Source: Gluconobacter sphaericus NBRC 12467 (lineage in GTDB: Bacteria > Pseudomonadota > Alphaproteobacteria > Acetobacterales > Acetobacteraceae). From it: a stretch of 64,000 nt of DNA. Of this stretch, positions 1 to 64,000 are shown piece after piece. The position numbers were made by a program, and so were the translations under genes. The DNA lies in NCBI RefSeq assembly GCF_006539125.1, contig NZ_BJMK01000005.1, positions 124,001 through 188,000 of the forward strand, in the 5' to 3' direction. The number at the start of each line of letters is the position of its first letter. Position 1 is the stretch's first letter. Under the pieces are notes generated by a model, which saw only the letters and a list, made by a program, of their open reading frames with translations, was not told the origin of the DNA and searched no databases.

Positions 1-1804
1 TACGGACGATCAGGGTCCGGGCCTGTGGAAAAAAATCGGCCGCTTCCTCGAACGCGTCATCAGCGGCATTACCGCAGGTTACGGGCGCTCCCTCGATTGG
101 GCGCTGAGGCACCAGTTCCTGATCGCGATGTCTCTGCCCGCCACGCTGGTTCTTGCAGGTGTGTTGTATGTGAAGATGCCCAAGGGCTTCTTTCCGTCCG
201 AAGATACCGGACAGATCATGGGTCGCGTCGTCGCCGACCAGTCGATTTCGTTTCAGGCGCTCCAGAAAATCGTAGTCAAGGCCATGAAAACCGTCGCATC
301 CGATCGTGATGTCGTGGGCGTCATGGGCGGTGTAGGCGGGCGTTCGGCCAACTCCGCCAACATGTTCGTCGCCCTCAAGCCCAAATCAGAACGCACGGAC
401 GATCTCGCCACGACCATCCAGCGCCTGACCCGCCGGTTCTCCCACATCCCTGGCGCGCAACTCCGCCTGATGGCACCGGGCAGCGTCCGGACGGGTGCGC
501 GTCCCGGCGATGCCGCCTATCAGTATTCTCTGGAAGGGCCTTCGGCCGAGGACCTGTTCGAATGGACGCCGAAGATCGTGGCTGCACTCTCGAAGCTACC
601 GGAACTCATGGACGTTACCTCGGACGTGGAACAGGGGGGACAGGGCATCAACATCGCGATCAACCGCGATACGGAAGCCCGCTACTCCGTCACTCCACAG
701 CTGATTTCCAACACGCTCTATGATGCATTCGGCCAGCGCTCGGCCTCCATCATCTACGGCAATCTCAACCAGTACCGCGTCGTCATGGAAGCGGCCCCCC
801 GCTACTGGCAGGACCCGTCGATGCTGGATCAGATGTGGATCAGCATTTCAGGCGGGACAGCCGCAGGCGGAACGGCGTCCAACAACATCCGCGTCAAAGT
901 TACAAATACGACGACGACCTTGTCCGAGAGCGAAATCTCCTATCAGAACTCGGTGGCCAACGCGCTCGCCGGCGGCAAATCAGCCTCAAGCGGTTCTGCC
1001 GTGACCACAAGCGCATCTACGATGGTGCCGCTCTCCGTCGTCTCACGCCAGCGCAACACCAACACGGCCCTGACCGTCAGCCATGAAGGACAATCCGTCG
1101 CGACGACCATCTCCTTCAATCTTGCCCCGGGTGTCTCACTTGGTCCCGCTGTCGATGCCGTTCAGGCCGCCATGGTCAAGCTGCATGTTCCTGCGGACAT
1201 TCATGGCGGGTTTGCCGGTAACGCGGCGGCCTTCCAGAAGTCCGTCGGCAGCGAGGCCCTACTGATCCTCGCGGCACTCGCGGCCGTCTATATCGTGCTG
1301 GGCATTCTCTATGAGAGCCTGATCCACCCCCTGACGATCCTTTCGACCCTGCCATCTGCGGGTGTGGGCGCCATCCTGGCCCTTCAGGTCTGCGGTGAAG
1401 AGTTTTCTCTCATGGCGATGATCGGCGTGATCCTGCTGATCGGTATCGTCAAGAAGAATGCGATCATGCTGATCGACTTCGCCCTGGTGGCACAGCGTGA
1501 AGGCCTGTCCCCCACAAATGCCATTCGCCAGGCGAGCCATCTTCGCTTCCGTCCGATCCTCATGACATCGCTGGCAGCCGCGTTCGGCGCCGTACCCCTG
1601 ATCATCGGCAACGGGTATGGTTGTGAACTGCGGCGCCCGCTGGGCATCGCCATCCTGGGCGGCCTCGTGGTCAGCCAGCTTCTGACGCTCTACAGCACGC
1701 CCGTCATTTTCCTGTATCTCGACCGGTTCGGGCGCGCCATGGGCCGTCTGCGGGCCCATATTGCCTCCTTCTTCCATCTTTCTTCCCGGGAAACACAGTC
1801 CTGA
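1..1804 (+). CDS. RND multidrug efflux permease, C-terminal part (5' truncated)
   Basis: This is the C-terminal 600 or so residues of an inner-membrane RND (HAE1/MdtBC-type) proton-driven drug pump; the start lies left of the window. The frame is open from base 2 and the first visible transmembrane segment follows at once (around LIAMSLPATLVLAGVLYV). The late helices are clear, including ALLILAALAAVYIVLGILYE and the segment with GIVKKNAIMLIDFA, whose Lys matches the proton-relay Lys of transmembrane helix 10 in AcrB. An unusual Ser/Thr/Ala/Gly-rich insert of about 58 residues (848-1021) sits just before the MVPLSVV strand of the porter domain. The stop overlaps the start of the next gene by one base (TGATG), so permease and outer-membrane factor are translationally coupled. 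The substrate cannot be read from sequence. Confidence 0.93.
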   Translation, partial: TDDQGPGLWKKIGRFLERVISGITAGYGRSLDWALRHQFLIAMSLPATLVLAGVLYVKMPKGFFPSEDTGQIMGRVVADQSISFQALQKIVVKAMKTVASDRDVVGVMGGVGGRSANSANMFVALKPKSERTDDLATTIQRLTRRFSHIPGAQLRLMAPGSVRTGARPGDAAYQYSLEGPSAEDLFEWTPKIVAALSKLPELMDVTSDVEQGGQGINIAINRDTEARYSVTPQLISNTLYDAFGQRSASIIYGNLNQYRVVMEAAPRYWQDPSMLDQMWISISGGTAAGGTASNNIRVKVTNTTTTLSESEISYQNSVANALAGGKSASSGSAVTTSASTMVPLSVVSRQRNTNTALTVSHEGQSVATTISFNLAPGVSLGPAVDAVQAAMVKLHVPADIHGGFAGNAAAFQKSVGSEALLILAALAAVYIVLGILYESLIHPLTILSTLPSAGVGAILALQVCGEEFSLMAMIGVILLIGIVKKNAIMLIDFALVAQREGLSPTNAIRQASHLRFRPILMTSLAAAFGAVPLIIGNGYGCELRRPLGIAILGGLVVSQLLTLYSTPVIFLYLDRFGRAMGRLRAHIASFFHLSSRETQS

Positions 1805-3348
1805 TGACCGCCCTCCGTAAGTCTACCCTGCGCACTGCCCTGCTGGGGGCAGCGACCCTGCCTTTCCTGAGCGGCTGCATCGGCGGCATGGTCGGGCCGA
1901 ACTATCATCGCCCGAAGGCCATCATCTCTGCCAAATTCAAAGAAGCGCCCCCGCCTCCCGGTTGGCAGGCTGCCGCGCCGGATCTTGCAAAGATGCCCAA
2001 AGGAGACTGGTGGACGATCTTCAACGATCCCGTCCTGAACGACCTAGAAGAGCGGGTTGCCAAATCCAATCAAAGCCTGAAGGAATACGAGGCGCAGTAC
2101 CGCAAGGCTGCTGCCACGATTGACTCGATCCGTGCCCAGCTTTTCCCGACCCTGAGCGGCAAGTTCAGCTTCAGCCGCAACTCGGAGGGCAGCAGCACTT
2201 CGAATACCAGCAGCGGCGTCGCCTACTCGGTCAGCCGGTCCTATACGTCCAACACATGGACGACCGGCCCCTCGGCAAGCTGGACCGTGGACGTCTGGGG
2301 CATGATCCGCCGTCAGGTGCAGGAACAGGTCGCAGCAACCCAGGCCGACGCCGCACTGGTTGCGAACATGCGCCTGTCTTATCAGCTCCAGCTGGCTCAG
2401 GATTATTTCGATCTGCGTTATCAGGACAGCCTGATTGCGCTCTACGCCCGCAACGTGGACCTGTATCGCCACAACCTGGAGATCCTCCAGAACCAGCTCG
2501 ATGCCGGTGTCGCCGACCCCACAAGTGTGCTTCAGGCACGGTATCTCCTGCAATCGACACAGGCCAGCCTTTCCAACGCGCATATTGCCCGTTCGCAATA
2601 TGAGCATGCCATCGCAATGCTGACGGGCCGCGCTCCGGCAGAGCTCACGCTGGCGCCCTCTCCTCTACCAGAGACGATTCCCTCAGCGCCTGTGGCGGTC
2701 CCGTCTATGCTGCTTCAGCGCCGTCCGGACGTGGCGGAGGCCGAGCGGAACATGGAAGCCTATAATGCCGAAATCGGATACGAGATCGGGGCTTTCTTCC
2801 CGCAGGTCACCCTCTCCGCATCCTACGGCTACAGCGGCAATCCGCTCCAGCAGCTGATCCAGACCGCTACCCGAACCTGGAGCCTTGGTGCTGCGGCATC
2901 GGAAACCATCTTCGAGGGCGGCTCGCGCTCCGCTGCAGTTCGCAGTGCGGAAGCCGATTACGACAACGCTGTTGCCACTTACCGTCAGACAGTCCTGGCC
3001 GCACTGCAGGATACCGAGGATCAGATGTCAGGCCTGCATTATCTTGATCAGCAGTTGGCACTGCAGAATGCTGCCGTCAAATCCGCCGAGACTGCGGTTC
3101 AGGTTTCGATGAACGAATATCTTGCCGGGACGCAGATCTATACGACGGTCATCACAGCCGAGCAAAACGCCCTGCAGTATCAGGAGACCCAGCTCAGCGT
3201 ACGGCAGCAACAGTTCCTTGCCGAAGTAAAGCTCATAACGGATCTTGGCGGCGGCTGGACCACACAGCAACTTCCCAGCAAAAATTCGCTCCAGACGGAC
3301 AATCCACTGCTTCCGTCTTTCATCCAGAAGGACAAGAACGGAAACTGA
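1804..3348 (+). CDS. NodT-family outer-membrane efflux lipoprotein
   Basis: Outer-membrane channel of the tripartite pump whose permease precedes it (514 aa). The N-terminus is a lipoprotein signal with lipobox LSGC and lipidated Cys25. The mature part begins with the NodT/OprM hallmark PNYHRP and contains the RRPDVAEAERNM motif and two repeated OEP domains rich in Gln-containing long helices. Length is normal for the family. It starts on the ATG overlapping the permease stop, so it depends on coupled translation, and it is followed by a strong terminator, making it the last gene of the operon. The periplasmic adaptor gene is presumably to the left of the window. Confidence 0.93.
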   Translation: MTALRKSTLRTALLGAATLPFLSGCIGGMVGPNYHRPKAIISAKFKEAPPPPGWQAAAPDLAKMPKGDWWTIFNDPVLNDLEERVAKSNQSLKEYEAQYRKAAATIDSIRAQLFPTLSGKFSFSRNSEGSSTSNTSSGVAYSVSRSYTSNTWTTGPSASWTVDVWGMIRRQVQEQVAATQADAALVANMRLSYQLQLAQDYFDLRYQDSLIALYARNVDLYRHNLEILQNQLDAGVADPTSVLQARYLLQSTQASLSNAHIARSQYEHAIAMLTGRAPAELTLAPSPLPETIPSAPVAVPSMLLQRRPDVAEAERNMEAYNAEIGYEIGAFFPQVTLSASYGYSGNPLQQLIQTATRTWSLGAAASETIFEGGSRSAAVRSAEADYDNAVATYRQTVLAALQDTEDQMSGLHYLDQQLALQNAAVKSAETAVQVSMNEYLAGTQIYTTVITAEQNALQYQETQLSVRQQQFLAEVKLITDLGGGWTTQQLPSKNSLQTDNPLLPSFIQKDKNGN

Positions 3349-3355
3349 AGCACAG

Positions 3356-3389
3356 AAAAAGGGCGGGGCCATCGGCACCCGCCCTTTTC
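3356..3389. terminator. bidirectional rho-independent terminator
   Basis: A GC-rich stem GGGCGGG / CCCGCCC is flanked by A5 on the left and T4 on the right, so it can end transcription from both sides. It lies between the convergent NodT gene and the small DUF1328 gene. Confidence 0.85.
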
Positions 3390-3411
3390 ATATCCGCCTC
3401 GCCTTACGGAA

Positions 3412-3582
3412 TCAGAGAGCCTGCAGTCCCGCAACACCTGCGAGAATGGCCAGAACTGCCAGCACAAGGAAGATGATGAAGAACAGCTTGGCGATCCCAG
3501 CCGTTGCGGCCGAAATACCAGAAAAGCCAAAAACACCGGCAATGATGGAAATGATAAAGAAAACAATCGCATAGTGCAGCAT
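3412..3582 (-). CDS. DUF1328 (UPF0391/YtjA-like) small membrane protein
   Basis: A 56-residue protein reading [20 protein letters not shown] at the N-terminus, followed by [12 protein letters not shown] and a second hydrophobic run [11 protein letters not shown]. Two transmembrane helices and the [13 protein letters not shown] loop are the signature of the DUF1328 family, found across proteobacteria with unknown role, often induced by envelope or osmotic stress. Length matches the family (about 55 residues). The start is set by an AGGAG-type site (GGGCGAGGAGCC) upstream of the ATG at 3582. It shares the terminator at 3356-3389 with the convergent efflux gene. Function unknown. Confidence 0.85.
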
Positions 3583-3643
3583 GACGCAGGCTCCTCGCCC
3601 AAGAGTTCGTGGTCATGTCGTAACGTGATGAGCTTGCGGAAGT

Positions 3644-3868
3644 TTAATTTTTCCGAAAAAGACCTTTTCCCAACAAAATCCCTATAAAAAACGAGACCAT
3701 CAACCAGAACACTGGCTGATCCACCATCAAATCACTGACAAGTGCCTCAGTTTCTCTTGCAGCACTGGAAACTTTTTTCTCAAAACCGTTCATCCAGGGA
3801 CAGGCGCTGGCATCGTCCTGCAACCGCCCTACTCCTGCCTCCAGATACTGTTCCAGATCGGCGTCCAT
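3644..3868 (-). CDS. small C-terminally anchored membrane protein, ElaB/DUF883-like
   Basis: A 74-residue protein with an acidic, helical N-terminal part (MDADLEQYLEAGVGRLQDDA), a central charged stretch, and a single C-terminal transmembrane segment (QPVFWLMVSFFIGILLG) ending in the basic tail KGLFRKN. That layout resembles ElaB/YqjD/DUF883 tail-anchored proteins, which in enterobacteria associate with ribosomes at the inner membrane in stationary phase; the match here is by architecture only. I chose the ATG at 3868 because a strong AAGGAGAAG lies just upstream. The frame stays open further back, but no comparable site is seen there. Function is uncertain. Confidence 0.7.
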   Translation of the reverse strand: MDADLEQYLEAGVGRLQDDASACPWMNGFEKKVSSAARETEALVSDLMVDQPVFWLMVSFFIGILLGKGLFRKN

Positions 3869-3903
3869 AATTCTTCTCCTTGACATGACGAGCTCCCAAC
3901 GCG

Positions 3904-3941
3904 GAAGGGGGCAGCCCGCCCCCGGACTGCCCCCTTCTTTT
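3904..3941. terminator. strong inverted repeat downstream of the polyol permease gene
   Basis: Perfect 11-bp arms GAAGGGGGCAG (3904-3914) and CTGCCCCCTTC (3927-3937), followed by TTTT on the + strand. It sits just after the stop of the minus-strand permease, so it probably ends that transcript, although the T-run lies on the other side. Confidence 0.6.
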
Positions 3942-3974
3942 ACAGCGTCAGGGCGATGACGGAATGCCCTGAAC

Positions 3975-5285
3975 TCAGTGCCCAACCACTGGAGCGCTCT
4001 CGCCCCGTGCTGCAGCTTCTTCGCTATAGCGACGTGCTTCCGGCGAGATGGTCAGAGCCATCGTCATGCCAGCAGAGGCCAGGTAAATCACGGCAAAGGT
4101 CCAGATCACATACTGCATCCCCGGACCAAAGACAGCTTCACAGCCGGCCACGACTGCCGGACCAACCCAGGTAGACGCGCCAGCACCCAGACCCAGAATG
4201 GAGAGGGCAGCCGCTTTCTCGCGCGGGCAGATCTGCGGCATCAGGCCGGAGAGCGGAACGAAGGCCGCAACGGTCGCACCATAAAAAATGCCTGCAGCGG
4301 CCACAGCCCAGAAGTTTCCGGGGAACCACAGCGGCACATAATAGAACAACGGAATGGCGATAAAGCCGCCGATACCACCGAACACGGAGACAACCAAACG
4401 GTGCCCAAGGCTATCGGCAACCATCCCCGAAACGAGATTGAACAGGATGTTGCTCAGAAAAATAAGCGACAGCAGGTTCAGCCACTGCCCAAGAGAAAAG
4501 CCGAGATGGTCGACAAAAAACGCCGGCATGATCGCCAGGAACGCATATTCCGAAGACGTATCGATCACACGGACGATACCGGCAATCAGTGTCTTGGGCT
4601 CACGCCACATGATGCTCATGGAGCCAAAGAAAATGTCCTTGGTCGGAACATGGTCGGGCAGAAGGCGCTTCTTGCCGGTCGGCTCATGCGTAAACAACAG
4701 AGCAACAAGACCACCGATGATTACCAGCCCGAGGGAGCACCAGAAGGTTCGAAGCTCACCGATTTGCGGAATGGCAAAACGTGCGAACTGTGAACCAAGC
4801 GTCGGCAGGCCAGCGGAGAAGGAAAACCAAAACCAGCCTGCAGCTGAACCCAACATGGCGGTCGGCGTGGCGGCGGCGATCCAGACAAGGAAACCATACG
4901 CAAAGAGCGGATAGGCAAAACCACGAAGTGTATAGAAAAGCAGGATCATCGGTCCGCTGTTGGGTCCAAGACCCAGAGACAGGAAGCCCACTTCAAGAAT
5001 GGTCCACAGGATGAGACCAAGCCACATGACTTTCTTCGGCCCCATGAGATCGGAAAGAGGCCCGGAGAACCAGGCGGCGATCATCACGGTAATGCCGTAG
5101 AAAGTAAACATTTCGTTCACGAAACCCTGCGTATGGCCGTGATGAAGCATGTAGGTATCGAGATACCCCGCCTCCACGCCATCACCGACCATAAACAGGA
5201 GCTGTCCCACAAATGCCCAGAACAGAGCTCTGGGTATCCCAAGGGCTTCCGCAAGCCCGTGCTTGGGGGGGGAAGATTCGGACAT
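3975..5285 (-). CDS. RbtT/DalT/CsbX-family polyol permease (MFS)
   Basis: A 436-residue, 12-helix major facilitator. The N-terminal half carries the family pattern MVGDGVEAGYL, the MFS loop motif SGPLSDLMGPKK between helices 2 and 3, and RGFAYPLFAYGFLVWI, all typical of the ribitol/D-arabitol permease family (RbtT, DalT, CsbX). Import of a sugar alcohol is therefore the best prediction, fitting a polyol-oxidising acetic acid bacterium, but no polyol dehydrogenase is adjacent. A TTG 15 bases upstream also opens the frame; I prefer the ATG at 5285 because GGAGAG is placed 7 bases before it. Monocistronic, with a terminator-like repeat after it. Confidence 0.85.
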   Translation of the reverse strand: MSESSPPKHGLAEALGIPRALFWAFVGQLLFMVGDGVEAGYLDTYMLHHGHTQGFVNEMFTFYGITVMIAAWFSGPLSDLMGPKKVMWLGLILWTILEVGFLSLGLGPNSGPMILLFYTLRGFAYPLFAYGFLVWIAAATPTAMLGSAAGWFWFSFSAGLPTLGSQFARFAIPQIGELRTFWCSLGLVIIGGLVALLFTHEPTGKKRLLPDHVPTKDIFFGSMSIMWREPKTLIAGIVRVIDTSSEYAFLAIMPAFFVDHLGFSLGQWLNLLSLIFLSNILFNLVSGMVADSLGHRLVVSVFGGIGGFIAIPLFYYVPLWFPGNFWAVAAAGIFYGATVAAFVPLSGLMPQICPREKAAALSILGLGAGASTWVGPAVVAGCEAVFGPGMQYVIWTFAVIYLASAGMTMALTISPEARRYSEEAAARGESAPVVGH

Positions 5286-5565
5286 TATAACGCTCTCCAA
5301 ACGCTTGACGCATCACGAACCCATCCAGGCCTCATTGCCAGGATACATATTCGATGCGTCGTGGCAGGCCCTACGAGAGTGCTCGGACCTGTTTCTCAGA
5401 ATTGTGCAGCCCCACCGCAAAGAACGACGAACGTTCTCCAAAAAGGGCGGGAACCATTCCCGTAAGGAAACGGAATTTCACGCTGTCCCGACAAAGGACA
5501 GGAATGGGTCTGCAAAGAGTGAGGACTGCATATCACACAACATCGCGGGAAAGAAACCACGAATC
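5286..5565. other. intergenic region upstream of the polyol permease
   Basis: About 280 bases between the permease start and the rplQ terminator. It must hold the permease promoter on the minus strand, but I see no convincing -35/-10 pair. No credible gene was found; frames crossing it are unsupported. Confidence 0.5.
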
Positions 5566-5601
5566 AAAAAAGGCCGGGGCATTCCTGCCCCGGCCTTTTT
5601 T
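5566..5601 (-). terminator. terminator of the alpha ribosomal operon (after rplQ)
   Basis: Stem AAAAAGGCCGGGGC / GCCCCGGCCTTTTTT with A- and T-tracts on both flanks. It lies 23 bases beyond the rplQ stop and closes the 28-kb minus-strand cluster. The symmetric tracts would let it work in both directions. Confidence 0.9.
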
Positions 5602-5623
5602 CAAAGCTTCGAAAACAGGAGCC

Positions 5624-6046
5624 TTAGGCGGCTTCCTGCTCCTCTGCAACGTTCTGTTTCGGTCCGCTATCCTGGCCCTTTGCAGCGACATCACGATCAA
5701 TCAGTTCGATCACGGCCATATCGGCATTGTCGCCATAACGAACGCCAGCCTTCAGAACGCGGGAGTAACCACCGGCACGTCCCTTGTAGCGCTCAGCAAC
5801 AGCCGAGAACAGCTTCGTCACTACAGCGTCGTCACGAAGCTGTGCGAAAGCCTGACGACGGGCGTGCAGATCGCCACGCTTGCCGAGCGTGATCAGCTTC
5901 TCGACCACCGGGCGAAGTTCCTTCGCCTTCGGCAGCGTCGTCGTGATCTGCTCGTGCTTGATGAGAGCCACGGCCATGTTGCGGAACATGGCAGCGCGGT
6001 GAGAAGAGGTGACATTGAGCTTACGCCCGCTCACACCATGACGCAT
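5624..6046 (-). CDS. rplQ: 50S ribosomal protein L17
   Basis: 140 residues beginning [20 protein letters not shown], the invariant L17 N-terminus, followed by the RNM-x-x-AL-x-KHEQI-TT core. It contacts 23S rRNA near the exit tunnel of the large subunit. An acidic tail (NVAEEQEAA) extends beyond the conserved core, as is common in alphaproteobacteria. Last gene of the alpha operon, 27 bases after rpoA and directly ahead of the terminator at 5566-5601. Confidence 0.98.
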
Positions 6047-6073
6047 TGCTAGTTTTCCTTACCTTGAAAGTTC

Positions 6074-7093
6074 TCAGAACGTCTCGTCGAGACGCTTGGC
6101 CAGATCCTCGATGTTCTCGGGCGGCCAGGCCGGGACGCTCATGCCGAGCGACAGCCCCATACCGGTGAGAACTTCCTTGATCTCGTTGAGCGACTTGCGC
6201 CCGAAATTAGGCGTGCGGAGCATTTCCTGTTCGGACTTCTGCACCAGATCGCCAATATAGACAATGTTGTCGTTCTTGAGGCAGTTGGCGCTACGCACCG
6301 ACAGCTCGAGCTCGTCAACCTTGCGAAGAAGATTGCGGTTGAACGGCAGGTCATCCTGCGGCTCTTCATGCTGGACCGGACGCGGCTCATCGAAGTTGAT
6401 GAACAGCTGCAGCTGGTCCTGAAGAATCCGGGCTGCGAGAGCCAGGCTGTCTTCCGGAGTCACCGCACCGTTGGTCTCGACCGTCAGCAGCAGCTTGTCA
6501 TAGTCAGTAACCTGACCGACACGCGTCTGCTCGATCTTGTAGGAAACCCGACGCACCGGCGAATAGATCGCGTCGATGGGAATCAGGCCAATCGGGGCAT
6601 CTTCCGGACGGTTTGCTGCTGCTGCAACATAGCCCTTGCCCATATTGACTGTGAATTCCATGCCGAGCTTCACACCGTCATCAAGCGTGCAGATCACGAG
6701 ATCAGGATTCATGATCTCGATGTCATGACCCGCCTGGATCTGGCCAGCCGTCACTTCACCTGGGCCCGTAGCCGTCAGGATCATGCGCTTGGGGCCTTCA
6801 CCATGCATGCGCAGAGCAAGCTGCTTGACGTTCAGGACGATGTCCGTGACGTCTTCGCGAACACCCGGCACGGCAGAGAACTCGTGCAGCACGCCATCGA
6901 TCTGAATGGCGGTCACGGCAGCGCCCTGCAGCGACGACAGCAGAATACGACGCAATGCGTTACCGAGCGTCATGCCGAAGCCGCGTTCCAGAGGCTCGGC
7001 CACGACAGTGGCGATGCGCGAGGCAACCGGTCCGGGCTCGACTTCAAGCTTCTCCGGCTTGATGAGGGACTGCCAGTTTTTCTGGAGAACCAA
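6074..7093 (-). CDS. rpoA: RNA polymerase alpha subunit
   Basis: 339 residues. The N-terminal domain (about 1-235) starts the assembly of beta and beta-prime and carries [24 protein letters not shown] linker ([26 protein letters not shown]) leads to the C-terminal domain with [35 protein letters not shown] split over the helices that bind UP elements and activators. Length matches the alphaproteobacterial family. It is separated from rpsK by a 132-base spacer with two strong hairpins, so its expression may be set partly apart from the upstream ribosomal genes. rpsD, which precedes rpoA in E. coli, is absent, as is usual in this class. Confidence 0.98.
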
Positions 7094-7225
7094 GGTCGTG
7101 GCCTTTCAAACAACGAAGCACGCCAAGGGAAATTGGCGGCACCTGGGCCCGCACCAGAGGTGCGGCAAAAGATGCAATCACTTACAAATGCTGCGTATCG
7201 CGCGCGATACGCAGCAAAGCATCAC
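7094..7225 (-). promoter_or_regulatory. rpsK-rpoA spacer with two tandem hairpins
   Basis: Hairpin 1 (7190-7215) is a perfect 26-base palindrome with half GCTGCGTATCGCG. Hairpin 2 (7149-7165) has 7-bp arms CCGCACC/GGTGCGG and a 3-base loop. Neither is followed by a run of U on the minus strand, so they look like mRNA processing, stabilising or attenuating elements rather than full terminators. Role inferred, not shown. Confidence 0.55.
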
Positions 7226-7618
7226 TCAGACGCGACGACGCTTCCGGGGACGGCAGCCATTGTGCGGCACGGGCGTCATGTCGCGGATGGACGTAATGTT
7301 GAACCCTACGGCCTGAAGGGCACGGAGAGCGCTTTCACGCCCCGAACCCGGACCGGAGACCTCGATCTCAAGCGTTTCCATGCCATGCTCGCGTGCCTTG
7401 CGGCCGGCGTCTTCTGCAGCAACCTGAGCAGCATACGGCGTGGACTTACGGGAGCCTTTGAAGCCCTGCGCACCCGACGACGACCAGGCAATCGCGTTGC
7501 CCTGTGCGTCAGAAATGGTGATCATGGTATTGTTGAACGTGGAAAGCACGTGAGCAACACCGGAAATGATATTTTTGCGTTCCTTTTTACGGATACGCGG
7601 AGCAGCGGCCTTGGCCAT
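7226..7618 (-). CDS. rpsK: 30S ribosomal protein S11
   Basis: 130 residues with the S11 core [39 protein letters not shown] and the C-terminal [18 protein letters not shown]. It sits on the platform of the small subunit near the mRNA exit and decoding site. Second gene of the alpha operon, 57 bases after rpsM and followed by the hairpin spacer before rpoA. Confidence 0.98.
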
Positions 7619-7675
7619 GAGAGAGGTCGTCCTAAAAGTTTAACGAAAAACGTCGATAAAGATGTCAGACGCAGA

Positions 7676-8053
7676 TTAGCGTGTGACCTTCTTCTTGCCG
7701 GCAATCGCCACTGCCTTGCCCTTGCGGGTACGGGCATTGGTGTGCGTGCGCTGACCGCGGACCGGCAGGCCACGACGGTGACGAAGGCCACGGTAGCAAC
7801 CGAGGTCCATCAGACGCTTGATGTTCATTGCGGTCTCGCGACGGAGGTCGCCTTCAACGCGCAGTTCGGAATCGATCAGCTCGCGGATCTTCACGATTTC
7901 ATCGTCAGACAGCTCGTTGACGCGCTTAGCATCGGGGATTTCGAGCTTGCTGCAGATGGACTGCGCTGTCGACGGGCCGATGCCGTAGACATAACGCAGG
8001 GCAATGACGACCCGCTTGTTGGTCGGAATGTTTACGCCGGCAATACGTGCCAC
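7676..8053 (-). CDS. rpsM: 30S ribosomal protein S13 (GTG start)
   Basis: 125 residues beginning [20 protein letters not shown] after the start and ending with the basic tail [21 protein letters not shown]; the YGIG-S helix-hairpin-helix and [15 protein letters not shown] are clear. S13 is in the head of the small subunit and contacts P-site tRNA. The frame opens at an ATG five codons earlier (8068), but that codon has no ribosome site, whereas GGGAG is placed 8 bases before the GTG at 8053, which also gives the standard family start. First gene of the alpha operon. Confidence 0.95.
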
Positions 8054-8197
8054 GCCTGTTACTCCCATTGGAACGGCTCAAGGCCGTACCAGACTGTTAC
8101 GTGCCCGGCCATGGCCAGGTCGATTATCTCGCAGCCGGACCTGTCACCTGCCGATTCCGGCAAGCTCACAGACGGTCTGACTGCACCTGTGTCGAGG
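8054..8197 (-). promoter_or_regulatory. long 5' leader of the alpha operon
   Basis: About 145 bases lie between the predicted transcription start and rpsM. The region contains GGCCATGGCC and other GC-rich inverted segments. In E. coli the rpsM leader is the S4 repressor site; whether this leader serves the same purpose here is unknown. Confidence 0.4.
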
Positions 8198-8203
8198 GCG
8201 CGC

Positions 8204-8231
8204 AATATACTGCCCACCCTACCTGAGTCAA
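8204..8231 (-). promoter_or_regulatory. alpha operon promoter
   Basis: On the minus strand TTGACT (8231-8226) and TATATT (8209-8204) are separated by 16 bases, a close match to a housekeeping sigma-70 promoter. It lies between adk and rpsM, so rpsM-rpsK-rpoA-rplQ can be transcribed independently of the spc operon. Confidence 0.7.
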
Positions 8232-8269
8232 ATGATAGGGATCACTTTTTCGTGATTCTATCAGAATGG

Positions 8270-8851
8270 TCAGTGTTTCTGTACTGTCGCGACGATGGCA
8301 TCGATCTCTTTACCAACGCTCTCAACATCTTTCATGCCGTCGACATGCAACAGGCGCCCGGCCTTCTCATAATAAGGAAGGATGGGAGCGGTCTGCTTGC
8401 GATAGACATCCAGCCGGGCACGGACCACATCGGGATTGTCATCCGGACGTCTCGTACCATCTTCGCCGCGACGGCTGGCGATCCGCTCCACGAGTTCTTC
8501 TTCGTTGACGTCTAGAAGGATAACGGCATCGATCGTCAGACCGCGCTGAGACAGCATGGCATCCAGCGCCTCAGCCTGACTTTCGGTTCGCGGGAAACCA
8601 TCGAGAATAAAGCCCTGCTCGCAGTCCGGCTGTGCAATCCGGTTCTCGATCATGGCGACAATAATCGGATCTGGAACAAACTGCCCCTTCTCCATGATTG
8701 CCTTGGCTTCGTTGCCAATCGCCGAACCCGCAGCAACTTCCGCCCGCAGCATATCGCCAGTGGAAATCTGCTTAAAGCCATAGAAAGCTTCAAGACGTTT
8801 GGCCTGGGTTCCCTTGCCTGCTCCCGGGGGACCAAGAAGAATGATGTTCAT
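8270..8851 (-). CDS. adk: adenylate kinase, short LID-less type
   Basis: 193 residues. Converts ATP plus AMP to two ADP in the cytoplasm. The P-loop GPPGAGKGT is at residues 7-15, followed by QISTGDMLR (AMP site) and DGFPRT. The long LID insertion of about 30 residues found in E. coli Adk is replaced by a short loop after [21 protein letters not shown], as in other alphaproteobacteria. Its start overlaps the secY stop by four bases (ATGA), so the two are co-translated. The placement secY-adk-rpsM is a class-typical marker. Confidence 0.97.
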
Positions 8852-10221
8852 CGACGCTTTGAGCCTCCCGGAATGCCACCACGGGAACCGCGGCTACGCT
8901 GTTTGCGGATCAAGCCCGAATACTGGTGTGCCACCAGATGGGACTGAACCTGTGTTACCGTATCAATCGTGACTGACACGATAATGATCAGACTGGTTCC
9001 ACCAAAATAGAACGGCACGTTATATTTGCTGATCAAAATCTGCGGCAACAGACAGACCACCACGAGGTACATTGCACCGATCGCCGTCAGACGGGACAAG
9101 ATCTTGTCGAAATACGTTGCGGTGCTTGCGCCTGGGCGAATACCTGGAATGAAGCCTCCTTGCTTGCGCAGGTTTTCCGCCGTTTCCTCGGGATTGAACG
9201 TGATCGCCGCATAGAAATAAGAGAAGAACAGGATCATCGCTGCATAGAACAGCATGTACAGAGGCTGTCCCTGCCCCAGCTGCTGACCAAGAACCGAAAG
9301 CCATCCCGGCATCGAATGCCCGTTCATGAAGCCGGAGATAGTCACCGGAATCAGAAGAACGGAAGACGCAAAAATCGGTGGAATGACACCGGCCGTATTG
9401 ACCTTCAGTGGCATGTGAGTGGAGTCACCACCAAAAATACGGTTTCCAACCTGGCGTTTCGGATACTGGATCACGACGCGACGCTGTGCCTGTTCCATAA
9501 AGACGATGAAGCCAATAACAGCAATCGCCAGAACAAGGAAGATCACAACGAAAATGGGCGAAAGCGCCCCCGTCCGGCCAAGCTCAAAAAGACTGGCAAG
9601 AGCATGCGGCAGATTCGCCACGATACCGGCGAAAATGATGAGGGAAATCCCGTTCCCAACACCTCGGGACGTGATCTGCTCTCCAAGCCACATCAGGAAC
9701 ATCGTGCCGCCCACAAGCGTCACGACACAGGATGCAATAAAGAACATCCCCGGGGCCACCACAGCATTCGCACCATGCGCCGTCATATTCTCAAGCCCTA
9801 CGGCAATGCCATAGGCCTGAAAAAGAGCGATGAAAACCGTAAGATAGCGCGTGTACTGATTGAGCTTCTTACGACCCGCCTCACCTTCCTTCTTCATTGC
9901 TTCCATGGACGGAAGCGCCGTGGAAAGAAGCTGGATGATGATCGAGGCACTGATATACGGCATAATGTTCAGCGCGAACACGGTCATACGCCCAAGCGCA
10001 CCACCCGTGAACATGTCAAACATTCCTAGGATACCACCCTGATGCTGGGCCAGAAGCTGCCCCATCACAGTCGCATCAACGCCAGGAACCGGAATATACG
10101 TACCAAGCCGATAGACGATCAGCGCACCCAAGGTAAACCAGATGCGCTTCTTGAGTTCGATCGCCTTGGAAAACGAACTCATATTGAGATTGGCGGCGAG
10201 CTGCTCTGCTGCGGAAGCCAT
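8848..10221 (-). CDS. secY: preprotein translocase subunit SecY
   Basis: 457 residues with ten hydrophobic helices. This is the channel subunit of the Sec translocon for exported and inner-membrane proteins. Typical stretches are [13 protein letters not shown] near residue 45, [30 protein letters not shown] and [13 protein letters not shown] in the cytoplasmic loop bound by SecA and ribosomes. Ends with a basic tail ([14 protein letters not shown]). Last membrane gene of the spc operon, 97 bases after rplO and overlapping adk. Its partner secE is not in this window. Confidence 0.98.
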
Positions 10222-10318
10222 CCACCTGTCCTTTCATGAAAACAGCGTCGCCGCACGAGAGCACGGGACGCTGTTCACTATCCAACCCTATTCCAGGCCG
10301 AAGCCCGGAGAAGAAATA

Positions 10319-10807
10319 TCAGGCGTCAGCCTGAGCTTCCTTCTTGGTTTCGAGCACCTTGACGGTACCGCCAGCCTTCTCAACCGCAGCCAAAGCCGCA
10401 GCGGAAGCGCTAGCCACTTCGATGGTCACGCCATGCGAAAGCTCACCATGGGCAAGAAGACGGACACCGGCCAGCTTGCTGCCGTTAACGAGACCAGCCT
10501 TGCGCAGGGCCTCCTCATTGACGGTTGCAGCCTTGTCCAGCTTTCCGCTTTCGATGGCCTTGGAGATCGCACCGAGGTTCACCGGAGCATATTCCTTGCG
10601 GAAAATGTTCACGAAGCCACGCTTCGGCATACGACGATACAGCGGAAGCTGACCACCCTCGAAGCCGTTGAGGGAGACACCCTCACGAGCTTTCTGACCC
10701 TTGACGCCACGGCCAGACGTCTTGCCCTTACCGGACCCGATGCCGCGTCCGAGACGCTTCTTGCGGTAACGAGAGCCCTCGTTATCGCGCAGTTCGTTGA
10801 GGTTCAT
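10319..10807 (-). CDS. rplO: 50S ribosomal protein L15
   Basis: 162 residues starting [13 protein letters not shown], with the family signature [24 protein letters not shown] and [15 protein letters not shown]. It is a late assembly protein of the large subunit. The frame is open ten codons further upstream, but those codons lie inside rpmD; the ATG at 10807 is preceded by GGAGGG, which overlaps the last rpmD codons, so the two genes are tightly coupled. The C-terminal Ala/Lys tail is slightly longer than in E. coli. Confidence 0.97.
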
Positions 10808-10808
10808 T

Positions 10809-10997
10809 TCAACCCTCCACCTTGATGAGGTGGGCAACCTTGCGGATCATTCCACGCACGGCCGGAGTATCCTCCAGCGTACGCGTGGAACCAATTCCAC
10901 GCAGGCCAAGACCGGTGATGGTCTCAGCCTGGCCCGGTTTACGACCGATGACCGATGCGATCTGCGTAACCTGGACGGTCTTGCCATTCTCAGCCAT
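10809..10997 (-). CDS. rpmD: 50S ribosomal protein L30
   Basis: 62 residues with the L30 pattern [24 protein letters not shown] and the C-terminal [16 protein letters not shown] small protein near the 5S region of the large subunit. Its start overlaps the end of rpsE by eight bases and its end carries the rplO ribosome site, the usual compact spc arrangement rpsE-rpmD-rplO. Confidence 0.96.
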
Positions 10998-11565
10998 TTG
11001 TCACCTCCGCTTCTGTCTGACCCTGCTCGCGCTTGCCAAACAGTTCTGCAGCCTTCTTGCCGCGACGGGAAGCAACATGACGCGGGCTACTGGCCTTCTC
11101 AAGCGCAGCGAAGGTCGCCTTGATCATATTGTGCGGGTTCCGCGTGCCGAGGCTCTTGGCCACAACGTCGTTGACGCCGAGGCTTTCAAACACTGCACGC
11201 ATCGGGCCACCAGCAATGATACCCGTACCAGCTTCAGCCGCACGAACAACAACCTTGCCGGCACCGTAGTGACCGAACGTATCATGATGAAGGGTACGCC
11301 CTTCCTTCATCGGTACGCGGATCATCGTGCGCTTTGCGCGCTCGGTTGCCTTGCGGATTGCCTCGGGAACTTCACGGGCTTTGCCCGCACCGTAACCAAC
11401 GCGCCCCTTCTGGTCACCAACAACCACGAGGGCGGCGAACGCAAAACGGCGACCACCCTTCACAACTTTGGCGACACGGTTGATGGTTACGAGCTTATCG
11501 ACCAGATCATCGCCCTGCTCGCGCTCACGACCACCACGGCCGCCTTCTCTTGGCTCACGTGCCAT
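10990..11565 (-). CDS. rpsE: 30S ribosomal protein S5
   Basis: 191 residues. The double-stranded RNA binding domain begins [21 protein letters not shown] and the S5 C-terminal fold follows with [23 protein letters not shown]. It shapes the mRNA entry tunnel and affects accuracy. The N-terminus ([17 protein letters not shown]) is a charged extension and the C-terminus has an extra acidic tail ([10 protein letters not shown]). Overlaps rpmD, 12 bases after rplR. Confidence 0.98.
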
Positions 11566-11577
11566 GTGTGATCCTCC

Positions 11578-11940
11578 TTAGAACGAGAGTCCGCCCTCAC
11601 GGGCAGCCTCTGCCAGGGCTTTGACCCGGCCATGATACAGATAAGAGCCGCGGTCGAACACGACGGTCTTGACGCCAGCTGCAACGCCGCGCTCGGCAAT
11701 CAGCTTACCGATAACCGTAGCCGCAGACACGTCGGCGCCGGTCTTGCCAGCGTCGCGGAGCGTCTTTTCCAGCGTGGAAGCACTGGCAAGTGTGCGGCCC
11801 TGTGCATCGTCGATGATCTGGGCGTGAATGTGCTTGCTAGAACGGAAGACCGACAAACGCGGCCGGCCGCCGCTCTTGCGACGAAGCTGGAAGCGAAGCC
11901 GCTGACGGCGACGTTCCTGCAATCCTTGCTGCGATGCCAT
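11578..11940 (-). CDS. rplR: 50S ribosomal protein L18
   Basis: 120 residues with [35 protein letters not shown] and the C-terminal [28 protein letters not shown] in two recognisable L18 blocks. It binds 5S rRNA in the central protuberance together with L5. The start overlaps the rplF stop by one base (TAATG), indicating translational coupling. Confidence 0.97.
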
Positions 11941-12476
11941 TACTTCTTCTTACCTTCCTTACGACGCAGAACCTCGGTCTCGTACCGAACACCCTTGCCC
12001 TTGTAAGGCTCGGGCTTGCGGAAGCTGCGGATATCGAGCGCAACCTGACCAACGCGCTGCTTATCGTTACCTTCAACAACGATTGCGGTCGGACGCGGAG
12101 TGGTGATCTTGATGCCTGCCGGAATCGGATAGACAACATCGTGTGAGAAACCGAGATTCATCACCAGGTTAGAGCCCTGAACAGCAGCACGGAAACCCGT
12201 ACCCTGAATTTCAAGCCCCTTGGAGAAGCCATCGGACACGCCCTTGACCGTATTGGCGATCAGAGCGCGGGTCGTTCCCCACATGGTCCAGTTTTCACGA
12301 GAGCGACGACCGATAGGAGCAACGGAAACGTTGCTGCCCTCAATCTTGACTTCCACGTGACGGGACACCGGAACGGTCAGTTCGCCGAGCTTACCCTTGG
12401 CCTTAAAAAAGCCATCAGCCACGGAAACCTGCACGCCAGCCGGAACTTCGACGGGATATTTACCTACGCGAGACAT
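11940..12476 (-). CDS. rplF: 50S ribosomal protein L6
   Basis: 178 residues starting [17 protein letters not shown], with two repeated L6 domains and the C-terminal [19 protein letters not shown] that contacts 23S rRNA near the factor-binding site. The frame is open 39 codons further up but that would lie inside rpsH; the ATG at 12476 has AAGGAGGG eight bases before it and gives the normal length. Spc operon, between rpsH and rplR. Confidence 0.97.
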
Positions 12477-12486
12477 GCGACCCTCC

Positions 12487-12885
12487 TTAGAAGACGCGGC
12501 AGAGGACCTCGCCGCCAACGTTGGCAGCGCGAGCCTCGACGTCCGACAGGACGCCACGCGGGGTGGACAGGATCGACACACCAAGGCCGGCATAAACGCG
12601 CGGAAGTTCCTTGATCTTCGAGTAGACGCGACGGCCGGGCTTGGAAACGCGATGGATTTCCTTAATGACCGGCTGGCCTTCTACATACTTCAGCTCGATA
12701 CGGAGCTGCGCAACACCCTTGCGGAGCTCTTCAGCAGCGAAGCCACGGATGTAGCCTTCACGCTTCAGTGCCTCCAAAACGCTTGCGCGCAGCTTGGATG
12801 CAGGCGCAACGCAGACAGCATGACGGGCACGCTGCGCATTGCGGATCCGGGTCAGCATATCGCCCAGTGGATCAGACAAAGACAT
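12487..12885 (-). CDS. rpsH: 30S ribosomal protein S8
   Basis: 132 residues starting [21 protein letters not shown] and ending with [26 protein letters not shown], the conserved S8 C-terminal block. It is a primary binder of 16S rRNA helix 21, and in E. coli it represses its own operon by binding near rplE. Twelve bases after rpsN and ten before rplF. Confidence 0.98.
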
Positions 12886-12897
12886 TCGATCTACCCT

Positions 12898-13203
12898 TTA
12901 CCAGCTCGACTTAACCATGCCAGGAATCTGGCCGGCGGAGGCAAGATCACGCAGAGCAATACGGCTCAGTTCGAACTTGCGATAGTTGGCACGAGGGCGA
13001 CCAGAAAGCTTACAACGCAAACGGACGCGGGTCGCAGATCCATTCCGCGGCATCTGGGCCAGCTTAAGAGTCGCATCAAAGCGGTCTTCAACCGACAGTG
13101 TACGATCCTTGATGATGTTCTTGAGAGCGGTCCGCTTTTCCTTATCGCGCTTCACCAGGGCAGCGCGATGGTTATTACGGTTTACCGCTGAGACCTTCGC
13201 CAT
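12898..13203 (-). CDS. rpsN: 30S ribosomal protein S14, long zinc-free type
   Basis: 101 residues. The C-terminal block [23 protein letters not shown] lacks the CxxC pairs of the zinc-binding short form, so this is the proteobacterial long type. It sits in the head of the small subunit. A 132-base spacer with a perfect hairpin separates it from rplE upstream, which is unusual in this otherwise compact operon. Confidence 0.97.
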
Positions 13204-13274
13204 CTCGAATTTTCTCCCGGAACCTGTCAGGCCTATCCCGACGGTTTTCCAATCAGCGTGTCTATAAAGGAAAG

Positions 13275-13295
13275 CGGCCTTCCAATGGAAGGCCG
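13275..13295 (-). promoter_or_regulatory. perfect hairpin in the rplE-rpsN spacer
   Basis: Arms CGGCCTTCC / GGAAGGCCG with a 3-base loop. Read on the minus strand it is followed by CTTTCCTTTATAG, a U-rich run that could cause partial termination or pausing inside the spc operon. Possible attenuator or regulatory-protein site; inferred only. Confidence 0.5.
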
Positions 13296-13335
13296 AATCC
13301 TGATTTTAACCGTGATCGGTCTGAAAAATTATGGA

Positions 13336-13899
13336 TCAGCCGTTGAACGGCAGATCAAAGGCCTTCAGCAGGGCCTTTGCTTCAGCATCAGACTTGGCGC
13401 TGGTCACGAAAATGATGTCCATACCGCGAACGGCATCGATCTTGTCATACTCGATCTCAGGAAACACGATCTGTTCCTTGATGCCCATGGCAAAATTGCC
13501 ATGCCCATCAAAGCCCTTGTTTGCCGGCAGGCCGCGGAAATCGCGGATACGCGGCATAGCGATCGTCACCAGACGGTCAAGAAACTCGTACATGCGGGCA
13601 CGACGAAGCGTGACCTTGCAGCCAATGGGGAGACCTTCACGGATCTTGAAGCCGGCAATAGCCTTGCGAGCAAGGGTCTTGACAGGCTTCTGACCCGAAA
13701 TCACGGTCATTTCCGCAAAAGCAGCATCAAGCTTCTTCTGGTCACCAGCGGCTTCACCAACACCCATGTTCAGCACGATCTTCTCGAGCTTAGGAACCTG
13801 GAGTTCATTGGCATAGCCAAACTGCTCACGAAGCTGCTTCTTCAGCACTTCTTCGTAGCGCTGGTGCAGACGCGGCAAGGCGTTCTTCTGTTCGCTCAT
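13336..13899 (-). CDS. rplE: 50S ribosomal protein L5
   Basis: 187 residues with [34 protein letters not shown] and [17 protein letters not shown], the main L5 blocks. It binds 5S rRNA and touches P-site tRNA in the central protuberance. Spc operon, 11 bases after rplX; the long spacer to rpsN follows it. Confidence 0.98.
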
Positions 13900-13910
13900 T
13901 GTTGCGTTCC

Positions 13911-14231
13911 TCAGCCTTCGATCACTTCGCCGGTTGCCTTGGCAACACGAACCTTGCGACCGTCTTCCAGAATACGGAAGCCAACACGCGTCGGCTTGCC
14001 GCTCTTCGGATCAACCAGCTTCAGGTTCGAAAGATGAATCGGCATTTCACGCTCGACGATTCCACCTTCTCCGCCAGCACGGTTGGGCTTCGTGTGACGC
14101 TTTGCAATAGCTACGCCGCGCACAACAGCCTTCTCGGCCTTCGGCATAACAGCGAGAACTTCACCACGAACACCACGGGACTTGCCGGAGAGGACCAGAA
14201 CCTGGTCACCCTTCTTGATACGAGCAGCCAT
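13911..14231 (-). CDS. rplX: 50S ribosomal protein L24
   Basis: 106 residues with the KOW motif [21 protein letters not shown] at the N-terminus and the [21 protein letters not shown] block. An assembly initiator on 23S rRNA. Its ATG overlaps the rplN stop by one base. Confidence 0.97.
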
Positions 14232-14599
14232 TACAGCACCTCCGGAGCCAGCGAGATGATCTTCATGAACTTGCGCGCACGCAGCTCACGAACCACCGGG
14301 CCAAAGATACGCGTACCAATCGGCTCCTGCTGCTTGTTCAGAAGAACAGCGGCATTCTTGTCGAAACGAATGGCGGAGCCATCTGCGCGACGAACCGGGT
14401 AAGAGGTGCGGACGATAACGGCCTGATGGACGTCACCCTTCTTCACCTTGCCGCGGGGAATTGCTTCCTTGACGGACACGACAATGACGTCGCCGACCGA
14501 GGCAGTCTTCCGCTTGGAGCCGCCCAGCACCTTGATGCACTGCACCCGACGTGCCCCCGAATTATCGGCGACGTCCAGGTTGGTCTCGGGATGAATCAT
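14231..14599 (-). CDS. rplN: 50S ribosomal protein L14
   Basis: 122 residues starting [27 protein letters not shown], with the L14 signature [13 protein letters not shown] and the C-terminal [12 protein letters not shown]. It lies at the subunit interface next to L19. First gene of the spc operon, 12 bases after rpsQ with no separate promoter visible, so S10 and spc operons probably form one transcript. Confidence 0.98.
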
Positions 14600-14611
14600 G
14601 TGCCTACCCCC

Positions 14612-14884
14612 TTATGCGCTAACGGAAGAGGATGCTGAAGCCAGCTCCTCACCGTTGCGCGACACGACAGACCACGTCTTGCGCTTAGAGATCGGTGCGC
14701 ATTCTTCGATGCGAACCAGATCACCCGTCTGGCAGACGTTTTCTTCGTCATGAGCCGCGTACTTCTTGGAGCGGCGAATAAACTTTTTGTAGAGCGGGTG
14801 CATGATGCGACGATCAACAAGAACGGTAACCGTCTTGTCCATCTTGTCGCTCGTGACCCGACCCGTCAGGACGCGCCTTGGCAT
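14612..14884 (-). CDS. rpsQ: 30S ribosomal protein S17
   Basis: 90 residues starting [21 protein letters not shown], an OB-fold protein that binds 16S rRNA helix 11. The frame continues 31 codons upstream inside rpmC, but the ATG at 14884 has GAGAGGAG before it and gives the normal N-terminus. A Ser/Ala-rich tail ([13 protein letters not shown]) extends past the conserved core. S10 operon, between rpmC and rplN. Confidence 0.96.
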
Positions 14885-14897
14885 CGTCCGTCTCCTC

Positions 14898-15131
14898 TCA
14901 GGACTTAGCGGCGGACGTTTTGGCGCCCGCACGGTTCTTCGATGTGTGAGCCAGTGTCTTGATACGTGCAACTGCACGACGCACGACCTTGACGCGGCTT
15001 GTGTTCTCCGACTGCCCGGTGGCAGCTGAAAAACGATAGTTGATCTGTTCGCGCTTGAGATCGAGCAGAAGAGCGTTCAGCTCGTCCTCGCTCTTCGCGC
15101 GCAGATCGGCAGGCTTGTACGTGTCGGCCAT
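14898..15131 (-). CDS. rpmC: 50S ribosomal protein L29
   Basis: 77 residues. Two-helix L29 core ([38 protein letters not shown]) plus a short basic Ala-rich tail. It sits by the tunnel exit where trigger factor docks. Its ATG overlaps the rplP stop by one base. Confidence 0.96.
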
Positions 15132-15547
15132 TACGCGTCTCCGATACGCTGAACGAACTTGGTCTTGATCGGAAGCTTTGCAGCACCCAGGCTCAGGGCC
15201 AACTTAGCGACCTCAGGCGGAACGCCTTCGATCTCGAACAGGATACGACCCGGCTTGACACGTGCGGCCCAGTACTCGGGGTTACCCTTACCGGAGCCCA
15301 TACGCACTTCTGCAGGCTTTGTCGAGACCGGAGTATCCGGAAAAATACGAATCCACACACGACCAGCACGCTTCATGGCACGCGTGATCGCACGACGGGA
15401 GGCTTCGATCTGGCGAGCGGTGATCCGCTCCGGCTCCAGCGCCTTCAGGCCGAAGGCACCGAAGTTGAGCTGGGTTCCGCTTTTCGCCAGACCGTGAATG
15501 CGGCCCTTGTGGGCCTTACGAAACTTTGTCCGCTTCGGGGAAAGCAT
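15131..15547 (-). CDS. rplP: 50S ribosomal protein L16
   Basis: 138 residues with [20 protein letters not shown], the [26 protein letters not shown] block and [16 protein letters not shown]. It contacts A-site tRNA and is needed for peptidyl-transfer-centre maturation. It is set apart from rpsC by a 59-base spacer that holds a strong hairpin. Confidence 0.98.
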
Positions 15548-15582
15548 GTTGTTAAATCCTCAAATCAGCACCAGCAATGAAA

Positions 15583-15602
15583 CTGTGAGCTTTCGCTCAC
15601 AG
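15583..15602 (-). promoter_or_regulatory. hairpin between rpsC and rplP
   Basis: On the minus strand CTGTGAGC-GAAA-GCTCACAG, an 8-bp perfect stem capped by a GNRA tetraloop and followed by TTTCATT. It begins five bases after the rpsC stop. It could be a weak terminator or an mRNA stabiliser inside the S10 operon. Confidence 0.55.
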
Positions 15603-15606
15603 TCTC

Positions 15607-16284
15607 TTAGCGCTGGGGAGCCTGCTCCGCAGCACGACGATCCTGTGCCAGCGGGTCATGAGCCAGGATCTCACCCTTGAAGATCCATACCTTCACACCG
15701 CAGGTACCATACGTTGTCTTGGCAGTTGCCGTACCGTAATCGATGTCGGCGCGAAGCGTATGCAGGGGAACGCGTCCCTCACGATACTTTTCGGCACGAG
15801 CAATTTCAGCACCACCCAGACGACCACCACAGGTGATCCGAATGCCCTGGGCACCAAGACGCATTGCCGACTGAATTGCGCGCTTCATGGCACGACGGAA
15901 AGCAACACGACGTTCCAGCTGCTGAGCGATGTTCTCGGCAACGAGAGTCGCATCGATTTCGGGCTTGCGGATCTCGACGATGTTCAGCGCCACATCGGTC
16001 TTCGCCATACGGCTCAGTTCCTTGCGGAGCGCGTCGATGTCTTGACCCTTCTTGCCGATCACGACGCCCGGACGGGCGGCGTAGATGGTCACGCGGGGCT
16101 TCTTGGCCGGACGCTCGATAACAACGCGGGACACGCCTGCGCCGGAGAGCTTGCGACGCAGGAATGCACGAAGCTTCAGGTCTTCATGCAGCAGACGTGC
16201 GTAATCTTGACCGGCGTACCAGCGGCTGTCCCAGGTACGGTTGACGCCGAGCCGAAGCCCGATCGGATTGACCTTGTGTCCCAT
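15607..16284 (-). CDS. rpsC: 30S ribosomal protein S3
   Basis: 225 residues starting [24 protein letters not shown] split over the usual N-terminal block, a KH domain ([20 protein letters not shown]) and the C-terminal [27 protein letters not shown] half. It forms part of the mRNA entry gate with helicase function. Ends with an extra polar tail ([13 protein letters not shown]). Three bases after rplV. Confidence 0.98.
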
Positions 16285-16287
16285 GGA

Positions 16288-16716
16288 TCAGGCTGCCTTC
16301 TGCTCTTTGTTGGTTCCGCGAGACGGCTTCGTCTCTTCCGGTGCTTCTGCACGCTCGGCAACAACAATCTTCAGGTGGCTGAAGAACTTCTCGACGCGAG
16401 CGGAACGGCCACGGCCACGGGCGTGGAAACGCTTCATGACGATGGACTTGCCCACTTCTGCCGTCTTGACCACCAGCTGATCGACATCGAGCTGGTGGTT
16501 ATTCTCAGCGTTGGCCACAGCGCTCTCAAGAGTCTTCTTGACCTGCTGCGCGATACGACGACGCGAGAAGGTCAGAGCGGCGATAGCCTTGTCAGCCGGC
16601 TGGTTGCGGATCATTGCGGCGACCAGGTTCAGCTTACGCGGGCTGACGCGGATATTGCGGGCAACTGCCTGCGCTTCCGTATCAGCGAGCGTGCGGATGT
16701 GCTTCGGCTTGCTCAT
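16288..16716 (-). CDS. rplV: 50S ribosomal protein L22
   Basis: 142 residues. Core [25 protein letters not shown] and the tunnel hairpin region [25 protein letters not shown] are clear. L22 lines the exit tunnel and is a known site of macrolide resistance. A C-terminal tail ([19 protein letters not shown]) makes it longer than the usual 110-127 residues. S10 operon, between rpsS and rpsC. Confidence 0.97.
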
Positions 16717-16718
16717 TT

Positions 16719-16997
16719 TCAGCCCCGCTTCGACTTCTTGTCAGAGCCATGACCGGTGTAGGTCCGCGTAGGTGAAAACTCACCAAACTTGTGACCGACC
16801 ATGTTCTCCGTGACCTGCACTGGCAGGAACTTGTGACCATTATAGACGCCGAACGTAAGTCCAACGAACTGCGGAAGGATCGTCGAACGACGCGACCAGA
16901 TTTTGATCACTTCATTACGACCAGAAGCGCGGGACGCTTCAGCCTTACCGAACAGATACCCGTCAACGAACGGGCCCTTCCAGACGGAACGTGCCAT
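16719..16997 (-). CDS. rpsS: 30S ribosomal protein S19
   Basis: 92 residues: [38 protein letters not shown] and the tail [21 protein letters not shown] are family blocks. It forms a head complex with S13 close to the tRNAs. Spaced 16 bases from rplB. Confidence 0.98.
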
Positions 16998-17013
16998 CTC
17001 TGTTTGCCCCCTC

Positions 17014-17844
17014 TTACTTGCCGGACTTACGGCGACGGATGATCAAACTATCCGTCTTTTTGTTAACACGCGTCTTGTAACCCTTGGTCGGAACACCCCA
17101 CGGGGTAACCGGATGGCGGCCACCAGAGGTACGACCTTCACCACCACCATGCGGATGGTCGACCGGGTTCATGACAACGCCACGGTTGTGCGGACGACGC
17201 CCAAGCCAGCGGGAACGACCGGCCTTGCCCATGTGCTGGTTCATGTTGTCCGGGTTGGACACCGCACCAACAGTTGCCATACATTCACCGCGAACAAGAC
17301 GCAGCTCACCAGACTGCAGCTTGATCTGAGCGTAACCGGCGTCTTTGCCAACCAGCTGGGCATAGGTGCCCGCGGAGCGTGCCAGCTTGCCACCAGCGCC
17401 CTGCTTCAGCTCGATGTTATGCACGATCGTTCCGACCGGCATTGCACCCAGCGGCATGGCGTTGCCGGGCTTGACGTCGGTGTGAGCGCCGGAGATGACG
17501 CGATCGCCAACCTTCACGCGCTGCGGAGCAAGAATGTAGGCGAGTTCGCCATCTTCATACTTGATCAGCGCGATAAACGCCGTGCGGTTCGGGTCGTATT
17601 CGAGACGCTCGACCGTTGCGGCCACATCGAACTTGCGACGCTTGAAGTCAACATAACGATAGGACTGCTTGTGCCCGCCGCCACGGAAACGAACCGTGGT
17701 ACGACCATGATTGTTACGGCCGCCAGACTTATTCTTGCCTTCCGTAAGCTGCTTGACCGGCTTGCCCTTGAAGAGTTCGCTGCGATCAATCAGCACGGTG
17801 CCGCGTGTGCTTGGCGTCGTGGGATTAAAGTGCTTGAGTGCCAT
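17014..17844 (-). CDS. rplB: 50S ribosomal protein L2
   Basis: 276 residues with [23 protein letters not shown] near residue 40 and the C-terminal block [22 protein letters not shown] that contains the His essential for peptidyl transfer. One of the oldest large-subunit proteins. Normal length. S10 operon, 16 bases after rplW. Confidence 0.98.
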
Positions 17845-17860
17845 GGTATCCTACCCCGCG

Positions 17861-18202
17861 TCAGCCCAGCTTGGCTGTAAGGTCAATGGATTGACCTTCA
17901 GCAAGCTGTACATACGCCTTCTTGATGTCCGAGCGACGGCCGGGACGACCCTTGACGCGCTTGACCTTACCCTTCTGGACCAGCGTGTTCACGCCGGCAA
18001 CCTTTACATTGAAGAGCTTTTCAACCGCAGCCTTGATCTGAGGCTTCGTCGCACCGAGAGCGACCTTGAACACCACCTGGTTACGCTCGGAAAGAAGCGT
18101 CGCCTTTTCGGTGATCAGCGGTGCACGGACCACGTCGTACAGGGCTTCCTGCGACATGTTCTGTGCCGTCTTGTGTGCGTTCATGACGGTATTGGTGGTC
18201 AT
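17861..18202 (-). CDS. rplW: 50S ribosomal protein L23
   Basis: 113 residues. The conserved region starts at [16 protein letters not shown] and includes [29 protein letters not shown]23 is the tunnel-exit dock for trigger factor and SRP. A 16-residue N-terminal extension precedes the core; its ATG overlaps the rplD stop by four bases (ATGA), which supports this start. Confidence 0.96.
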
Positions 18203-18813
18203 GCCAGACGCTCCTTAAGACCCTCAAGACCTGCGCGGGTGATGACCAGCACGTCGTGGTTGAGGATGTCATAGACGTTTGCACCAATGGTCGGCAGAAC
18301 GTCGATCTTAGGCAGATTAGCGATTGCGCGAGCGAACTGCTCATCAACAGCGCCATCAACGATCAGCGCGGACGTCCAACCCAGGGCCTTGATCTTCGCT
18401 GCGGCTTCACGGGTCTTGGTGACACCGTTGGCTGCATCGAGAACGATCAGCTTGCCCTCGGCTGCCTTCTGCGACAGGGCACAGATCAGGCCAAGACGAC
18501 GGACCTTCTTGGGAAGATCATAGCCGTGGTCGCGAACGACCGGGCCATGGACAACACCGCCCGTACGGAACTGCGGCGCACGCAGGGAGCCCTGACGGGC
18601 AGAACCCGTGCCCTTCTGGCGATAAGGCTTCTTGGTCGTGCCAGAAATCTCACCCATGCCCTTCGTACGGTGCGTACCGGCGCGGCGCTTTGCGAGCTGC
18701 CAGTGCACAACACGTGCCATGATGTCAGAGCGCGGAGTGACCGCGAAAATCTCTTCCGGAAGCGCGACAGAGCCTGCGCTACCGTTATCGAGGGTCTTGA
18801 TATCGTATTCCAT
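18199..18813 (-). CDS. rplD: 50S ribosomal protein L4
   Basis: 204 residues starting [20 protein letters not shown], with [33 protein letters not shown] split over the tunnel loop region. In E. coli L4 also represses the S10 operon. A TTG five codons upstream also opens the frame but overlaps the rplC stop; I prefer the ATG at 18813, which has GAGG about nine bases upstream and gives the usual N-terminus. Confidence 0.96.
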
Positions 18814-18824
18814 GCCCCTCGTCC

Positions 18825-19508
18825 TCAACCGGCGGCCGCCACTGTTGCTGCCGGGTACGGCGCATCAGCATGGCGAGCCTTCTTGATTGCATCGCGAATC
18901 AGCACAAGGCCGTTCTTCGCACCAGGAATTGCACCCCTGACCATGATCAGGTTGCGCTCTTCATCCACGGCAGCGATCTCAAGGTTCAGCGTGGTAACAC
19001 GCTCGTCACCCATGTGACCTGCCATCTTCTTTCCCTTGAAGACCTTGCCAGGATCCTGGCGCTGGCCCGTAGAACCATGGGAACGGTGGCTGATGGAGAC
19101 GCCGTGGGACGCTTCAAGACCTGCGAAGTTATGACGCTTCATAACACCCGCAAAACCCTTGCCCTTGCTCTGGCCCGTGACGTCAACTTTCTGCCCCACA
19201 ACGAAGTGAGCAGCGGACAGCTTGGTTCCAGCTTCCAGCAGGGCGTCTTCAGAGACGCGGAACTCTGCCAGATGCTTCTTTGGCTCGACCTTGGTCCGGG
19301 CGAAATGGCCACGGTTCGCCTTGGTGACATTCTTCACCTTGGCATTACCAAGTCCGAGCTGAATGGCGGTATAGCCATCACGCTCGTTCGTGCGGGCATC
19401 CACAACCTCGACATTGTCAAGGTGAAGGACCGTCACAGGCACATGCGTGCCATCTTCCTTAAACAGCCGGGTCATTCCCAGCTTCTTTGCAATCAATCCG
19501 GTTCGCAT
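18825..19508 (-). CDS. rplC: 50S ribosomal protein L3
   Basis: 227 residues starting [16 protein letters not shown], with [26 protein letters not shown] and the [23 protein letters not shown] block containing the Gln that is methylated by PrmB in other bacteria. It starts large-subunit assembly near the peptidyl transferase centre. Ten bases after rpsJ. Confidence 0.98.
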
Positions 19509-19518
19509 CGTCTGGACC

Positions 19519-19827
19519 TTAGAGTTTGATCTCGACGTCCACGCCAGCGGCGAGGTCGAGCTTCATGAGGGCGTCCACGGTCTGCGGGGTCGGCTCGACG
19601 ATGTCGAGCAGCCGGCGGTGAGTCCGAATTTCGAACTGTTCGCGGCTTTTCTTATCCACGTGTGGCGAGCGGTTCACCGTGAACCGTTCGATATGCGTCG
19701 GCAGCGGGATCGGACCCCGAACCCGCGCACCCGTACGCTTCGCCGTGTTTACGATTTCCTTCGTGCTGTTGTCGAGCACGCGATGATCGTACGCCTTAAG
19801 GCGAATGCGGATGTTCTGGTTGTCCAT
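19519..19827 (-). CDS. rpsJ: 30S ribosomal protein S10
   Basis: 102 residues starting [19 protein letters not shown] and ending [18 protein letters not shown]. It is in the 30S head and doubles as NusE in transcription antitermination. The frame reaches a TTG seven codons upstream, but the ATG at 19827 gives the family length. First gene of the S10 operon; the tuf terminator-like hairpin lies 64 bases before it. Confidence 0.97.
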
Positions 19828-19890
19828 GTTCTTAATCGTCCAACTCAAAAATTCGGGTGTCGTCCTACTACCATTGCCCCTGAAAGGGAA

Positions 19891-19917
19891 CCCCGGCCAG
19901 ATAAAATCTGACCGGGG
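19891..19917 (-). terminator. hairpin after tuf, possible partial terminator
   Basis: Arms CCCCGGCCAGAT / ATCTGACCGGGG (one G-U) with a 3-base loop. On the minus strand it is followed by TTCCCTTT, a weak U-tract, so some read-through into rpsJ is likely. Confidence 0.6.
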
Positions 19918-19946
19918 CTGTCAAAGCCAACGGCTAAACGCAGGAC

Positions 19947-21137
19947 TTAGGCGGTGATGGCGGAAACCACACCTGCACCCACGGTACGGCCACCTTCGCG
20001 AATAGCGAAGCGCAGGCCTTCGTCCATGGCGATCGGAGCAATCAGCTCGACGTCCATAGCGATGTTATCACCCGGCATGACCATTTCCGTACCTTCCGGC
20101 AGGGTGACAACACCCGTGACGTCTGTCGTACGGAAATAGAACTGAGGGCGATAGTTCGTGAAGAACGGCGTGTGACGACCGCCCTCTTCCTTCGTGAGGA
20201 TATAAGCCTCAGCCTTGAAGTTTTTGTGCGGCGTAATGGAGCCGGGCTTTGCCAGAACCTGACCACGCTCGACTTCTTCACGCTTCGTACCACGGATCAG
20301 CGCACCAATGTTGTCGCCAGCCTCACCGCGATCAAGAAGCTTACGGAACATCTCAACGCCCGTGCAGGTCGTCTTAATGGTGTCCTTAAGACCAACAATC
20401 TCAACTTCGTCACCGACGTTGATCACGCCGCGCTCAACACGCCCCGTGACCACCGTACCACGACCCGAGATCGAGAACACGTCTTCGATCGGCATCAGGA
20501 ACGGACGATCAACCGGACGCTCCGGCTGCGGGATGTAAGCGTCGACCTGCGTCATCAGCTCGAGAACGCGATCTTCACCAATTGCTGCGTCGCCATCTTC
20601 CAGCGTAACAAGGGCGGAACCCTTGACGATGGGGATATCGTCACCCGGGAACTGATAGGAAGACAGGAGCTCACGAACTTCCATCTCCACGAGCTCAAGC
20701 AGCTCCGGATCATCAACCTGGTCAACCTTGTTCAGGAACACAACCAGAGCCGGAACGCCGACCTGACGAGCAAGCAGGATATGCTCACGCGTCTGCGGCA
20801 TCGGGCCATCAGCAGCGGAAACGACGAGAATCGCGCCGTCCATCTGTGCTGCACCCGTGATCATGTTCTTCACGTAGTCAGCATGACCCGGGCAGTCGAC
20901 GTGAGCATAGTGACGGTTGGCCGTCTCATACTCAACGTGAGCCGTAGAAATGGTAATGCCACGAGCACGCTCTTCAGGAGCCTTGTCGATCTGATCGTAG
21001 GCGCTGAACGTTGCGCCACCGGACTTTGCCAGCACCTTGGTGATTGCAGCAGTCAGCGAGGTCTTGCCGTGATCGACGTGACCGATGGTGCCGATGTTGC
21101 AGTGCGGCTTCGTCCGCTCGAATTTAGCCTTTGCCAT
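19947..21137 (-). CDS. tuf: elongation factor Tu
   Basis: 396 residues. GTPase that brings aminoacyl-tRNA to the A site. G1 GHVDHGKT (about 19-26), switch [14 protein letters not shown] and NKVD are intact, followed by the two beta-barrel domains with [13 protein letters not shown] and the C-terminal [13 protein letters not shown] good SD (TTGGAGAAAG) precedes the ATG. It follows rpsG after a 115-base gap where fusA stands in most bacteria. Only one tuf copy is in this window. Confidence 0.98.
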
Positions 21138-21252
21138 CGTCTTTCTCCAAAACCCCGCCCCACCTGGAACGGGAGTAAGACTGAAAGTTCAAACCAGTCA
21201 GTGCACGATCCTGAGATCGACACACCGCCGGAAGCCCTTTAACCGGTTCTGA
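21138..21252 (-). other. rpsG-tuf spacer lacking fusA
   Basis: 115 bases between the rpsG stop and the tuf start. No trace of a fusA fragment is seen in any frame, and no convincing promoter could be assigned. A small dyad GACTG...CAGTC lies near 21180-21200. Confidence 0.6.
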
Positions 21253-21729
21253 TTACCAGCGATAGTGGCTGAATGCCTTGTTGGCTTCAGCCATGCGATG
21301 CGTGTCTTCGCGCTTCTTGACAGCGGAGCCACGGTTGTTGACCGCATCCATCAGTTCGTTAGACAGACGCTCCTGCATCGTGTTCTCGCCACGCTTGCGG
21401 GAGGCATCGATCAGCCAGCGGATCGCAAGAGCCTGACGGCGCTCGGCGCGGACCTCAACCGGAACCTGATAGGTTGCACCACCGACGCGACGCGAGCGGA
21501 CTTCAACCGCAGGCTTCACGTTGTCCAGAGCCGAGTGGAACATGGCCACCGGATCTGCAGTCGTGCCACCGCGACGGCGCATGACTTCGAGAGCACCGTA
21601 AACGATGCCCTCGGCAGTGGATTTTTTACCATCGTACATCAGCGCATTCATGAAGCGCGTAATAACGACGTCTCCGAACTTCGGATCGGGAAGGATCTCG
21701 CGCTTTACAGCGCGGTGACGGCGACTCAT
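21253..21729 (-). CDS. rpsG: 30S ribosomal protein S7
   Basis: 158 residues starting [20 protein letters not shown], with the [15 protein letters not shown] loop and the C-terminal [15 protein letters not shown]. It nucleates assembly of the 30S head and can repress the str operon in E. coli. Twelve bases after rpsL. Confidence 0.98.
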
Positions 21730-21741
21730 TCCAAATACCTC

Positions 21742-22113
21742 TTACTTCGGACGCTTCGCGCCATACAGCGAACGGCGCTGACGACGCTTGGCGAGACCCT
21801 GTGTATCAAGCACACCACGTAGGATGTGATAACGGACACCAGGAAGATCCTTCACGCGGCCACCACGGATCAGAACAACACTGTGCTCCTGAAGGTTGTG
21901 GCCTTCACCCGGAATGTAGCTCACGACCTCATACCCGTTGGTCAGACGCACCTTGGCGACCTTACGCAGAGCGGAGTTCGGCTTCTTCGGCGTTACGGTA
22001 TACACACGCGTGCAAACGCCGCGCTTCTGCGGGCAGCCCTGCAGTGCGGGGACCTTGTTCCGCTTTGCGGCCGGCTCACGGCCGTTCGCGATCAACTGGT
22101 TGATGGTCGGCAT
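21742..22113 (-). CDS. rpsL: 30S ribosomal protein S12
   Basis: 123 residues with [21 protein letters not shown] and [17 protein letters not shown], the decoding-centre loops. The two Lys positions where streptomycin-resistance changes usually occur (in TPKKPNS and RVKDLPG) are wild type. First gene of the str cluster, with a promoter candidate about 255 bases upstream. Confidence 0.98.
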
Positions 22114-22367
22114 GCGCCCTTCCCAATCCTTGTCCTATTTCAGACAGCAACATTACTGTTTCTGTCGTGACATTTGTTCCAACCGACATGCGGTAGGACC
22201 GCCTGCCATTTCCACATCGTGAAAAAGAAACAGCGTAAACTGCTCCCTTCTCTCTTTAGCGTGCGGCCTTGGCATTTCCTCCTAAAGAGGATAGCGGCAC
22301 CGCATGCGATTCTTTAAACTTCGACGGCTTTTTCAGCCTTCCAAGAAGGCAGGAGCCGAGGGCGCGG

Positions 22368-22396
22368 AACCTACGAAGGGTTCGACGCTAAGTCAA
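22368..22396 (-). promoter_or_regulatory. promoter candidate for rpsL-rpsG-tuf
   Basis: Minus-strand TTGACT (22396-22391), 17-base spacer, TAGGTT (22373-22368). It lies in the 376-base gap between rpoC and rpsL, so the str genes can be started separately from rpoBC. The -10 match is partial. The remaining leader of some 245 bases holds no gene. Confidence 0.45.
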
Positions 22397-22453
22397 GTGG
22401 TTCAGCCGAAATGACCCGATTCTGCAAAGAAAGTTTCCGGAATCGGGCGGCTC

Positions 22454-22484
22454 GAATCCCCGCTTCATTCAAAAGCGGGGATTC
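22454..22484 (-). terminator. hairpin after rpoC
   Basis: Perfect 12-bp arms GAATCCCCGCTT / AAGCGGGGATTC with a 7-base loop, starting six bases after the rpoC stop. No U-run follows on the minus strand, so termination may be incomplete. Confidence 0.6.
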
Positions 22485-22489
22485 CTTTC

Positions 22490-25400
22490 TCATTCCGCTG
22501 CGTCTTCGACGGCCTTCGGAGACGCTCCACCAACACGCTGACGGTCCTGACTGGCAGCAATGCTCCGGAGACGGTTCATCACACTGCCGGTTCCTGCCGG
22601 GATCAAACGTCCGACAATCACGTTCTCCTTAAGACCATTGAGCGTATCCACCTTACCTGACGTTGCCGCATCCGTAAGGACACGCGTTGTCTCCTGGAAG
22701 GAGGCCGCCGAGATGAAGGACTGCGTCTGCAGGGACGCCTTGGTGATACCTTGCAGAACCGGCATAGCCTTTGCCGGCGTATCCCCGTTCTCCATGAGAC
22801 GCTGGTTTTCACCCTCGTACTCGATACGGTCCACCGTCTCACCGATCAGGTAGGTTGAGTCACCCGGCTCAAGGATTTCCACCTTCTGCAGCATCTGGCG
22901 AACAATGACTTCGATGTGCTTGTCATTAATTTTCACGCCCTGCAGTCGATAGACATCCTGGATCTCGTTGACGAGATAGTCGGACAGCGCCTCGACGCCC
23001 ATGACCTTGAGAATGTCATGCGGCACGCGCGGACCATCGACCAGCGGATCGCCCTTCTGGACAAAGTCGCCTTCCTGAACAGAAACGTGCTTGCCCTTCG
23101 GAATGAGATACTGGGTCTCTTCACCCGTCTCGTCGTTCTTGACGATGACGCAGCGCTTGGACTTGTAATCCTTCCCGAATTCGATACGGCCTTCGCCTTC
23201 GGCGATGATCGCATGATCCTTCGGACGACGTGCTTCAAACAGTTCTGCCACGCGCGGCAGACCACCTGTAATATCACGCGTCTTGGAGCCTTCACGAGGA
23301 ATACGAGCCAGAACGTCACCGGCGTTGACCTCCGCTCCGTTCTCCACCGACAGAATACTGTCCGGAGAGAGGAAGTAACGGGCGTCATTGCCATTGGCCA
23401 GCTTGACCACGTTGCCGGAAGCATCCTTGAGCTGCAGGCGCGGACGCAGATCTACACCCTTTGCAGCCTGCTTGTAGTCAACAACGACCTTCGAGCTCAA
23501 GCCCGTGACTTCATCCATGCGCTCCACGAGCGTGATGCTATCGATCAGGTCGAGATACTCGACGGTACCAGCCTGCTCAGTGATGATCGGCAGGGTGTAC
23601 GGGTCCCACTCGGCCATCTTTTGTGCCCGCGTCACCGCTTCGCCTTCCGAGACCATCAGACGCGCACCGTAAGGCACACGGTAGCGGGCACGTTCCACAC
23701 CGTTTTCGTCGGTCAGCAGGATCTCGCAGTTACGCGACATCACGACCAGAACCTTCTGCGAGTTCTCAACGACGTTGCGGTTCTTGATCGTCACGATGCC
23801 ATCGCGTGACGCTTCGACCATAGACTGCTCGGCACCACGCGTTGCCGCACCACCAATATGGAAGGTACGCATTGTCAGCTGGGTACCCGGCTCACCGATG
23901 GACTGGGCAGCGATAACGCCGACAGCCTCACCGATGTTAACCGGAGTACCTCGGGCCAGATCACGCCCATAGCAGTGACCGCAGATGCCGACACGACTAT
24001 CACAAGTCAGGACAGAGCGGATATCGACACTTTCCACACCAGCCTTTTCGATGAGCTCGGCCTCGGCTTCCTCGATCAGCGTATTACGCGGCAGGATGAC
24101 ATCCTGCGTCACCGGATGGACCACATCCTTGGACAAGGTACGACCCAGAATACGCTCGGACAGAGAAGCAACGACTTCGCCGCTATCCATAACTGCACGG
24201 ACTGTCAGACCACGTTCCGTACCGCAATCCGGCTCCACAATGATGCAGTCCTGAGCCACATCGACGAGACGACGCGTCAGATAACCCGAATTCGCGGTCT
24301 TCAGCGCCGTATCGGCGAGGCCCTTACGGGCACCATGGCTGGACGTAAAGTAATCAAGAACCGACAGACCTTCCTTGAAGTTCGCGATAATCGGCTGCTC
24401 GATGATCTCGCCCGAAGGCTTCACCATCAGACCGCGCATACCGGCGAGCTGCTTCATCTGGGCCGGCGACCCACGAGCACCGGAGTGGCTCATCATCCAG
24501 ACCGAGTTCGTCGGCTTACCGATAACCTGCTTGGAGATCTCCTTGAGCATCGCAGCCTGAACTTCGTCCGTGCAGCGTGACCAGGCATCAACCACCTTGT
24601 TGTAGCGCTCACCAGCCGTGATCAGACCATCCTGATACTGCTGCTCGAACTCCTTGACCTCCTCCGAAGTCTTGCCAACCAGAGTTGCCTTAGCTTCAGG
24701 AATGATCATGTCATCCTTGCCAAAGGAAATGCCGGCGCGAGCCGCGTGACGGAAACCAAGCCCCATCAGGCGGTCACAGAAAATCACGGCTTCCTTCTGA
24801 CCACAGTGACGATAGACCGTGTCAATCACGTCGGACACGTTCTTCTTCGTCAACTGCTTGTTGATCAGGCTGAAAGGAATGGCCTGGTGTTTCGGCAAAA
24901 TCTGCGCAATCAACGCGCGACCCGGCGTCGTCACGATCGTCTGACGGACCGACTTGCCGTCTGCATCGATCGTCTGCAGACGCAGACGGATCTTGTCATG
25001 CAGCTTCAACGAATCCGAAAGCATAGCGCTCTCGATTTCAGCAACATCCGAGTAAGCCGGCGGAGCTGCCGTGACGATCTTACCATCCTTGATGACAGCT
25101 TCGTCAGGTGCCTCGCGATATTCCGGCACTTCGAGGCTTAGGTAATACAGACCCAGAACAATATCCTGAGACGGCACGATGATCGGCTTACCGTTCGCCG
25201 GGCTGAGGATGTTGTTCGTGGACATCATCAACACGCGGGCTTCAAGCTGAGCTTCAAGCGACAGCGGCACGTGAACGGCCATCTGGTCACCATCGAAGTC
25301 GGCGTTAAACGCGGTGCAGACCAGCGGATGAAGCTGGATGGCCTTGCCTTCGATCAGCGTCGGCTCAAACGCCTGAATACCGAGACGGTGGAGCGTCGGC

Positions 25401-26809
25401 GCACGGTTCAGCATGACCGGATGCTCGCGGATCACCTCTTCGAGGATATCCCAGACTTCCGGACGCTCTTTCTCCACCATGCGCTTTGCAGCCTTAATGG
25501 TGGTGGCGTGACCATACTTTTCGAGCTTCGAATAGATGAACGGCTTGAACAGCTCCAGCGCCATCTTCTTCGGAAGACCACACTGATGCAGCTTCAGTTC
25601 CGGACCGACCACGATCACCGAACGGCCAGAATAGTCGACGCGCTTTCCGAGCAGGTTCTGACGGAAACGTCCCTGCTTGCCCTTCAGCATGTCGGACAGC
25701 GACTTCAACGGACGCTTGTTGGCACCCGTGATGGCGCGGCCACGACGGCCGTTATCGAACAGGGCGTCAACAGCTTCCTGCAGCATGCGCTTTTCATTGC
25801 GAACAATGATGTCCGGCGCACGCAACTCGATCAGCCGCTTGAGACGGTTGTTACGGTTGATGACACGACGATACAGGTCGTTCAGATCGGACGTCGCGAA
25901 ACGACCGCCATCCAGTGGCACCAGCGGACGCAGCTCCGGCGGGATGACCGGAACGATGTCCATGATCATCCAGTCCGGACGCGAACCGCTTTCCACGAAG
26001 GCTTCAACCAACTTCAGACGCTTGACGAGCTTCTTGCGCGCAGCTTCCGAAGTGGCTTTGCGCAGCTTCTTGCGCATCATGGTCTTTTCGGAATCGCCCT
26101 CCATGACGTCAGCATCATAGTCGAACGGATCCGGCAGGCCCTTTTCCTTTGCTGCGAGGCTCAGGTCGCGTTCCTGGTCGTTCGGAATACCCCAGTCATA
26201 GCTGGACAGAGCACGCTTGATGGCTTCCGCACCGATTCCAACATCGATACCCGCGTCGGGATATTCATCAAGCAAGTCTTCGCAGCGGATTTCATCCAGC
26301 AGGTACTGATCGCGCTTCTTGCCGTTCTTGTACGAGTCGATCTGATCGGATTCACAGACACCCTTGTCGAGCACCAGGAACTTCTCGAAATATAGAACCG
26401 GCTCTACGTCCTTGAGCGGCAAATCCAGCATCGTGGCGATGCGGCTCGGCAGGGACTTCAGGAACCAGATATGTGCAACAGGGGAAGCCAGTTCGATATG
26501 GCCCATGCGCTCACGGCGCACCTTCGCCAGCGTGACTTCCACACCGCATTTTTCGCAAACAATACCACGGAACTTCATCCGCTTGTACTTGCCGCAAAGG
26601 CACTCGTAATCCTTGATCGGACCAAAGATACGAGCACAGAACAGACCGTCACGCTCAGGTTTGAACGTCCGGTAGTTGATGGTCTCCGGCTTCTTGATTT
26701 CGCCGTAAGACCATGACCGCACCTGCTCGCTGGAGGCAAGCTGGATCTTGATCTGGTCGAAGGTCACCGACTGGCCGGTCTGACCCAGGATCTTCATGAG
26801 TTCGTTCAT
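22490..26809 (-). CDS. rpoC: RNA polymerase beta-prime subunit
   Basis: 1439 residues starting [13 protein letters not shown]. The zinc ribbon is [20 protein letters not shown], the catalytic Mg site NADFDGD is at residues 502-508, and the second zinc site includes [13 protein letters not shown]. The aspartates sit about 40 residues later than in E. coli because of an acidic insert ([21 protein letters not shown] and [11 protein letters not shown]) before the coiled-coil clamp helices. A TTG five codons upstream opens the frame; the ATG at 26809 gives the normal start. It follows rpoB after 81 bases. Confidence 0.97.
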
Positions 26810-26890
26810 GCGCCGAAACCCCAATGTGTACCGCGGCGTACCGCGGACACCTTAAAAATGAACCGTGACGAATAAGGAGGGAGCAGGCAA

Positions 26891-29800
26891 TTAAAGCCCG
26901 CTCTGCTCGAGTTCGACGTTCAGGCCGAGCGACTTCAGTTCCTTGATCAGAACATTGAAGCTCTCCGGAATGCCGGCTTCGAAATCATCCTGCTCGCGAA
27001 CGATTGCCTCGTAGACCTTGGTACGGCCGGACACGTCATCCGACTTTACCGTCAGCATTTCCTGCAGCGTATAGGCTGCACCGTATGCCTCAAGCGCCCA
27101 CACTTCCATTTCACCAAAGCGCTGACCACCGAACTGCGCCTTACCACCCAGCGGCTGCTGCGTGACTAGCGAGTAAGGACCAATCGAACGAGCATGAATC
27201 TTGTCGTCGACAAGGTGATGCAGCTTCAGCATGTAGATGTAGCCAACCGTCGTCTGGCGCTCGAACACCTCACCTGTACGACCGTCGATCAGCTGCGACT
27301 GGCCCGACTTGTTGACGCCAGCCTTCTCGAGCATCTCTTCGATATCCGGGATGGAGGCACCGTCGAACACCGGCGTTGCGATCGGCAATCCCTTGCGAAG
27401 GTTGTTCGCAAGCTCGATCAGTTGTTCGTTCGGCAGGGTCGCCACATCTTCGTTGAAGACAACATCGCCATAGACTTCATGAAGGCGATCCAGCAATTCC
27501 TGCTTGCGCTCACCGGTCCGCTGATACTCGTCCACCATATCGCCGATGCTTGCGCCGATATTGGCACAGGCCCAGCCCAGATGAGTCTCAAGAATCTGAC
27601 CGATGTTCATGCGCGACGGCACACCCAGCGGATTCAACACGATGTCGACAGCCTGACCATTTTCAAGGAACGGCATGTCCTCGACAGGAACGACGCGGGA
27701 AACCACACCCTTGTTACCGTGACGACCAGCCATCTTGTCACCCGGCTGAAGCTTACGCTTCACGGCAACGAAGACCTTGACCATTTTCATCACGCCAGGC
27801 GGCAGTTCATCACCGCGCTGCAGCTTCTCGACCTTGCTGTCGAAACGCGCATCGATCCGGCGGGTCGCTTCCTTGAACTCACCGCGCAGCTTTTCAAGCT
27901 CCGCCATGACTTCGTCGGACGTGACCGTGATGCTTGCCCAGGTTGCGCGATGATGCTCGTCCAGAACCTCTTCCGTGATCGGCGTGCCGGAGCGGATGCC
28001 CTTGAAGCCGGCACCGGCCGTCTGGCCAACCAGACGCTCACGAAGGCGGTTGTAGAAGCTGCGCTCCTGGATGCCACGCTCGTCGTCACGGTCCTTGGTG
28101 AGACGCTCGATTTCGGCGCGCTCGATGGCCATGGCACGCTCGTCCTTGTCCACGCCGCGGCGGGAGAAAACGCGAACGTCGACGATCGTACCCGTTGTAC
28201 CGGGCGGCAGCTTCAGGGACGTGTCACGGACATCGGATGCCTTTTCACCGAAGATGGCGCGCAGAAGCTTCTCTTCTGGCGTCATCGGGCTTTCACCCTT
28301 CGGCGTCACCTTGCCAACGAGAATATCCCCCGGATTCACCTCGGCACCGACATAGACGATACCGGCTTCGTCGAGGTTACGCAGGGCTTCCTCACCGACA
28401 TTCGGAATGTCGCGCGTGATTTCTTCCTGACCCAGCTTCGTATCACGGGCCATGACTTCGAACTCTTCGATATGGATCGAAGTGAACACGTCATCACGGG
28501 CAATACGCTCGGAGATCAAAATGGAATCTTCAAAGTTGTAACCGTTCCAGGGCATGAACGCGACGAGCACGTTACGACCCAGAGCCAGTTCACCCAGCTC
28601 GGTGGACGGACCGTCGGCGATGATGTCACCGGCATGAACCGTGTCACCGACCTTCACTAGCGGACGCTGGTTGATGCAGGTGGACTGGTTGGAGCGCATA
28701 TACTTGCGCAGACGATAGATATCCACGCCCTGCGTGGCACCGGCCTCGTCCGTCGCACGAACCACGATACGGGCACCATCGATCTGGTCGATGACACCAC
28801 TGCGTTTGGCAACGATAGTCGCACCGGAATCATGCGCAACAGCGGCTTCCATGCCGGTACCAACCAGCGGGGCATCAGCCTTCACCAGTGGCACAGCCTG
28901 ACGCTGCATGTTCGCCCCCATCAGGGCGCGGTTGGCGTCATCGTTCTCAAGGAACGGAATGAGCGCGGCAGCGACAGACACGAGCTGCTTCGGCGAAACG
29001 TCACAGGCCGTGACCTGTTCCGGCGGAACAACACGGAAGTCACCGGAACGACGGACGGAAACAAGTTCATCCGTCAGGCGGCCCTGATCATCCTGCTTGG
29101 CATCAGCCTGGGCAACGACAAGCTTCTCTTCTTCCATGGCAGAAAGATATTTCCAGCCATCTTGAAGAACGCCCTCTTCTACCAGACGATACGGCGTCTC
29201 GATGAAGCCATACTTATTCACCTTGGCATAGGTCGACAGCGAGTTGATCAGACCAATGTTCGGACCTTCCGGCGTCTCGATCGGGCAGATACGGCCGTAA
29301 TGCGTCGGATGAACGTCACGGACTTCAAAGCCTGCACGTTCGCGCGTCAAACCACCCGGGCCAAGCGCCGAAAGACGACGCTTGTGCGTCACTTCGGAGA
29401 GCGGGTTGGTCTGGTCCATGAACTGGCTGAGCTGCGAAGATCCGAAGAACTCACGCACAGCAGCAGCAGCCGGCTTCGCGTTAATCAGATCATGCGGCAT
29501 GACTGTGTCGATGTCGACGGAACCCATACGCTCACGGATGGCACGCTCCATGCGGAGCAGGCCGACGCGATACTGATTCTCCATCAGTTCGCCGACAGAG
29601 CGGACACGACGGTTACCAAGGTTGTCGATATCGTCGATCTGGCCGCGACCGTCCTTGAGTTCGCACATAATCTTGATCGTGCGCAGGATATCTTCCTTAC
29701 GCAGGACACGCAGGGTATCCGGCGCATCGACATCAAGACGCATATTCATCTTCACACGGCCGACCGCAGATAGATCGTAACGACCCTGGTCGAAGAAGAG

Positions 29801-31063
29801 ACCATGGAACATGGCTTCCGCCGTTTCCTTGGTCGGCGGCTCACCCGGACGCATGATGCGATAAATATCGATCAGGGCTTCATCACGGCAGCTGTTCTTG
29901 TCGGCAGCCAGCGTATTACGGATCCAAGGGCCATGTGAGCCATCCACAGACAACAGCGGAAGCTCTGTGATACCCATTTCCTCAAGCGCAGCGAGACGAT
30001 CTTCCGTCAGCTCCTCACCCGCTTCGCCATAAATCTCACCCGTGTTCTCGTTGACGAGATCATAGGCCAGGAAACGACCGAGGATATCGAGACGACCAAC
30101 CTGCACGACACGGGTCTTCTCAGCGATCTTGCGAACCATGCGCGCAGTCAGCTTCGCATCGGCTTCGGCAACCACCTCACCCGTATCGGCATCAACCAGC
30201 GGGCTGAGCAGCTTCAAACCACGGAACGCATCGGGGTCGAACGGACGGGCCCATTCGCCACCCAGGCGAGTGAACGGAACCGTCTGATAGAAGTAGGACA
30301 GGATTTCATCCTGATCCATACCACGAACATCAAGACTGTCGACGTCGCCGCCTTCTGCAATTTTCTGGGCACGCTGAGCCAGATAATTAGCCCCTTCCAA
30401 CGCATACAGAAGCGTCGTAACGGGCAGCTTGCGCTTGCGGTCAATACGGACATAGATCAAGTCCTTGGCATCGAATTCGAAATCGAGCCAGGAACCACGA
30501 TACGGAATAACACGGGCAGCAAAGAGATATTTACCCGAAGAATGCGTCTTGCCCTTATCGTGATCGAAGAACACGCCCGGGCTACGATGCATCTGCGAGA
30601 CAATGACACGCTCGGTACCATTAATGATGAAGGTGCCGTTATCAGTCATGAGCGGCATGTCGCCCATGTAAACCGGCTGCTCCTTCATGTCGTGAATCGA
30701 GCGCGAGCCTGTATCCTCGTCAATATCCCACGTCGTCAGACGAAGAATGACCTTCAGCGGCGCTGCATAGGTCAGACCGCGCTGGATGCACTCTTCGACA
30801 TCATATTTCGGATCTTCGAATTCGTAGGACATGAAGTCCAGACGACCGCGACCCGCAAAATCGTTGATCGGAAAAACCGAACGGAAGACTTCCTGCAACC
30901 CGGCATCCTGCCGACTGTCAGGGCTCACGTTCATCTGCAGGAATGCCTCATAGGAGGCGCGCTGCACGTCGATCAAATTGGGCATCGGCGCAATTTCGGG
31001 AATACGCCCGAAACTTTTGCGGATCCTTTTGCGTCCCGTGAACGATTTGGTGATCGCGTTCAT
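26891..31063 (-). CDS. rpoB: RNA polymerase beta subunit
   Basis: 1390 residues starting [19 protein letters not shown]. The rifampicin pocket reads [20 protein letters not shown] followed by [17 protein letters not shown]; the usual resistance positions (Gln, Asp, His, Ser) are wild type, with Thr where E. coli has Asn518. The C-terminal block [20 protein letters not shown] contacts beta-prime. A GTG six codons upstream also opens the frame; GAGGG placed eight bases before the ATG at 31063 decides the start. Transcribed with rpoC and preceded by a hairpin after rplL. Confidence 0.98.
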
Positions 31064-31219
31064 CTCTTCTGCCCTCTGCACCAGACCTTCGAGTCGCCCG
31101 TAAACGGCACTGGGAAACTAACCCCAGCATTGCGGACGACCGGAACGACCGGCCATTATGAAATTTTCAGTACGTGGCGAGCCGCGCACTATACGCCCGT
31201 TTTGCTCCAACGGCAAATC

Positions 31220-31247
31220 GGGCGGGAACCGCATGCGATCCCCGCCC
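31220..31247 (-). promoter_or_regulatory. attenuator-like hairpin in the rplL-rpoB spacer
   Basis: Arms GGGCGGGA / TCCCCGCCC (one bulge) around GCATGC in the 240-base spacer. In E. coli an attenuator at this place lowers rpoBC expression relative to rplJL; the position supports the same role here, but the U-run is short. Confidence 0.5.
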
Positions 31248-31303
31248 CATCTGTCTGCCAGGCAGAAGCCACTTCGCGAGCGAAGCAGCCTGAAGTCAGT
31301 AAA

Positions 31304-31678
31304 TTACTTGACTTCGACCTTGGCGCCGGCGTCTTCAAGAGCCTTCTTGATCTTGGCGGCTTCGTCCTTAGACACGCCTTCCTTGACAGTCTTCGGCGCA
31401 CCTTCGACCAGGTCCTTGGCTTCCTTCAGACCCAGGCCCGTGATGCCACGGACTTCCTTAATCACGTTGATCTTCTTGTCGCCAGCGTCAGCCAGGACAA
31501 CCGTGAATTCGGTCTGCTCTTCAGCAGGTGCAGCAGCAGCGCCACCGGCAGCAGCAGCAACCGCAACCGGAGCAGCAGCAGAAACGCCCCACTTCTCTTC
31601 GAGCATCTTGGAGAGTTCTGCAGCTTCCAGAACGGTCAGAGCGGACAGCTCTTCAACAATCTTTGCCAGATCGGCCAT
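31304..31678 (-). CDS. rplL: 50S ribosomal protein L7/L12
   Basis: 124 residues: an N-terminal dimer domain ([20 protein letters not shown]), an Ala/Gly hinge near residues 38-52 and the globular C-terminal domain with [16 protein letters not shown]. It forms the stalk that recruits translation GTPases, bound to L10. 68 bases after rplJ. Confidence 0.98.
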
Positions 31679-31746
31679 GGTTTTATCCTAAATTGATGTA
31701 CTGTTGATCAGATTCAAGGCCTACGCCGCAGCGCGGACCCTCATTC

Positions 31747-32271
31747 TCAGGCAGCTTCTGCTTCGCCGGCCTTGGCATAGGCACCCAAGACGCGAGCAAG
31801 CTGGCCAGCCGGCGCCTGGACAACACCTGCGATACGCGTGGCCGGGGTATTGATCATACCCACCAGCTTTGCGCGCAGCTCGTCCAGCGACGGCAGCTCG
31901 GCAAGGGCCTTGATTCCGTCGACGCCAAGCGTCTGGGAACCGAGGGCGCCACCAAGCACCACCAGTTTGTCGTTCGTCTTGGCGAACTCGACGATCACCT
32001 TTGCCACCGATGCCGGGTCCTCGGACCACGCAAGCGCGGTCGGCCCCTTGAGCAGCGGCGCGATGCCGTCGAATTGGGTCCCATCCAGAGCGCGGCTGGC
32101 CAGCCGGTTCTTCGCAACCTTGTATGTCGCTCCTGCCGCACGAATGCGTCGACGCAGTTCCGTCACATCAGCAACCGTCAGACCCTTGTTCTGGGTGACG
32201 ACAACCATGGACGTGCTGCCAAACACATCGGCGAGGAACTCAACAAAGGCCCGTTTTTCCGTACGGTCCAA
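31747..32271 (-). CDS. rplJ: 50S ribosomal protein L10 (TTG start)
   Basis: 174 residues starting (M)[19 protein letters not shown], then [34 protein letters not shown] over the rRNA-binding half, with the C-terminal helix that carries L7/L12 dimers. The frame opens ten codons earlier at a GTG (32301), but GAGGAG stands seven bases before the TTG at 32271, and this start matches the usual MDRxEKR N-terminus. A TTG start is uncommon for such a highly expressed gene and may be part of L10 autoregulation. Confidence 0.92.
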
Positions 32272-32576
32272 AACCTGTCTCCTCGTCAGCCCGGCTCTCA
32301 CCGGACCAGGTTACCCATGGAGCCACTTCTTTCGAAATAACTCCGCTCGCCTGTCCACAGAAGTGAGCGAACCCAGTACATCGCAGCAGAGCCACTTAAT
32401 ACCGCCGCCCCGTCTGACGCCCGCGATCCCGAAGGATCCTTAAAGACCCAAAGGCCCACGTGCGGTCTTGGACAGGTTTGGAAGCGACCTGCAAGCAGGC
32501 CACCCCTCAGCCATCACCCCCGAAGGCGTGACGTCATTTCGTGGCGGTCTTTCCCAGAAGGAAGACCGCCTGTCAA
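32272..32576 (-). promoter_or_regulatory. rplA-rplJ spacer, candidate L10 leader RNA
   Basis: About 300 bases without a gene. It contains a stem GGCGGTCTT / AAGACCGCC (32543-32570) and a smaller hairpin GATCC-CGAAG-GATCC-like near 32426-32441. In many bacteria this spacer carries the L10-binding leader that represses rplJL; I could not fold it by computer, so the assignment rests on position. Confidence 0.4.
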
Positions 32577-33269
32577 TCAGGCTTCGAAGCTCGAAACATC
32601 AACGCGAACGCCCGGCCCCATCGTGGAAGACAAAGCCGCCTTCTTCAGATACGTACCCTTGGCACCCGTCGGACGAGCCTTCTGCACAGCATCGACCAGA
32701 GCATTGATGTTCTCGACCAGCTTGGCTTCATCGAAAGAAGCCTTACCAACACCTGCATGGATGATACCAGCCTTCTCAGCGCGGTATTCAACCTGACCGG
32801 ACTTGGCTGCCGTGATGGCACCCTTGACATCCATGGTCACCGTCCCGAGACGCGGGTTCGGCATCAGACCGCGCGGGCCGAGGATCTTACCCAGGCGGCC
32901 CACGAGAGCCATCATGTCCGGCGTCGCGATGCAACGGTCGAAGTTGATTTCGCCAGCCTGGATCTTTTCAGCCAGATCTTCCGCACCGACGACTTCCGCA
33001 CCAGCAGCCAGGGCCTCTTCAGCCTTCGGACCACGGGCGAACACGCCGACACGCAGAGTCTTGCCTGTGCCGTTCGGCAGGGAGATCAGACCACGGACCA
33101 TCTGGTCAGCGTGACGCGGGTCGATGCCGAGGTTCAGCGAGATTTCGATCGTCTCGTCGAACTTTGCCTTGGCGTTGCTCTTCACGAGTGCCACAGCCTC
33201 GGTCAGACCATAGGGCTTGTTACGCTCGACAGTTGCCTGTGCGGCGTTCAGACGCTTGTTCTTAGCCAT
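32577..33269 (-). CDS. rplA: 50S ribosomal protein L1
   Basis: 230 residues with the L1 stalk signature [19 protein letters not shown] near residue 125 and [21 protein letters not shown] at the C-terminus. It binds the mobile L1 stalk of 23S rRNA and in E. coli represses rplK-rplA translation. Only four bases separate it from rplK. Confidence 0.98.
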
Positions 33270-33273
33270 GGGA

Positions 33274-33708
33274 TCAGCCCTCCACCACGTTCAGGCCCAT
33301 CGACTTGGCAGAACCGGCGAGCATGCGCACGGCGCCATCAATGTCGTTGGCGTTCATGTCCTTGAACTTCGTCTCAGCGATTTCGCGAAGCTGAGCCGTC
33401 GTCACAGAACCAACCGCAGCAGACTTACCAACCGTCTGGCTACCCTTGGAAATCTTGGCGGCCTTCAGGAGGAAGTACGTGTTCGGCGGCGTCTTCGTGA
33501 TGAAGGAGAACGTGCGATCCGCATAGGCGGTGATGACCACCGGGATCGGCATACCGGGCTCGAGCTGCTGCGTCTTGGCGTTGAACTCCTTGCAGAACTG
33601 CATGATGTTCAGGCCGCGCTGACCCAGAGCCGGACCAACCGGCGGAGAAGGATTGGCTTTACCAGCCGGAATCTGAAGCTTGATGTAGCCAACAACTTTT
33701 TTGGCCAT
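33274..33708 (-). CDS. rplK: 50S ribosomal protein L11
   Basis: 144 residues: [34 protein letters not shown] split over the N-terminal domain that binds the GTPase-associated centre, and the C-terminal domain ending [14 protein letters not shown]. It is needed for RelA activation and is the thiopeptide target. First gene of the cluster here: the usual upstream secE-nusG pair is replaced by an efflux operon. Confidence 0.98.
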
Positions 33709-33797
33709 ATCCGGGACTCCCCTGTTTGTAGTTCCCGAACCGCGGTTCTACGGAGTCGGCTAAGCCTCCCCCTCCCGCGTCCGAAGTGAGGCGGACC

Positions 33798-33825
33798 CCT
33801 AGACCAGTCAGGGGCGCCCCGTCAA
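33798..33825 (-). promoter_or_regulatory. promoter candidate for rplK-rplA
   Basis: Minus-strand TTGACG (33825-33820), 16-base spacer, TCTAGG (33803-33798). It overlaps the last codons and stop of the upstream efflux lipoprotein gene. No better pair was found in the 99-base gap; the -10 is only half matched. Confidence 0.4.
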
Positions 33826-35478
33826 GCCTTGCGAGACATTATCCGACACGTGATCGCCACGAAGATCATTGTCCAGCGGGGACGCATGATTGTCGATACC
33901 GTTCACGGCCTTCGGCGTTCGCAGATCCCCATACTGAAGCGGGCCAAACGGATCGATCTGCTTGATGCCTGGCAAATCACTGGCATTCCAGCCGCCGCCC
34001 AGAGCACGCACCAGACGCACGGAGGACTGGACCTGTGCCGTCTGCACCTCGACCTCTGCCAGACGCGCCTGCAGGGCATCCTGCTGGGCCACAAGAGCAT
34101 CAAGATAGTTCGACAGGCCACCCGTATAGAGCGCCATAGTCATGCTCTGCGTGCGCAGCGCCGCATCCACGGCCTTCTGCTGCTGATCCTGCGCGACTTT
34201 AAACTGACGTGTCTGCGTCAGCCCATCTTCGACATCCTGGAACGCGGACAGGACAACAGAGCGATAGTTGTCCACCATACCCCGGTATTGCGACCAGGAG
34301 CGCTGCAGCGCTGCACGCCGCAGACCACCGGTAAAGGCCGGCTCGACCGCCTGAACCGCAATTTTCCAGAATGCCCGGGAGATGCTGGCGAGATCGAAGC
34401 CACCATCCTCGAAACCACCGTCGGCACTGAAAGTGATATGCGGGTAGAAGGCGGCGCGTGACACACCGATGGCCCGGGCCGAAGCAGCCATCTGCCGCTC
34501 GGCAATGGCGATATCCGGACGGCGCTCCAGAAGCGATGCAGGCAATCCCGCATTGATCTTCAAGACCCCGAAATGCATTTTCACGTCCTTGACGGGCGCA
34601 ATATGAAAACCTGCGGGGGCCGTATTGAGCAGGACCGCAATCGCATGCTCCATGACGTTGCGACTGGCGATCAGATTGCTCTTGCTCGCCTGCGCAGAAT
34701 AGAGCTGTGTCTCGGCGCGCGAGACATCCAAACCAGCACCGATCGAACCCGCCTGACGCAGTTCCGTGATCTCAACAGCAGCCCGGAAGTAGCGGATGGA
34801 ATCATCATAAACTGCGTTCTGAGCATCAAGCCCACGCAAGGCAATATAGTCGGACGCCAGTTCCGCTTCCAGACTCAGCCTGGCGAGTGCGTACTGACCT
34901 GCCGAAGCCTGCGCCAGGTTTTTCTGCATCCGCGTAGTGTTACGGATCGAGTTCCAGAAATCCGGCTCCCAGGTCGCAGCACCACTATAGGCCTGATTAG
35001 ACTCATAAACGAGACTGGTGCTCCTGGCCGGGTTGTTATAGAGCCGGCCGATGGAGCCCTTATTGTCGCTCATATGAGCCCCGCCAGTCACCTGCGGGTA
35101 CAGACGGCTTTCCGTCTCGCGGGCCACATCACGGGCCTGCGTGAAGGCTTCCGCCTCGGCCTGCAGATCGGGATTGACGGCCAACATACGCTTTTCGAGC
35201 CCATCGAGAATGGGATCGTTGAACATGGTCCACCAGTCACTGCGGACAACGCCATCCGCAGGCTGCGCATTGCCCATCATCCCCTGTCCTTCCCACCCTT
35301 TCGGATAGAGGAACTTCTGGGGGTGATATTCAGGCGACAGATCACATGACGCCAGCCCGATCGAGAGCACACCAGCCAGAGCCGTCGTGATCCGCCACCT
35401 GGAACGGTTACGTCTGGAAGGAACCGTTACGGACGGAGATGACGGGAGCGGGGATGACTGAGAACATTCCGGTTTCAT
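33808..35478 (-). CDS. NodT-family outer-membrane efflux lipoprotein
   Basis: 556 residues, outer-membrane channel of the tripartite pump encoded with the two genes upstream. A long 30-residue N-region leads to the lipobox LASC with Cys45, followed by SPEYHP and two OEP repeats (DWWTMFNDPILDGLEKR, LLERRPDIAIAERQMAASAR). Its ATG overlaps the adaptor stop by one base (TGATG). The C-terminal 60 residues after RALGGGWNASDLP are polar and extended beyond the usual end. Last gene of the operon, with its stop inside the putative rplK promoter. Confidence 0.93.
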   Translation of the reverse strand: MKPECSQSSPLPSSPSVTVPSRRNRSRWRITTALAGVLSIGLASCDLSPEYHPQKFLYPKGWEGQGMMGNAQPADGVVRSDWWTMFNDPILDGLEKRMLAVNPDLQAEAEAFTQARDVARETESRLYPQVTGGAHMSDNKGSIGRLYNNPARSTSLVYESNQAYSGAATWEPDFWNSIRNTTRMQKNLAQASAGQYALARLSLEAELASDYIALRGLDAQNAVYDDSIRYFRAAVEITELRQAGSIGAGLDVSRAETQLYSAQASKSNLIASRNVMEHAIAVLLNTAPAGFHIAPVKDVKMHFGVLKINAGLPASLLERRPDIAIAERQMAASARAIGVSRAAFYPHITFSADGGFEDGGFDLASISRAFWKIAVQAVEPAFTGGLRRAALQRSWSQYRGMVDNYRSVVLSAFQDVEDGLTQTRQFKVAQDQQQKAVDAALRTQSMTMALYTGGLSNYLDALVAQQDALQARLAEVEVQTAQVQSSVRLVRALGGGWNASDLPGIKQIDPFGPLQYGDLRTPKAVNGIDNHASPLDNDLRGDHVSDNVSQGLTGRP

Positions 35479-36770
35479 CAGCGAGATCCGGCCTCTTCAG
35501 GGTTTGCATCATGCTGACGGACAGGTTTCTGATCCGAATCCTGCTGCACTTTGCTCGGCGTGTTGTATCCCGGTGTAGTCGGGACGATCTTGACTTCGTC
35601 CCCTTCCAGCAGATCAGCAGTAGGGTTGGCAACCACACGGTCGTCTTGTGTAAGGCCGCTGAGAATCTGGACCGTCGTGCCAAAGTTGATGCCGACTTTC
35701 ACATTCACCAGATGGGCGTGGTTATTAATAACCTTGGCCACCTGCGTCCCTTCGGCCCGAAAGATGATCGCGCCTACCGGCAGGATCAGGATATTCGGAT
35801 TTCCAGGAGCCGAAATATGCGCCGTCGCATAGGAGTTCGGCCACAGCAGATTATCGCTGTTATCCAGTGTCAGCTCAGTCGTGACCGTACGGGTCGCGGC
35901 ATTAAAGGCGTTAGCTGTTGCAAGGAACGTCGCGCGAAAACGGCTCCCCGGATACTGCGGCACCGTCAGCTCAGCTTCAATTTTCGGAGAAATGACGCTG
36001 GCGAAATCCTGCGGAACCGACACAAACACGCGCATGCGGTGCACATCAGCGACCGAGAACAGTTCGGACGCCGCACCCCGTGAATTAAGATTGCCTCCAC
36101 CCGCGTTCACATAGTCACCCACGTTCACCAGACGCGACGTCACGATCCCGTCGAACGGCGCAACGATCCTCTTGAAGTCCTCCAGGGCCTGAAAACGGTC
36201 CACGTCATGGAGCGCAGCTTCGAGCTCGGCTTTCTGGGCGGCGGCATTGGCGGCCTGCACGTCCACTTCCTGACGCGACACAGCCTGCGTTCCCTTCAGG
36301 GCCGTCCAACGCTTGGTCGTGATCAGAGCCAGATTGTACCGCGCCAGAATGACGTTGTAATGCGCCTTGGCCGCCTCGTACTGGGCGTCGATGCTGGGGG
36401 TACTGATTTCCGCCAGAACATCACCGCGCTTCACATGCGCGCCATAGTCCTTGTACCACATTTTCACATAGCCCGAGACCTGCGCGTAGATCGGCGCTTC
36501 ATACCAGGCTGCTAGATTGGCAGGCAGATCGACCTGACGCGTCTTCGGACCTGGCTGCGGTGCAATCAGAGTGACAGGCGGAATGGCCGCTTCATCTGTC
36601 GCGCCAGCCAGGGAATGATAATGCGCTCCCCGCTGCACAATCCCCCAGGCTGCCAGGGCGATCGCCAGCAGGATCACTACCAGCAGGACAAGCTTGCCGC
36701 GTGTTCCAGACCCCGTGCGTGCCGGATGGTTTGTCGGAGGCACCTGCCCCTGATCCGTAGAATGGCTCAC
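35478..36770 (-). CDS. RND efflux periplasmic adaptor (HlyD/MFP family)
   Basis: 430 residues. One N-terminal membrane anchor (about 26-44, KLVLLVVILLAIALAAWGIV) precedes the biotinyl-lipoyl-like half APIYAQVSGYVKMWYKDYGAHVKRGD, a helical hairpin rich in Ala and Gln, the second lipoyl half (VAPFDGIVTSRLVNVGDYV) and the beta-barrel domain. It bridges permease and outer-membrane channel. Start overlaps the permease stop by four bases (ATGA), and its own stop overlaps the NodT start, so the three genes form one coupled operon. Confidence 0.94.
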   Translation of the reverse strand: MSHSTDQGQVPPTNHPARTGSGTRGKLVLLVVILLAIALAAWGIVQRGAHYHSLAGATDEAAIPPVTLIAPQPGPKTRQVDLPANLAAWYEAPIYAQVSGYVKMWYKDYGAHVKRGDVLAEISTPSIDAQYEAAKAHYNVILARYNLALITTKRWTALKGTQAVSRQEVDVQAANAAAQKAELEAALHDVDRFQALEDFKRIVAPFDGIVTSRLVNVGDYVNAGGGNLNSRGAASELFSVADVHRMRVFVSVPQDFASVISPKIEAELTVPQYPGSRFRATFLATANAFNAATRTVTTELTLDNSDNLLWPNSYATAHISAPGNPNILILPVGAIIFRAEGTQVAKVINNHAHLVNVKVGINFGTTVQILSGLTQDDRVVANPTADLLEGDEVKIVPTTPGYNTPSKVQQDSDQKPVRQHDANPEEAGSR

Positions 36771-39700
36771 GCGCGGTCTCCTTCAGGCCCAGCAGGCCGC
36801 TTGTAATGAATAAGGGCAAAAACGCAGGGAACAAAAAGCAGGGTGGCAACGGTTGCCACAAGAAGCCCGCCGATCACCGCCTTGCCCAGCGGCGCATTGT
36901 CGGAATTGCTGATGGACATCGGGATCATGCCGATCATCATCGCCAGCGCTGTCATCAGAACCGGACGGATACGTTCATAACCCGCTTCCAGCGCTGCCGT
37001 GATAGCATCACCATGATGATCCATCCGTTCACGGGCAAACGACACCACGAGGATAGCATTAGCCGTAGCCGTACCCATACACATGATCGCACCCGTCAAA
37101 GCCGGGACCGACATAGAGGTATGGGTCAGGAACAGGCTCCAGGAGATACCCCCCAAGGCACCCGGCAGAGCGGTAATGATGACGAAAGGATCAAGCCAGG
37201 ACTGAAAGTTCACGACGATGATCAGATAGACCAGAATGATTGAGAGCGCGAGGCCACCAATCAGCTGGACATAGGCGTCATTCATCGTCACGGCCTGACC
37301 TCGGACCACCATGCTCGATCCATGCGGTAGCAGCTTGCGCTCATTGTTCACGATCCGGTTCACCGCCCTCGAGAGAGTTCCCAGATCTATGTCTTCAGGC
37401 GCTGCATAGATATCAAAGACCGGCATGATGTTATAATGCGCGACTTCCGCCGGCGTCCCGGTCTGCACGAGTTCACTCAGACCACCCAGGAGCTGCGGAG
37501 CTTGGTTGGTCGGGTTTCCGTCCCCCTTATCGATCGGGAGGATCTCCAGATCGTTCATGGTCTGCAGATAGTTCGCAGGCGTCTGAACGTCGATCAGCTG
37601 CGACGTACCCTGCGCATTCAGGTAATAAGTCTGGCCGACCTGGCCACTACCGGACAGCGTAACCAGCGCATTCAGCGCTACGTCCCGCTCGGTGATTCCA
37701 GTTCCCAGCGCAAAGCTTCGGCGGTTATTCACCATGATGGTCGGCTGCGTCATCGGCTCCTGGATGGAGACATCCGTAATACCCGGAATACGGCGCAGTT
37801 TCTTGGCGAGCTGTCTGGCAAAGCGGAAGTTATCATTCAGATTACGCCCCACCACCTGCACGTCAATCGGTGACGGCAGACCGAAATTCAGGATCTTGGC
37901 CGTGAGATCACCCGGCTGGAACGTGAAGATGGTTCCCGGGAAATCATTGGTCAGCCCCTTGCGGAGAGTCCTGCGATATTCGGCGATCGGACTTTCGGAA
38001 TTGCGAAGCTGAAGCGTGATGTCGCAGTCCTGTGCCCCCACGGTCGGAGATGGGATCATGGCCTGGTTCAACTGACTGAACGGCAAACCACAGTTGTTCA
38101 CCACATTGACTACCTGACCAGGCAACAGGCTGCGTATCCGGCGCTCGACCAGTCCGGCGATCTTGCCGCTTTCTTCAAGCCGGGTACCGATCGGGGCACG
38201 CATATGCATCTGCAGCGTACCGGATTTGATTTCCGGGAAGAAGTCCTGCCCGATGAACAGCAGCAGCGCCATGGACGAAACCGCCGCAAGCAGGAACAGT
38301 GTCACGAAACGGCCACGGATCGAGATCAGGGTCTCGAGAATCACTTTGTAGTGCTCGCGGAAGCTGGTGAACCGCGCCTCGAAACCCCTCTGGAAACGGC
38401 CAAAAATGCTTAGCTTGCGGTTATGCCATTCCGGGTCGCGATGCATCCGGACCTGCGCTGCCAGCATCCAGTTCGCCATGGTTGGAACCAGTGTTCGCGA
38501 CAGAATAAAAGACGCGATCATCGCGAAAATGATGGCTTCGGCCATCGGCATGAACAGCCAGCCAGAAATACCCGTCAACTCGAACAGCGGCAGCCACACG
38601 ATGCAGATACAGGTTGTGGATACGAAGGTCGGAATGACGATCTGGTTCGCCGCATCGATAATAGCATCCTCGAGGTCCTTGCCGGTCTCGAGATGAGCAT
38701 CGATATTCTCGATCATGACGGTCGCGTCATCCACGAGAATACCGACCGCCAGCGCCAGACCGCCCAGCGTCATCACATTAATGGACTGTCCGGCAATACT
38801 CAGCCCGATGATCGAGCACAGCATCGCCAACGGAATGGAGGTCGCTACGATCACGGTCGAGCGCCACGAACCCAGGAACAACATGACCGTCAGACTGGTC
38901 AGGATCGCGGCGGTGATCATCTCACGCACCACATCCACGACTGATTCCTTCACGAAGCTCGACGCATCGGTCAGGACATTCACCGTCGTTCCGGCCGGCA
39001 GCGTCGCCTCGATCTGTGGCAGGAGTTTCTTGATGCCACTCACAACGGAAAGCGTGGAGGCGTCACCGCTCTTGAGAACAACGATCAGGACCGCCTGCTG
39101 CCCCTTCACAAGGACTGCATTAATCTGCGGAGGGCCTCCACGGTGCACCCATGCGACGTCGCGCAGATAAATCACGGAATTACCAACCTGTTTGATCGGC
39201 ATTTTATTGAAATTCGCCAGATCAAGAGGTGCTGAGTTCGTCTTCACCATCCAGTCCAGCTGCCCGATGCGCTGATCACCTGCCGGAAGAACAATATTTT
39301 GCAGGTTCAGCGCTGTCGCCACATCTTCTGGAGAGAGTCTGTGAGCCAGCAACTTGATCGGATCAATATCCACCATGATGTCCGGAGCCAGACCACCATA
39401 GGGATTGGGGATCGCCGCCCCAGGCACAGAAATCAGTTCCGGCCGGATCAGGTTGGACGCCATGTTGTAGATTTCCGACCCGGACATAGTCGGGTTGTTC
39501 ACCTGCAACGTCAGAACCGGAACCGACGACGCATCCATTGCCAGAATTAAGGGTGGCGTCGAGCCGGTCGGCAACTGCTTGATAACAGTCTGGGACACTG
39601 ACGTGATCTGCGTCTGCGCAACCGCCGTATTGGTTCCAGGCTGAAAGAACACCTTCACAATACCACGGCCATAATAGGACGAGCTTTCGATATGCTCGAT

Positions 39701-39934
39701 ATTGCTGACCGTTGCTGTCAGGGAACGCTCGTAATAGTAGACAATACGCCCCGACATGTCTTCGGGCATTAAACCCGTATAGGACCAGACGATAGCCACG
39801 ATCGGAATCTTGATCGATGGAAACACGTCCGTAGGCGTCGCAACAATGGCCCGTATCCCGAAGATCAGGATCATGATCGACAGAACCACGAAAGTATAAG
39901 GCCGCTTCAGCGCGGTAACGACAATGGCATTCAT
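36767..39934 (-). CDS. RND efflux permease (complete)
   Basis: 1055 residues, proton-driven inner-membrane pump with 12 helices in two repeats. Helix 4 carries the Asp402-Asp403 proton-relay pair in LAVGILVDDATVMIENI, and the start MNAIVVTALKRPYTFVVLSIM is typical of HAE1-like pumps without the heavy-metal MET motif. The frame extends four codons to a TTG, but AAGGGG is too close to that codon, so I use the ATG at 39934. First gene of the operon, downstream of a two-component pair that probably regulates it. Substrate unknown. Confidence 0.93.
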   Translation of the reverse strand: MNAIVVTALKRPYTFVVLSIMILIFGIRAIVATPTDVFPSIKIPIVAIVWSYTGLMPEDMSGRIVYYYERSLTATVSNIEHIESSSYYGRGIVKVFFQPGTNTAVAQTQITSVSQTVIKQLPTGSTPPLILAMDASSVPVLTLQVNNPTMSGSEIYNMASNLIRPELISVPGAAIPNPYGGLAPDIMVDIDPIKLLAHRLSPEDVATALNLQNIVLPAGDQRIGQLDWMVKTNSAPLDLANFNKMPIKQVGNSVIYLRDVAWVHRGGPPQINAVLVKGQQAVLIVVLKSGDASTLSVVSGIKKLLPQIEATLPAGTTVNVLTDASSFVKESVVDVVREMITAAILTSLTVMLFLGSWRSTVIVATSIPLAMLCSIIGLSIAGQSINVMTLGGLALAVGILVDDATVMIENIDAHLETGKDLEDAIIDAANQIVIPTFVSTTCICIVWLPLFELTGISGWLFMPMAEAIIFAMIASFILSRTLVPTMANWMLAAQVRMHRDPEWHNRKLSIFGRFQRGFEARFTSFREHYKVILETLISIRGRFVTLFLLAAVSSMALLLFIGQDFFPEIKSGTLQMHMRAPIGTRLEESGKIAGLVERRIRSLLPGQVVNVVNNCGLPFSQLNQAMIPSPTVGAQDCDITLQLRNSESPIAEYRRTLRKGLTNDFPGTIFTFQPGDLTAKILNFGLPSPIDVQVVGRNLNDNFRFARQLAKKLRRIPGITDVSIQEPMTQPTIMVNNRRSFALGTGITERDVALNALVTLSGSGQVGQTYYLNAQGTSQLIDVQTPANYLQTMNDLEILPIDKGDGNPTNQAPQLLGGLSELVQTGTPAEVAHYNIMPVFDIYAAPEDIDLGTLSRAVNRIVNNERKLLPHGSSMVVRGQAVTMNDAYVQLIGGLALSIILVYLIIVVNFQSWLDPFVIITALPGALGGISWSLFLTHTSMSVPALTGAIMCMGTATANAILVVSFARERMDHHGDAITAALEAGYERIRPVLMTALAMMIGMIPMSISNSDNAPLGKAVIGGLLVATVATLLFVPCVFALIHYKRPAGPEGDRA

Positions 39935-40008
39935 ACGGTCAGACAACCCCTTGGGGCTCTTCCTGGTCCGGTCATTCTCAACGGGTGTCCCCTTGCAAAC
40001 TGATCCGA

Positions 40009-40036
40009 TTCATATCCATCGAGCCTCAGACGACAA
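40009..40036 (-). promoter_or_regulatory. promoter candidate for the efflux operon
   Basis: Minus-strand TTGTCG (40036-40031), 16-base spacer, TATGAA (40014-40009), in the 170-base gap between the kinase and the pump. Just upstream TTTTCCGTG and TTTTCCTTG occur as imperfect direct repeats about 30 bases apart, possible sites for an OmpR-type regulator. Weakly supported. Confidence 0.3.
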
Positions 40037-40104
40037 GGAAAATTCTGTTTAAATATCAAGATACACGGAAAATATTGACACAATGCGACACATATGGGCG
40101 CTTT

Positions 40105-41535
40105 TCAGACAGCGACGGACGGCGCGAAGTGAATGGTGAAAACTGCTCCGGGCAACGTCTGGCCTGGATGGGCGGACACGATATCCACTGACGCTCCGTG
40201 CAGCCGCAGGATCGCCGAGACAAGACTTAGTCCCAGTCCGCTGCCCGGAACATGCCGGCTTTTATCCGAACGATAGAAGCGGCCCATGACGGCTTTGCGC
40301 TCATCCTCGGCAATGCCGATGCCCGTATCTGCAACCTGAAGCCATGTCGCCCCGTCAGCCCCCTGCCCCGCACTCAGCCGGACGGTTCCCGGATCAGGTG
40401 TAAACTTGATCGCATTGTCTACGAGATTGACCAGAACCTCGTTCAGCAGATCCTTATCTCCAAAAAGCGGTAACGGCTCATCCGAATCCACAACTTCCAG
40501 CATGACCCCTTCGGTCTCGGCGATGGGCTCATACAGATCCACCACACCGGCCATTAGTTCGCGCAGATCCAACATGGCAAATCCCGCCCGGCGGCGACCA
40601 TTCTCGATTTCGCCAATCCGCAGCAGAGCCGTAATGACGGAAAAACACTGTTCCAGATCCAAAATCGCCCGCTCGATCGCCCCCTGCAGCGCGGCCGGGT
40701 CATTCGTAATGGCCGAAACACGCTCCAGCCTGGCCTTCACCCGTGCCAAAGGGGTCCGCAGGTCATGGGCGATATCATTACCCACATCCCGGATCTCGTC
40801 GAGCAGATGTTCCAGCCGGTCCAACATCCGGTTGACCGATACCGCAAGACGCTCGATGTCGTCCCGCTCGCGACCAGCCGGCAGACGCTCGTGCAGATCA
40901 CCATCCATAATGCGATCGATCGCCTCATGCATGTCCTTGATCCGCCCCAGGGCACGATGGCTCAGGAAAATCCCAGCCATAAGGGCAAACACCACAACCG
41001 GTACCACGGACATCAGGGCCGCACGCTTGGTGATGTAACGCAGTTCATTGGCCATATGCAGCGACCGAGCCAGAACGAGAATACGGTCGCGGTTGCCGTT
41101 CGTCCCCTCAACCTCGACGGCCAGATAGCGCATTTCGTAAGGAGTATCCCCCAACGGCGCATCCCACAGACGCTGCGTCTGGGGAGAGACCTCAAGCCCG
41201 ACCGGCCATTTCTTGATGTCACCCGCGATCCGATTGCGGCTCATATCGAACAGAGCTGCGCCGTTCAGGATCACGCGCAGATCGGTCTTGCTGCGCTCCC
41301 GGACTTCATATTCAAGCTGGGCCGGTGTTTCATGAACCAGCAGCGCCGCCTCACGCTGAAGCAGATCGGTCGACCGCTGCTGTTCGTATCCGCTCATCTG
41401 GCCGTAAACGAGCCCGAACTGCAGCGCCATCCCCGCGATAATCGCCACAACAAAGGCCAGTGTCAGCCGGAACGTGGCCGTTCGGAAAAGATCAGCCCGG
41501 AAGGGTTCGGAAAAGCGCAGGTCAGCCCGGGACAC
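40105..41535 (-). CDS. sensor histidine kinase
   Basis: About 476 residues. Two membrane helices (about 18-40 and 172-191) flank a periplasmic sensor domain, then HAMP, the dimerisation domain with phospho-His257 in IAHDLRTPLARVK, N-box NEVLVNLVDNAIKFTP, and G-boxes VADTGIGIAEDE and GSGLGLSLV. It autophosphorylates and passes phosphate to the regulator encoded just upstream. I place the start at the GTG at 41535, inside the last codons of the regulator, since no ATG precedes the first helix outside that gene; the exact start is unsure. The adjacent pump is the likely target. Confidence 0.88.
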   Translation of the reverse strand: MSRADLRFSEPFRADLFRTATFRLTLAFVVAIIAGMALQFGLVYGQMSGYEQQRSTDLLQREAALLVHETPAQLEYEVRERSKTDLRVILNGAALFDMSRNRIAGDIKKWPVGLEVSPQTQRLWDAPLGDTPYEMRYLAVEVEGTNGNRDRILVLARSLHMANELRYITKRAALMSVVPVVVFALMAGIFLSHRALGRIKDMHEAIDRIMDGDLHERLPAGRERDDIERLAVSVNRMLDRLEHLLDEIRDVGNDIAHDLRTPLARVKARLERVSAITNDPAALQGAIERAILDLEQCFSVITALLRIGEIENGRRRAGFAMLDLRELMAGVVDLYEPIAETEGVMLEVVDSDEPLPLFGDKDLLNEVLVNLVDNAIKFTPDPGTVRLSAGQGADGATWLQVADTGIGIAEDERKAVMGRFYRSDKSRHVPGSGLGLSLVSAILRLHGASVDIVSAHPGQTLPGAVFTIHFAPSVAV

Positions 41536-42247
41536 GCAGACTGAACCCAGCACCGCGAATGCTGTGAATGAGCGGCGGCTCGCCGGGCACGTCGATCTTG
41601 CGACGCAGTTTCCCGATATGAACATCCACCAGGTTCGTCTGAGGAACGAACCGGTAATTCCACACATCCTCAAGCAGCATGGTACGCGTCAACACGGTGT
41701 CGGGACGGCGCATCATGTATTCCAGCAGCCGGAATTCGCGCGGCAGGAGATCGATTTCCTGCCCACTGCGAAACACCCGCCGCTCGATCAGGTCCATTTC
41801 AAGCGGACCGACCCTGAGCATCGTCACACGACTGTCCGTCGGGCGACGCAGCAGCGCTTCCAGACGGGCCGCCAGTTCTTCCATGGCAAAGGGCTTTGTC
41901 AGGTAGTCATCCCCCCCTGCCTTGAGGCCGCTCACCCGATCATCCACCGCAGAAAGCGCGGAGAGCACCAGAACGGGAATGTTGATCCGCTGGGTCCGCA
42001 CGCTTTCAATGACGGTCAGCCCGTCCAGTTCTGGCAGCATGCGGTCCACGATCATCAGATCGAACTGGCCCGTGCAGGCATGATCCAGCCCTTCGACACC
42101 TGTCGCGGCGCGCGTGACCTCATAGCCACGGGTCGTGAGTTCTTCGGCGACCTCGGCCGCAATACTCTCATCATCCTCAATCAGCAGGAGCCGGAGAGAG
42201 GATCCGACAGTGCGCTCGGGCGCCCCATGTTCTTGTACGGACGTCAT
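41522..42247 (-). CDS. OmpR/PhoB-family response regulator
   Basis: 241 residues. Receiver domain with acidic pair in LLIEDDESIA, phospho-acceptor Asp68 in LMIVDRMLPELDG and the TKPF Lys, followed by a winged-helix DNA-binding domain (LLPREFRLLEYMMRRPDTVLTRTMLLEDVW split over helices). Start: three in-frame candidates lie within 15 bases (GTG 42262, ATG 42253, ATG 42247); GAGG at a nine-base distance favours 42247. It overlaps the kinase gene by 14 bases, so both are made together. Likely controls the RND operon downstream. Confidence 0.9.
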   Translation of the reverse strand: MTSVQEHGAPERTVGSSLRLLLIEDDESIAAEVAEELTTRGYEVTRAATGVEGLDHACTGQFDLMIVDRMLPELDGLTVIESVRTQRINIPVLVLSALSAVDDRVSGLKAGGDDYLTKPFAMEELAARLEALLRRPTDSRVTMLRVGPLEMDLIERRVFRSGQEIDLLPREFRLLEYMMRRPDTVLTRTMLLEDVWNYRFVPQTNLVDVHIGKLRRKIDVPGEPPLIHSIRGAGFSLRVPG

Positions 42248-42317
42248 GGTCATGATCCTCACATGAGATACTCCCCGATGTCATCCCATTAAAATCGGTC
42301 TTAAAGGAGTAAAATGT

Positions 42318-43550
42318 TCAAAGGCCCGCTGGTTCGTCCAGAGCTTCTTCCATTTCATCGGCGGTTCCGTCCAGCGCCCGCAACCGCCGCCCAAGCACGC
42401 GGGTGCGACGCCGGGCCTCCTCAATCGTGTTGCCCATGGTCCCGGCATTGCGATGCAGCTTTTCAAGAACCTGGTCCATTCGCAGCATCTCCTGCCGCGT
42501 CGCCCCCAACAGCCCGGCAATCGCCTCCGTCCGCTCCTCAAGTGTCAACGTGACATACCCCAGATGCACGGTCCGAAGCATCGCAGGCAACAGCGACGGC
42601 CCCATCACCATAACCCGGTACAGCCGGCCAATCTCATCAATCACGCCAGGCATCCGGGCAATTTCGGCATAAAGCCCGTCCGTCGGCAGATAGAGTACGG
42701 CAAATTCGACCGTCAGCGGCGGCAGGATATATTTGGACGCAATCTTCTTCGCCTCAAAGCGGATGACGTTTTCCAGCTCCCGCCTGGCCTGACGTTCAGC
42801 CAGTGCATCACCTGCTTCGGCGGCATTCAGCAAGCGCTCATAGGCTTCGGTCGGAAACTTGCTATCGATCGCAAGCCGCGGCGGCACCTCCGTTCCACGT
42901 ACCGGCATCTTCACCGCAAATTCGACATTCTCGCCTGCCACCCCGAGGCGGAAATTCGTATCGTAACTGCCTTCGGGAAGAATATCGTCCAGAATGGCCC
43001 GGCACTGCGCTTCGCCCCAGCCGCCACGCGTCTTCACATTAGAAAACAGACGCTTCAGATCTCCGATCTGCGCCGTAACGCTCGTAACCTCGCCCAGCGC
43101 CTTCTGCATGGCGCTGAACTGCTCCACCACGCGCTGAAAGCTGGTCTGCATCTGCTTTTCGACAGCGCCATGAAGCTGTTCGTTCACAGTCGCACGAATA
43201 CGCTCGATCTGTTCGTTCTGACTCTGCGCCATTTCCCGCAAGGCATCGGACAGCAGGAGCCGTCCCTCGACCTGATCCTGACCCAGATTTCGCGCCAGCG
43301 TGCTCAAACGCTCACTGGTCTCCAGCCGGAACTGATCCAGCCGCCCCGACAGCACCCGCTCGACTTCCGACAGATGCGCCCGGTGATATTCAACGTCCTG
43401 TGAGCGCTCCTGCGCCTCACGCTCCAACAGACGCTCGAACCGGCCACTGCCATTGCCGCCTCGCAGAACAGTCAGAGCTGCGACCAGCAGCGCTACAACC
43501 GCCACGATCCAGGGAAGAAACTGCACCATTCCGGAAATATTCTCCTGCAT
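42318..43550 (-). CDS. rmuC: RmuC-family DNA recombination protein
   Basis: 410 residues. An N-terminal membrane anchor (residues 10-28, FLPWIVAVVALLVAALTVL) is followed by a long coiled coil (about 40-140) and the RmuC nuclease-like domain with RGGWGEAQCRAILDDILPEGSYDTN and RLAIDSKFPTEAYERLL. In E. coli RmuC lowers inversions at short repeats; biochemistry is little known. It stands alone, 70 bases upstream of the response regulator. Confidence 0.9.
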   Translation of the reverse strand: MQENISGMVQFLPWIVAVVALLVAALTVLRGGNGSGRFERLLEREAQERSQDVEYHRAHLSEVERVLSGRLDQFRLETSERLSTLARNLGQDQVEGRLLLSDALREMAQSQNEQIERIRATVNEQLHGAVEKQMQTSFQRVVEQFSAMQKALGEVTSVTAQIGDLKRLFSNVKTRGGWGEAQCRAILDDILPEGSYDTNFRLGVAGENVEFAVKMPVRGTEVPPRLAIDSKFPTEAYERLLNAAEAGDALAERQARRELENVIRFEAKKIASKYILPPLTVEFAVLYLPTDGLYAEIARMPGVIDEIGRLYRVMVMGPSLLPAMLRTVHLGYVTLTLEERTEAIAGLLGATRQEMLRMDQVLEKLHRNAGTMGNTIEEARRRTRVLGRRLRALDGTADEMEEALDEPAGL

Positions 43551-43596
43551 GGCGCAGTCCTACCCCCTCAGCACAACTGGGCCAATGGCCAGCGCC

Positions 43597-43842
43597 TCAG
43601 GGTTGATGGATATTGCCGTAAGACGCAGCACCAAGACCCGGGCACGAGCATGGCGCACCAAGCGGAACCTGCGTCGGCATCTTGCAGGTATAGATCCCCG
43701 CCTTGCAGGTATAGCCATACCCCGCGATCGGCGTTCCCGGCGGAACAGGACCAGACGCCGCGGTACCGACGCAGGCGCCAAGCCCCAGAAAGGACAGGCC
43801 GGCAGCAGCACGCAGAACATGACGGAAAACGGAACGAGACAT
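43597..43842 (-). CDS. small Cys-rich lipoprotein, function unknown
   Basis: 81 residues. Signal peptide with lipobox LGAC (Cys24), so a mature lipoprotein of only 58 residues. The mature part has a pattern YTCKAGIYTCKMPTQVPLGA followed by PCSCPGLGAASYGNIH, giving four more cysteines that could form two disulfides in the periplasm or at the cell surface. I do not recognise a named family. It stands between rmuC and the flavoprotein gene, with no operon partner visible. Confidence 0.7.
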   Translation of the reverse strand: MSRSVFRHVLRAAAGLSFLGLGACVGTAASGPVPPGTPIAGYGYTCKAGIYTCKMPTQVPLGAPCSCPGLGAASYGNIHQP

Positions 43843-43992
43843 TTTGATGTGTCCTTAATCGGCCAGTTTCAGAAAACCGGAATTGGAAAAGCAGAAACGG
43901 ATCGCCACCTCATCGGTTGCCGCGTGATCGGACGTCAGGATGGCAATCCTGTGGCAAAGACACGCTGACGCCCCAAACTGGCTGGTGAGCGA

Positions 43993-45171
43993 CTAGGAAT
44001 GGCCAGCCGCCGCCTGCCCTGCGGCAACACCACTCGCCCAGGCCCACTGGAAATTATGGCCACCCAGCCAACCCGTCACATCCACGGCCTCACCAATCGC
44101 ATAAAGCCCCGGAACATCACGGGCTCCGAGTGTCTGGGATGACAGGTCCCGCGTATCAATCCCGCCCCGCATGACCTCCGCCTTGGCATAACCTTCCGTA
44201 CCGGCGGGGCGAAGCTGCCAGTTGGACACACGCTCGGCCAATGCCTTGATTGCGCGGTCCGACTGGTTCGCCAGCATCGTATCCCCCAGCCCGGCAGCCA
44301 GAACACGGGCCAGCCGCTGGGGCAGCGCTTCCAGCAGGCTCGGCGGCAGGGCCTTCGGACGGTCTTTCTTGACCTTCAGAAGCACATTCAGCGCATTCTG
44401 CCCGGGCAGAAGATCGATCTGCGCCGCATCCCCGGCTTCAAGATAGGATGAAATCTGCAGGATCGCCGGGCCGGATACACCCCGATGAGTAAAAACCATT
44501 CCGTCTTCAAAGCGCGGGCCCTTCTTGCCCACGCGCGCCACGATCGGCAGCGACACGCCAGCGAGCTCCGGATCGGCATCCGCCAAAACCAGCGGCACGA
44601 GTGCCGGGGCTGGCGGCACGACCCGCAGACCAAATTTCCGCGCCAGTCGCAACGACAGGTCGGATGCTCCGAGCTTGGGAATGGACAGGCCGCCCGTTGC
44701 AAGGATCACCGCCCCGGCCCGGATCTCGCCCCCATCCGTGACGACGATGAAGCCGTGTTCCGCCTGCCGCACATCCAGAATACGGGTCTGCATCCGCAGC
44801 TCACAGCCAACGGTCCGGCACTCCGAGACCAGCATGTCCACGATCTGCCCGGCTGAACCATCACAGAACAGCTGACCCCGCGCCTTCTCATGCCAGGCAA
44901 TGCCGTAGCGGTTCACCAGCTTGAGAAAATCCTGCGGTGTGTATCGCGCCAGTGCGGAACGCGCGAAATGGCGGTTCTGCGAGATGAAACAGTTAGGCCC
45001 GGTCTCAAGATGCGTAAAATTGCATCGTCCCCCGCCTGATATCAGGATCTTGCGCCCCGGCTCCGGACCGTGATCCAGAACCAGGACCCGTGCCCCGTTC
45101 TGACCGGCCGTCGCCGCAGCCATCAGCCCCGCTGCACCAGCTCCGAGCACAATCACATCGGGGTTCATCAT
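43993..45171 (-). CDS. BaiN/RdsA (HI0933)-family flavoprotein
   Basis: 392 residues. FAD-binding Rossmann motif VIVLGAGAAGLMAAA at the N-terminus, then the family hallmark GRKILISGGGRCNFTH near residues 38-53, and the C-terminal FAD contact GLYAIGEAVDVTGWLGGHNFQWAWASG. These NAD(P)H-type flavoproteins are annotated as aminoacetone-oxidase-like or BaiN-like; the physiological substrate is unknown. The gene ends with GHS and begins eight bases after the GST gene, so the two form an operon. Confidence 0.9.
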   Translation of the reverse strand: MMNPDVIVLGAGAAGLMAAATAGQNGARVLVLDHGPEPGRKILISGGGRCNFTHLETGPNCFISQNRHFARSALARYTPQDFLKLVNRYGIAWHEKARGQLFCDGSAGQIVDMLVSECRTVGCELRMQTRILDVRQAEHGFIVVTDGGEIRAGAVILATGGLSIPKLGASDLSLRLARKFGLRVVPPAPALVPLVLADADPELAGVSLPIVARVGKKGPRFEDGMVFTHRGVSGPAILQISSYLEAGDAAQIDLLPGQNALNVLLKVKKDRPKALPPSLLEALPQRLARVLAAGLGDTMLANQSDRAIKALAERVSNWQLRPAGTEGYAKAEVMRGGIDTRDLSSQTLGARDVPGLYAIGEAVDVTGWLGGHNFQWAWASGVAAGQAAAGHS

Positions 45172-45179
45172 GGCGGCTC

Positions 45180-45848
45180 TCAGAAATCCAGATTGGCGTA
45201 ATGCGCCGGCGGCGTGATGCCGCTGACCTTGTCTGACAGCAGCCCCCGGAAACAGGGGCGCGACTTCACCCGCGCATACCAGTCCTTCGCCGCAGGCGCC
45301 TTGGACCAGTTCACATCCCCGATAAAATCGAGCGCCGACAGATGGGCTGCGGCCGCGAAATCGGCGAGCGACAGCGCAGGCCCCGCAAGCCAGGAGCGCG
45401 TCTCCGCAAGCCAGCCGATATAATCAAGGTGAAAGCGCATGTTCGCATAACCGGCCCGCAGCGCATTGCCATCCGGATGACCACGTCCGAACTGGCGCTT
45501 GTCGACCTTTTCGCCAAGCAGGTTCCGGGTGACCTCCTGCGCGAAGCGGGTGTCGAACCAGTCCACGAGCCGTCGCGTCTCGACACGATCAGCGAAAGTA
45601 CGCCCCAGAAGCGGGGTATCCGGATAGGCGTCCTCGAGATATTCGCAAATGACGCGTCCGCCCGGCACGGCCAGACCATTTTCCTCAACCAGCACGGGAA
45701 CCTCGCCCGCGGGATTGAGATGCAAAAATTCCTCACGCTGTTCCCAGACCCGCTCAATGACGGGTTCGAACGGGAGTCGCTTCTCGCTGAGGGCAAGCCT
45801 CACGAGACGGCATTGCGGAGAAAGTGGAAGGTGATGCAGGATACGCAT
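45180..45848 (-). CDS. glutathione S-transferase family protein
   Basis: 222 residues. Thioredoxin-like N-terminal domain starting MRILHHLPLSPQCRLVRLAL with the glutathione-site GEVPVLVEENG and the cis-Pro, then an all-helical C-terminal domain with WLAGPALSLADFAAAAHLSALD, the N-cap motif of the GST fold. The Ser in LPLSPQCR is a candidate catalytic residue. A GTG two codons earlier is possible. Its start region faces minC across a gap under 80 bases. Probable detoxification or redox role; substrate unknown. Confidence 0.9.
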   Translation of the reverse strand: MRILHHLPLSPQCRLVRLALSEKRLPFEPVIERVWEQREEFLHLNPAGEVPVLVEENGLAVPGGRVICEYLEDAYPDTPLLGRTFADRVETRRLVDWFDTRFAQEVTRNLLGEKVDKRQFGRGHPDGNALRAGYANMRFHLDYIGWLAETRSWLAGPALSLADFAAAAHLSALDFIGDVNWSKAPAAKDWYARVKSRPCFRGLLSDKVSGITPPAHYANLDF

Positions 45849-45925
45849 TACCACTTTCTAAGTCAGCCGATACCCGCTCACAAGAGCCTCACCGACTGCC
45901 CGACACAGGTCCAACGATTTTCACG

Positions 45926-46654
45926 ATGCCCGATCTCGTTTCCGCTACCTCTTCGAACACGCCCATGCGCATCCGTGCGCGCGGCCGTTCCTTCCTGGCG
46001 CTCGTCCTGTCCCCCGAAGCGCCCCTCCCCCTCTGGCTGGACGGTCTCGACCATCAGATCGCCCGTTCAGGCGGACTTTTTACCGGAAAACCGGTCATTT
46101 TGGACCTCGGCCTCCTCAGCGAAACCACACCAAGCCTGGCAACGCTACTGGACGATATCCGCAAAAGAGGTGTCCGGATCATCGGCATCGAGGGCGGCAG
46201 CCGTCACTGGCCGGCCGTCGCGCACTGGGACTGGCCGGAGACGCTCGACGGTGGGCGTCCGGCTGGGGAAGTCGAGATTCCGGAAGATCCTGCTGCCCGT
46301 GCGGCAGAACCGGTATCAGGTGGGGGGACGCTCATTATCGAACAGACCGTCCGTTCAGGGCAAAGCATCCAGCACATGCAGGGCGACGTGATCATCCTCG
46401 GATCGGTCTCGTCCGGCGCAGAGATCGTGGCCGCGGGGTCCATCCATGTGTACGGAACGTTGCGAGGCCGGGCGATCGCCGGAGTGGGTGGACAGTCCCA
46501 GAGCCGGATTTTCGCAAGCCGAATGCTGGCTGAGCTACTGGCCCTGGACGGGTATTATGCCGTGACGGAAGACATCGATCCCGCGATCCTCGGGCAGGCC
46601 GCACAGGCCACTTTGAACGAAGACCGCGTCCGGGTCCTGCCCCTGACGCCGTGA
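45926..46654 (+). CDS. minC: septum site-determining protein MinC
   Basis: 242 residues. N-terminal FtsZ-inhibiting domain (about 10-100, RGRSFLALVLSPEAPLPLWL) and a C-terminal right-handed beta helix with the MinD-binding pattern VRSGQSIQHMQGDVIILGSV and AAGSIHVYGTLRGRAIAG. It blocks FtsZ ring formation away from midcell. The frame is open 34 codons further left, across the GST start; the ATG at 45926 gives the usual length. minD follows after 147 bases. Confidence 0.94.
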   Translation: MPDLVSATSSNTPMRIRARGRSFLALVLSPEAPLPLWLDGLDHQIARSGGLFTGKPVILDLGLLSETTPSLATLLDDIRKRGVRIIGIEGGSRHWPAVAHWDWPETLDGGRPAGEVEIPEDPAARAAEPVSGGGTLIIEQTVRSGQSIQHMQGDVIILGSVSSGAEIVAAGSIHVYGTLRGRAIAGVGGQSQSRIFASRMLAELLALDGYYAVTEDIDPAILGQAAQATLNEDRVRVLPLTP

Positions 46655-46705
46655 ACTGAACTGCAAATTGATGGAGTCTGCCACAAAAGCGCCCCTATTC
46701 GCAGG

Positions 46706-46735
46706 TTGCCGCAGGGTATAAAACGTTCATAGAAT
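46706..46735 (+). promoter_or_regulatory. promoter candidate for minD-minE
   Basis: TTGCCG (46706-46711), 18-base spacer, TAGAAT (46730-46735), in the 147-base gap between minC and minD. It would give minDE a transcript of their own in addition to read-through from minC. Confidence 0.4.
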
Positions 46736-46801
46736 GGGAAACCGGTTGCGGTGACCCGTCACAGGCAGACGCGTTCCGCAGAGACGTTTTTTGGAGTATT
46801 C

Positions 46802-47614
46802 ATGGCCAAGGTTCTGGTTGTCACTTCCGGCAAGGGTGGCGTCGGCAAGACGACATCGACCGCCGCACTCGGCGCCGCTCTCGCTCAGAGCGGACAGAAT
46901 GTGGTTGTGGTTGATTTCGATGTCGGGCTTCGGAACCTCGACCTGGTCATGGGTGCCGAGCGCCGGGTGGTTTTCGATCTCATCAATGTTGTGCAGGGCG
47001 ATGCCCGCCTGTCGCAGGCCCTGATCCGCGACAAGCGCTGCGAGACTCTGTCGATCCTTCCGGCCTCCCAGACACGAGACAAGGATGCTCTGACCTCCGA
47101 GGGTGTTGCCCGCGTGATGGACGAGCTTCGCGAGAAGTTTGACTGGGTGATCTGCGACAGCCCGGCTGGAATCGAACGTGGTGCGCAGCTTGCCATGTAT
47201 CACGCCGATATGGCCGTGATTGTCACCAATCCCGAAGTCAGCTCAGTCCGTGACTCCGACCGGATCATCGGCCTGCTCGACAGCAAGACCAAAAAGGCCG
47301 AACAGGGCGAGAAGGTCGACAAGCACCTGCTTCTTACACGTTATGACCCTGCCCGCGCTGCGCGCAAGGAAATGCTGAGTGTCGAAGACGTTCTCGAAAT
47401 CCTGTCTATCCCGCTGCTCGGCATCGTGCCCGAAAGCGAGGATGTGCTGAAGTCCTCCAATGTCGGTGCGCCCGTCACACTGGCTGCGCCTGCAAGCCTT
47501 CCCGCCCGCGCCTATTTTGAAGCAGCCCGCCGCCTGAGCGGCGAGAAGCTCGAAGTCTCGGTCCCAGTCGAGAAGCGCGGTTTCTTTGACTGGCTCTTCA
47601 AGAGGGACGCATGA
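46802..47614 (+). CDS. minD: septum site-determining ATPase MinD
   Basis: 270 residues. Deviant Walker A motif KGGVGKTT (11-18), Walker B-like [17 protein letters not shown] and [11 protein letters not shown], and a C-terminal amphipathic helix ([13 protein letters not shown]) that binds the membrane when MinD has ATP. It recruits MinC and is displaced by MinE. TTGGAG five bases before the ATG at 46802 decides the start; an upstream in-frame codon lacks support. Confidence 0.97.
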
Positions 47615-47618
47615 GTTC

Positions 47619-47897
47619 ATGAGTTTTCTCTCAAATATCTTCGCCCGGCGCCAACAGTCCAGCAGTGTCGCCAAGGACCGTCTGCAGATCCTGCTGGCGC
47701 ATGAGCGCAGTGCGGGCGAGGGCGGCGAGTCCGATCTGATCCGCCAGCTTCATAAGGAAATCATGGAAGTGATTGCCCGTCATGTCGCCGTTGATCAGGA
47801 CAAGGTCCAGATCAAGGTCGACCGTGGCAGCGGATGCTCCATGCTCGAAATCGACGTCGAGGTTCCGCAGGAACTCAACGGCAAGCGGGGTGCGTGA
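47619..47897 (+). CDS. minE: cell division topological specificity factor MinE
   Basis: 92 residues. N-terminal membrane-targeting and MinD-contact segment ([20 protein letters not shown], then [11 protein letters not shown]), and the anti-MinCD dimer domain with [23 protein letters not shown]. It drives the pole-to-pole oscillation. Starts five bases after the minD stop; an earlier in-frame codon inside minD is less likely. Confidence 0.96.
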
Positions 47898-47983
47898 TCC
47901 AGAGCCTTTTCCGGACACAATCCAGTTTTAGAGATATTTGATGCGGCTCTGATGCCGCATCTACAAGAGACGGAACAATACGG

Positions 47984-48343
47984 ATGAGCGGCTTTCTCGG
48001 AAACCTCATGAATCAGGCTGTCGGTGCCATCGGCGGGCAGCTGGGTGAAAAATTTGGCGGCAGTATTGGCGATTTCCTCAAAGGAGATGGCCTGAACATG
48101 CTGCTCAGCCAGGCTCAAAGCGCTGGCCTGACCGACAAGATTCATTCCTGGATCGGTAATGGCGAGAACCTGCCCATCACGGCGGATGAAGTGCGCAGCC
48201 TCCTGACGGACCAGCAGATCCAGATGATCGTCAGCAAAACAGGTCTGCCCGCCAACACCATCCTGCCGGCACTGGCACAGCTGCTTCCCGCCGCCGTGGA
48301 CAAGCACACGCCGGACGGTCAGGCACCGTCTACGACGGCCTGA
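47984..48343 (+). CDS. YidB-like protein (DUF937)
   Basis: 119 residues, Gly-rich N-terminus (MSGFLGNLMNQAVGAIGGQLG), a helical middle (LNMLLSQAQSAGLTDKIHSWIGNGENLPITADEV in part) and the LPANTILPALAQLLPAAVDKHTPDG block that defines the YidB/DUF937 family. Function unknown; no signal peptide. Same strand as minCDE, 86 bases after minE with no terminator between, and followed by a strong terminator, so probably the last gene of the min transcript. Confidence 0.88.
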   Translation: MSGFLGNLMNQAVGAIGGQLGEKFGGSIGDFLKGDGLNMLLSQAQSAGLTDKIHSWIGNGENLPITADEVRSLLTDQQIQMIVSKTGLPANTILPALAQLLPAAVDKHTPDGQAPSTTA

Positions 48344-48369
48344 AGCACAGTTTTACACAGAAGCTACAG

Positions 48370-48404
48370 AAAGCCCCGGTGGAGTAATCCACCGGGGCTT
48401 TTTC
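48370..48404. terminator. bidirectional terminator between yidB-like and MRJP genes
   Basis: Stem AAAGCCCCGGTGGA / TCCACCGGGGCTTTTT with a GTAA loop. It ends the min/yidB transcript and, on the other strand, the MRJP gene. Confidence 0.9.
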
Positions 48405-48414
48405 ATATCCTCGG

Positions 48415-49611
48415 TCAGGTTTTCTGCCCCTCCGACAAAGCATTGTAAGGCTGTGGCTGTTCGATCGGAAAGCGGATCAGAAGATAAGGCGCTACCCTGC
48501 GATCGGTCCCCCCATTAAATGATGCGAGGCGGTTCCACTGCCCGAACGTGCAATAGACATGATCCGCTGTCGCAAAGATCCCGTCCGGAGACAGGGCACG
48601 AGGATCGCGGAGCATCATTTTGAACGATCCATCCGGATCGCGCCGCAGAATACAGTCATGCTCATAATTCGTCGTATAGAGCCGGTTCTGGTCATCCAAG
48701 GTCAGACCATCCGCCACTCCCTTTTCGCCTTCATCGCGGATTGCAGGGCCAAGAACGACATCATCCGACGCCGGATCTGCGAGAAGATCCACCGACAGGC
48801 TGTAAAGCCGACGGCTGGTCAGAGGCGCGAAATAAAGGCGTTTTTCGTCTTTCGTCAGCGCGATCGCATCCACGCCGCCCGAGACCAATTGCGGATGGCC
48901 GGGGATATAGCGGCGGGGTTCGCCTTCCACGATGGCCAGAAATCCGGTTTCCGGAAGGATTGCGGGATGCTTCGTCAGCACACGACGGGCTTGCTGGGTC
49001 GCGACATCAACAATCACCAGTCCGGGGCTTGTTCCGAACGATGAATCGGTCACGAAGACAGTCCCCTGTGCACCATGCGACAACGACACCCGCAGATCGT
49101 TCATGTGGCTGTCCGGCAGAAGCACTGGCTCTTTGAGGATAATCTTATGCGCGACCCGGTTCGTTGCCGGATCAATGCAGACGATCTTTGCTGCTCCTGG
49201 CTGCAGGGGATGCCCGGCGCGCTTGCCGTCATCGATCATCCAGAGCCTACCGCTCCGGTCCATGGTCATGCCGTGAACGGAAACAAGACACTCCTCCGGA
49301 ACATTCCCGGGTAGACTCATTTCGGAACTAGGATAAGGTACAACCTTTCCATGCACCAGTTCACCGAGAGTTGCTCCCTTATGATCCACGGCATGACGTG
49401 GAAAACCGACAAAGGTTCTACCATTCGGCAAAACAACGATCCCTGAGGGGCCAGGACCGTCGAATTCGGCAACAATATCTAGCTCTCCGTAGGGACCTGT
49501 GCCGTTATCCTCGTTTCCGGCTGCGCGCGCCCGAGCAACCGGCAGCGCCGCAGAAGCCACAAGAGAGGCTGGAGCCGCCGAGGCCGCCCGCAGGAAATGA
49601 CGTCGCTTCAT
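48415..49611 (-). CDS. Tat-exported Yellow/MRJP-family protein
   Basis: 398 residues. The start MKRRHFLRAASAAPASLVAS is a twin-arginine signal with probable cleavage near ARA-AG at residue 31, so it folds in the cytoplasm and is exported. The mature part is a six-bladed beta-propeller of the major-royal-jelly/Yellow family: HGMTMDRSGRLWMIDDG, SHMNDLRVSL, FVTDSSFGTSPGLVIVDVAT and ADGLTLDDQNRLYTTNYEHD. Bacterial members are often compared with gluconolactonases, but activity is unproven. It diverges from a TonB receptor gene; a 177-base shared promoter region lies between them. Confidence 0.85.
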   Translation of the reverse strand: MKRRHFLRAASAAPASLVASAALPVARARAAGNEDNGTGPYGELDIVAEFDGPGPSGIVVLPNGRTFVGFPRHAVDHKGATLGELVHGKVVPYPSSEMSLPGNVPEECLVSVHGMTMDRSGRLWMIDDGKRAGHPLQPGAAKIVCIDPATNRVAHKIILKEPVLLPDSHMNDLRVSLSHGAQGTVFVTDSSFGTSPGLVIVDVATQQARRVLTKHPAILPETGFLAIVEGEPRRYIPGHPQLVSGGVDAIALTKDEKRLYFAPLTSRRLYSLSVDLLADPASDDVVLGPAIRDEGEKGVADGLTLDDQNRLYTTNYEHDCILRRDPDGSFKMMLRDPRALSPDGIFATADHVYCTFGQWNRLASFNGGTDRRVAPYLLIRFPIEQPQPYNALSEGQKT

Positions 49612-49734
49612 TCACAAACTCCCGAAATTCATTTGCAAAACATACCATTTCCATAACGCCCCAACCGTGTAAGGATCGCCACAGCCCCTTACAAAATGTG
49701 ATCGGAATTTTCCCGAACCGGAAAATGATGTTGA

Positions 49735-49777
49735 CGTTTCGCAAATACGAAACGATTTTGTATTTCGTATAAAATAC
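49735..49777. promoter_or_regulatory. nested palindromes upstream of the TonB-dependent receptor
   Basis: CGTTTCG (49735-41) pairs with CGAAACG (49748-54); ATACGAAA (49745-52) pairs with TTTCGTAT (49763-70); GTATT (49760-64) pairs with AATAC (49773-77). The overlapping half-sites cover TATAAA (49768-73), a possible -10 element of the receptor gene. A further palindrome ATTTTCC-n6-GGAAAAT lies at 49707-49726. This looks like an operator for a dimeric repressor acting on one or both divergent genes. Confidence 0.5.
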
Positions 49778-49788
49778 TAACTTATCGC

Positions 49789-52293
49789 GTGGTAACAGTG
49801 CTGACCCAGTTTTCTCTTCGTCATGTAACCCTTCTGGGGACTTCTCTTCTTGGCTCTGCATTTGTCCTGATGATGGACGAGGGCCGGGCTGCAACAACGC
49901 AATCGGTCCCAGTTCAGCATAAACAGGCCCATGCAACCCCTGCGTCCCGGAAGACCATTTCCCGACCGGCTCCGAAACTGCCCGTAGAAGTGTCAGGGGG
50001 CAGTGAAGCGGTCGTTGTGACGGGAACGCGTGAGTTCGGAAAGAAGGCGCGAGACTCGATTGCTCCTGTCGACGTCGTGACGAATCGTCAGCTAACAGGC
50101 ACAGGCCAGCCCACACTCCGCGACTCTCTGGCGCTGTTGCTGCCATCCCTCACTGTTCCCACAGGCGGTTTTGATGCGGGCGCTCTGACTGACAGCATTT
50201 CGCTCCGTGGGCTCAACCCTAACGAAACGCTCGTTCTGGTGGACGGCAAGCGGCGCCATACCACGGCGAATATCTATGCAGATGGCGGACCGTCGCAGGG
50301 GGCCACGCCTGTCGATATCGACATGATTCCCATGTCCATGATCGACCATATCGAGGTCCTGCGTGACGGTGCGTCCGCCCAGTATGGTTCGGACGCCATT
50401 GCGGGGGTGGTCAATATCATTCTCAAGAAACAGAATCATGGTCTGACCATGCGTTCAAACACCGGGATCACAAGCGAAGGCGATGGTTTCCAGCAGGGCG
50501 TGTTCATCGATGGCGGCCTGAACCTGAACAATCGCGGCTTTGTTCACATCGGCGGCGATTTCGTTCATCAGGACCATACCTTCCGCTCGGGGAACGACAA
50601 CCGCACCAACACCAATGTCAACCAGCTTCTGGGACAGCCTGAACAGACGCGCGAGAGCGTCGCCATCAATGCGGGCTATGACATCACTGATAATATCCAG
50701 GCCTATGCCGGTGCGACCTATGCGCATCGTCATGCGGAATCCTATCAGAACTACCGCTTGCCCTCTTCGCTCGCCAAATATCCCGGCTACGCGGCGATCT
50801 ACCCTTATGGCTATTCCCCCATCGAGGCTCTGGAAGAAAACGACTACGAATTGACGGCTGGCCTAAAAGGCACACTGGCGGGCTGGCACTGGGACGTATC
50901 GTCAGTTTTCGGTCGGGATTATGATGCTGTAAACGCCGACAGCACCACGAATGTGGGGCTGTACACAGCTACAGGCGAAACCCCGACATCATTTGCCGCG
51001 CAGTCCTATAACAACACGCAGTGGACAAACAGCGTGGATCTAAGCCGCAAGTTCCGTACGTCGTTCTGGCCCTATGCCATCAACGTCGCAGGTGGTGCGT
51101 CCTATCGCTACGAAGCCTATGCAATCGGAACCGGCTCTCCGGCCAGCTATAGCTATTCCAGCTCAGACGGCTTTCCCGGCACCAACCCGGCCAATGCCGG
51201 AAAGTGGTCTCGTGACGTTGCGGCAGGATATCTCGACATCTCCACGAACCTGATGAAGCACTGGCAGGTCGATCTGGCCGGACGGATCGAGCATTACACG
51301 GATGTCGGCAACACGAAGACCGGCAAGATCTCGACTCGTTACGATTTCAGCCCACGCTTTGCGGTCCGCGGTACGTTCAGCAATGGCTTCCACGCCCCGA
51401 CGCTGGCGCAGGAACATTACTCCGCGCTGTCCGTCTCGCCGACCGCTGCCAGTGGCATCATTGCGGCGAATTCCGCCGGCGCACTCGCCAACGGCGCCTC
51501 GGCCCTGAAGCCGGAATCTTCCACGAGCGCCGAAGGTGGCATCATCGTTGAACCGATCAAGAAGCTGCATGTCACCGTCGACGTATATCAGATAGACCTG
51601 CGTGACCGGATCATGCCAGGGGGTACGATTTATGGCTCGCAGGCTTACAGCGCGCTCCAGGCGGATGGCTTCAACCTACCCACAGGATCTGAAAACTGGA
51701 CTGGAAGCCAGCTCGCCACGCACTGGTTTGCCAATGTCGCTAACACCCGCACGCAGGGCCTCGATCTGACGGCGACCTATCCGACCGATTTCGGGCGTTA
51801 TGGTCATGCGGACTGGGATGTTGCGATCAACCTTAACCGCACGCGCCTGCGCCATCAGGCCACCAGCTCGAATGGCACGCCGCTTCTGACGGCCCAGTCC
51901 ATCGCTTACATCACCACGGCGTATCCGCGTAGCAAGATCATCTTCGGCGGTACCTGGCATTCCGCGCGCAACAAATGGGCCGTCTCCGTCCACGAGATCC
52001 GTTATGGCGAAACGACGTCCCAGCTCACCTATTATACGGGACCTTACGCCTACTCCACGAGCCACTATCTGGAGTTCCAGAATGTGCCGAAATGGACGAC
52101 GAACGCTTCCGTTACCTATAACATCACGCCCAAGTGGAGCGCCACGATCGGGGGCAACAACATCTTCGCCAAGTTCCCGTCCGTTGTTCCTGAAGGGAAC
52201 CGCTATCTTGGCGTACCCAAATATTACATGAGCACGTCCCAGCTCGGCATGAATGGCGGATATTATTATCTGGACGTTTCAGCCCGCTTTTGA
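49789..52293 (+). CDS. TonB-dependent outer-membrane receptor
   Basis: About 834 residues. Signal peptide (LLGTSLLGSAFVLMM), then EAVVVTGTREFGKKARDSIA as the TonB-box region, a plug domain with SISLRGLNPNETLVLVDGKR and VEVLRDGASAQYGSDAIAGVV-like sequence (here IEVLRDG), and a 22-strand barrel ending YYLDVSARF with the terminal Phe needed for insertion. It takes up a ligand with energy from TonB; no siderophore or sugar gene nearby tells which. The start is a GTG at 49789 (another at 49798) with a poor ribosome site. Divergent from the MRJP gene. Confidence 0.92.
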   Translation: MVTVLTQFSLRHVTLLGTSLLGSAFVLMMDEGRAATTQSVPVQHKQAHATPASRKTISRPAPKLPVEVSGGSEAVVVTGTREFGKKARDSIAPVDVVTNRQLTGTGQPTLRDSLALLLPSLTVPTGGFDAGALTDSISLRGLNPNETLVLVDGKRRHTTANIYADGGPSQGATPVDIDMIPMSMIDHIEVLRDGASAQYGSDAIAGVVNIILKKQNHGLTMRSNTGITSEGDGFQQGVFIDGGLNLNNRGFVHIGGDFVHQDHTFRSGNDNRTNTNVNQLLGQPEQTRESVAINAGYDITDNIQAYAGATYAHRHAESYQNYRLPSSLAKYPGYAAIYPYGYSPIEALEENDYELTAGLKGTLAGWHWDVSSVFGRDYDAVNADSTTNVGLYTATGETPTSFAAQSYNNTQWTNSVDLSRKFRTSFWPYAINVAGGASYRYEAYAIGTGSPASYSYSSSDGFPGTNPANAGKWSRDVAAGYLDISTNLMKHWQVDLAGRIEHYTDVGNTKTGKISTRYDFSPRFAVRGTFSNGFHAPTLAQEHYSALSVSPTAASGIIAANSAGALANGASALKPESSTSAEGGIIVEPIKKLHVTVDVYQIDLRDRIMPGGTIYGSQAYSALQADGFNLPTGSENWTGSQLATHWFANVANTRTQGLDLTATYPTDFGRYGHADWDVAINLNRTRLRHQATSSNGTPLLTAQSIAYITTAYPRSKIIFGGTWHSARNKWAVSVHEIRYGETTSQLTYYTGPYAYSTSHYLEFQNVPKWTTNASVTYNITPKWSATIGGNNIFAKFPSVVPEGNRYLGVPKYYMSTSQLGMNGGYYYLDVSARF

Positions 52294-52371
52294 GGCATCA
52301 AAACGGCAAGGTGGAGGAGAACTCCTGCACCTTGCTTCCCAAAACCTACAACTGTTACGATAAAAACAGCA

Positions 52372-52402
52372 TTTTTCGTCCTGTCGCGCCAGGATGAAAA
52401 AA
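52372..52402. terminator. bidirectional terminator between receptor and tRNA genes
   Basis: Arms TTTTTCGTCCTG / CAGGATGAAAAA (one G-U or mismatch) with loop TCGCGC. It stands between the + receptor gene and the - tRNA gene. A second hairpin with arms GCAAGGTG / CACCTTGC occurs at 52306-52335, just after the receptor stop. Confidence 0.6.
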
Positions 52403-52428
52403 TACTATTCTTAAAGCAGTGAGTTTTT

Positions 52429-52734
52429 TGGTGTCCGCGAGAGGATTCGAACCTCCGGCCCCAGGATTCATACCACTTCGGCTTTCACCGCCATGCCCGC
52501 AAGCATGTTCGTGGTCTGGACTGTCTCTTCACCACGGCTCGGAAGCCAAGGTGTCGCCCGTACAGTCTCTACACCTTCTTGCCGGCACGCCGGAAAGCTT
52601 GGCTCGGGATTGGCACGATCAAGATGATCAGAGCGTTCCCCGAATTTGAGCGAATCCACCATGCAGTTTCCCATCATGGCGCCCAATTCAAAACCTTAGG
52701 AATCCTGTGCTCTATCCTGCTGAGCTACGCGGAC
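52429..52734 (-). tRNA. tRNA-Arg(CCU), split by a group I intron
   Basis: The 5' exon is 52734-52698 (37 nt) and the 3' exon 52468-52429 (40 nt, with encoded CCA). Joined, they give a 77-nt cloverleaf: acceptor GTCCGCG / CGCGGAC, D-stem GCTC / GAGC, anticodon stem CAGGA / TCCTG with loop TTCCTAA (anticodon CCT), and T-arm CCGGAGGTTCGAATCCTCTCG overlapping the acceptor. It reads the rare AGG codon. The intron lies directly after the third anticodon base, the known position for alphaproteobacterial tRNA-Arg(CCU) introns. Boundaries follow from the perfect anticodon stem after joining and the intron's final G. Confidence 0.95.
52469..52697 (-). other. group I intron (IC3-like) in tRNA-Arg(CCU), 229 nt
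   Basis: Seen on the minus strand: the 5' exon ends in U; the guide GGG near intron base 14 pairs with CCU (U-G at the splice site); P2 is CCATG / CATGG around GGGAAAC; the core holds CTCAAATTCGG, CGAGCCAAGCTT and AAGGTGTAGAGACTGTACGG; P7 pairs GAGACTGT (52569-62) with ACAGTCC (52524-18); and the last base is G. These blocks match the Azoarcus tRNA-Ile ribozyme that I know. There is no homing endonuclease reading frame, so it is a minimal, probably self-splicing intron. Confidence 0.93.
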
Positions 52735-52744
52735 AAACAAGTTG

Positions 52745-52773
52745 ACCGTATCTCAGTTACGGTGCCGCTGCAA
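52745..52773 (-). promoter_or_regulatory. tRNA-Arg promoter candidate
   Basis: Minus-strand TTGCAG (52773-52768), 17-base spacer, TACGGT (52750-52745), ten bases before the tRNA 5' end, a fitting distance for a short leader. Confidence 0.45.
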
Positions 52774-53184
52774 CCGTACCCCCGCCATATCAGATAGTGT
52801 AAAGATACCGGGAATTCCCCATACAAACCAGTGCGCCCAGGGAAAAGCCAGGAAAACGGGGCCTCTCGACGGACATATCATCGAGGATAAAGATTACCTG
52901 CCCTGTTTATGCTATCTCAACTTTTTCCGGTTAGTCTTTTAAGCGAGACTTCTGCTAAGGCCTTGCATGACACCTCTTTTCCATCAAAAGGTGATCTGTT
53001 TTTTCTGGTAGTACCAAATCCTGAGTAGGATAGAGCGCGTTCACAGCTGGCATCCTACACAATACCTCTTTGTGGGGGGTTTTGCAGGTTTGACTGGATT
53101 GAGAATTGCCATGATCTACGTTGCGGACAAAGATTTACTGGAACAGTCTGAAATTTACATGCCTGTCGGCAGGGTATCCTGATC
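52774..53184. other. 411-base stretch without a convincing gene
   Basis: AT-richer than its surroundings. It holds a terminator-like hairpin on the + strand (CACCTCTTTT / AAAAGGTG at 52971-52993 followed by a T-run) and a tiny open frame at 53111-53182 (23 codons, MIYVADKDLLEQSEIYMPVG then RVS) ending just before the regulator. The short frame might be a leader peptide but has no clear ribosome site. No promoter could be fixed. Confidence 0.4.
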
Positions 53185-55308
53185 GTGGAGGCAGCGAAGA
53201 TTGTGGACTGTTCACCCCGTCATATCCGCGAAACCGATCCCACCCTTCTGCGCGTGCGACTGATCGGACAGATGGAAGCAAGAACCCTTACAGGTGAAAG
53301 TGTGCTTCCGGTAGGAGGTAAAACACGGGCTCTTCTTGCTATTCTGGCTCTTTCCGACCGAAAACCTGTCCTGCGATCACGGCTGGCAGAACTGCTGTGG
53401 AGCCAGCGACCTGAAGAAATGGCACGCGCATCCCTCCGCCAGGAAATTCATCGCCTCTTGGATGCGCTAAGTCCTCTGGGCGCGGACGTCATCGATGTTC
53501 AGCGACACGCGCTGGCCCTGAAACCGGCCCTCACTTCGGTAGACGCCGAGAGGCTGCTTACCATCAGCGTCCGGACGATCGACAGCGTAACCCTGCCTGA
53601 CGAACTGCTCCTCGGTGAGCTGACAGGAGTGGATCCGGCGCTGGACGAGTGGCTTATTCAGCAGAGGGAACGCCTATCAACGCATCTCCGGCAGGTTTAT
53701 GAAAGTGCCGTCCGGGAATTGACCGATCCGGATCAGGTCGACAACGTAGCCGAGCGGCTGCTGAAATTTGACGACCTGAACGAAGTTGCCTGGCAGGCCA
53801 GGGTTCAGATGGCCCTGCATCGTGGTGACACGGGGCGGGCAATCGCACTCGCTGAGCAGATGACAAATCTTTTCAGAGACGCCGAAAGACACACACTTAC
53901 TCCGGCCACACAAGCGCTCATCAGAAGTATTCCGACTGAAAACAACTGCAAGGATCTGGCTCACGACTTGTCTCAGGCGCCACCGGCTGCGGGAACTCCT
54001 GAAGCGTCTTTCACAGCGCCAGTACAGCGCCCCGATCCGATGCTTGCCCTGCCGCTGCATTACGCATCGCAACACGCAGCTGCGGCAGAACCACGGAAAA
54101 TCTCACTGGTTTTTCTGACCCCGTCATCCACGGATGAAACGCTTGCCGAACACGGCCAAAACTTACGGGATCAGCTGGAACTCCTGTTCGTCAACATGGG
54201 GATTTTCGACATTCTTGCACTTCCCGAAACGTCCCTACCCGACCCTGTGAGCGCGACTGCGGCTTACCGGGCCTGGGGCATGGACTATATCATTTCCGCC
54301 AATCTGCGGGCAGGGCCTGAGGGGAGTGAAAACCGGCTGATCCTCCGGGTTCTGGACGCTCGGCACGGGGGCGTCATCATCTGGGGAACGCATTATGATT
54401 TCCCGCGCTCCGGGCCGGATACGGCAAAAAACAGCCTCCTCGCGCCCGCCCAGGCAATGCAGTGGAGCATCTTCGTCACCGAAGCCCGGCGCATTGCAGC
54501 TCGCCCAGATACAGAACTTTCAGCGCTCGGAATGGCGCTGCGGGCTTTCACCCTGCTCATGCGGCATGATTCTTCGCTTTTCAGCCGCATTGGATTTCTA
54601 CTGGAACAGGCCGACGCACTGGACAGAGACGACGGTGCGATTGCACTTATTGATGCCCTGCACTGCTATATTCGCTTCCTGAATGAATGGAGCCCTGAAA
54701 CCGAAGCTGTTTTTGCCCGAGGTCTTCGCAGCGTTAGAGCCGCCATTTCGCTGATGCCAGATCTGCATGCTGTCGAAGTTCTTCTCGCTGCCTACCTGAT
54801 GTACGAGCCTACCATGCACAGTACGGCTCTCTCGGTTGCCCAGTCCGCGGCCGAGGGAATCTTGCGGATCGAGGGATATCACAAGGATTCTCCTGATCTT
54901 CTGATGGCAGAGATTGTTCTGGCCCTGCTAGACGAAAAGATGACGACAGCAGCAGAAAAGGTAAAGATTCTGCTGAAAAACGGGTATCGCTCACAGTTGC
55001 TTGAACTCCTGCGTCCGGTTTTCATGATGATCCTGCTACTGGGAGAAGACTATCAGGAAGTCATCTCGATGGGGCGGTTGATGTCCGGCCTTTATCCGTC
55101 CTGCCCAAGTTCGCTGCTTTATTATCTCATTGCCCTGGTTGAAGTGGGTGACTGCACCGAAGAGATGCATCAGGTCTGTCGCCACCTTCTTCGTCTGGTG
55201 CCAGATCTGACCATTTCCAAAGCTGTCAGCCGCTTTCCTTACGCGGGAAAAACACGACTGACGAGGCTGGCTGAAGCGTTGGGCAAGGCTGGCTTGGCCG
55301 AAGGATAA
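53185..55308 (+). CDS. BTAD/SARP-like transcriptional regulator with TolB-like and helical domains
   Basis: About 707 residues. N-terminal winged-helix DNA-binding domain (about 22-105, LRVRLIGQMEARTL, LRSRLAELLWSQRPEEMARASLRQEIHRL in part), bacterial transcriptional activation domain of TPR helices (about 115-250, LDEWLIQQRERLSTHLRQVYE), a linker, then an alpha/beta domain (about 305-415: RKISLVFLTPSSTDETLAE, YIISANLRAGPEGSENRLIL) like the TolB-N domain of CadC/cyclase-type regulators, and a C-terminal helical repeat region. No membrane helix. Start GTG at 53185 or GTG at 53203; the latter has GGAGG 11 bases upstream. Target genes unknown; no clear partner adjoins it. Confidence 0.75.
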   Translation: MEAAKIVDCSPRHIRETDPTLLRVRLIGQMEARTLTGESVLPVGGKTRALLAILALSDRKPVLRSRLAELLWSQRPEEMARASLRQEIHRLLDALSPLGADVIDVQRHALALKPALTSVDAERLLTISVRTIDSVTLPDELLLGELTGVDPALDEWLIQQRERLSTHLRQVYESAVRELTDPDQVDNVAERLLKFDDLNEVAWQARVQMALHRGDTGRAIALAEQMTNLFRDAERHTLTPATQALIRSIPTENNCKDLAHDLSQAPPAAGTPEASFTAPVQRPDPMLALPLHYASQHAAAAEPRKISLVFLTPSSTDETLAEHGQNLRDQLELLFVNMGIFDILALPETSLPDPVSATAAYRAWGMDYIISANLRAGPEGSENRLILRVLDARHGGVIIWGTHYDFPRSGPDTAKNSLLAPAQAMQWSIFVTEARRIAARPDTELSALGMALRAFTLLMRHDSSLFSRIGFLLEQADALDRDDGAIALIDALHCYIRFLNEWSPETEAVFARGLRSVRAAISLMPDLHAVEVLLAAYLMYEPTMHSTALSVAQSAAEGILRIEGYHKDSPDLLMAEIVLALLDEKMTTAAEKVKILLKNGYRSQLLELLRPVFMMILLLGEDYQEVISMGRLMSGLYPSCPSSLLYYLIALVEVGDCTEEMHQVCRHLLRLVPDLTISKAVSRFPYAGKTRLTRLAEALGKAGLAEG

Positions 55309-55443
55309 GAACATCTTCCTTCAGGTGCTTGGCCTCTTGCCGCCGGCACGATATGAACACTTAAACAGAAGTTGCCGGCTGCAGGCCTCGCCAGTCTGCA
55401 TCCTTGCTTGTGACCGGCCCTGGCGCGGCCCGCAGGACCACAC

Positions 55444-55962
55444 ATGATGTCTCGCATCCAGTTGACCGTTCTTCGCCCCCCTCACCGACCGACAATCCGG
55501 CTTGCCTTGGGTTTTCTGGCGCTCGGCGCTCTTGCCGCCTGTGGCAGCGGACGTGACCCCAGCACCCTGACCGCACCCCGCAATCATCTTCTTGGGGTGG
55601 ATCGCGGTGCCGAAGGTGGCGCTGACGAGCTTCGCGGCGGTGTGAACGCATATCTGTGGCGTGGAGCGATCGACACCCTGTCCTTCATGCCGCTGGCCTC
55701 TGCCGATGCCGTGGGCGGTGTCATTCTGACGGACTGGTATCAGCCATCCACCAGCCAGAACGAGCGGTTCAAGATCGCGGCCTATGTGCTGGACCGTCGC
55801 CTGCGTTCGGACGCCCTGCGGGTCTCTGTGTTCCGGCAGGTTCTACAGGACGGGCAGTGGGAAGACACTCCCGTTTCCGCCACCACCACTTCCGATATCA
55901 CCACCCGTATCCTGACACGCGCACGTCAGCTGCGTGCTGAAAATGGCGAGCGGGACAACTGA
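55444..55962 (+). CDS. DUF3576 lipoprotein
   Basis: 172 residues. A long basic N-region, hydrophobic segment and lipobox LAAC with Cys33. The mature part has [34 protein letters not shown] and [25 protein letters not shown] in separate blocks, the DUF3576 pattern found just upstream of leuS in alphaproteobacteria. Presumably an outer-membrane-attached periplasmic protein working in envelope assembly with lptE further down; role unknown. Ends eight bases before leuS. Confidence 0.88.
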
Positions 55963-55969
55963 GTCAGAC

Positions 55970-58567
55970 ATGAGCGATACCACAGCCCCCGCATTCGATT
56001 TCCAGAACCGCGAACCGTTCTGGCAGAACGAATGGAAGCGGCGGAATACCTTTGCGGTTCCGGATGTTCCCCCGGCCGATCGTCCGAAATACTATGTGCT
56101 GGAAATGTTCCCGTACCCGTCGGGGCAGCTTCATGTCGGACATGTCCGAAACTATACGCTCGGGGATGTGGTCGCGCGCTACAAGCGGGCCCGTGGTTTC
56201 GCAGTCATGCACCCCATGGGGTGGGACGCGTTCGGTCTGCCGGCGGAAAATGCCGCCCGTGAACGCAATGTCCATCCTGGCAAGTGGACTATGGACAACA
56301 TTGCCACCATGCGGGGCACGCTGCAGCGCCTGGGTTTCTCGCTGGACTGGGACCGCGAGATCGCAACCTGCCTGCCAGAATATTACGGCAAGCAGCAGAA
56401 GCTGTTCACCGACATGCTGGCCGCCGGTCTCGTCGAGCGGCGGGATTCTCTGGTCAACTGGGATCCTGTCGACGAGACGGTTCTTGCGAACGAGCAGGTC
56501 GTGGACGGGCGCGGCTGGCGTTCGGGAGCGCTGATCGAGAAGAAGAAGCTCTCCCAGTGGTTCCTAAAAATCACGAAGTTCGCTCAGCCCCTGCTTGATG
56601 ATCTGAAGACACTTGATCGTTGGCCCGAACGCGTCCGGACGATGCAGGAACGCTGGATCGGCCGTTCGGAAGGTGCACGGGTCCGCTTTGCACTACATCA
56701 ACCGCCCGCAGGCTACGACGAGGATCTCGATAGCGTCGAAGTTTTCACGACGCGTCCCGATACCCTGTTCGGCCTGAGCTTCATCGGGATTTCAGCGGAA
56801 CATCCGCTGGCCCGCAAGGTGGCGGAAAGCAACCCCGAGGCTGCTGCTTTCATTGAGGAATGTCGCCGTCTCGGAACATCCGAGGAGGTGATCGAAGCTG
56901 CCGAAAAGCGCGGATTCGACACGGGTCTGCGGGTGGCCAATCCACTTGATCCCGAAAAGACTGCGCCTGTCTGGATCGCCAATTTCGTGCTGATGGATTA
57001 CGGCACAGGCGCCGTTTTTGGCTGCCCGTGCGGCGATCAACGCGACCTCGACTTTGCCCGCAAGTACGACCTGCCGGTTCCGCAGGTTCTGCTGCCCCCA
57101 GGCCAGGATGCCGAGACTTTTGTCTTGGGCAAAAAAGCAGTTTCAGGGGATGCGACCCTGTTCAATTCGGGTTTCCTGGATGGGCTGGATCCTGCTGCTG
57201 CGCGAACGAAAGTCATTGAGCGTCTTGAGGGTCTGGGGGCTGGCAAGGGCGTCGTGAACTGGCGTCTGCGCGACTGGGGCATTTCCCGGCAGCGCTACTG
57301 GGGCTGCCCTATTCCCATCATCCATTGCGACGCCTGCGGCCCTGTTCCGGTGCCTGATGAGCAGCTTCCCGTCATCCTACCGGAAGACGTAACATTCGAT
57401 CGCCCCGGTAATCCGCTCGATCACCATCCGACCTGGAAACACGTCAACTGCCCGCATTGCGGCAAGCCTGCGGTTCGTGAGACCGATACGTTCGACACGT
57501 TCGTTGACAGTTCCTGGTATTTCGCCCGTTTCACCAGTCCACACGCCGAGACCCCGACGGTTCCGGCGGCTGCCAATGGCTGGCTGCCGGTGGACCAGTA
57601 TATCGGCGGCATCGAGCACGCGATCCTGCATCTGCTCTATGCGCGTTTCTTCACCCGGGCGATGCACGAAACCGGACATCTGGATGTCGACGAGCCGTTT
57701 GCCGGCCTCTTCACCCAGGGTATGGTGACGCACGAGAGCTACCGCGACGACAGCGGCTGGCTGTACCCCGAAGAGGTCGAGCGGCAGGGTGATCAAGTCG
57801 TACGCCGTGAGACGGGAACGCCGGTTCAGGTCGGCCGCTCGGAAAAGATGTCCAAGTCCAAGCGCAACACGGTGTCTCCGGTCGACATCATCGAGCGTTA
57901 TGGCGCGGATACGGCCCGTTGGTTCGTTCTCTCCGACAGCCCGCCCGAGCGGGACATGGAATGGACAGCCGCAGGCGTTACCGCGGCTGCCCGCTTTGGC
58001 CAGAGACTGCATCGTCTCGTGGCCTCCGTAGCTGCACGGGATACAGCCGACAGTGCGCATGGTTCGGCGGGGGATGACCTGCGTCGCGTCACGCACCGAA
58101 CCATTGCCGCCGTCGGTGAGGCTCTCGAGGCCTTCACACCGAATGTCGCCGTGGCCCGTCTGCACGAGTTGACCTCGGCTCTGGCAGAGGCTGAACGCAT
58201 CGAAGGCGCCGGCATTGCCGCTGCGCGCCGTGAGGCGGCCCGCGTGCTGTGTCTGCTGACTGCTCCGATGATGCCCCATCTTGCTGAAGACATGATGGCG
58301 GTTCTGGAACCGGGCAGTGCGCTGGTTGTGGAACGTCCCTGGCCGGAAGCCGAAGAAGAGTGGCTGGCCGTGCAGAGTGTGACGATCGGTGTGCAGATTC
58401 TTGGCAAACTGCGCGGAACCATTGAGGTTCCGCCCAATGCGCCGAGGGAAGAGGTGCTGGCCGCAGCGAAAAGCGAGCCGAACGTGGCCCGTCTGCTTGA
58501 AGGAAAACGGCTGGTGAAGGAAATCCATGTTCCGAACCGGATCGTCAATTTCGTGGTGGCAGGCTGA
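55970..58567 (+). CDS. leuS: leucyl-tRNA synthetase
   Basis: 865 residues. Class Ia fold with HVGH at 55-58, KMSKS at 626-630, the CP1 editing insert ([13 protein letters not shown], about 265) and the anticodon-binding C-terminus. Normal length. In the editing pocket the usual block GHDQRD or AHDQRD reads PCGDQRD, so the His before the key Asp is Gly; the Asp itself is kept. This may be a lineage trait or alter editing. The frame is open 12 codons further up inside the DUF3576 gene; the ATG at 55970 gives the normal start. Stop overlaps lptE by one base. Confidence 0.97.
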
Positions 58568-59238
58568 TGTCTGACCGGCGCGGCGCCTTTCTGCTCACGG
58601 CTTTCCTTCTGCTGGGGGGGTGTGGTTTTTCCCCCCTCTATGGAAAGCTGACCCCGAAAACCGACATGTCGGAAGAGTTGGCACAGATTTATGTGGATAA
58701 CATTCCGGGGCGTTATGGCCAGGAACTTCGTCTGGCTCTGCAGAAAAACCTGGCTGGCGCCGGGCCGGAAGATCCTCATAAATACATGCTGAAAGTTTCT
58801 TCCGGCATGAATGAAGAAGCGGTCGACATCCATCAGGACAATACGTCCGGCCGCACCCGGAGCACGGGATCGGCGCACTGGATGCTCATCACGGTCGAAC
58901 AGAATCCGCGTCTTCTGGCGCAGGGGGATGCAACGACGCTGGATGGTTTCAACACCACATTCGAGCAGTATTTCGCCCAAACGCTGAATGATGAAACGCT
59001 TCAGGCGCGCGTCTCGGACACGCTGGCGCAAACCATGACACAGCAGATCGCGATCTGGTTCCGCAATCACAACATGCCCGAGAAAGCCGCGCCTGATGAA
59101 CTGCCGCGCTATCTGAACACGGACCGCATGCCGGATGACAACGGCAATGCTGCAACTGACCGGACGGGTGTCGATGGCTTCCCGGCTTCCGCAACAGGCC
59201 GTCTGTCCAGAAGCACGACCAGCACATCTGCGCAGTAA
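58567..59238 (+). CDS. lptE: LPS-assembly lipoprotein LptE
   Basis: 223 residues. Lipobox LGGC with Cys19, then GFSPLYGK, the alphaproteobacterial LptE hallmark. LptE plugs LptD and helps insert lipopolysaccharide in the outer membrane. A polar C-terminal tail of about 40 residues (after RYLNTDRMPDDN) exceeds the core. Translationally coupled with leuS (TGATG) and followed immediately by holA, the conserved alphaproteobacterial order leuS-lptE-holA. Confidence 0.93.
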   Translation: MSDRRGAFLLTAFLLLGGCGFSPLYGKLTPKTDMSEELAQIYVDNIPGRYGQELRLALQKNLAGAGPEDPHKYMLKVSSGMNEEAVDIHQDNTSGRTRSTGSAHWMLITVEQNPRLLAQGDATTLDGFNTTFEQYFAQTLNDETLQARVSDTLAQTMTQQIAIWFRNHNMPEKAAPDELPRYLNTDRMPDDNGNAATDRTGVDGFPASATGRLSRSTTSTSAQ

Positions 59239-59242
59239 AGTG

Positions 59243-60244
59243 GTGAAGATCGACGCACGAAGCATCAGTCGGACACTGTCTGATGCCGGGTCCTGGCGGG
59301 CCATCGTGCTTCATGGCGAAGATACGGGCCTTATTCGTGAGCGTGCCGCGCGGGCAGTCAAACTGGTTGCCGGGACGACCGATGATCCGTTCCAGGTGGC
59401 ACAGCTGGATCGGGAAACGCAGGACCGGCTCGAAGAAGAGGCCACCGCGCTGTCCCTGATCGGCGGGCGACGGGTGGTCTGGGTGCGTGAGGGACAGGAT
59501 AGTCTGGCCCCCCTGTTCAAACGGGCGCTTGAAACCGACACAGAAACCCTGATCGTTATCGAGGCTCCGGGAATTACGGCACGCTCGAAACTACGTACGC
59601 TGGCCGAAGCCCACAAGCAGGTCGCGTCCATCGCCTGTTATCCCGAAGAAGGACGCGTCCTTTCCCAAACCGTGACGGATGCTCTCGGCCAGGCCGGTGT
59701 GACGATCGACCGCGATGCCCTGACCTGGCTGATGGGCGTGCTTGGCTCCGACCGTAGTGGCGTACGCGGCGAAATCGAAAAGCTTGTTCTATATGCGGGC
59801 GAAAATAGCCGCCTCGATCTGCAGGCCGTTCAGGACTGTGTTGGCGATGCGGGCGGTAATTCCTTGGAAGATGCCGCTTTTGCCGCACTGTGCGGAAACC
59901 GCCTGATGGCCGATCAGGCGCTTGAACGGGCTCTGGCCGATGGTGCCAACCCCGTAGCCGTGGCACGGACCGTTCTGGGCATCCTGGTACGGCTCCAGAA
60001 GGTCGCCCAGGGCGTGCAGGATGGTCAGGGACGAGCAGAATCCATAAAGACTCTCCGGCCGCCTGTATTCTTCAAGCGGACAGCGGCTTTCAATCAGGCG
60101 CTTGACCGCTGGCCTCTTGCGGCCCTGAATACCGCGGCCCGGGAAACGCAAGCGTTTGAGCTGGCCTGCAAGCAAAGCGCGTCCCCAGACATGGCGCTGT
60201 GCAGACGACACATCGCCTCTCTCTGCACCGTCAGAAAAGCCTGA
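59243..60244 (+). CDS. holA: DNA polymerase III delta subunit
   Basis: 333 residues starting KIDARSISRTLSDAGSWRAIV after a GTG, with LHGEDTGLIRERA, the collar-domain block and FFKRTAAFNQALDRWPL near the C-terminus. It loads the sliding clamp as part of the gamma complex. Two tandem GTG codons (59240 and 59243) are possible starts just after the lptE stop; a longer frame inside lptE is unlikely. Order leuS-lptE-holA is typical. Confidence 0.92.
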   Translation: MKIDARSISRTLSDAGSWRAIVLHGEDTGLIRERAARAVKLVAGTTDDPFQVAQLDRETQDRLEEEATALSLIGGRRVVWVREGQDSLAPLFKRALETDTETLIVIEAPGITARSKLRTLAEAHKQVASIACYPEEGRVLSQTVTDALGQAGVTIDRDALTWLMGVLGSDRSGVRGEIEKLVLYAGENSRLDLQAVQDCVGDAGGNSLEDAAFAALCGNRLMADQALERALADGANPVAVARTVLGILVRLQKVAQGVQDGQGRAESIKTLRPPVFFKRTAAFNQALDRWPLAALNTAARETQAFELACKQSASPDMALCRRHIASLCTVRKA

Positions 60245-60360
60245 ACGGTTCCAGTCAAGCGGGGATAAGAGCAATTTACCTCTGTTTCCGATCCTGCAAG
60301 CCAAATATAACAATGCCCCGCTATATGGCGTTCGTCTTTCGTGCGTAAGGTTTCAGGCCC

Positions 60361-62268
60361 ATGTCTCTTTCCTCCCAACCTCATACATTTCACCTGAATC
60401 CGGAGGACTATGGCCATCTGGTGGAACAGGCCACTATCGCACCCGAACAATACTGGGAACGCGAAAGCACACGGCTAACTTGGAATACAACGCCCCATCA
60501 GCCTTATTGCACTAAACGCGGCTGGTTTCCGGATGGGGTGCTCAATGCGAGCGTCAACTGCCTGGACCGGCATCTTGAGACACGCGGCGATCAGAATGCC
60601 CTGGTCTGGCAAGCTGAAGAGAGCGATCGTGTTTTGGCCTTCACCTACCGGACACTCCACGAGCGCGTCTGTCGCATGGCGAATGTTCTGCGTGAACAGG
60701 GCGTGCAGACCGGGGACCGGGTTGCCATTCACCTGCCGTCCGTTCCGGAGGGCCTGATTGCCATGCTCGCCTGCGCGCGGATCGGAGCCATCCACGTGGT
60801 TCTTTTCGGCGGATTTTCTCCGGAAGCGATTGCCGACCGGCTGGCTGACAGTAGCGCAGTGCTGGTCATTACCGCCAATATGGGACGCCGCGGCCCCAAA
60901 CTGATCCCGTTCAAGACAACGCTGGACGCCGCTCTAAACCTCCGTCCGGAAGCTCTCGCTGTCAGGCATGTCCTGATTGTGAGCGTGACGCAGGACGAGG
61001 TTGATCTGACGGAGGGACGGGACCTGTGGCTGACACCCCTTCTGAATGAGGCATCCGCCGACTGCGCTGCGCAGGACATGCCGGCCTCAGCCCCACTGTT
61101 CCTGCTGTACACATCGGGCAGCACCGGCAAGCCCAAGGGGGTCGTGCATGGCACGGGCGGCTATCTGGTCTGGGCATCCTACACCCATGAACTGGTTTTC
61201 GATCATCAGGAAGGCGATATTTTCTGGTGCACCGCCGATATCGGCTGGATCACCGGGCATACCTATGGCGTTTACGGCCCCCTGCTGAATGGTGGGACGA
61301 TTCTGCTGTTCGAGGGCATGCCGTCCTATCCCGGCCCCGGCCGCTGGTGGAGCGTCATACAGGACCATAAGGTCACGACATTCTATACCTCCCCTACCGC
61401 GATCCGGGCCCTCATGCGCGAAGGCGATGAGGTTGTGCAGCGTCATGATCTCTCCTCCCTGCGGGTTCTGGGGACTGTCGGCGAGCCTATCAGCCAGGAG
61501 GCCTGGTCCTGGTTCAACGACCATGTCGGTGGCGGGCGCTGCGCTTTCGTTGATACATGGTGGCAGACGGAAAGCGGCGGGATCATAATTTCGCCCGTTC
61601 CCGGCGCCGTCCGGGAGAAGCCTGCTTCTGCCACGCTCCCCCTGCCCGGTGTCCATCCGGTTCTTCTGGACGAACGCGGCGCTCCTAAAGAAGGCGCAAC
61701 GGAAGGTGTACTCTGCCTCAAAGGGTCCTGGCCCGGCCGGGCCCTCACGATCTGGAATGATGCCGCCCTTTTCGAGCGCACCTATCTTCAGCCCTATCCC
61801 GGCTACTATTTCACGGGTGACGGGGCGCGACGTGACGAAGACGGGTATTACTGGATTACCGGGCGAGTTGACGACGTGATCAACGTCTCCGGACACCGGA
61901 TCGGTTCTGCCGAAATCGAAGACGCTCTGGCGACTGAGCCTGCTATCGCGGAAAGTGCAGCAATCGGCGTGCCGCATGACCTCAAGGGGCAGGGAATCGT
62001 CGTCTATGTCGTCCCGCGTGATAACGCACCAGAGGATCTTCACGTCCGAGCTGCAAAGGCCATTACGTCAAAAGTGGGCCGCTATGCGGTGCCGGAACGC
62101 ATCCATGTCGTACCGGACCTTCCCAAGACCCGCTCAGGGAAAAGCGTTCGTCGCCTGCTTCGCAAGATTGCCTGCGGAGAGACCGAAGGGTTTGGTGATC
62201 TCTCCACCCTCGCTGATCCTGAAATCGTCGCGACGCTGATTACACTGATCCAGGTGCAAAAAAACTGA
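60361..62268 (+). CDS. acs: acetyl-CoA synthetase
   Basis: 635 residues. Adenylate-forming enzyme making acetyl-CoA from acetate, ATP and CoA. Motif A3 YTSGSTGKPKG at about 249-259, the acetate-pocket DTWWQTESG, the hinge YWITGRVDDVINVSGHR and the catalytic Lys594 in RSGKSVRRLLRK. Length is slightly below the usual 650. A propionate enzyme is possible but the VHGTGGYL pattern fits Acs. It lets the cell use acetate, relevant for acetic acid bacteria. Monocistronic; a convergent terminator overlaps its stop. Confidence 0.93.
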   Translation: MSLSSQPHTFHLNPEDYGHLVEQATIAPEQYWERESTRLTWNTTPHQPYCTKRGWFPDGVLNASVNCLDRHLETRGDQNALVWQAEESDRVLAFTYRTLHERVCRMANVLREQGVQTGDRVAIHLPSVPEGLIAMLACARIGAIHVVLFGGFSPEAIADRLADSSAVLVITANMGRRGPKLIPFKTTLDAALNLRPEALAVRHVLIVSVTQDEVDLTEGRDLWLTPLLNEASADCAAQDMPASAPLFLLYTSGSTGKPKGVVHGTGGYLVWASYTHELVFDHQEGDIFWCTADIGWITGHTYGVYGPLLNGGTILLFEGMPSYPGPGRWWSVIQDHKVTTFYTSPTAIRALMREGDEVVQRHDLSSLRVLGTVGEPISQEAWSWFNDHVGGGRCAFVDTWWQTESGGIIISPVPGAVREKPASATLPLPGVHPVLLDERGAPKEGATEGVLCLKGSWPGRALTIWNDAALFERTYLQPYPGYYFTGDGARRDEDGYYWITGRVDDVINVSGHRIGSAEIEDALATEPAIAESAAIGVPHDLKGQGIVVYVVPRDNAPEDLHVRAAKAITSKVGRYAVPERIHVVPDLPKTRSGKSVRRLLRKIACGETEGFGDLSTLADPEIVATLITLIQVQKN

Positions 62269-62286
62269 CCTGTCAGCCCTGACAGG
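62258..62286 (-). terminator. terminator of the small membrane-protein gene, overlapping the acs end
   Basis: Minus strand: perfect hairpin CCTGTCAG-GG-CTGACAGG, then TCAG and a run of seven T (62264-62258). The T-run lies within the last acs codons. Confidence 0.75.
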
Positions 62287-62322
62287 GTTCAGACATCGGT
62301 CGTGCCACCCGATGTCTGAACC
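62286..62322. repeat. 13-bp perfect inverted repeat in the 3' end of a gene
   Basis: Arms GGTTCAGACATCG (62286-62298) and CGATGTCTGAACC (62310-62322), loop of 11 bases. It covers the last codons (VQTSGGTTDV) and stop of the small membrane-protein gene and abuts its terminator. Confidence 0.8.
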
Positions 62323-62600
62323 GGGATAAGAGCATCGCTCAGGAACCCGAAGACGACATGCATGAAATAGACGGAAAAAGCCGCAACCAGCAGCACGGCA
62401 AACAACCGCCCAAAAATCCTGAACGACGCCACAATCAACGCTCCCAGAAGCAGGAAAAGCAACACCGTCTGTGAATTTCCCTGTATCCCGAGGCTGGCCA
62501 AAACGCTGCGGGCCATGACCTCGATGATCGCCACACCGGCCACAACCACGCCCAGCAGTCCGAGGATCAGACCCCACAACGTATCGAGTATGGATTGCAT
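62289..62600 (-). CDS. small integral membrane protein, unknown
   Basis: About 103 residues with three hydrophobic segments (LDTLWGLILGLLGVVVAGVAII, VLLFLLLGALIVASF, and LFAVLLVAAFSVYFMHVVF). No named family is recognised. The frame reaches a TTG six codons upstream; I use the ATG at 62600, though no good ribosome site is seen for either. Its last ten codons form one arm of a 13-bp palindrome (62286-62322), and a perfect terminator follows. It is convergent with acs and divergent from the AEC carrier gene. Confidence 0.7.
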   Translation of the reverse strand: MQSILDTLWGLILGLLGVVVAGVAIIEVMARSVLASLGIQGNSQTVLLFLLLGALIVASFRIFGRLFAVLLVAAFSVYFMHVVFGFLSDALIPVQTSGGTTDV

Positions 62601-62760
62601 CACGTGGTCTGACACCAATTAAAAGAGGACAAGATCGCTCCACAAAGCCATTCTCCGCAGCTCCGGTCAACTGTCATCTGGCATGGGGATAGACGAATGT
62701 AGGAGCGGCCGTTACGAAAGGTGATCCTTTCCTGACCGGATTTTCTGACATGGATCATAA

Positions 62761-63741
62761 ATGACGAATTCGCCTGCCCTGCTGCTGACGATCGTGCAGT
62801 CCATTCTCCCGATTCTCGTAACGCTGGGATTTGGATATTTCGCGGCATACCGAAAGGATTTCGATGCACAGCAGGCTGGTGTTCTGACACGTCTAGTCAT
62901 GCTCTACGCTCTGCCGCTAGAACTGCTGGCGTCCATCCTCAGTACGCCCCGCAACCAGGTTCTGGCAGCAGGTCCGGTTGCAGCTCTGATCCTGCTGGCC
63001 ATGATCGGTGGCTACGGCCTGATCTTCGCCATTCTTCGCGTACTGCTCAAACGCCGTCTGGGCGAGGCAGCACTGATCGCAATGACCATCACGGGGCCAT
63101 CCGTTCCCTTCATTGGTATTCCTGTGTTGGGACAGATCTTCGGGCCGGCCAGTTCGGTGCCGATTTCAATCGCGTCCTTGGCCATGAATCTGGTTCAGCT
63201 TCCCATTACCCTGATCCTGATGGGACATGACCGTGGCACCCGCCATCGGGTCGAGAGTGACGGGGAAAACCGGAACGAACTCCGCGAACTTCTGGGGCAC
63301 CTGATGCATTCCTGTCGGGAGCCGGTCGTCTGGGTTCCGATGATGGCCCTTGTCTTGGTTAGTGCCGGCGCCTTCCTGCCACAGTTTCTGAAGGGCTCAC
63401 TTCAACTGCTTGGCCGCACGACAGGTGGCGCGGCACTGTTCGCGTCGGGTGTGGTGCTCTTCACGCGCCAGGTGAAATTCAGCCCTCTGGTCGGCGTGAT
63501 CGTCAGCGTGCGAAATATCATTATTCCCGGAATCATCTATACGCTGGCCCGTCTGTGGCATCTTCCCCTGCCTGCACTTCAGGAGAGCGTCCTGACGATG
63601 GCGATTCCCAGTGCGTCGATCAACGTCATCCTTGCCATGCGCTATCATGTGCTGGAACGTGAAATTGCATCCGTTCTGTTCTTTGGAACGTTAAGTTCAA
63701 TCTTCACGATGGCATTTTTCATTTGGCTGACAGGCGCATGA
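62761..63741 (+). CDS. AEC-family (auxin efflux carrier) transporter
   Basis: 326 residues, ten transmembrane helices in two inverted repeats of five, starting SPALLLTIVQSILPILVTLGFGYFAA. Motifs VMLYALPLELLASIL and TGPSVPFIGIPVLGQIFG match the AEC/MdcF (malonate and other organic acid) carriers. Likely a secondary organic-acid carrier; direction and substrate are unknown. Stop overlaps the next gene by four bases (ATGA). Confidence 0.85.
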   Translation: MTNSPALLLTIVQSILPILVTLGFGYFAAYRKDFDAQQAGVLTRLVMLYALPLELLASILSTPRNQVLAAGPVAALILLAMIGGYGLIFAILRVLLKRRLGEAALIAMTITGPSVPFIGIPVLGQIFGPASSVPISIASLAMNLVQLPITLILMGHDRGTRHRVESDGENRNELRELLGHLMHSCREPVVWVPMMALVLVSAGAFLPQFLKGSLQLLGRTTGGAALFASGVVLFTRQVKFSPLVGVIVSVRNIIIPGIIYTLARLWHLPLPALQESVLTMAIPSASINVILAMRYHVLEREIASVLFFGTLSSIFTMAFFIWLTGA

Positions 63742-64000
63742 CCAGTTTTCTTTTTGTGTGTACAGGCAATATCTGCCGCTCACCTCTGGCCGAACTGGCC
63801 ATGCGCCGCGAGGCCAGCCTTCGCGGAATGACCCTCGATATCGACTCTGCGGCAACTGGACGCTGGAACCTCGGCGAGGCTCCTGACCCGCGTGCCCGTG
63901 TTGTCGCGTCCAGACAGGGTCTGGATGCATCACTGCTTCGGGCACGCCTGGTCACCAAAGAAGACTTCGATCGGTTTGATCACATCATTGCGATGGACCG
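63738..64000 (+). CDS. low-molecular-weight protein tyrosine phosphatase (3' truncated by window)
   Basis: The first 87 residues are visible: MTSFLFVCTGNICRSPLAEL contains the P-loop C-x5-R-S with nucleophile Cys8 and Arg14, followed by the SAATGRWNLGEAPDPRA and DHIIAMDR blocks of the family. The acid Asp-Pro near the C-terminus lies beyond the window. Such enzymes regulate tyrosine phosphorylation, often of capsule or exopolysaccharide kinases. Overlaps the AEC carrier stop by four bases, so they are co-translated. Confidence 0.9.
   Translation, partial: MTSFLFVCTGNICRSPLAELAMRREASLRGMTLDIDSAATGRWNLGEAPDPRARVVASRQGLDASLLRARLVTKEDFDRFDHIIAMD

Follow-up and report, generated by a model that had tools for sequence, protein, structure and literature searches.

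The question raised by this locus is whether a tRNA-Arg(CCU) gene that is split by an insertion in its anticodon loop is a working gene cut by a self-splicing group I intron or a relic, and whether such an intron was inherited or recently acquired. The window is the whole stretch of Gluconobacter DNA that was analysed, 64,000 nt in length.

Introns of tRNA-Arg(CCU) were first described in Agrobacterium tumefaciens (Reinhold-Hurek and Shub 1992) and then in other alpha-purple bacteria (Paquin et al. 1999), as related in excerpts of PMC7717549; by description, these are of the same kind and in the same host tRNA as the window intron, in line with the statement in an earlier sequence-only reading of the window that introns are known at this site in some alphaproteobacteria. 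Excerpts of the same paper report that the tRNA-Arg(CCU) intron of Bartonella bacilliformis, BbgpI, is spliced both in vivo and in vitro, and that its gene was unannotated, with tRNAscan-SE finding the tRNA only once the intron had been removed. BbgpI is likened to the window intron by description, both being alphaproteobacterial and hosted by tRNA-Arg(CCU); BbgpI is flanked by CCT (PMC7717549, excerpts). In Asaia bogorensis, like the window's host an acetic acid bacterium, one tRNA (Arg) is interrupted by a stretch with homology to a group I intron, according to a table note in PMC4596401. In cyanobacteria, 'group I introns' of 22−49 nt have been listed in tRNA-Arg, -Gly and -Lys (PMC5733544, excerpt), but were judged too short to hold a group I core. 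The window intron thus adds one member to a known type at a known site, and the locus matters more as an entry point to its relatives than by itself.

The interrupted tRNA-Arg(CCU) gene

When introns were allowed, ARAGORN placed a tRNA-Arg(CCU) gene of 306 bases on the minus strand of the window (52734-52429); the strand had gone unstated in the sequence-only reading. A 229-base insertion follows base 37 of the gene, that is U36 of the anticodon, so that its left flank is CCU; the described alphaproteobacterial introns of this tRNA lie in the anticodon, flanked by CCU. Removal of 52697-52469 (minus) gave a 77-nt tRNA with a clean, complete cloverleaf and an encoded CCA, as had been proposed from the letters. 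With introns disallowed, ARAGORN listed no tRNA anywhere in the 64,000-nt window.

Because the intron and the 3' exon both start with AA, the sequence itself would also permit a cut up to two bases further right. It was placed at 52698/52697 because, by the group I rule, a U precedes the cut and a G is last in the intron. The rule, with the U paired to a guide G, is also stated in an excerpt of PMC11915505. This freedom to slide was absent from 33 of the 80 distinct tRNA-Arg(CCU) introns, and the final G claimed for the window intron was present in all 80, counted with the parser not requiring it. The coordinates of the gene, the intron helices and the neighbours are collected in Table 1.

Table 1. 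Features of the tRNA-Arg(CCU) locus, in window coordinates
Feature	Position	Strand	Basis
5' exon of tRNA-Arg(CCU), 3' end is anticodon CCU (U36)	52698-52734	minus	ARAGORN with introns
Group I intron, 229 nt, last base G at 52469	52469-52697	minus	ARAGORN boundary; RF00028, 48.7 bits; model R1
3' exon of tRNA-Arg(CCU), CCA encoded	52429-52468	minus	ARAGORN with introns
Guide (IGS) GGG, pairs with exon CCU 52700-52698, U-G at cut	52682-52684	minus	P1 fold; guide fit in 80/80 distinct Arg introns
AUU beside guide, can pair with 3' exon AAU (52468-52466), candidate P10	52685-52687	minus	Reading of the sequence; inference
P2 hairpin, GAAA loop	52657-52681	minus	Fold
P3 5' strand, partner 52554-52559	52648-52653	minus	Fold and covariation; both-side changes in 5/6 pairs
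P3 3' strand	52554-52559	minus	Fold and covariation
P4 5' strand, partner 52604-52608	52639-52643	minus	Both-side changes in 1/5 pairs, four invariant
P4 3' strand	52604-52608	minus	Fold and covariation
P5 hairpin	52614-52635	minus	Fold and covariation
P6 with P6a	52573-52603	minus	Three P6 pairs invariant; both-side changes in 5/5 P6a pairs
P7 5' strand GACUG, partner 52519-52523	52563-52567	minus	Covariation
P7 3' strand CAGUC	52519-52523	minus	Fold and covariation
P8 hairpin	52530-52553	minus	Fold and covariation
P9 region, two hairpins, one with GAAA loop	52473-52514	minus	Fold alone
TonB-dependent receptor, converges on tRNA	49789-52293	plus	Pfam PF00593, PF07715
Regulator-like protein	53185-55308	plus	Trans_reg_C, 18.3 bits, under its cut-off of 26.2

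Three ORFs of 72−76 aa lie over the tRNA and intron (52419-52649, plus; 52468-52686, minus; 52579-52797, plus) and could be annotated as false proteins. None matched a Pfam family at E <= 0.1. The reading frame by which a mobile intron with a homing endonuclease is recognized was accordingly not found in these 229 nt or in the three overlapping ORFs, in agreement with the earlier reading, and an endonuclease-bearing intron was ruled out. A protein-spliced intron of archaeal type was likewise ruled out, by the bacterial host and the group I core. A promoter scan for the tRNA-Arg(CCU) gene returned no promoter-like site.

Matches to covariance models

The Rfam model RF00028 (Intron_gpI) matched the window at 52699-52497 (minus) over its full length (model 1-253 of 253). 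The E-value of this match was 3e-11 in a search of 751 bases and 2.9e-11 genome-wide; in the genome, one further place reached E <= 1. At 48.7 bits, the match is below the gathering score of 50, which is why a default Rfam scan of the window lists nothing. The Rfam hit anticipated from the sequence thus spans the full model at E 3e-11 but falls short of the model's own cut-off, and the expectation that standard finders overlook the gene held for both ARAGORN and Rfam at their defaults. A custom model, R1, gave 142.5 bits at 52657-52512, the window intron being itself part of that model; R1 scores within the taxonomic family are high by construction because R1 was built from members of it, this intron included.

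The Rfam model was also run on 150 genomes of the taxonomic family, where 39 gave a match at E <= 0.001 and only seven one above its cut-off. With R1 at E <= 0.001, the intron family was found in 187 of 397 genomes and in 56 of the 102 genera of the taxonomic family. Default searches thus miss such genes, and counts of tRNA genes in acetic acid bacteria are likely one gene short. tRNAscan-SE 2.0, according to its own description, was not designed for finding such introns; fMet and Ile2 cases are mentioned there (PMC8450103).

Fold and covariation of the intron

A minimum-energy fold of the precursor lacked the group I core, as is expected for a pseudoknotted fold. The drawn structure was compared with 32 intron cores of the taxonomic family (alignment A1, 32 of 41 introns). 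Nine were left out: L034, L035 and L037, which did not meet the extraction pattern, L033 and L052, whose ends were misplaced, and L044, L051, L070 and L071. Of all cells in the alignment, 96.9% were paired, compared with 30−44% for control structures slid by 1−3 columns, a control that favours the drawn structure because the latter was drawn partly from these same sequences. Changes on both sides were seen in 21 of 34 pairs, a number reached by none of 500 shuffles.

The claimed P7 helix, which forms the guanosine site, had all five pairs formed in 32/32 rows; two of these pairs showed compensatory types and three were invariant. The outer pair was GC in 22 introns, AU in seven and UA in three. 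Such compensatory types are stronger evidence than the slid control, and the covariation supports the P3-P8 and P7 helices. In the fold, P1 was lengthened by the intron bases AA pairing with UU, and it contained the guide GGG with the U-G at the 5' cut that had been noted from the sequence. The tRNA-Ile intron of Azoarcus is small and has GAAA loops in P2 and P9. The window intron, a candidate for the Azoarcus-like subgroup IC3, shares these loops by description, whereas the host tRNA differs.

In the folded transcript, the anticodon CCU would pair with the guide GGG to form P1. A guanosine bound at P7 would then attack after U36, and the freed 5' exon would attack after the final G to yield the 77-nt tRNA. 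Splicing has been demonstrated for BbgpI, a relative whose host Bartonella belongs to another order of Alphaproteobacteria, and the mechanism is strongly implied for the window gene.

Copy number and the reading of AGG

The assembly (97 contigs, 3.06 Mb) was searched with a tRNA model, which returned 43 places, 41 of them over the cut-off; these were then read with ARAGORN. No other tRNA-Arg(CCU) was found among them, so that the predicted lack of a second intact gene held for the assembly. Intact genes for tRNA-Arg(UCU), Arg(ACG), Arg(CCG) and Lys(CUU) were present. Three tRNAs were absent from the assembly search, namely Ile-GAU, Ala-UGC and, by our own reading of the two CAU tRNAs, the initiator Met. 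As these usually sit in rRNA operons, some repeats are probably missing from the assembly. Near a contig end (G000:C50:10695-10759, L084; 21.1 bits) lay an isolated 3' piece resembling a tRNA, with GCCA at its end, perhaps the remnant of an attachment site.

Across 25 long ORFs of the window, AGG made up 32 of 15,041 codons, and tRNA-Arg(UCU) may be able to read it too. With AGG so scarce and tRNA-Arg(UCU) intact, dependence on splicing would be less strict than for the tRNA-Lys(UUU) of the same genome described below. The earlier proposal that the rare AGG decoder is made to depend on self-splicing would hold for the dedicated AGG reader.

Distribution and inheritance of the Arg intron

With model R1 and hosts read from the exons, the intron was found in the tRNA-Arg(CCU) of all 26 Gluconobacter genomes. 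The nearest intron to that of the window was 96% identical. A scan with the neighbouring regulator gene returned five named relatives, all Gluconobacter (67−90% identity), and each carried the intron. Among 385 genomes drawn from the class, 49 had a member of the intron family, five of these genomes being of the taxonomic family. The statement that each such intron is rare was contradicted by the counts for the genus and for the taxonomic family (187/397). The distribution among alpha-purple bacteria has been called sporadic, in contrast to the constant presence of this type in the genus.

With its anatomy, boundaries, covariation and conservation observed, the only tRNA-Arg(CCU) gene found in this Gluconobacter assembly is almost certainly interrupted after U36 by a group I intron that lacks an endonuclease and belongs to the alphaproteobacterial tRNA family; the transcript of the gene would self-splice to the 77-nt tRNA. 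Two other accounts were weighed against this. Were the gene a pseudogene or its intron a decayed remnant, splicing would have been lost and AGG would be read by tRNA-Arg(UCU), and both the Rfam score under the cut-off and the intact tRNA-Arg(UCU) fit such a history. It is nevertheless very improbable, since the interrupted gene was kept throughout the genus, the core helices are preserved by compensatory changes and the final G never varied among the distinct Arg introns. A recent, sporadic horizontal insertion in this strain, to be expected from the rarity assumed in the earlier reading, is hardly credible. Sporadic distribution, horizontal transmission and transposition are named in the title of Paquin et al. 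1999 (reference list of PMC7717549), but an insertion of this kind is already contradicted at the genus level by the 26/26 count. It is opposed further by the regulator gene, which adjoins the intron-bearing tRNA at 21 of the 28 loci that were searched, a count that takes in the window's own genome, and by the intron tree, in which the 26 Arg introns of the genus cluster with a support of 90. From the genus-wide presence and this grouping, the Arg copy was inherited vertically within Gluconobacter rather than being a sporadic visitor. Older transfers of the intron between families are possible.

Host range and guides of the intron family

The parser was given 126 loci, of which 122 were parsed, corresponding to 110 distinct introns. 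It required a U before the cut and a final G, and its 122/122 counts for these two features are therefore no evidence. Hosts were read by eye from the exons, as ARAGORN misnamed several (e.g. Tyr for Lys, His for Arg); loci L131, L134, L142 and L143, with a differing core motif, stood outside the parsed set and their hosts were also read by eye.

The hosts comprised eight tRNA isoacceptors, three of them found once each. Arg(CCU) accounted for 92 of the 122 parsed loci and Leu(UAA) for twenty loci, one of them a plasmid. Lys(UUU) was the host at L002, L049, L142 and the phage locus L216, Lys(CUU) at L133, L136 and L139, and Thr(GGU) at L050, L058, L137 and L143, while Leu(CAA) (L038), Arg(UCU) (L069) and Asn(GUU) (L033) were single. 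L033 matched R1 weakly (E 4.6e-8) and Rfam well (78.5 bits). Cuts in the family fell after bases 33 to 36. One interrupted Leu tRNA (L068, G024:C1:443800-445100) was left out, no canonical cut giving a seven-base anticodon loop having been found in it; its intron is possibly decayed or unusual.

The guide fitted its own host exon in all 110 distinct introns when scored as U-G plus two pairs, with G-U allowed and at most one base off the aligned position. On the same terms, foreign exon triplets also fitted in 542 of 840 tests. An initial control that scanned all G positions gave no discrimination and was replaced by an anchored control. With Watson-Crick pairs only, own fits were 80/80 for CCU, 20/20 for CUU, 3/3 for GGU, 3/3 for UCU, 1/1 for GUU, 1/1 for ACU and 0/2 for UUU. 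The corresponding foreign fits were 1/480 for CCU introns (six triplets), 9/120 for CUU introns (all to UCU), 0/18 for GGU, 0/6 for GUU, 3/18 for UCU, 4/12 for UUU and 1/6 for ACU. Under this stricter scoring, the two Lys(UUU) introns that are of the window genome's type fitted their own exon in neither case and both CCU and UCU in 2/2, the Lys(CUU) introns were also fitted by CCU in 2/3 and by CUU in 1/3, and the Leu(CAA) intron was fitted by CCU too. Guide and host thus match clearly in the Arg(CCU), Leu(UAA), Thr and Asn introns; in the Lys types, the guide of which, GGGAG, includes the Arg guide, the match is weak.

A quick tree of the introns called for 12 or more host changes, where seven is the lowest number possible and shuffling gave a mean of 28.8. 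One clade (support 97) held 78 of the 80 distinct Arg introns of the sampled genomes, a sample that the named Agrobacterium and Bartonella sequences stand outside. Single host moves should not be read from this tree because only 15 of its 107 inner branches were starred and the branch of L033 is very long. Resting on the quick tree, the wider intron family appears to have switched tRNA hosts several times, with the guide changing along. Relatives with guides matched to different anticodons offer a natural experiment on host change by group I introns without an endonuclease. In the titles and abstract beginnings of the open-licence literature, none of the matches listed concerned tRNA-Lys introns or introns with multiple tRNA hosts in Alphaproteobacteria. 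The spread over eight isoacceptors and the plasmid Leu copy were also absent among the open-licence matches listed, in a search that was not aimed at the plasmid copy.

Copies on plasmids and phage

A distant search with the window intron matched 1265 plasmid records and three phage records. Three plasmid records were inspected, and in each an intron of the family interrupted a tRNA-Leu(UAA) gene near aac(3)-IId, as at L213 2926-3224 (NC_004464.2, pCTX-M3). The plasmid introns scored 142−145 bits with R1. When the plasmid gene from one record was used as the query, it was found in 1280 of 72,556 plasmid records, 1273 of them at >= 99%, and in 635 of 5426 complete E. coli genomes. At this gene, no annotated feature was present in the ten E. 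coli records listed, where RefSeq annotation includes RNA genes; the same lack at the plasmid copies is uninformative because the plasmid tables hold no RNA genes. The tree neighbours of the plasmid Leu(UAA) intron were alphaproteobacterial Leu(UAA) introns. Being carried on plasmids gives the intron family a possible route of spread, one that is open to test.

Gordonia phage Daredevil (NC_048021.1, about 41,820-42,131; L216 879-1190) carried a tRNA-Lys(UUU) gene with an intron of the family, about 570 bases from an annotated integrase. The intron scored 113.9 bits with R1, and Rfam gave no match at this locus at E <= 0.001. An annotated HNH gene lies near the intron and had no Pfam match at E <= 0.001.

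On balance we lean towards a single small group I intron lineage in Alphaproteobacteria that has been repeatedly re-aimed, through changes of a few guide bases, at the anticodon loops of Arg(CCU), Arg(UCU), Lys(UUU), Lys(CUU), Leu(UAA), Leu(CAA), Thr(GGU) and, in a very divergent form, Asn(GUU). It would travel in whole tRNA genes aboard mobile DNA, among which are an actinophage and, on resistance plasmids, the segment with aac(3)-IId, and the only complete AAA reader of the window's genome would depend on such an intron.

A second intron in tRNA-Lys(UUU)

That reader was found outside the window (G000:C19:12836-12549, L002), as a tRNA-Lys(UUU) gene with a 212-nt intron of the same family. 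The gene was named Tyr by ARAGORN, and RF00028 matched the intron at G000:C19:12812-12614 with 34.2 bits. A cut after base 35 restored the seven-base loop and left a final G. Among the 25 other genomes of the genus, 24 have an intact tRNA-Lys(UUU) to which the joined exons were identical in 76/76 positions, and for the last the identity was 95%; none of these 25 had an intron in this tRNA. L002 was the only complete tRNA-Lys(UUU), and the sole complete AAA reader, found in the assembly.

A second copy (G000:C12:48051-48013; L196, L200) consisted of bases 1-39 only. Its upstream flank matched 14 of the 25 relatives, and past the truncation lay a transposase remnant (DDE_Tnp_1, 26.4 bits, cut-off 23). 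The flank 3' of the C19 gene matched the sequence that follows tRNA-Lys in 11 of the 25 relatives, at up to 89% over 1.2 kb, and the region 5' of it sits elsewhere in the relatives, 29−178 kb off in the ten genomes with both on one contig. These split flanks suggest that the native tRNA-Lys(UUU) locus was broken by a rearrangement, the sole complete gene left in the assembly being the one that bears the intron.

A recent transposition, inside this genome, of the Arg intron into tRNA-Lys would be in keeping with two introns of one family in a genome whose 25 relatives have none in tRNA-Lys. This origin is unlikely, however, as the nearest intron among the fetched loci was that of a tRNA-Lys(UUU) from another genus (83.5% over 212 nt), compared with 75% over 185 nt for the genome's own Arg intron and 75−76.5% over 185−188 nt for the nearest Arg introns of its genus. 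The tree likewise joined the two Lys introns with a support of 88, on an unstarred branch.

The TonB-dependent receptors encoded at window 49789-52293 and at L200 15950-18592 are paralogous (44% identity). One adjoins the Arg intron gene and the other lies about 900 bases past the truncated tRNA-Lys, which may be chance.
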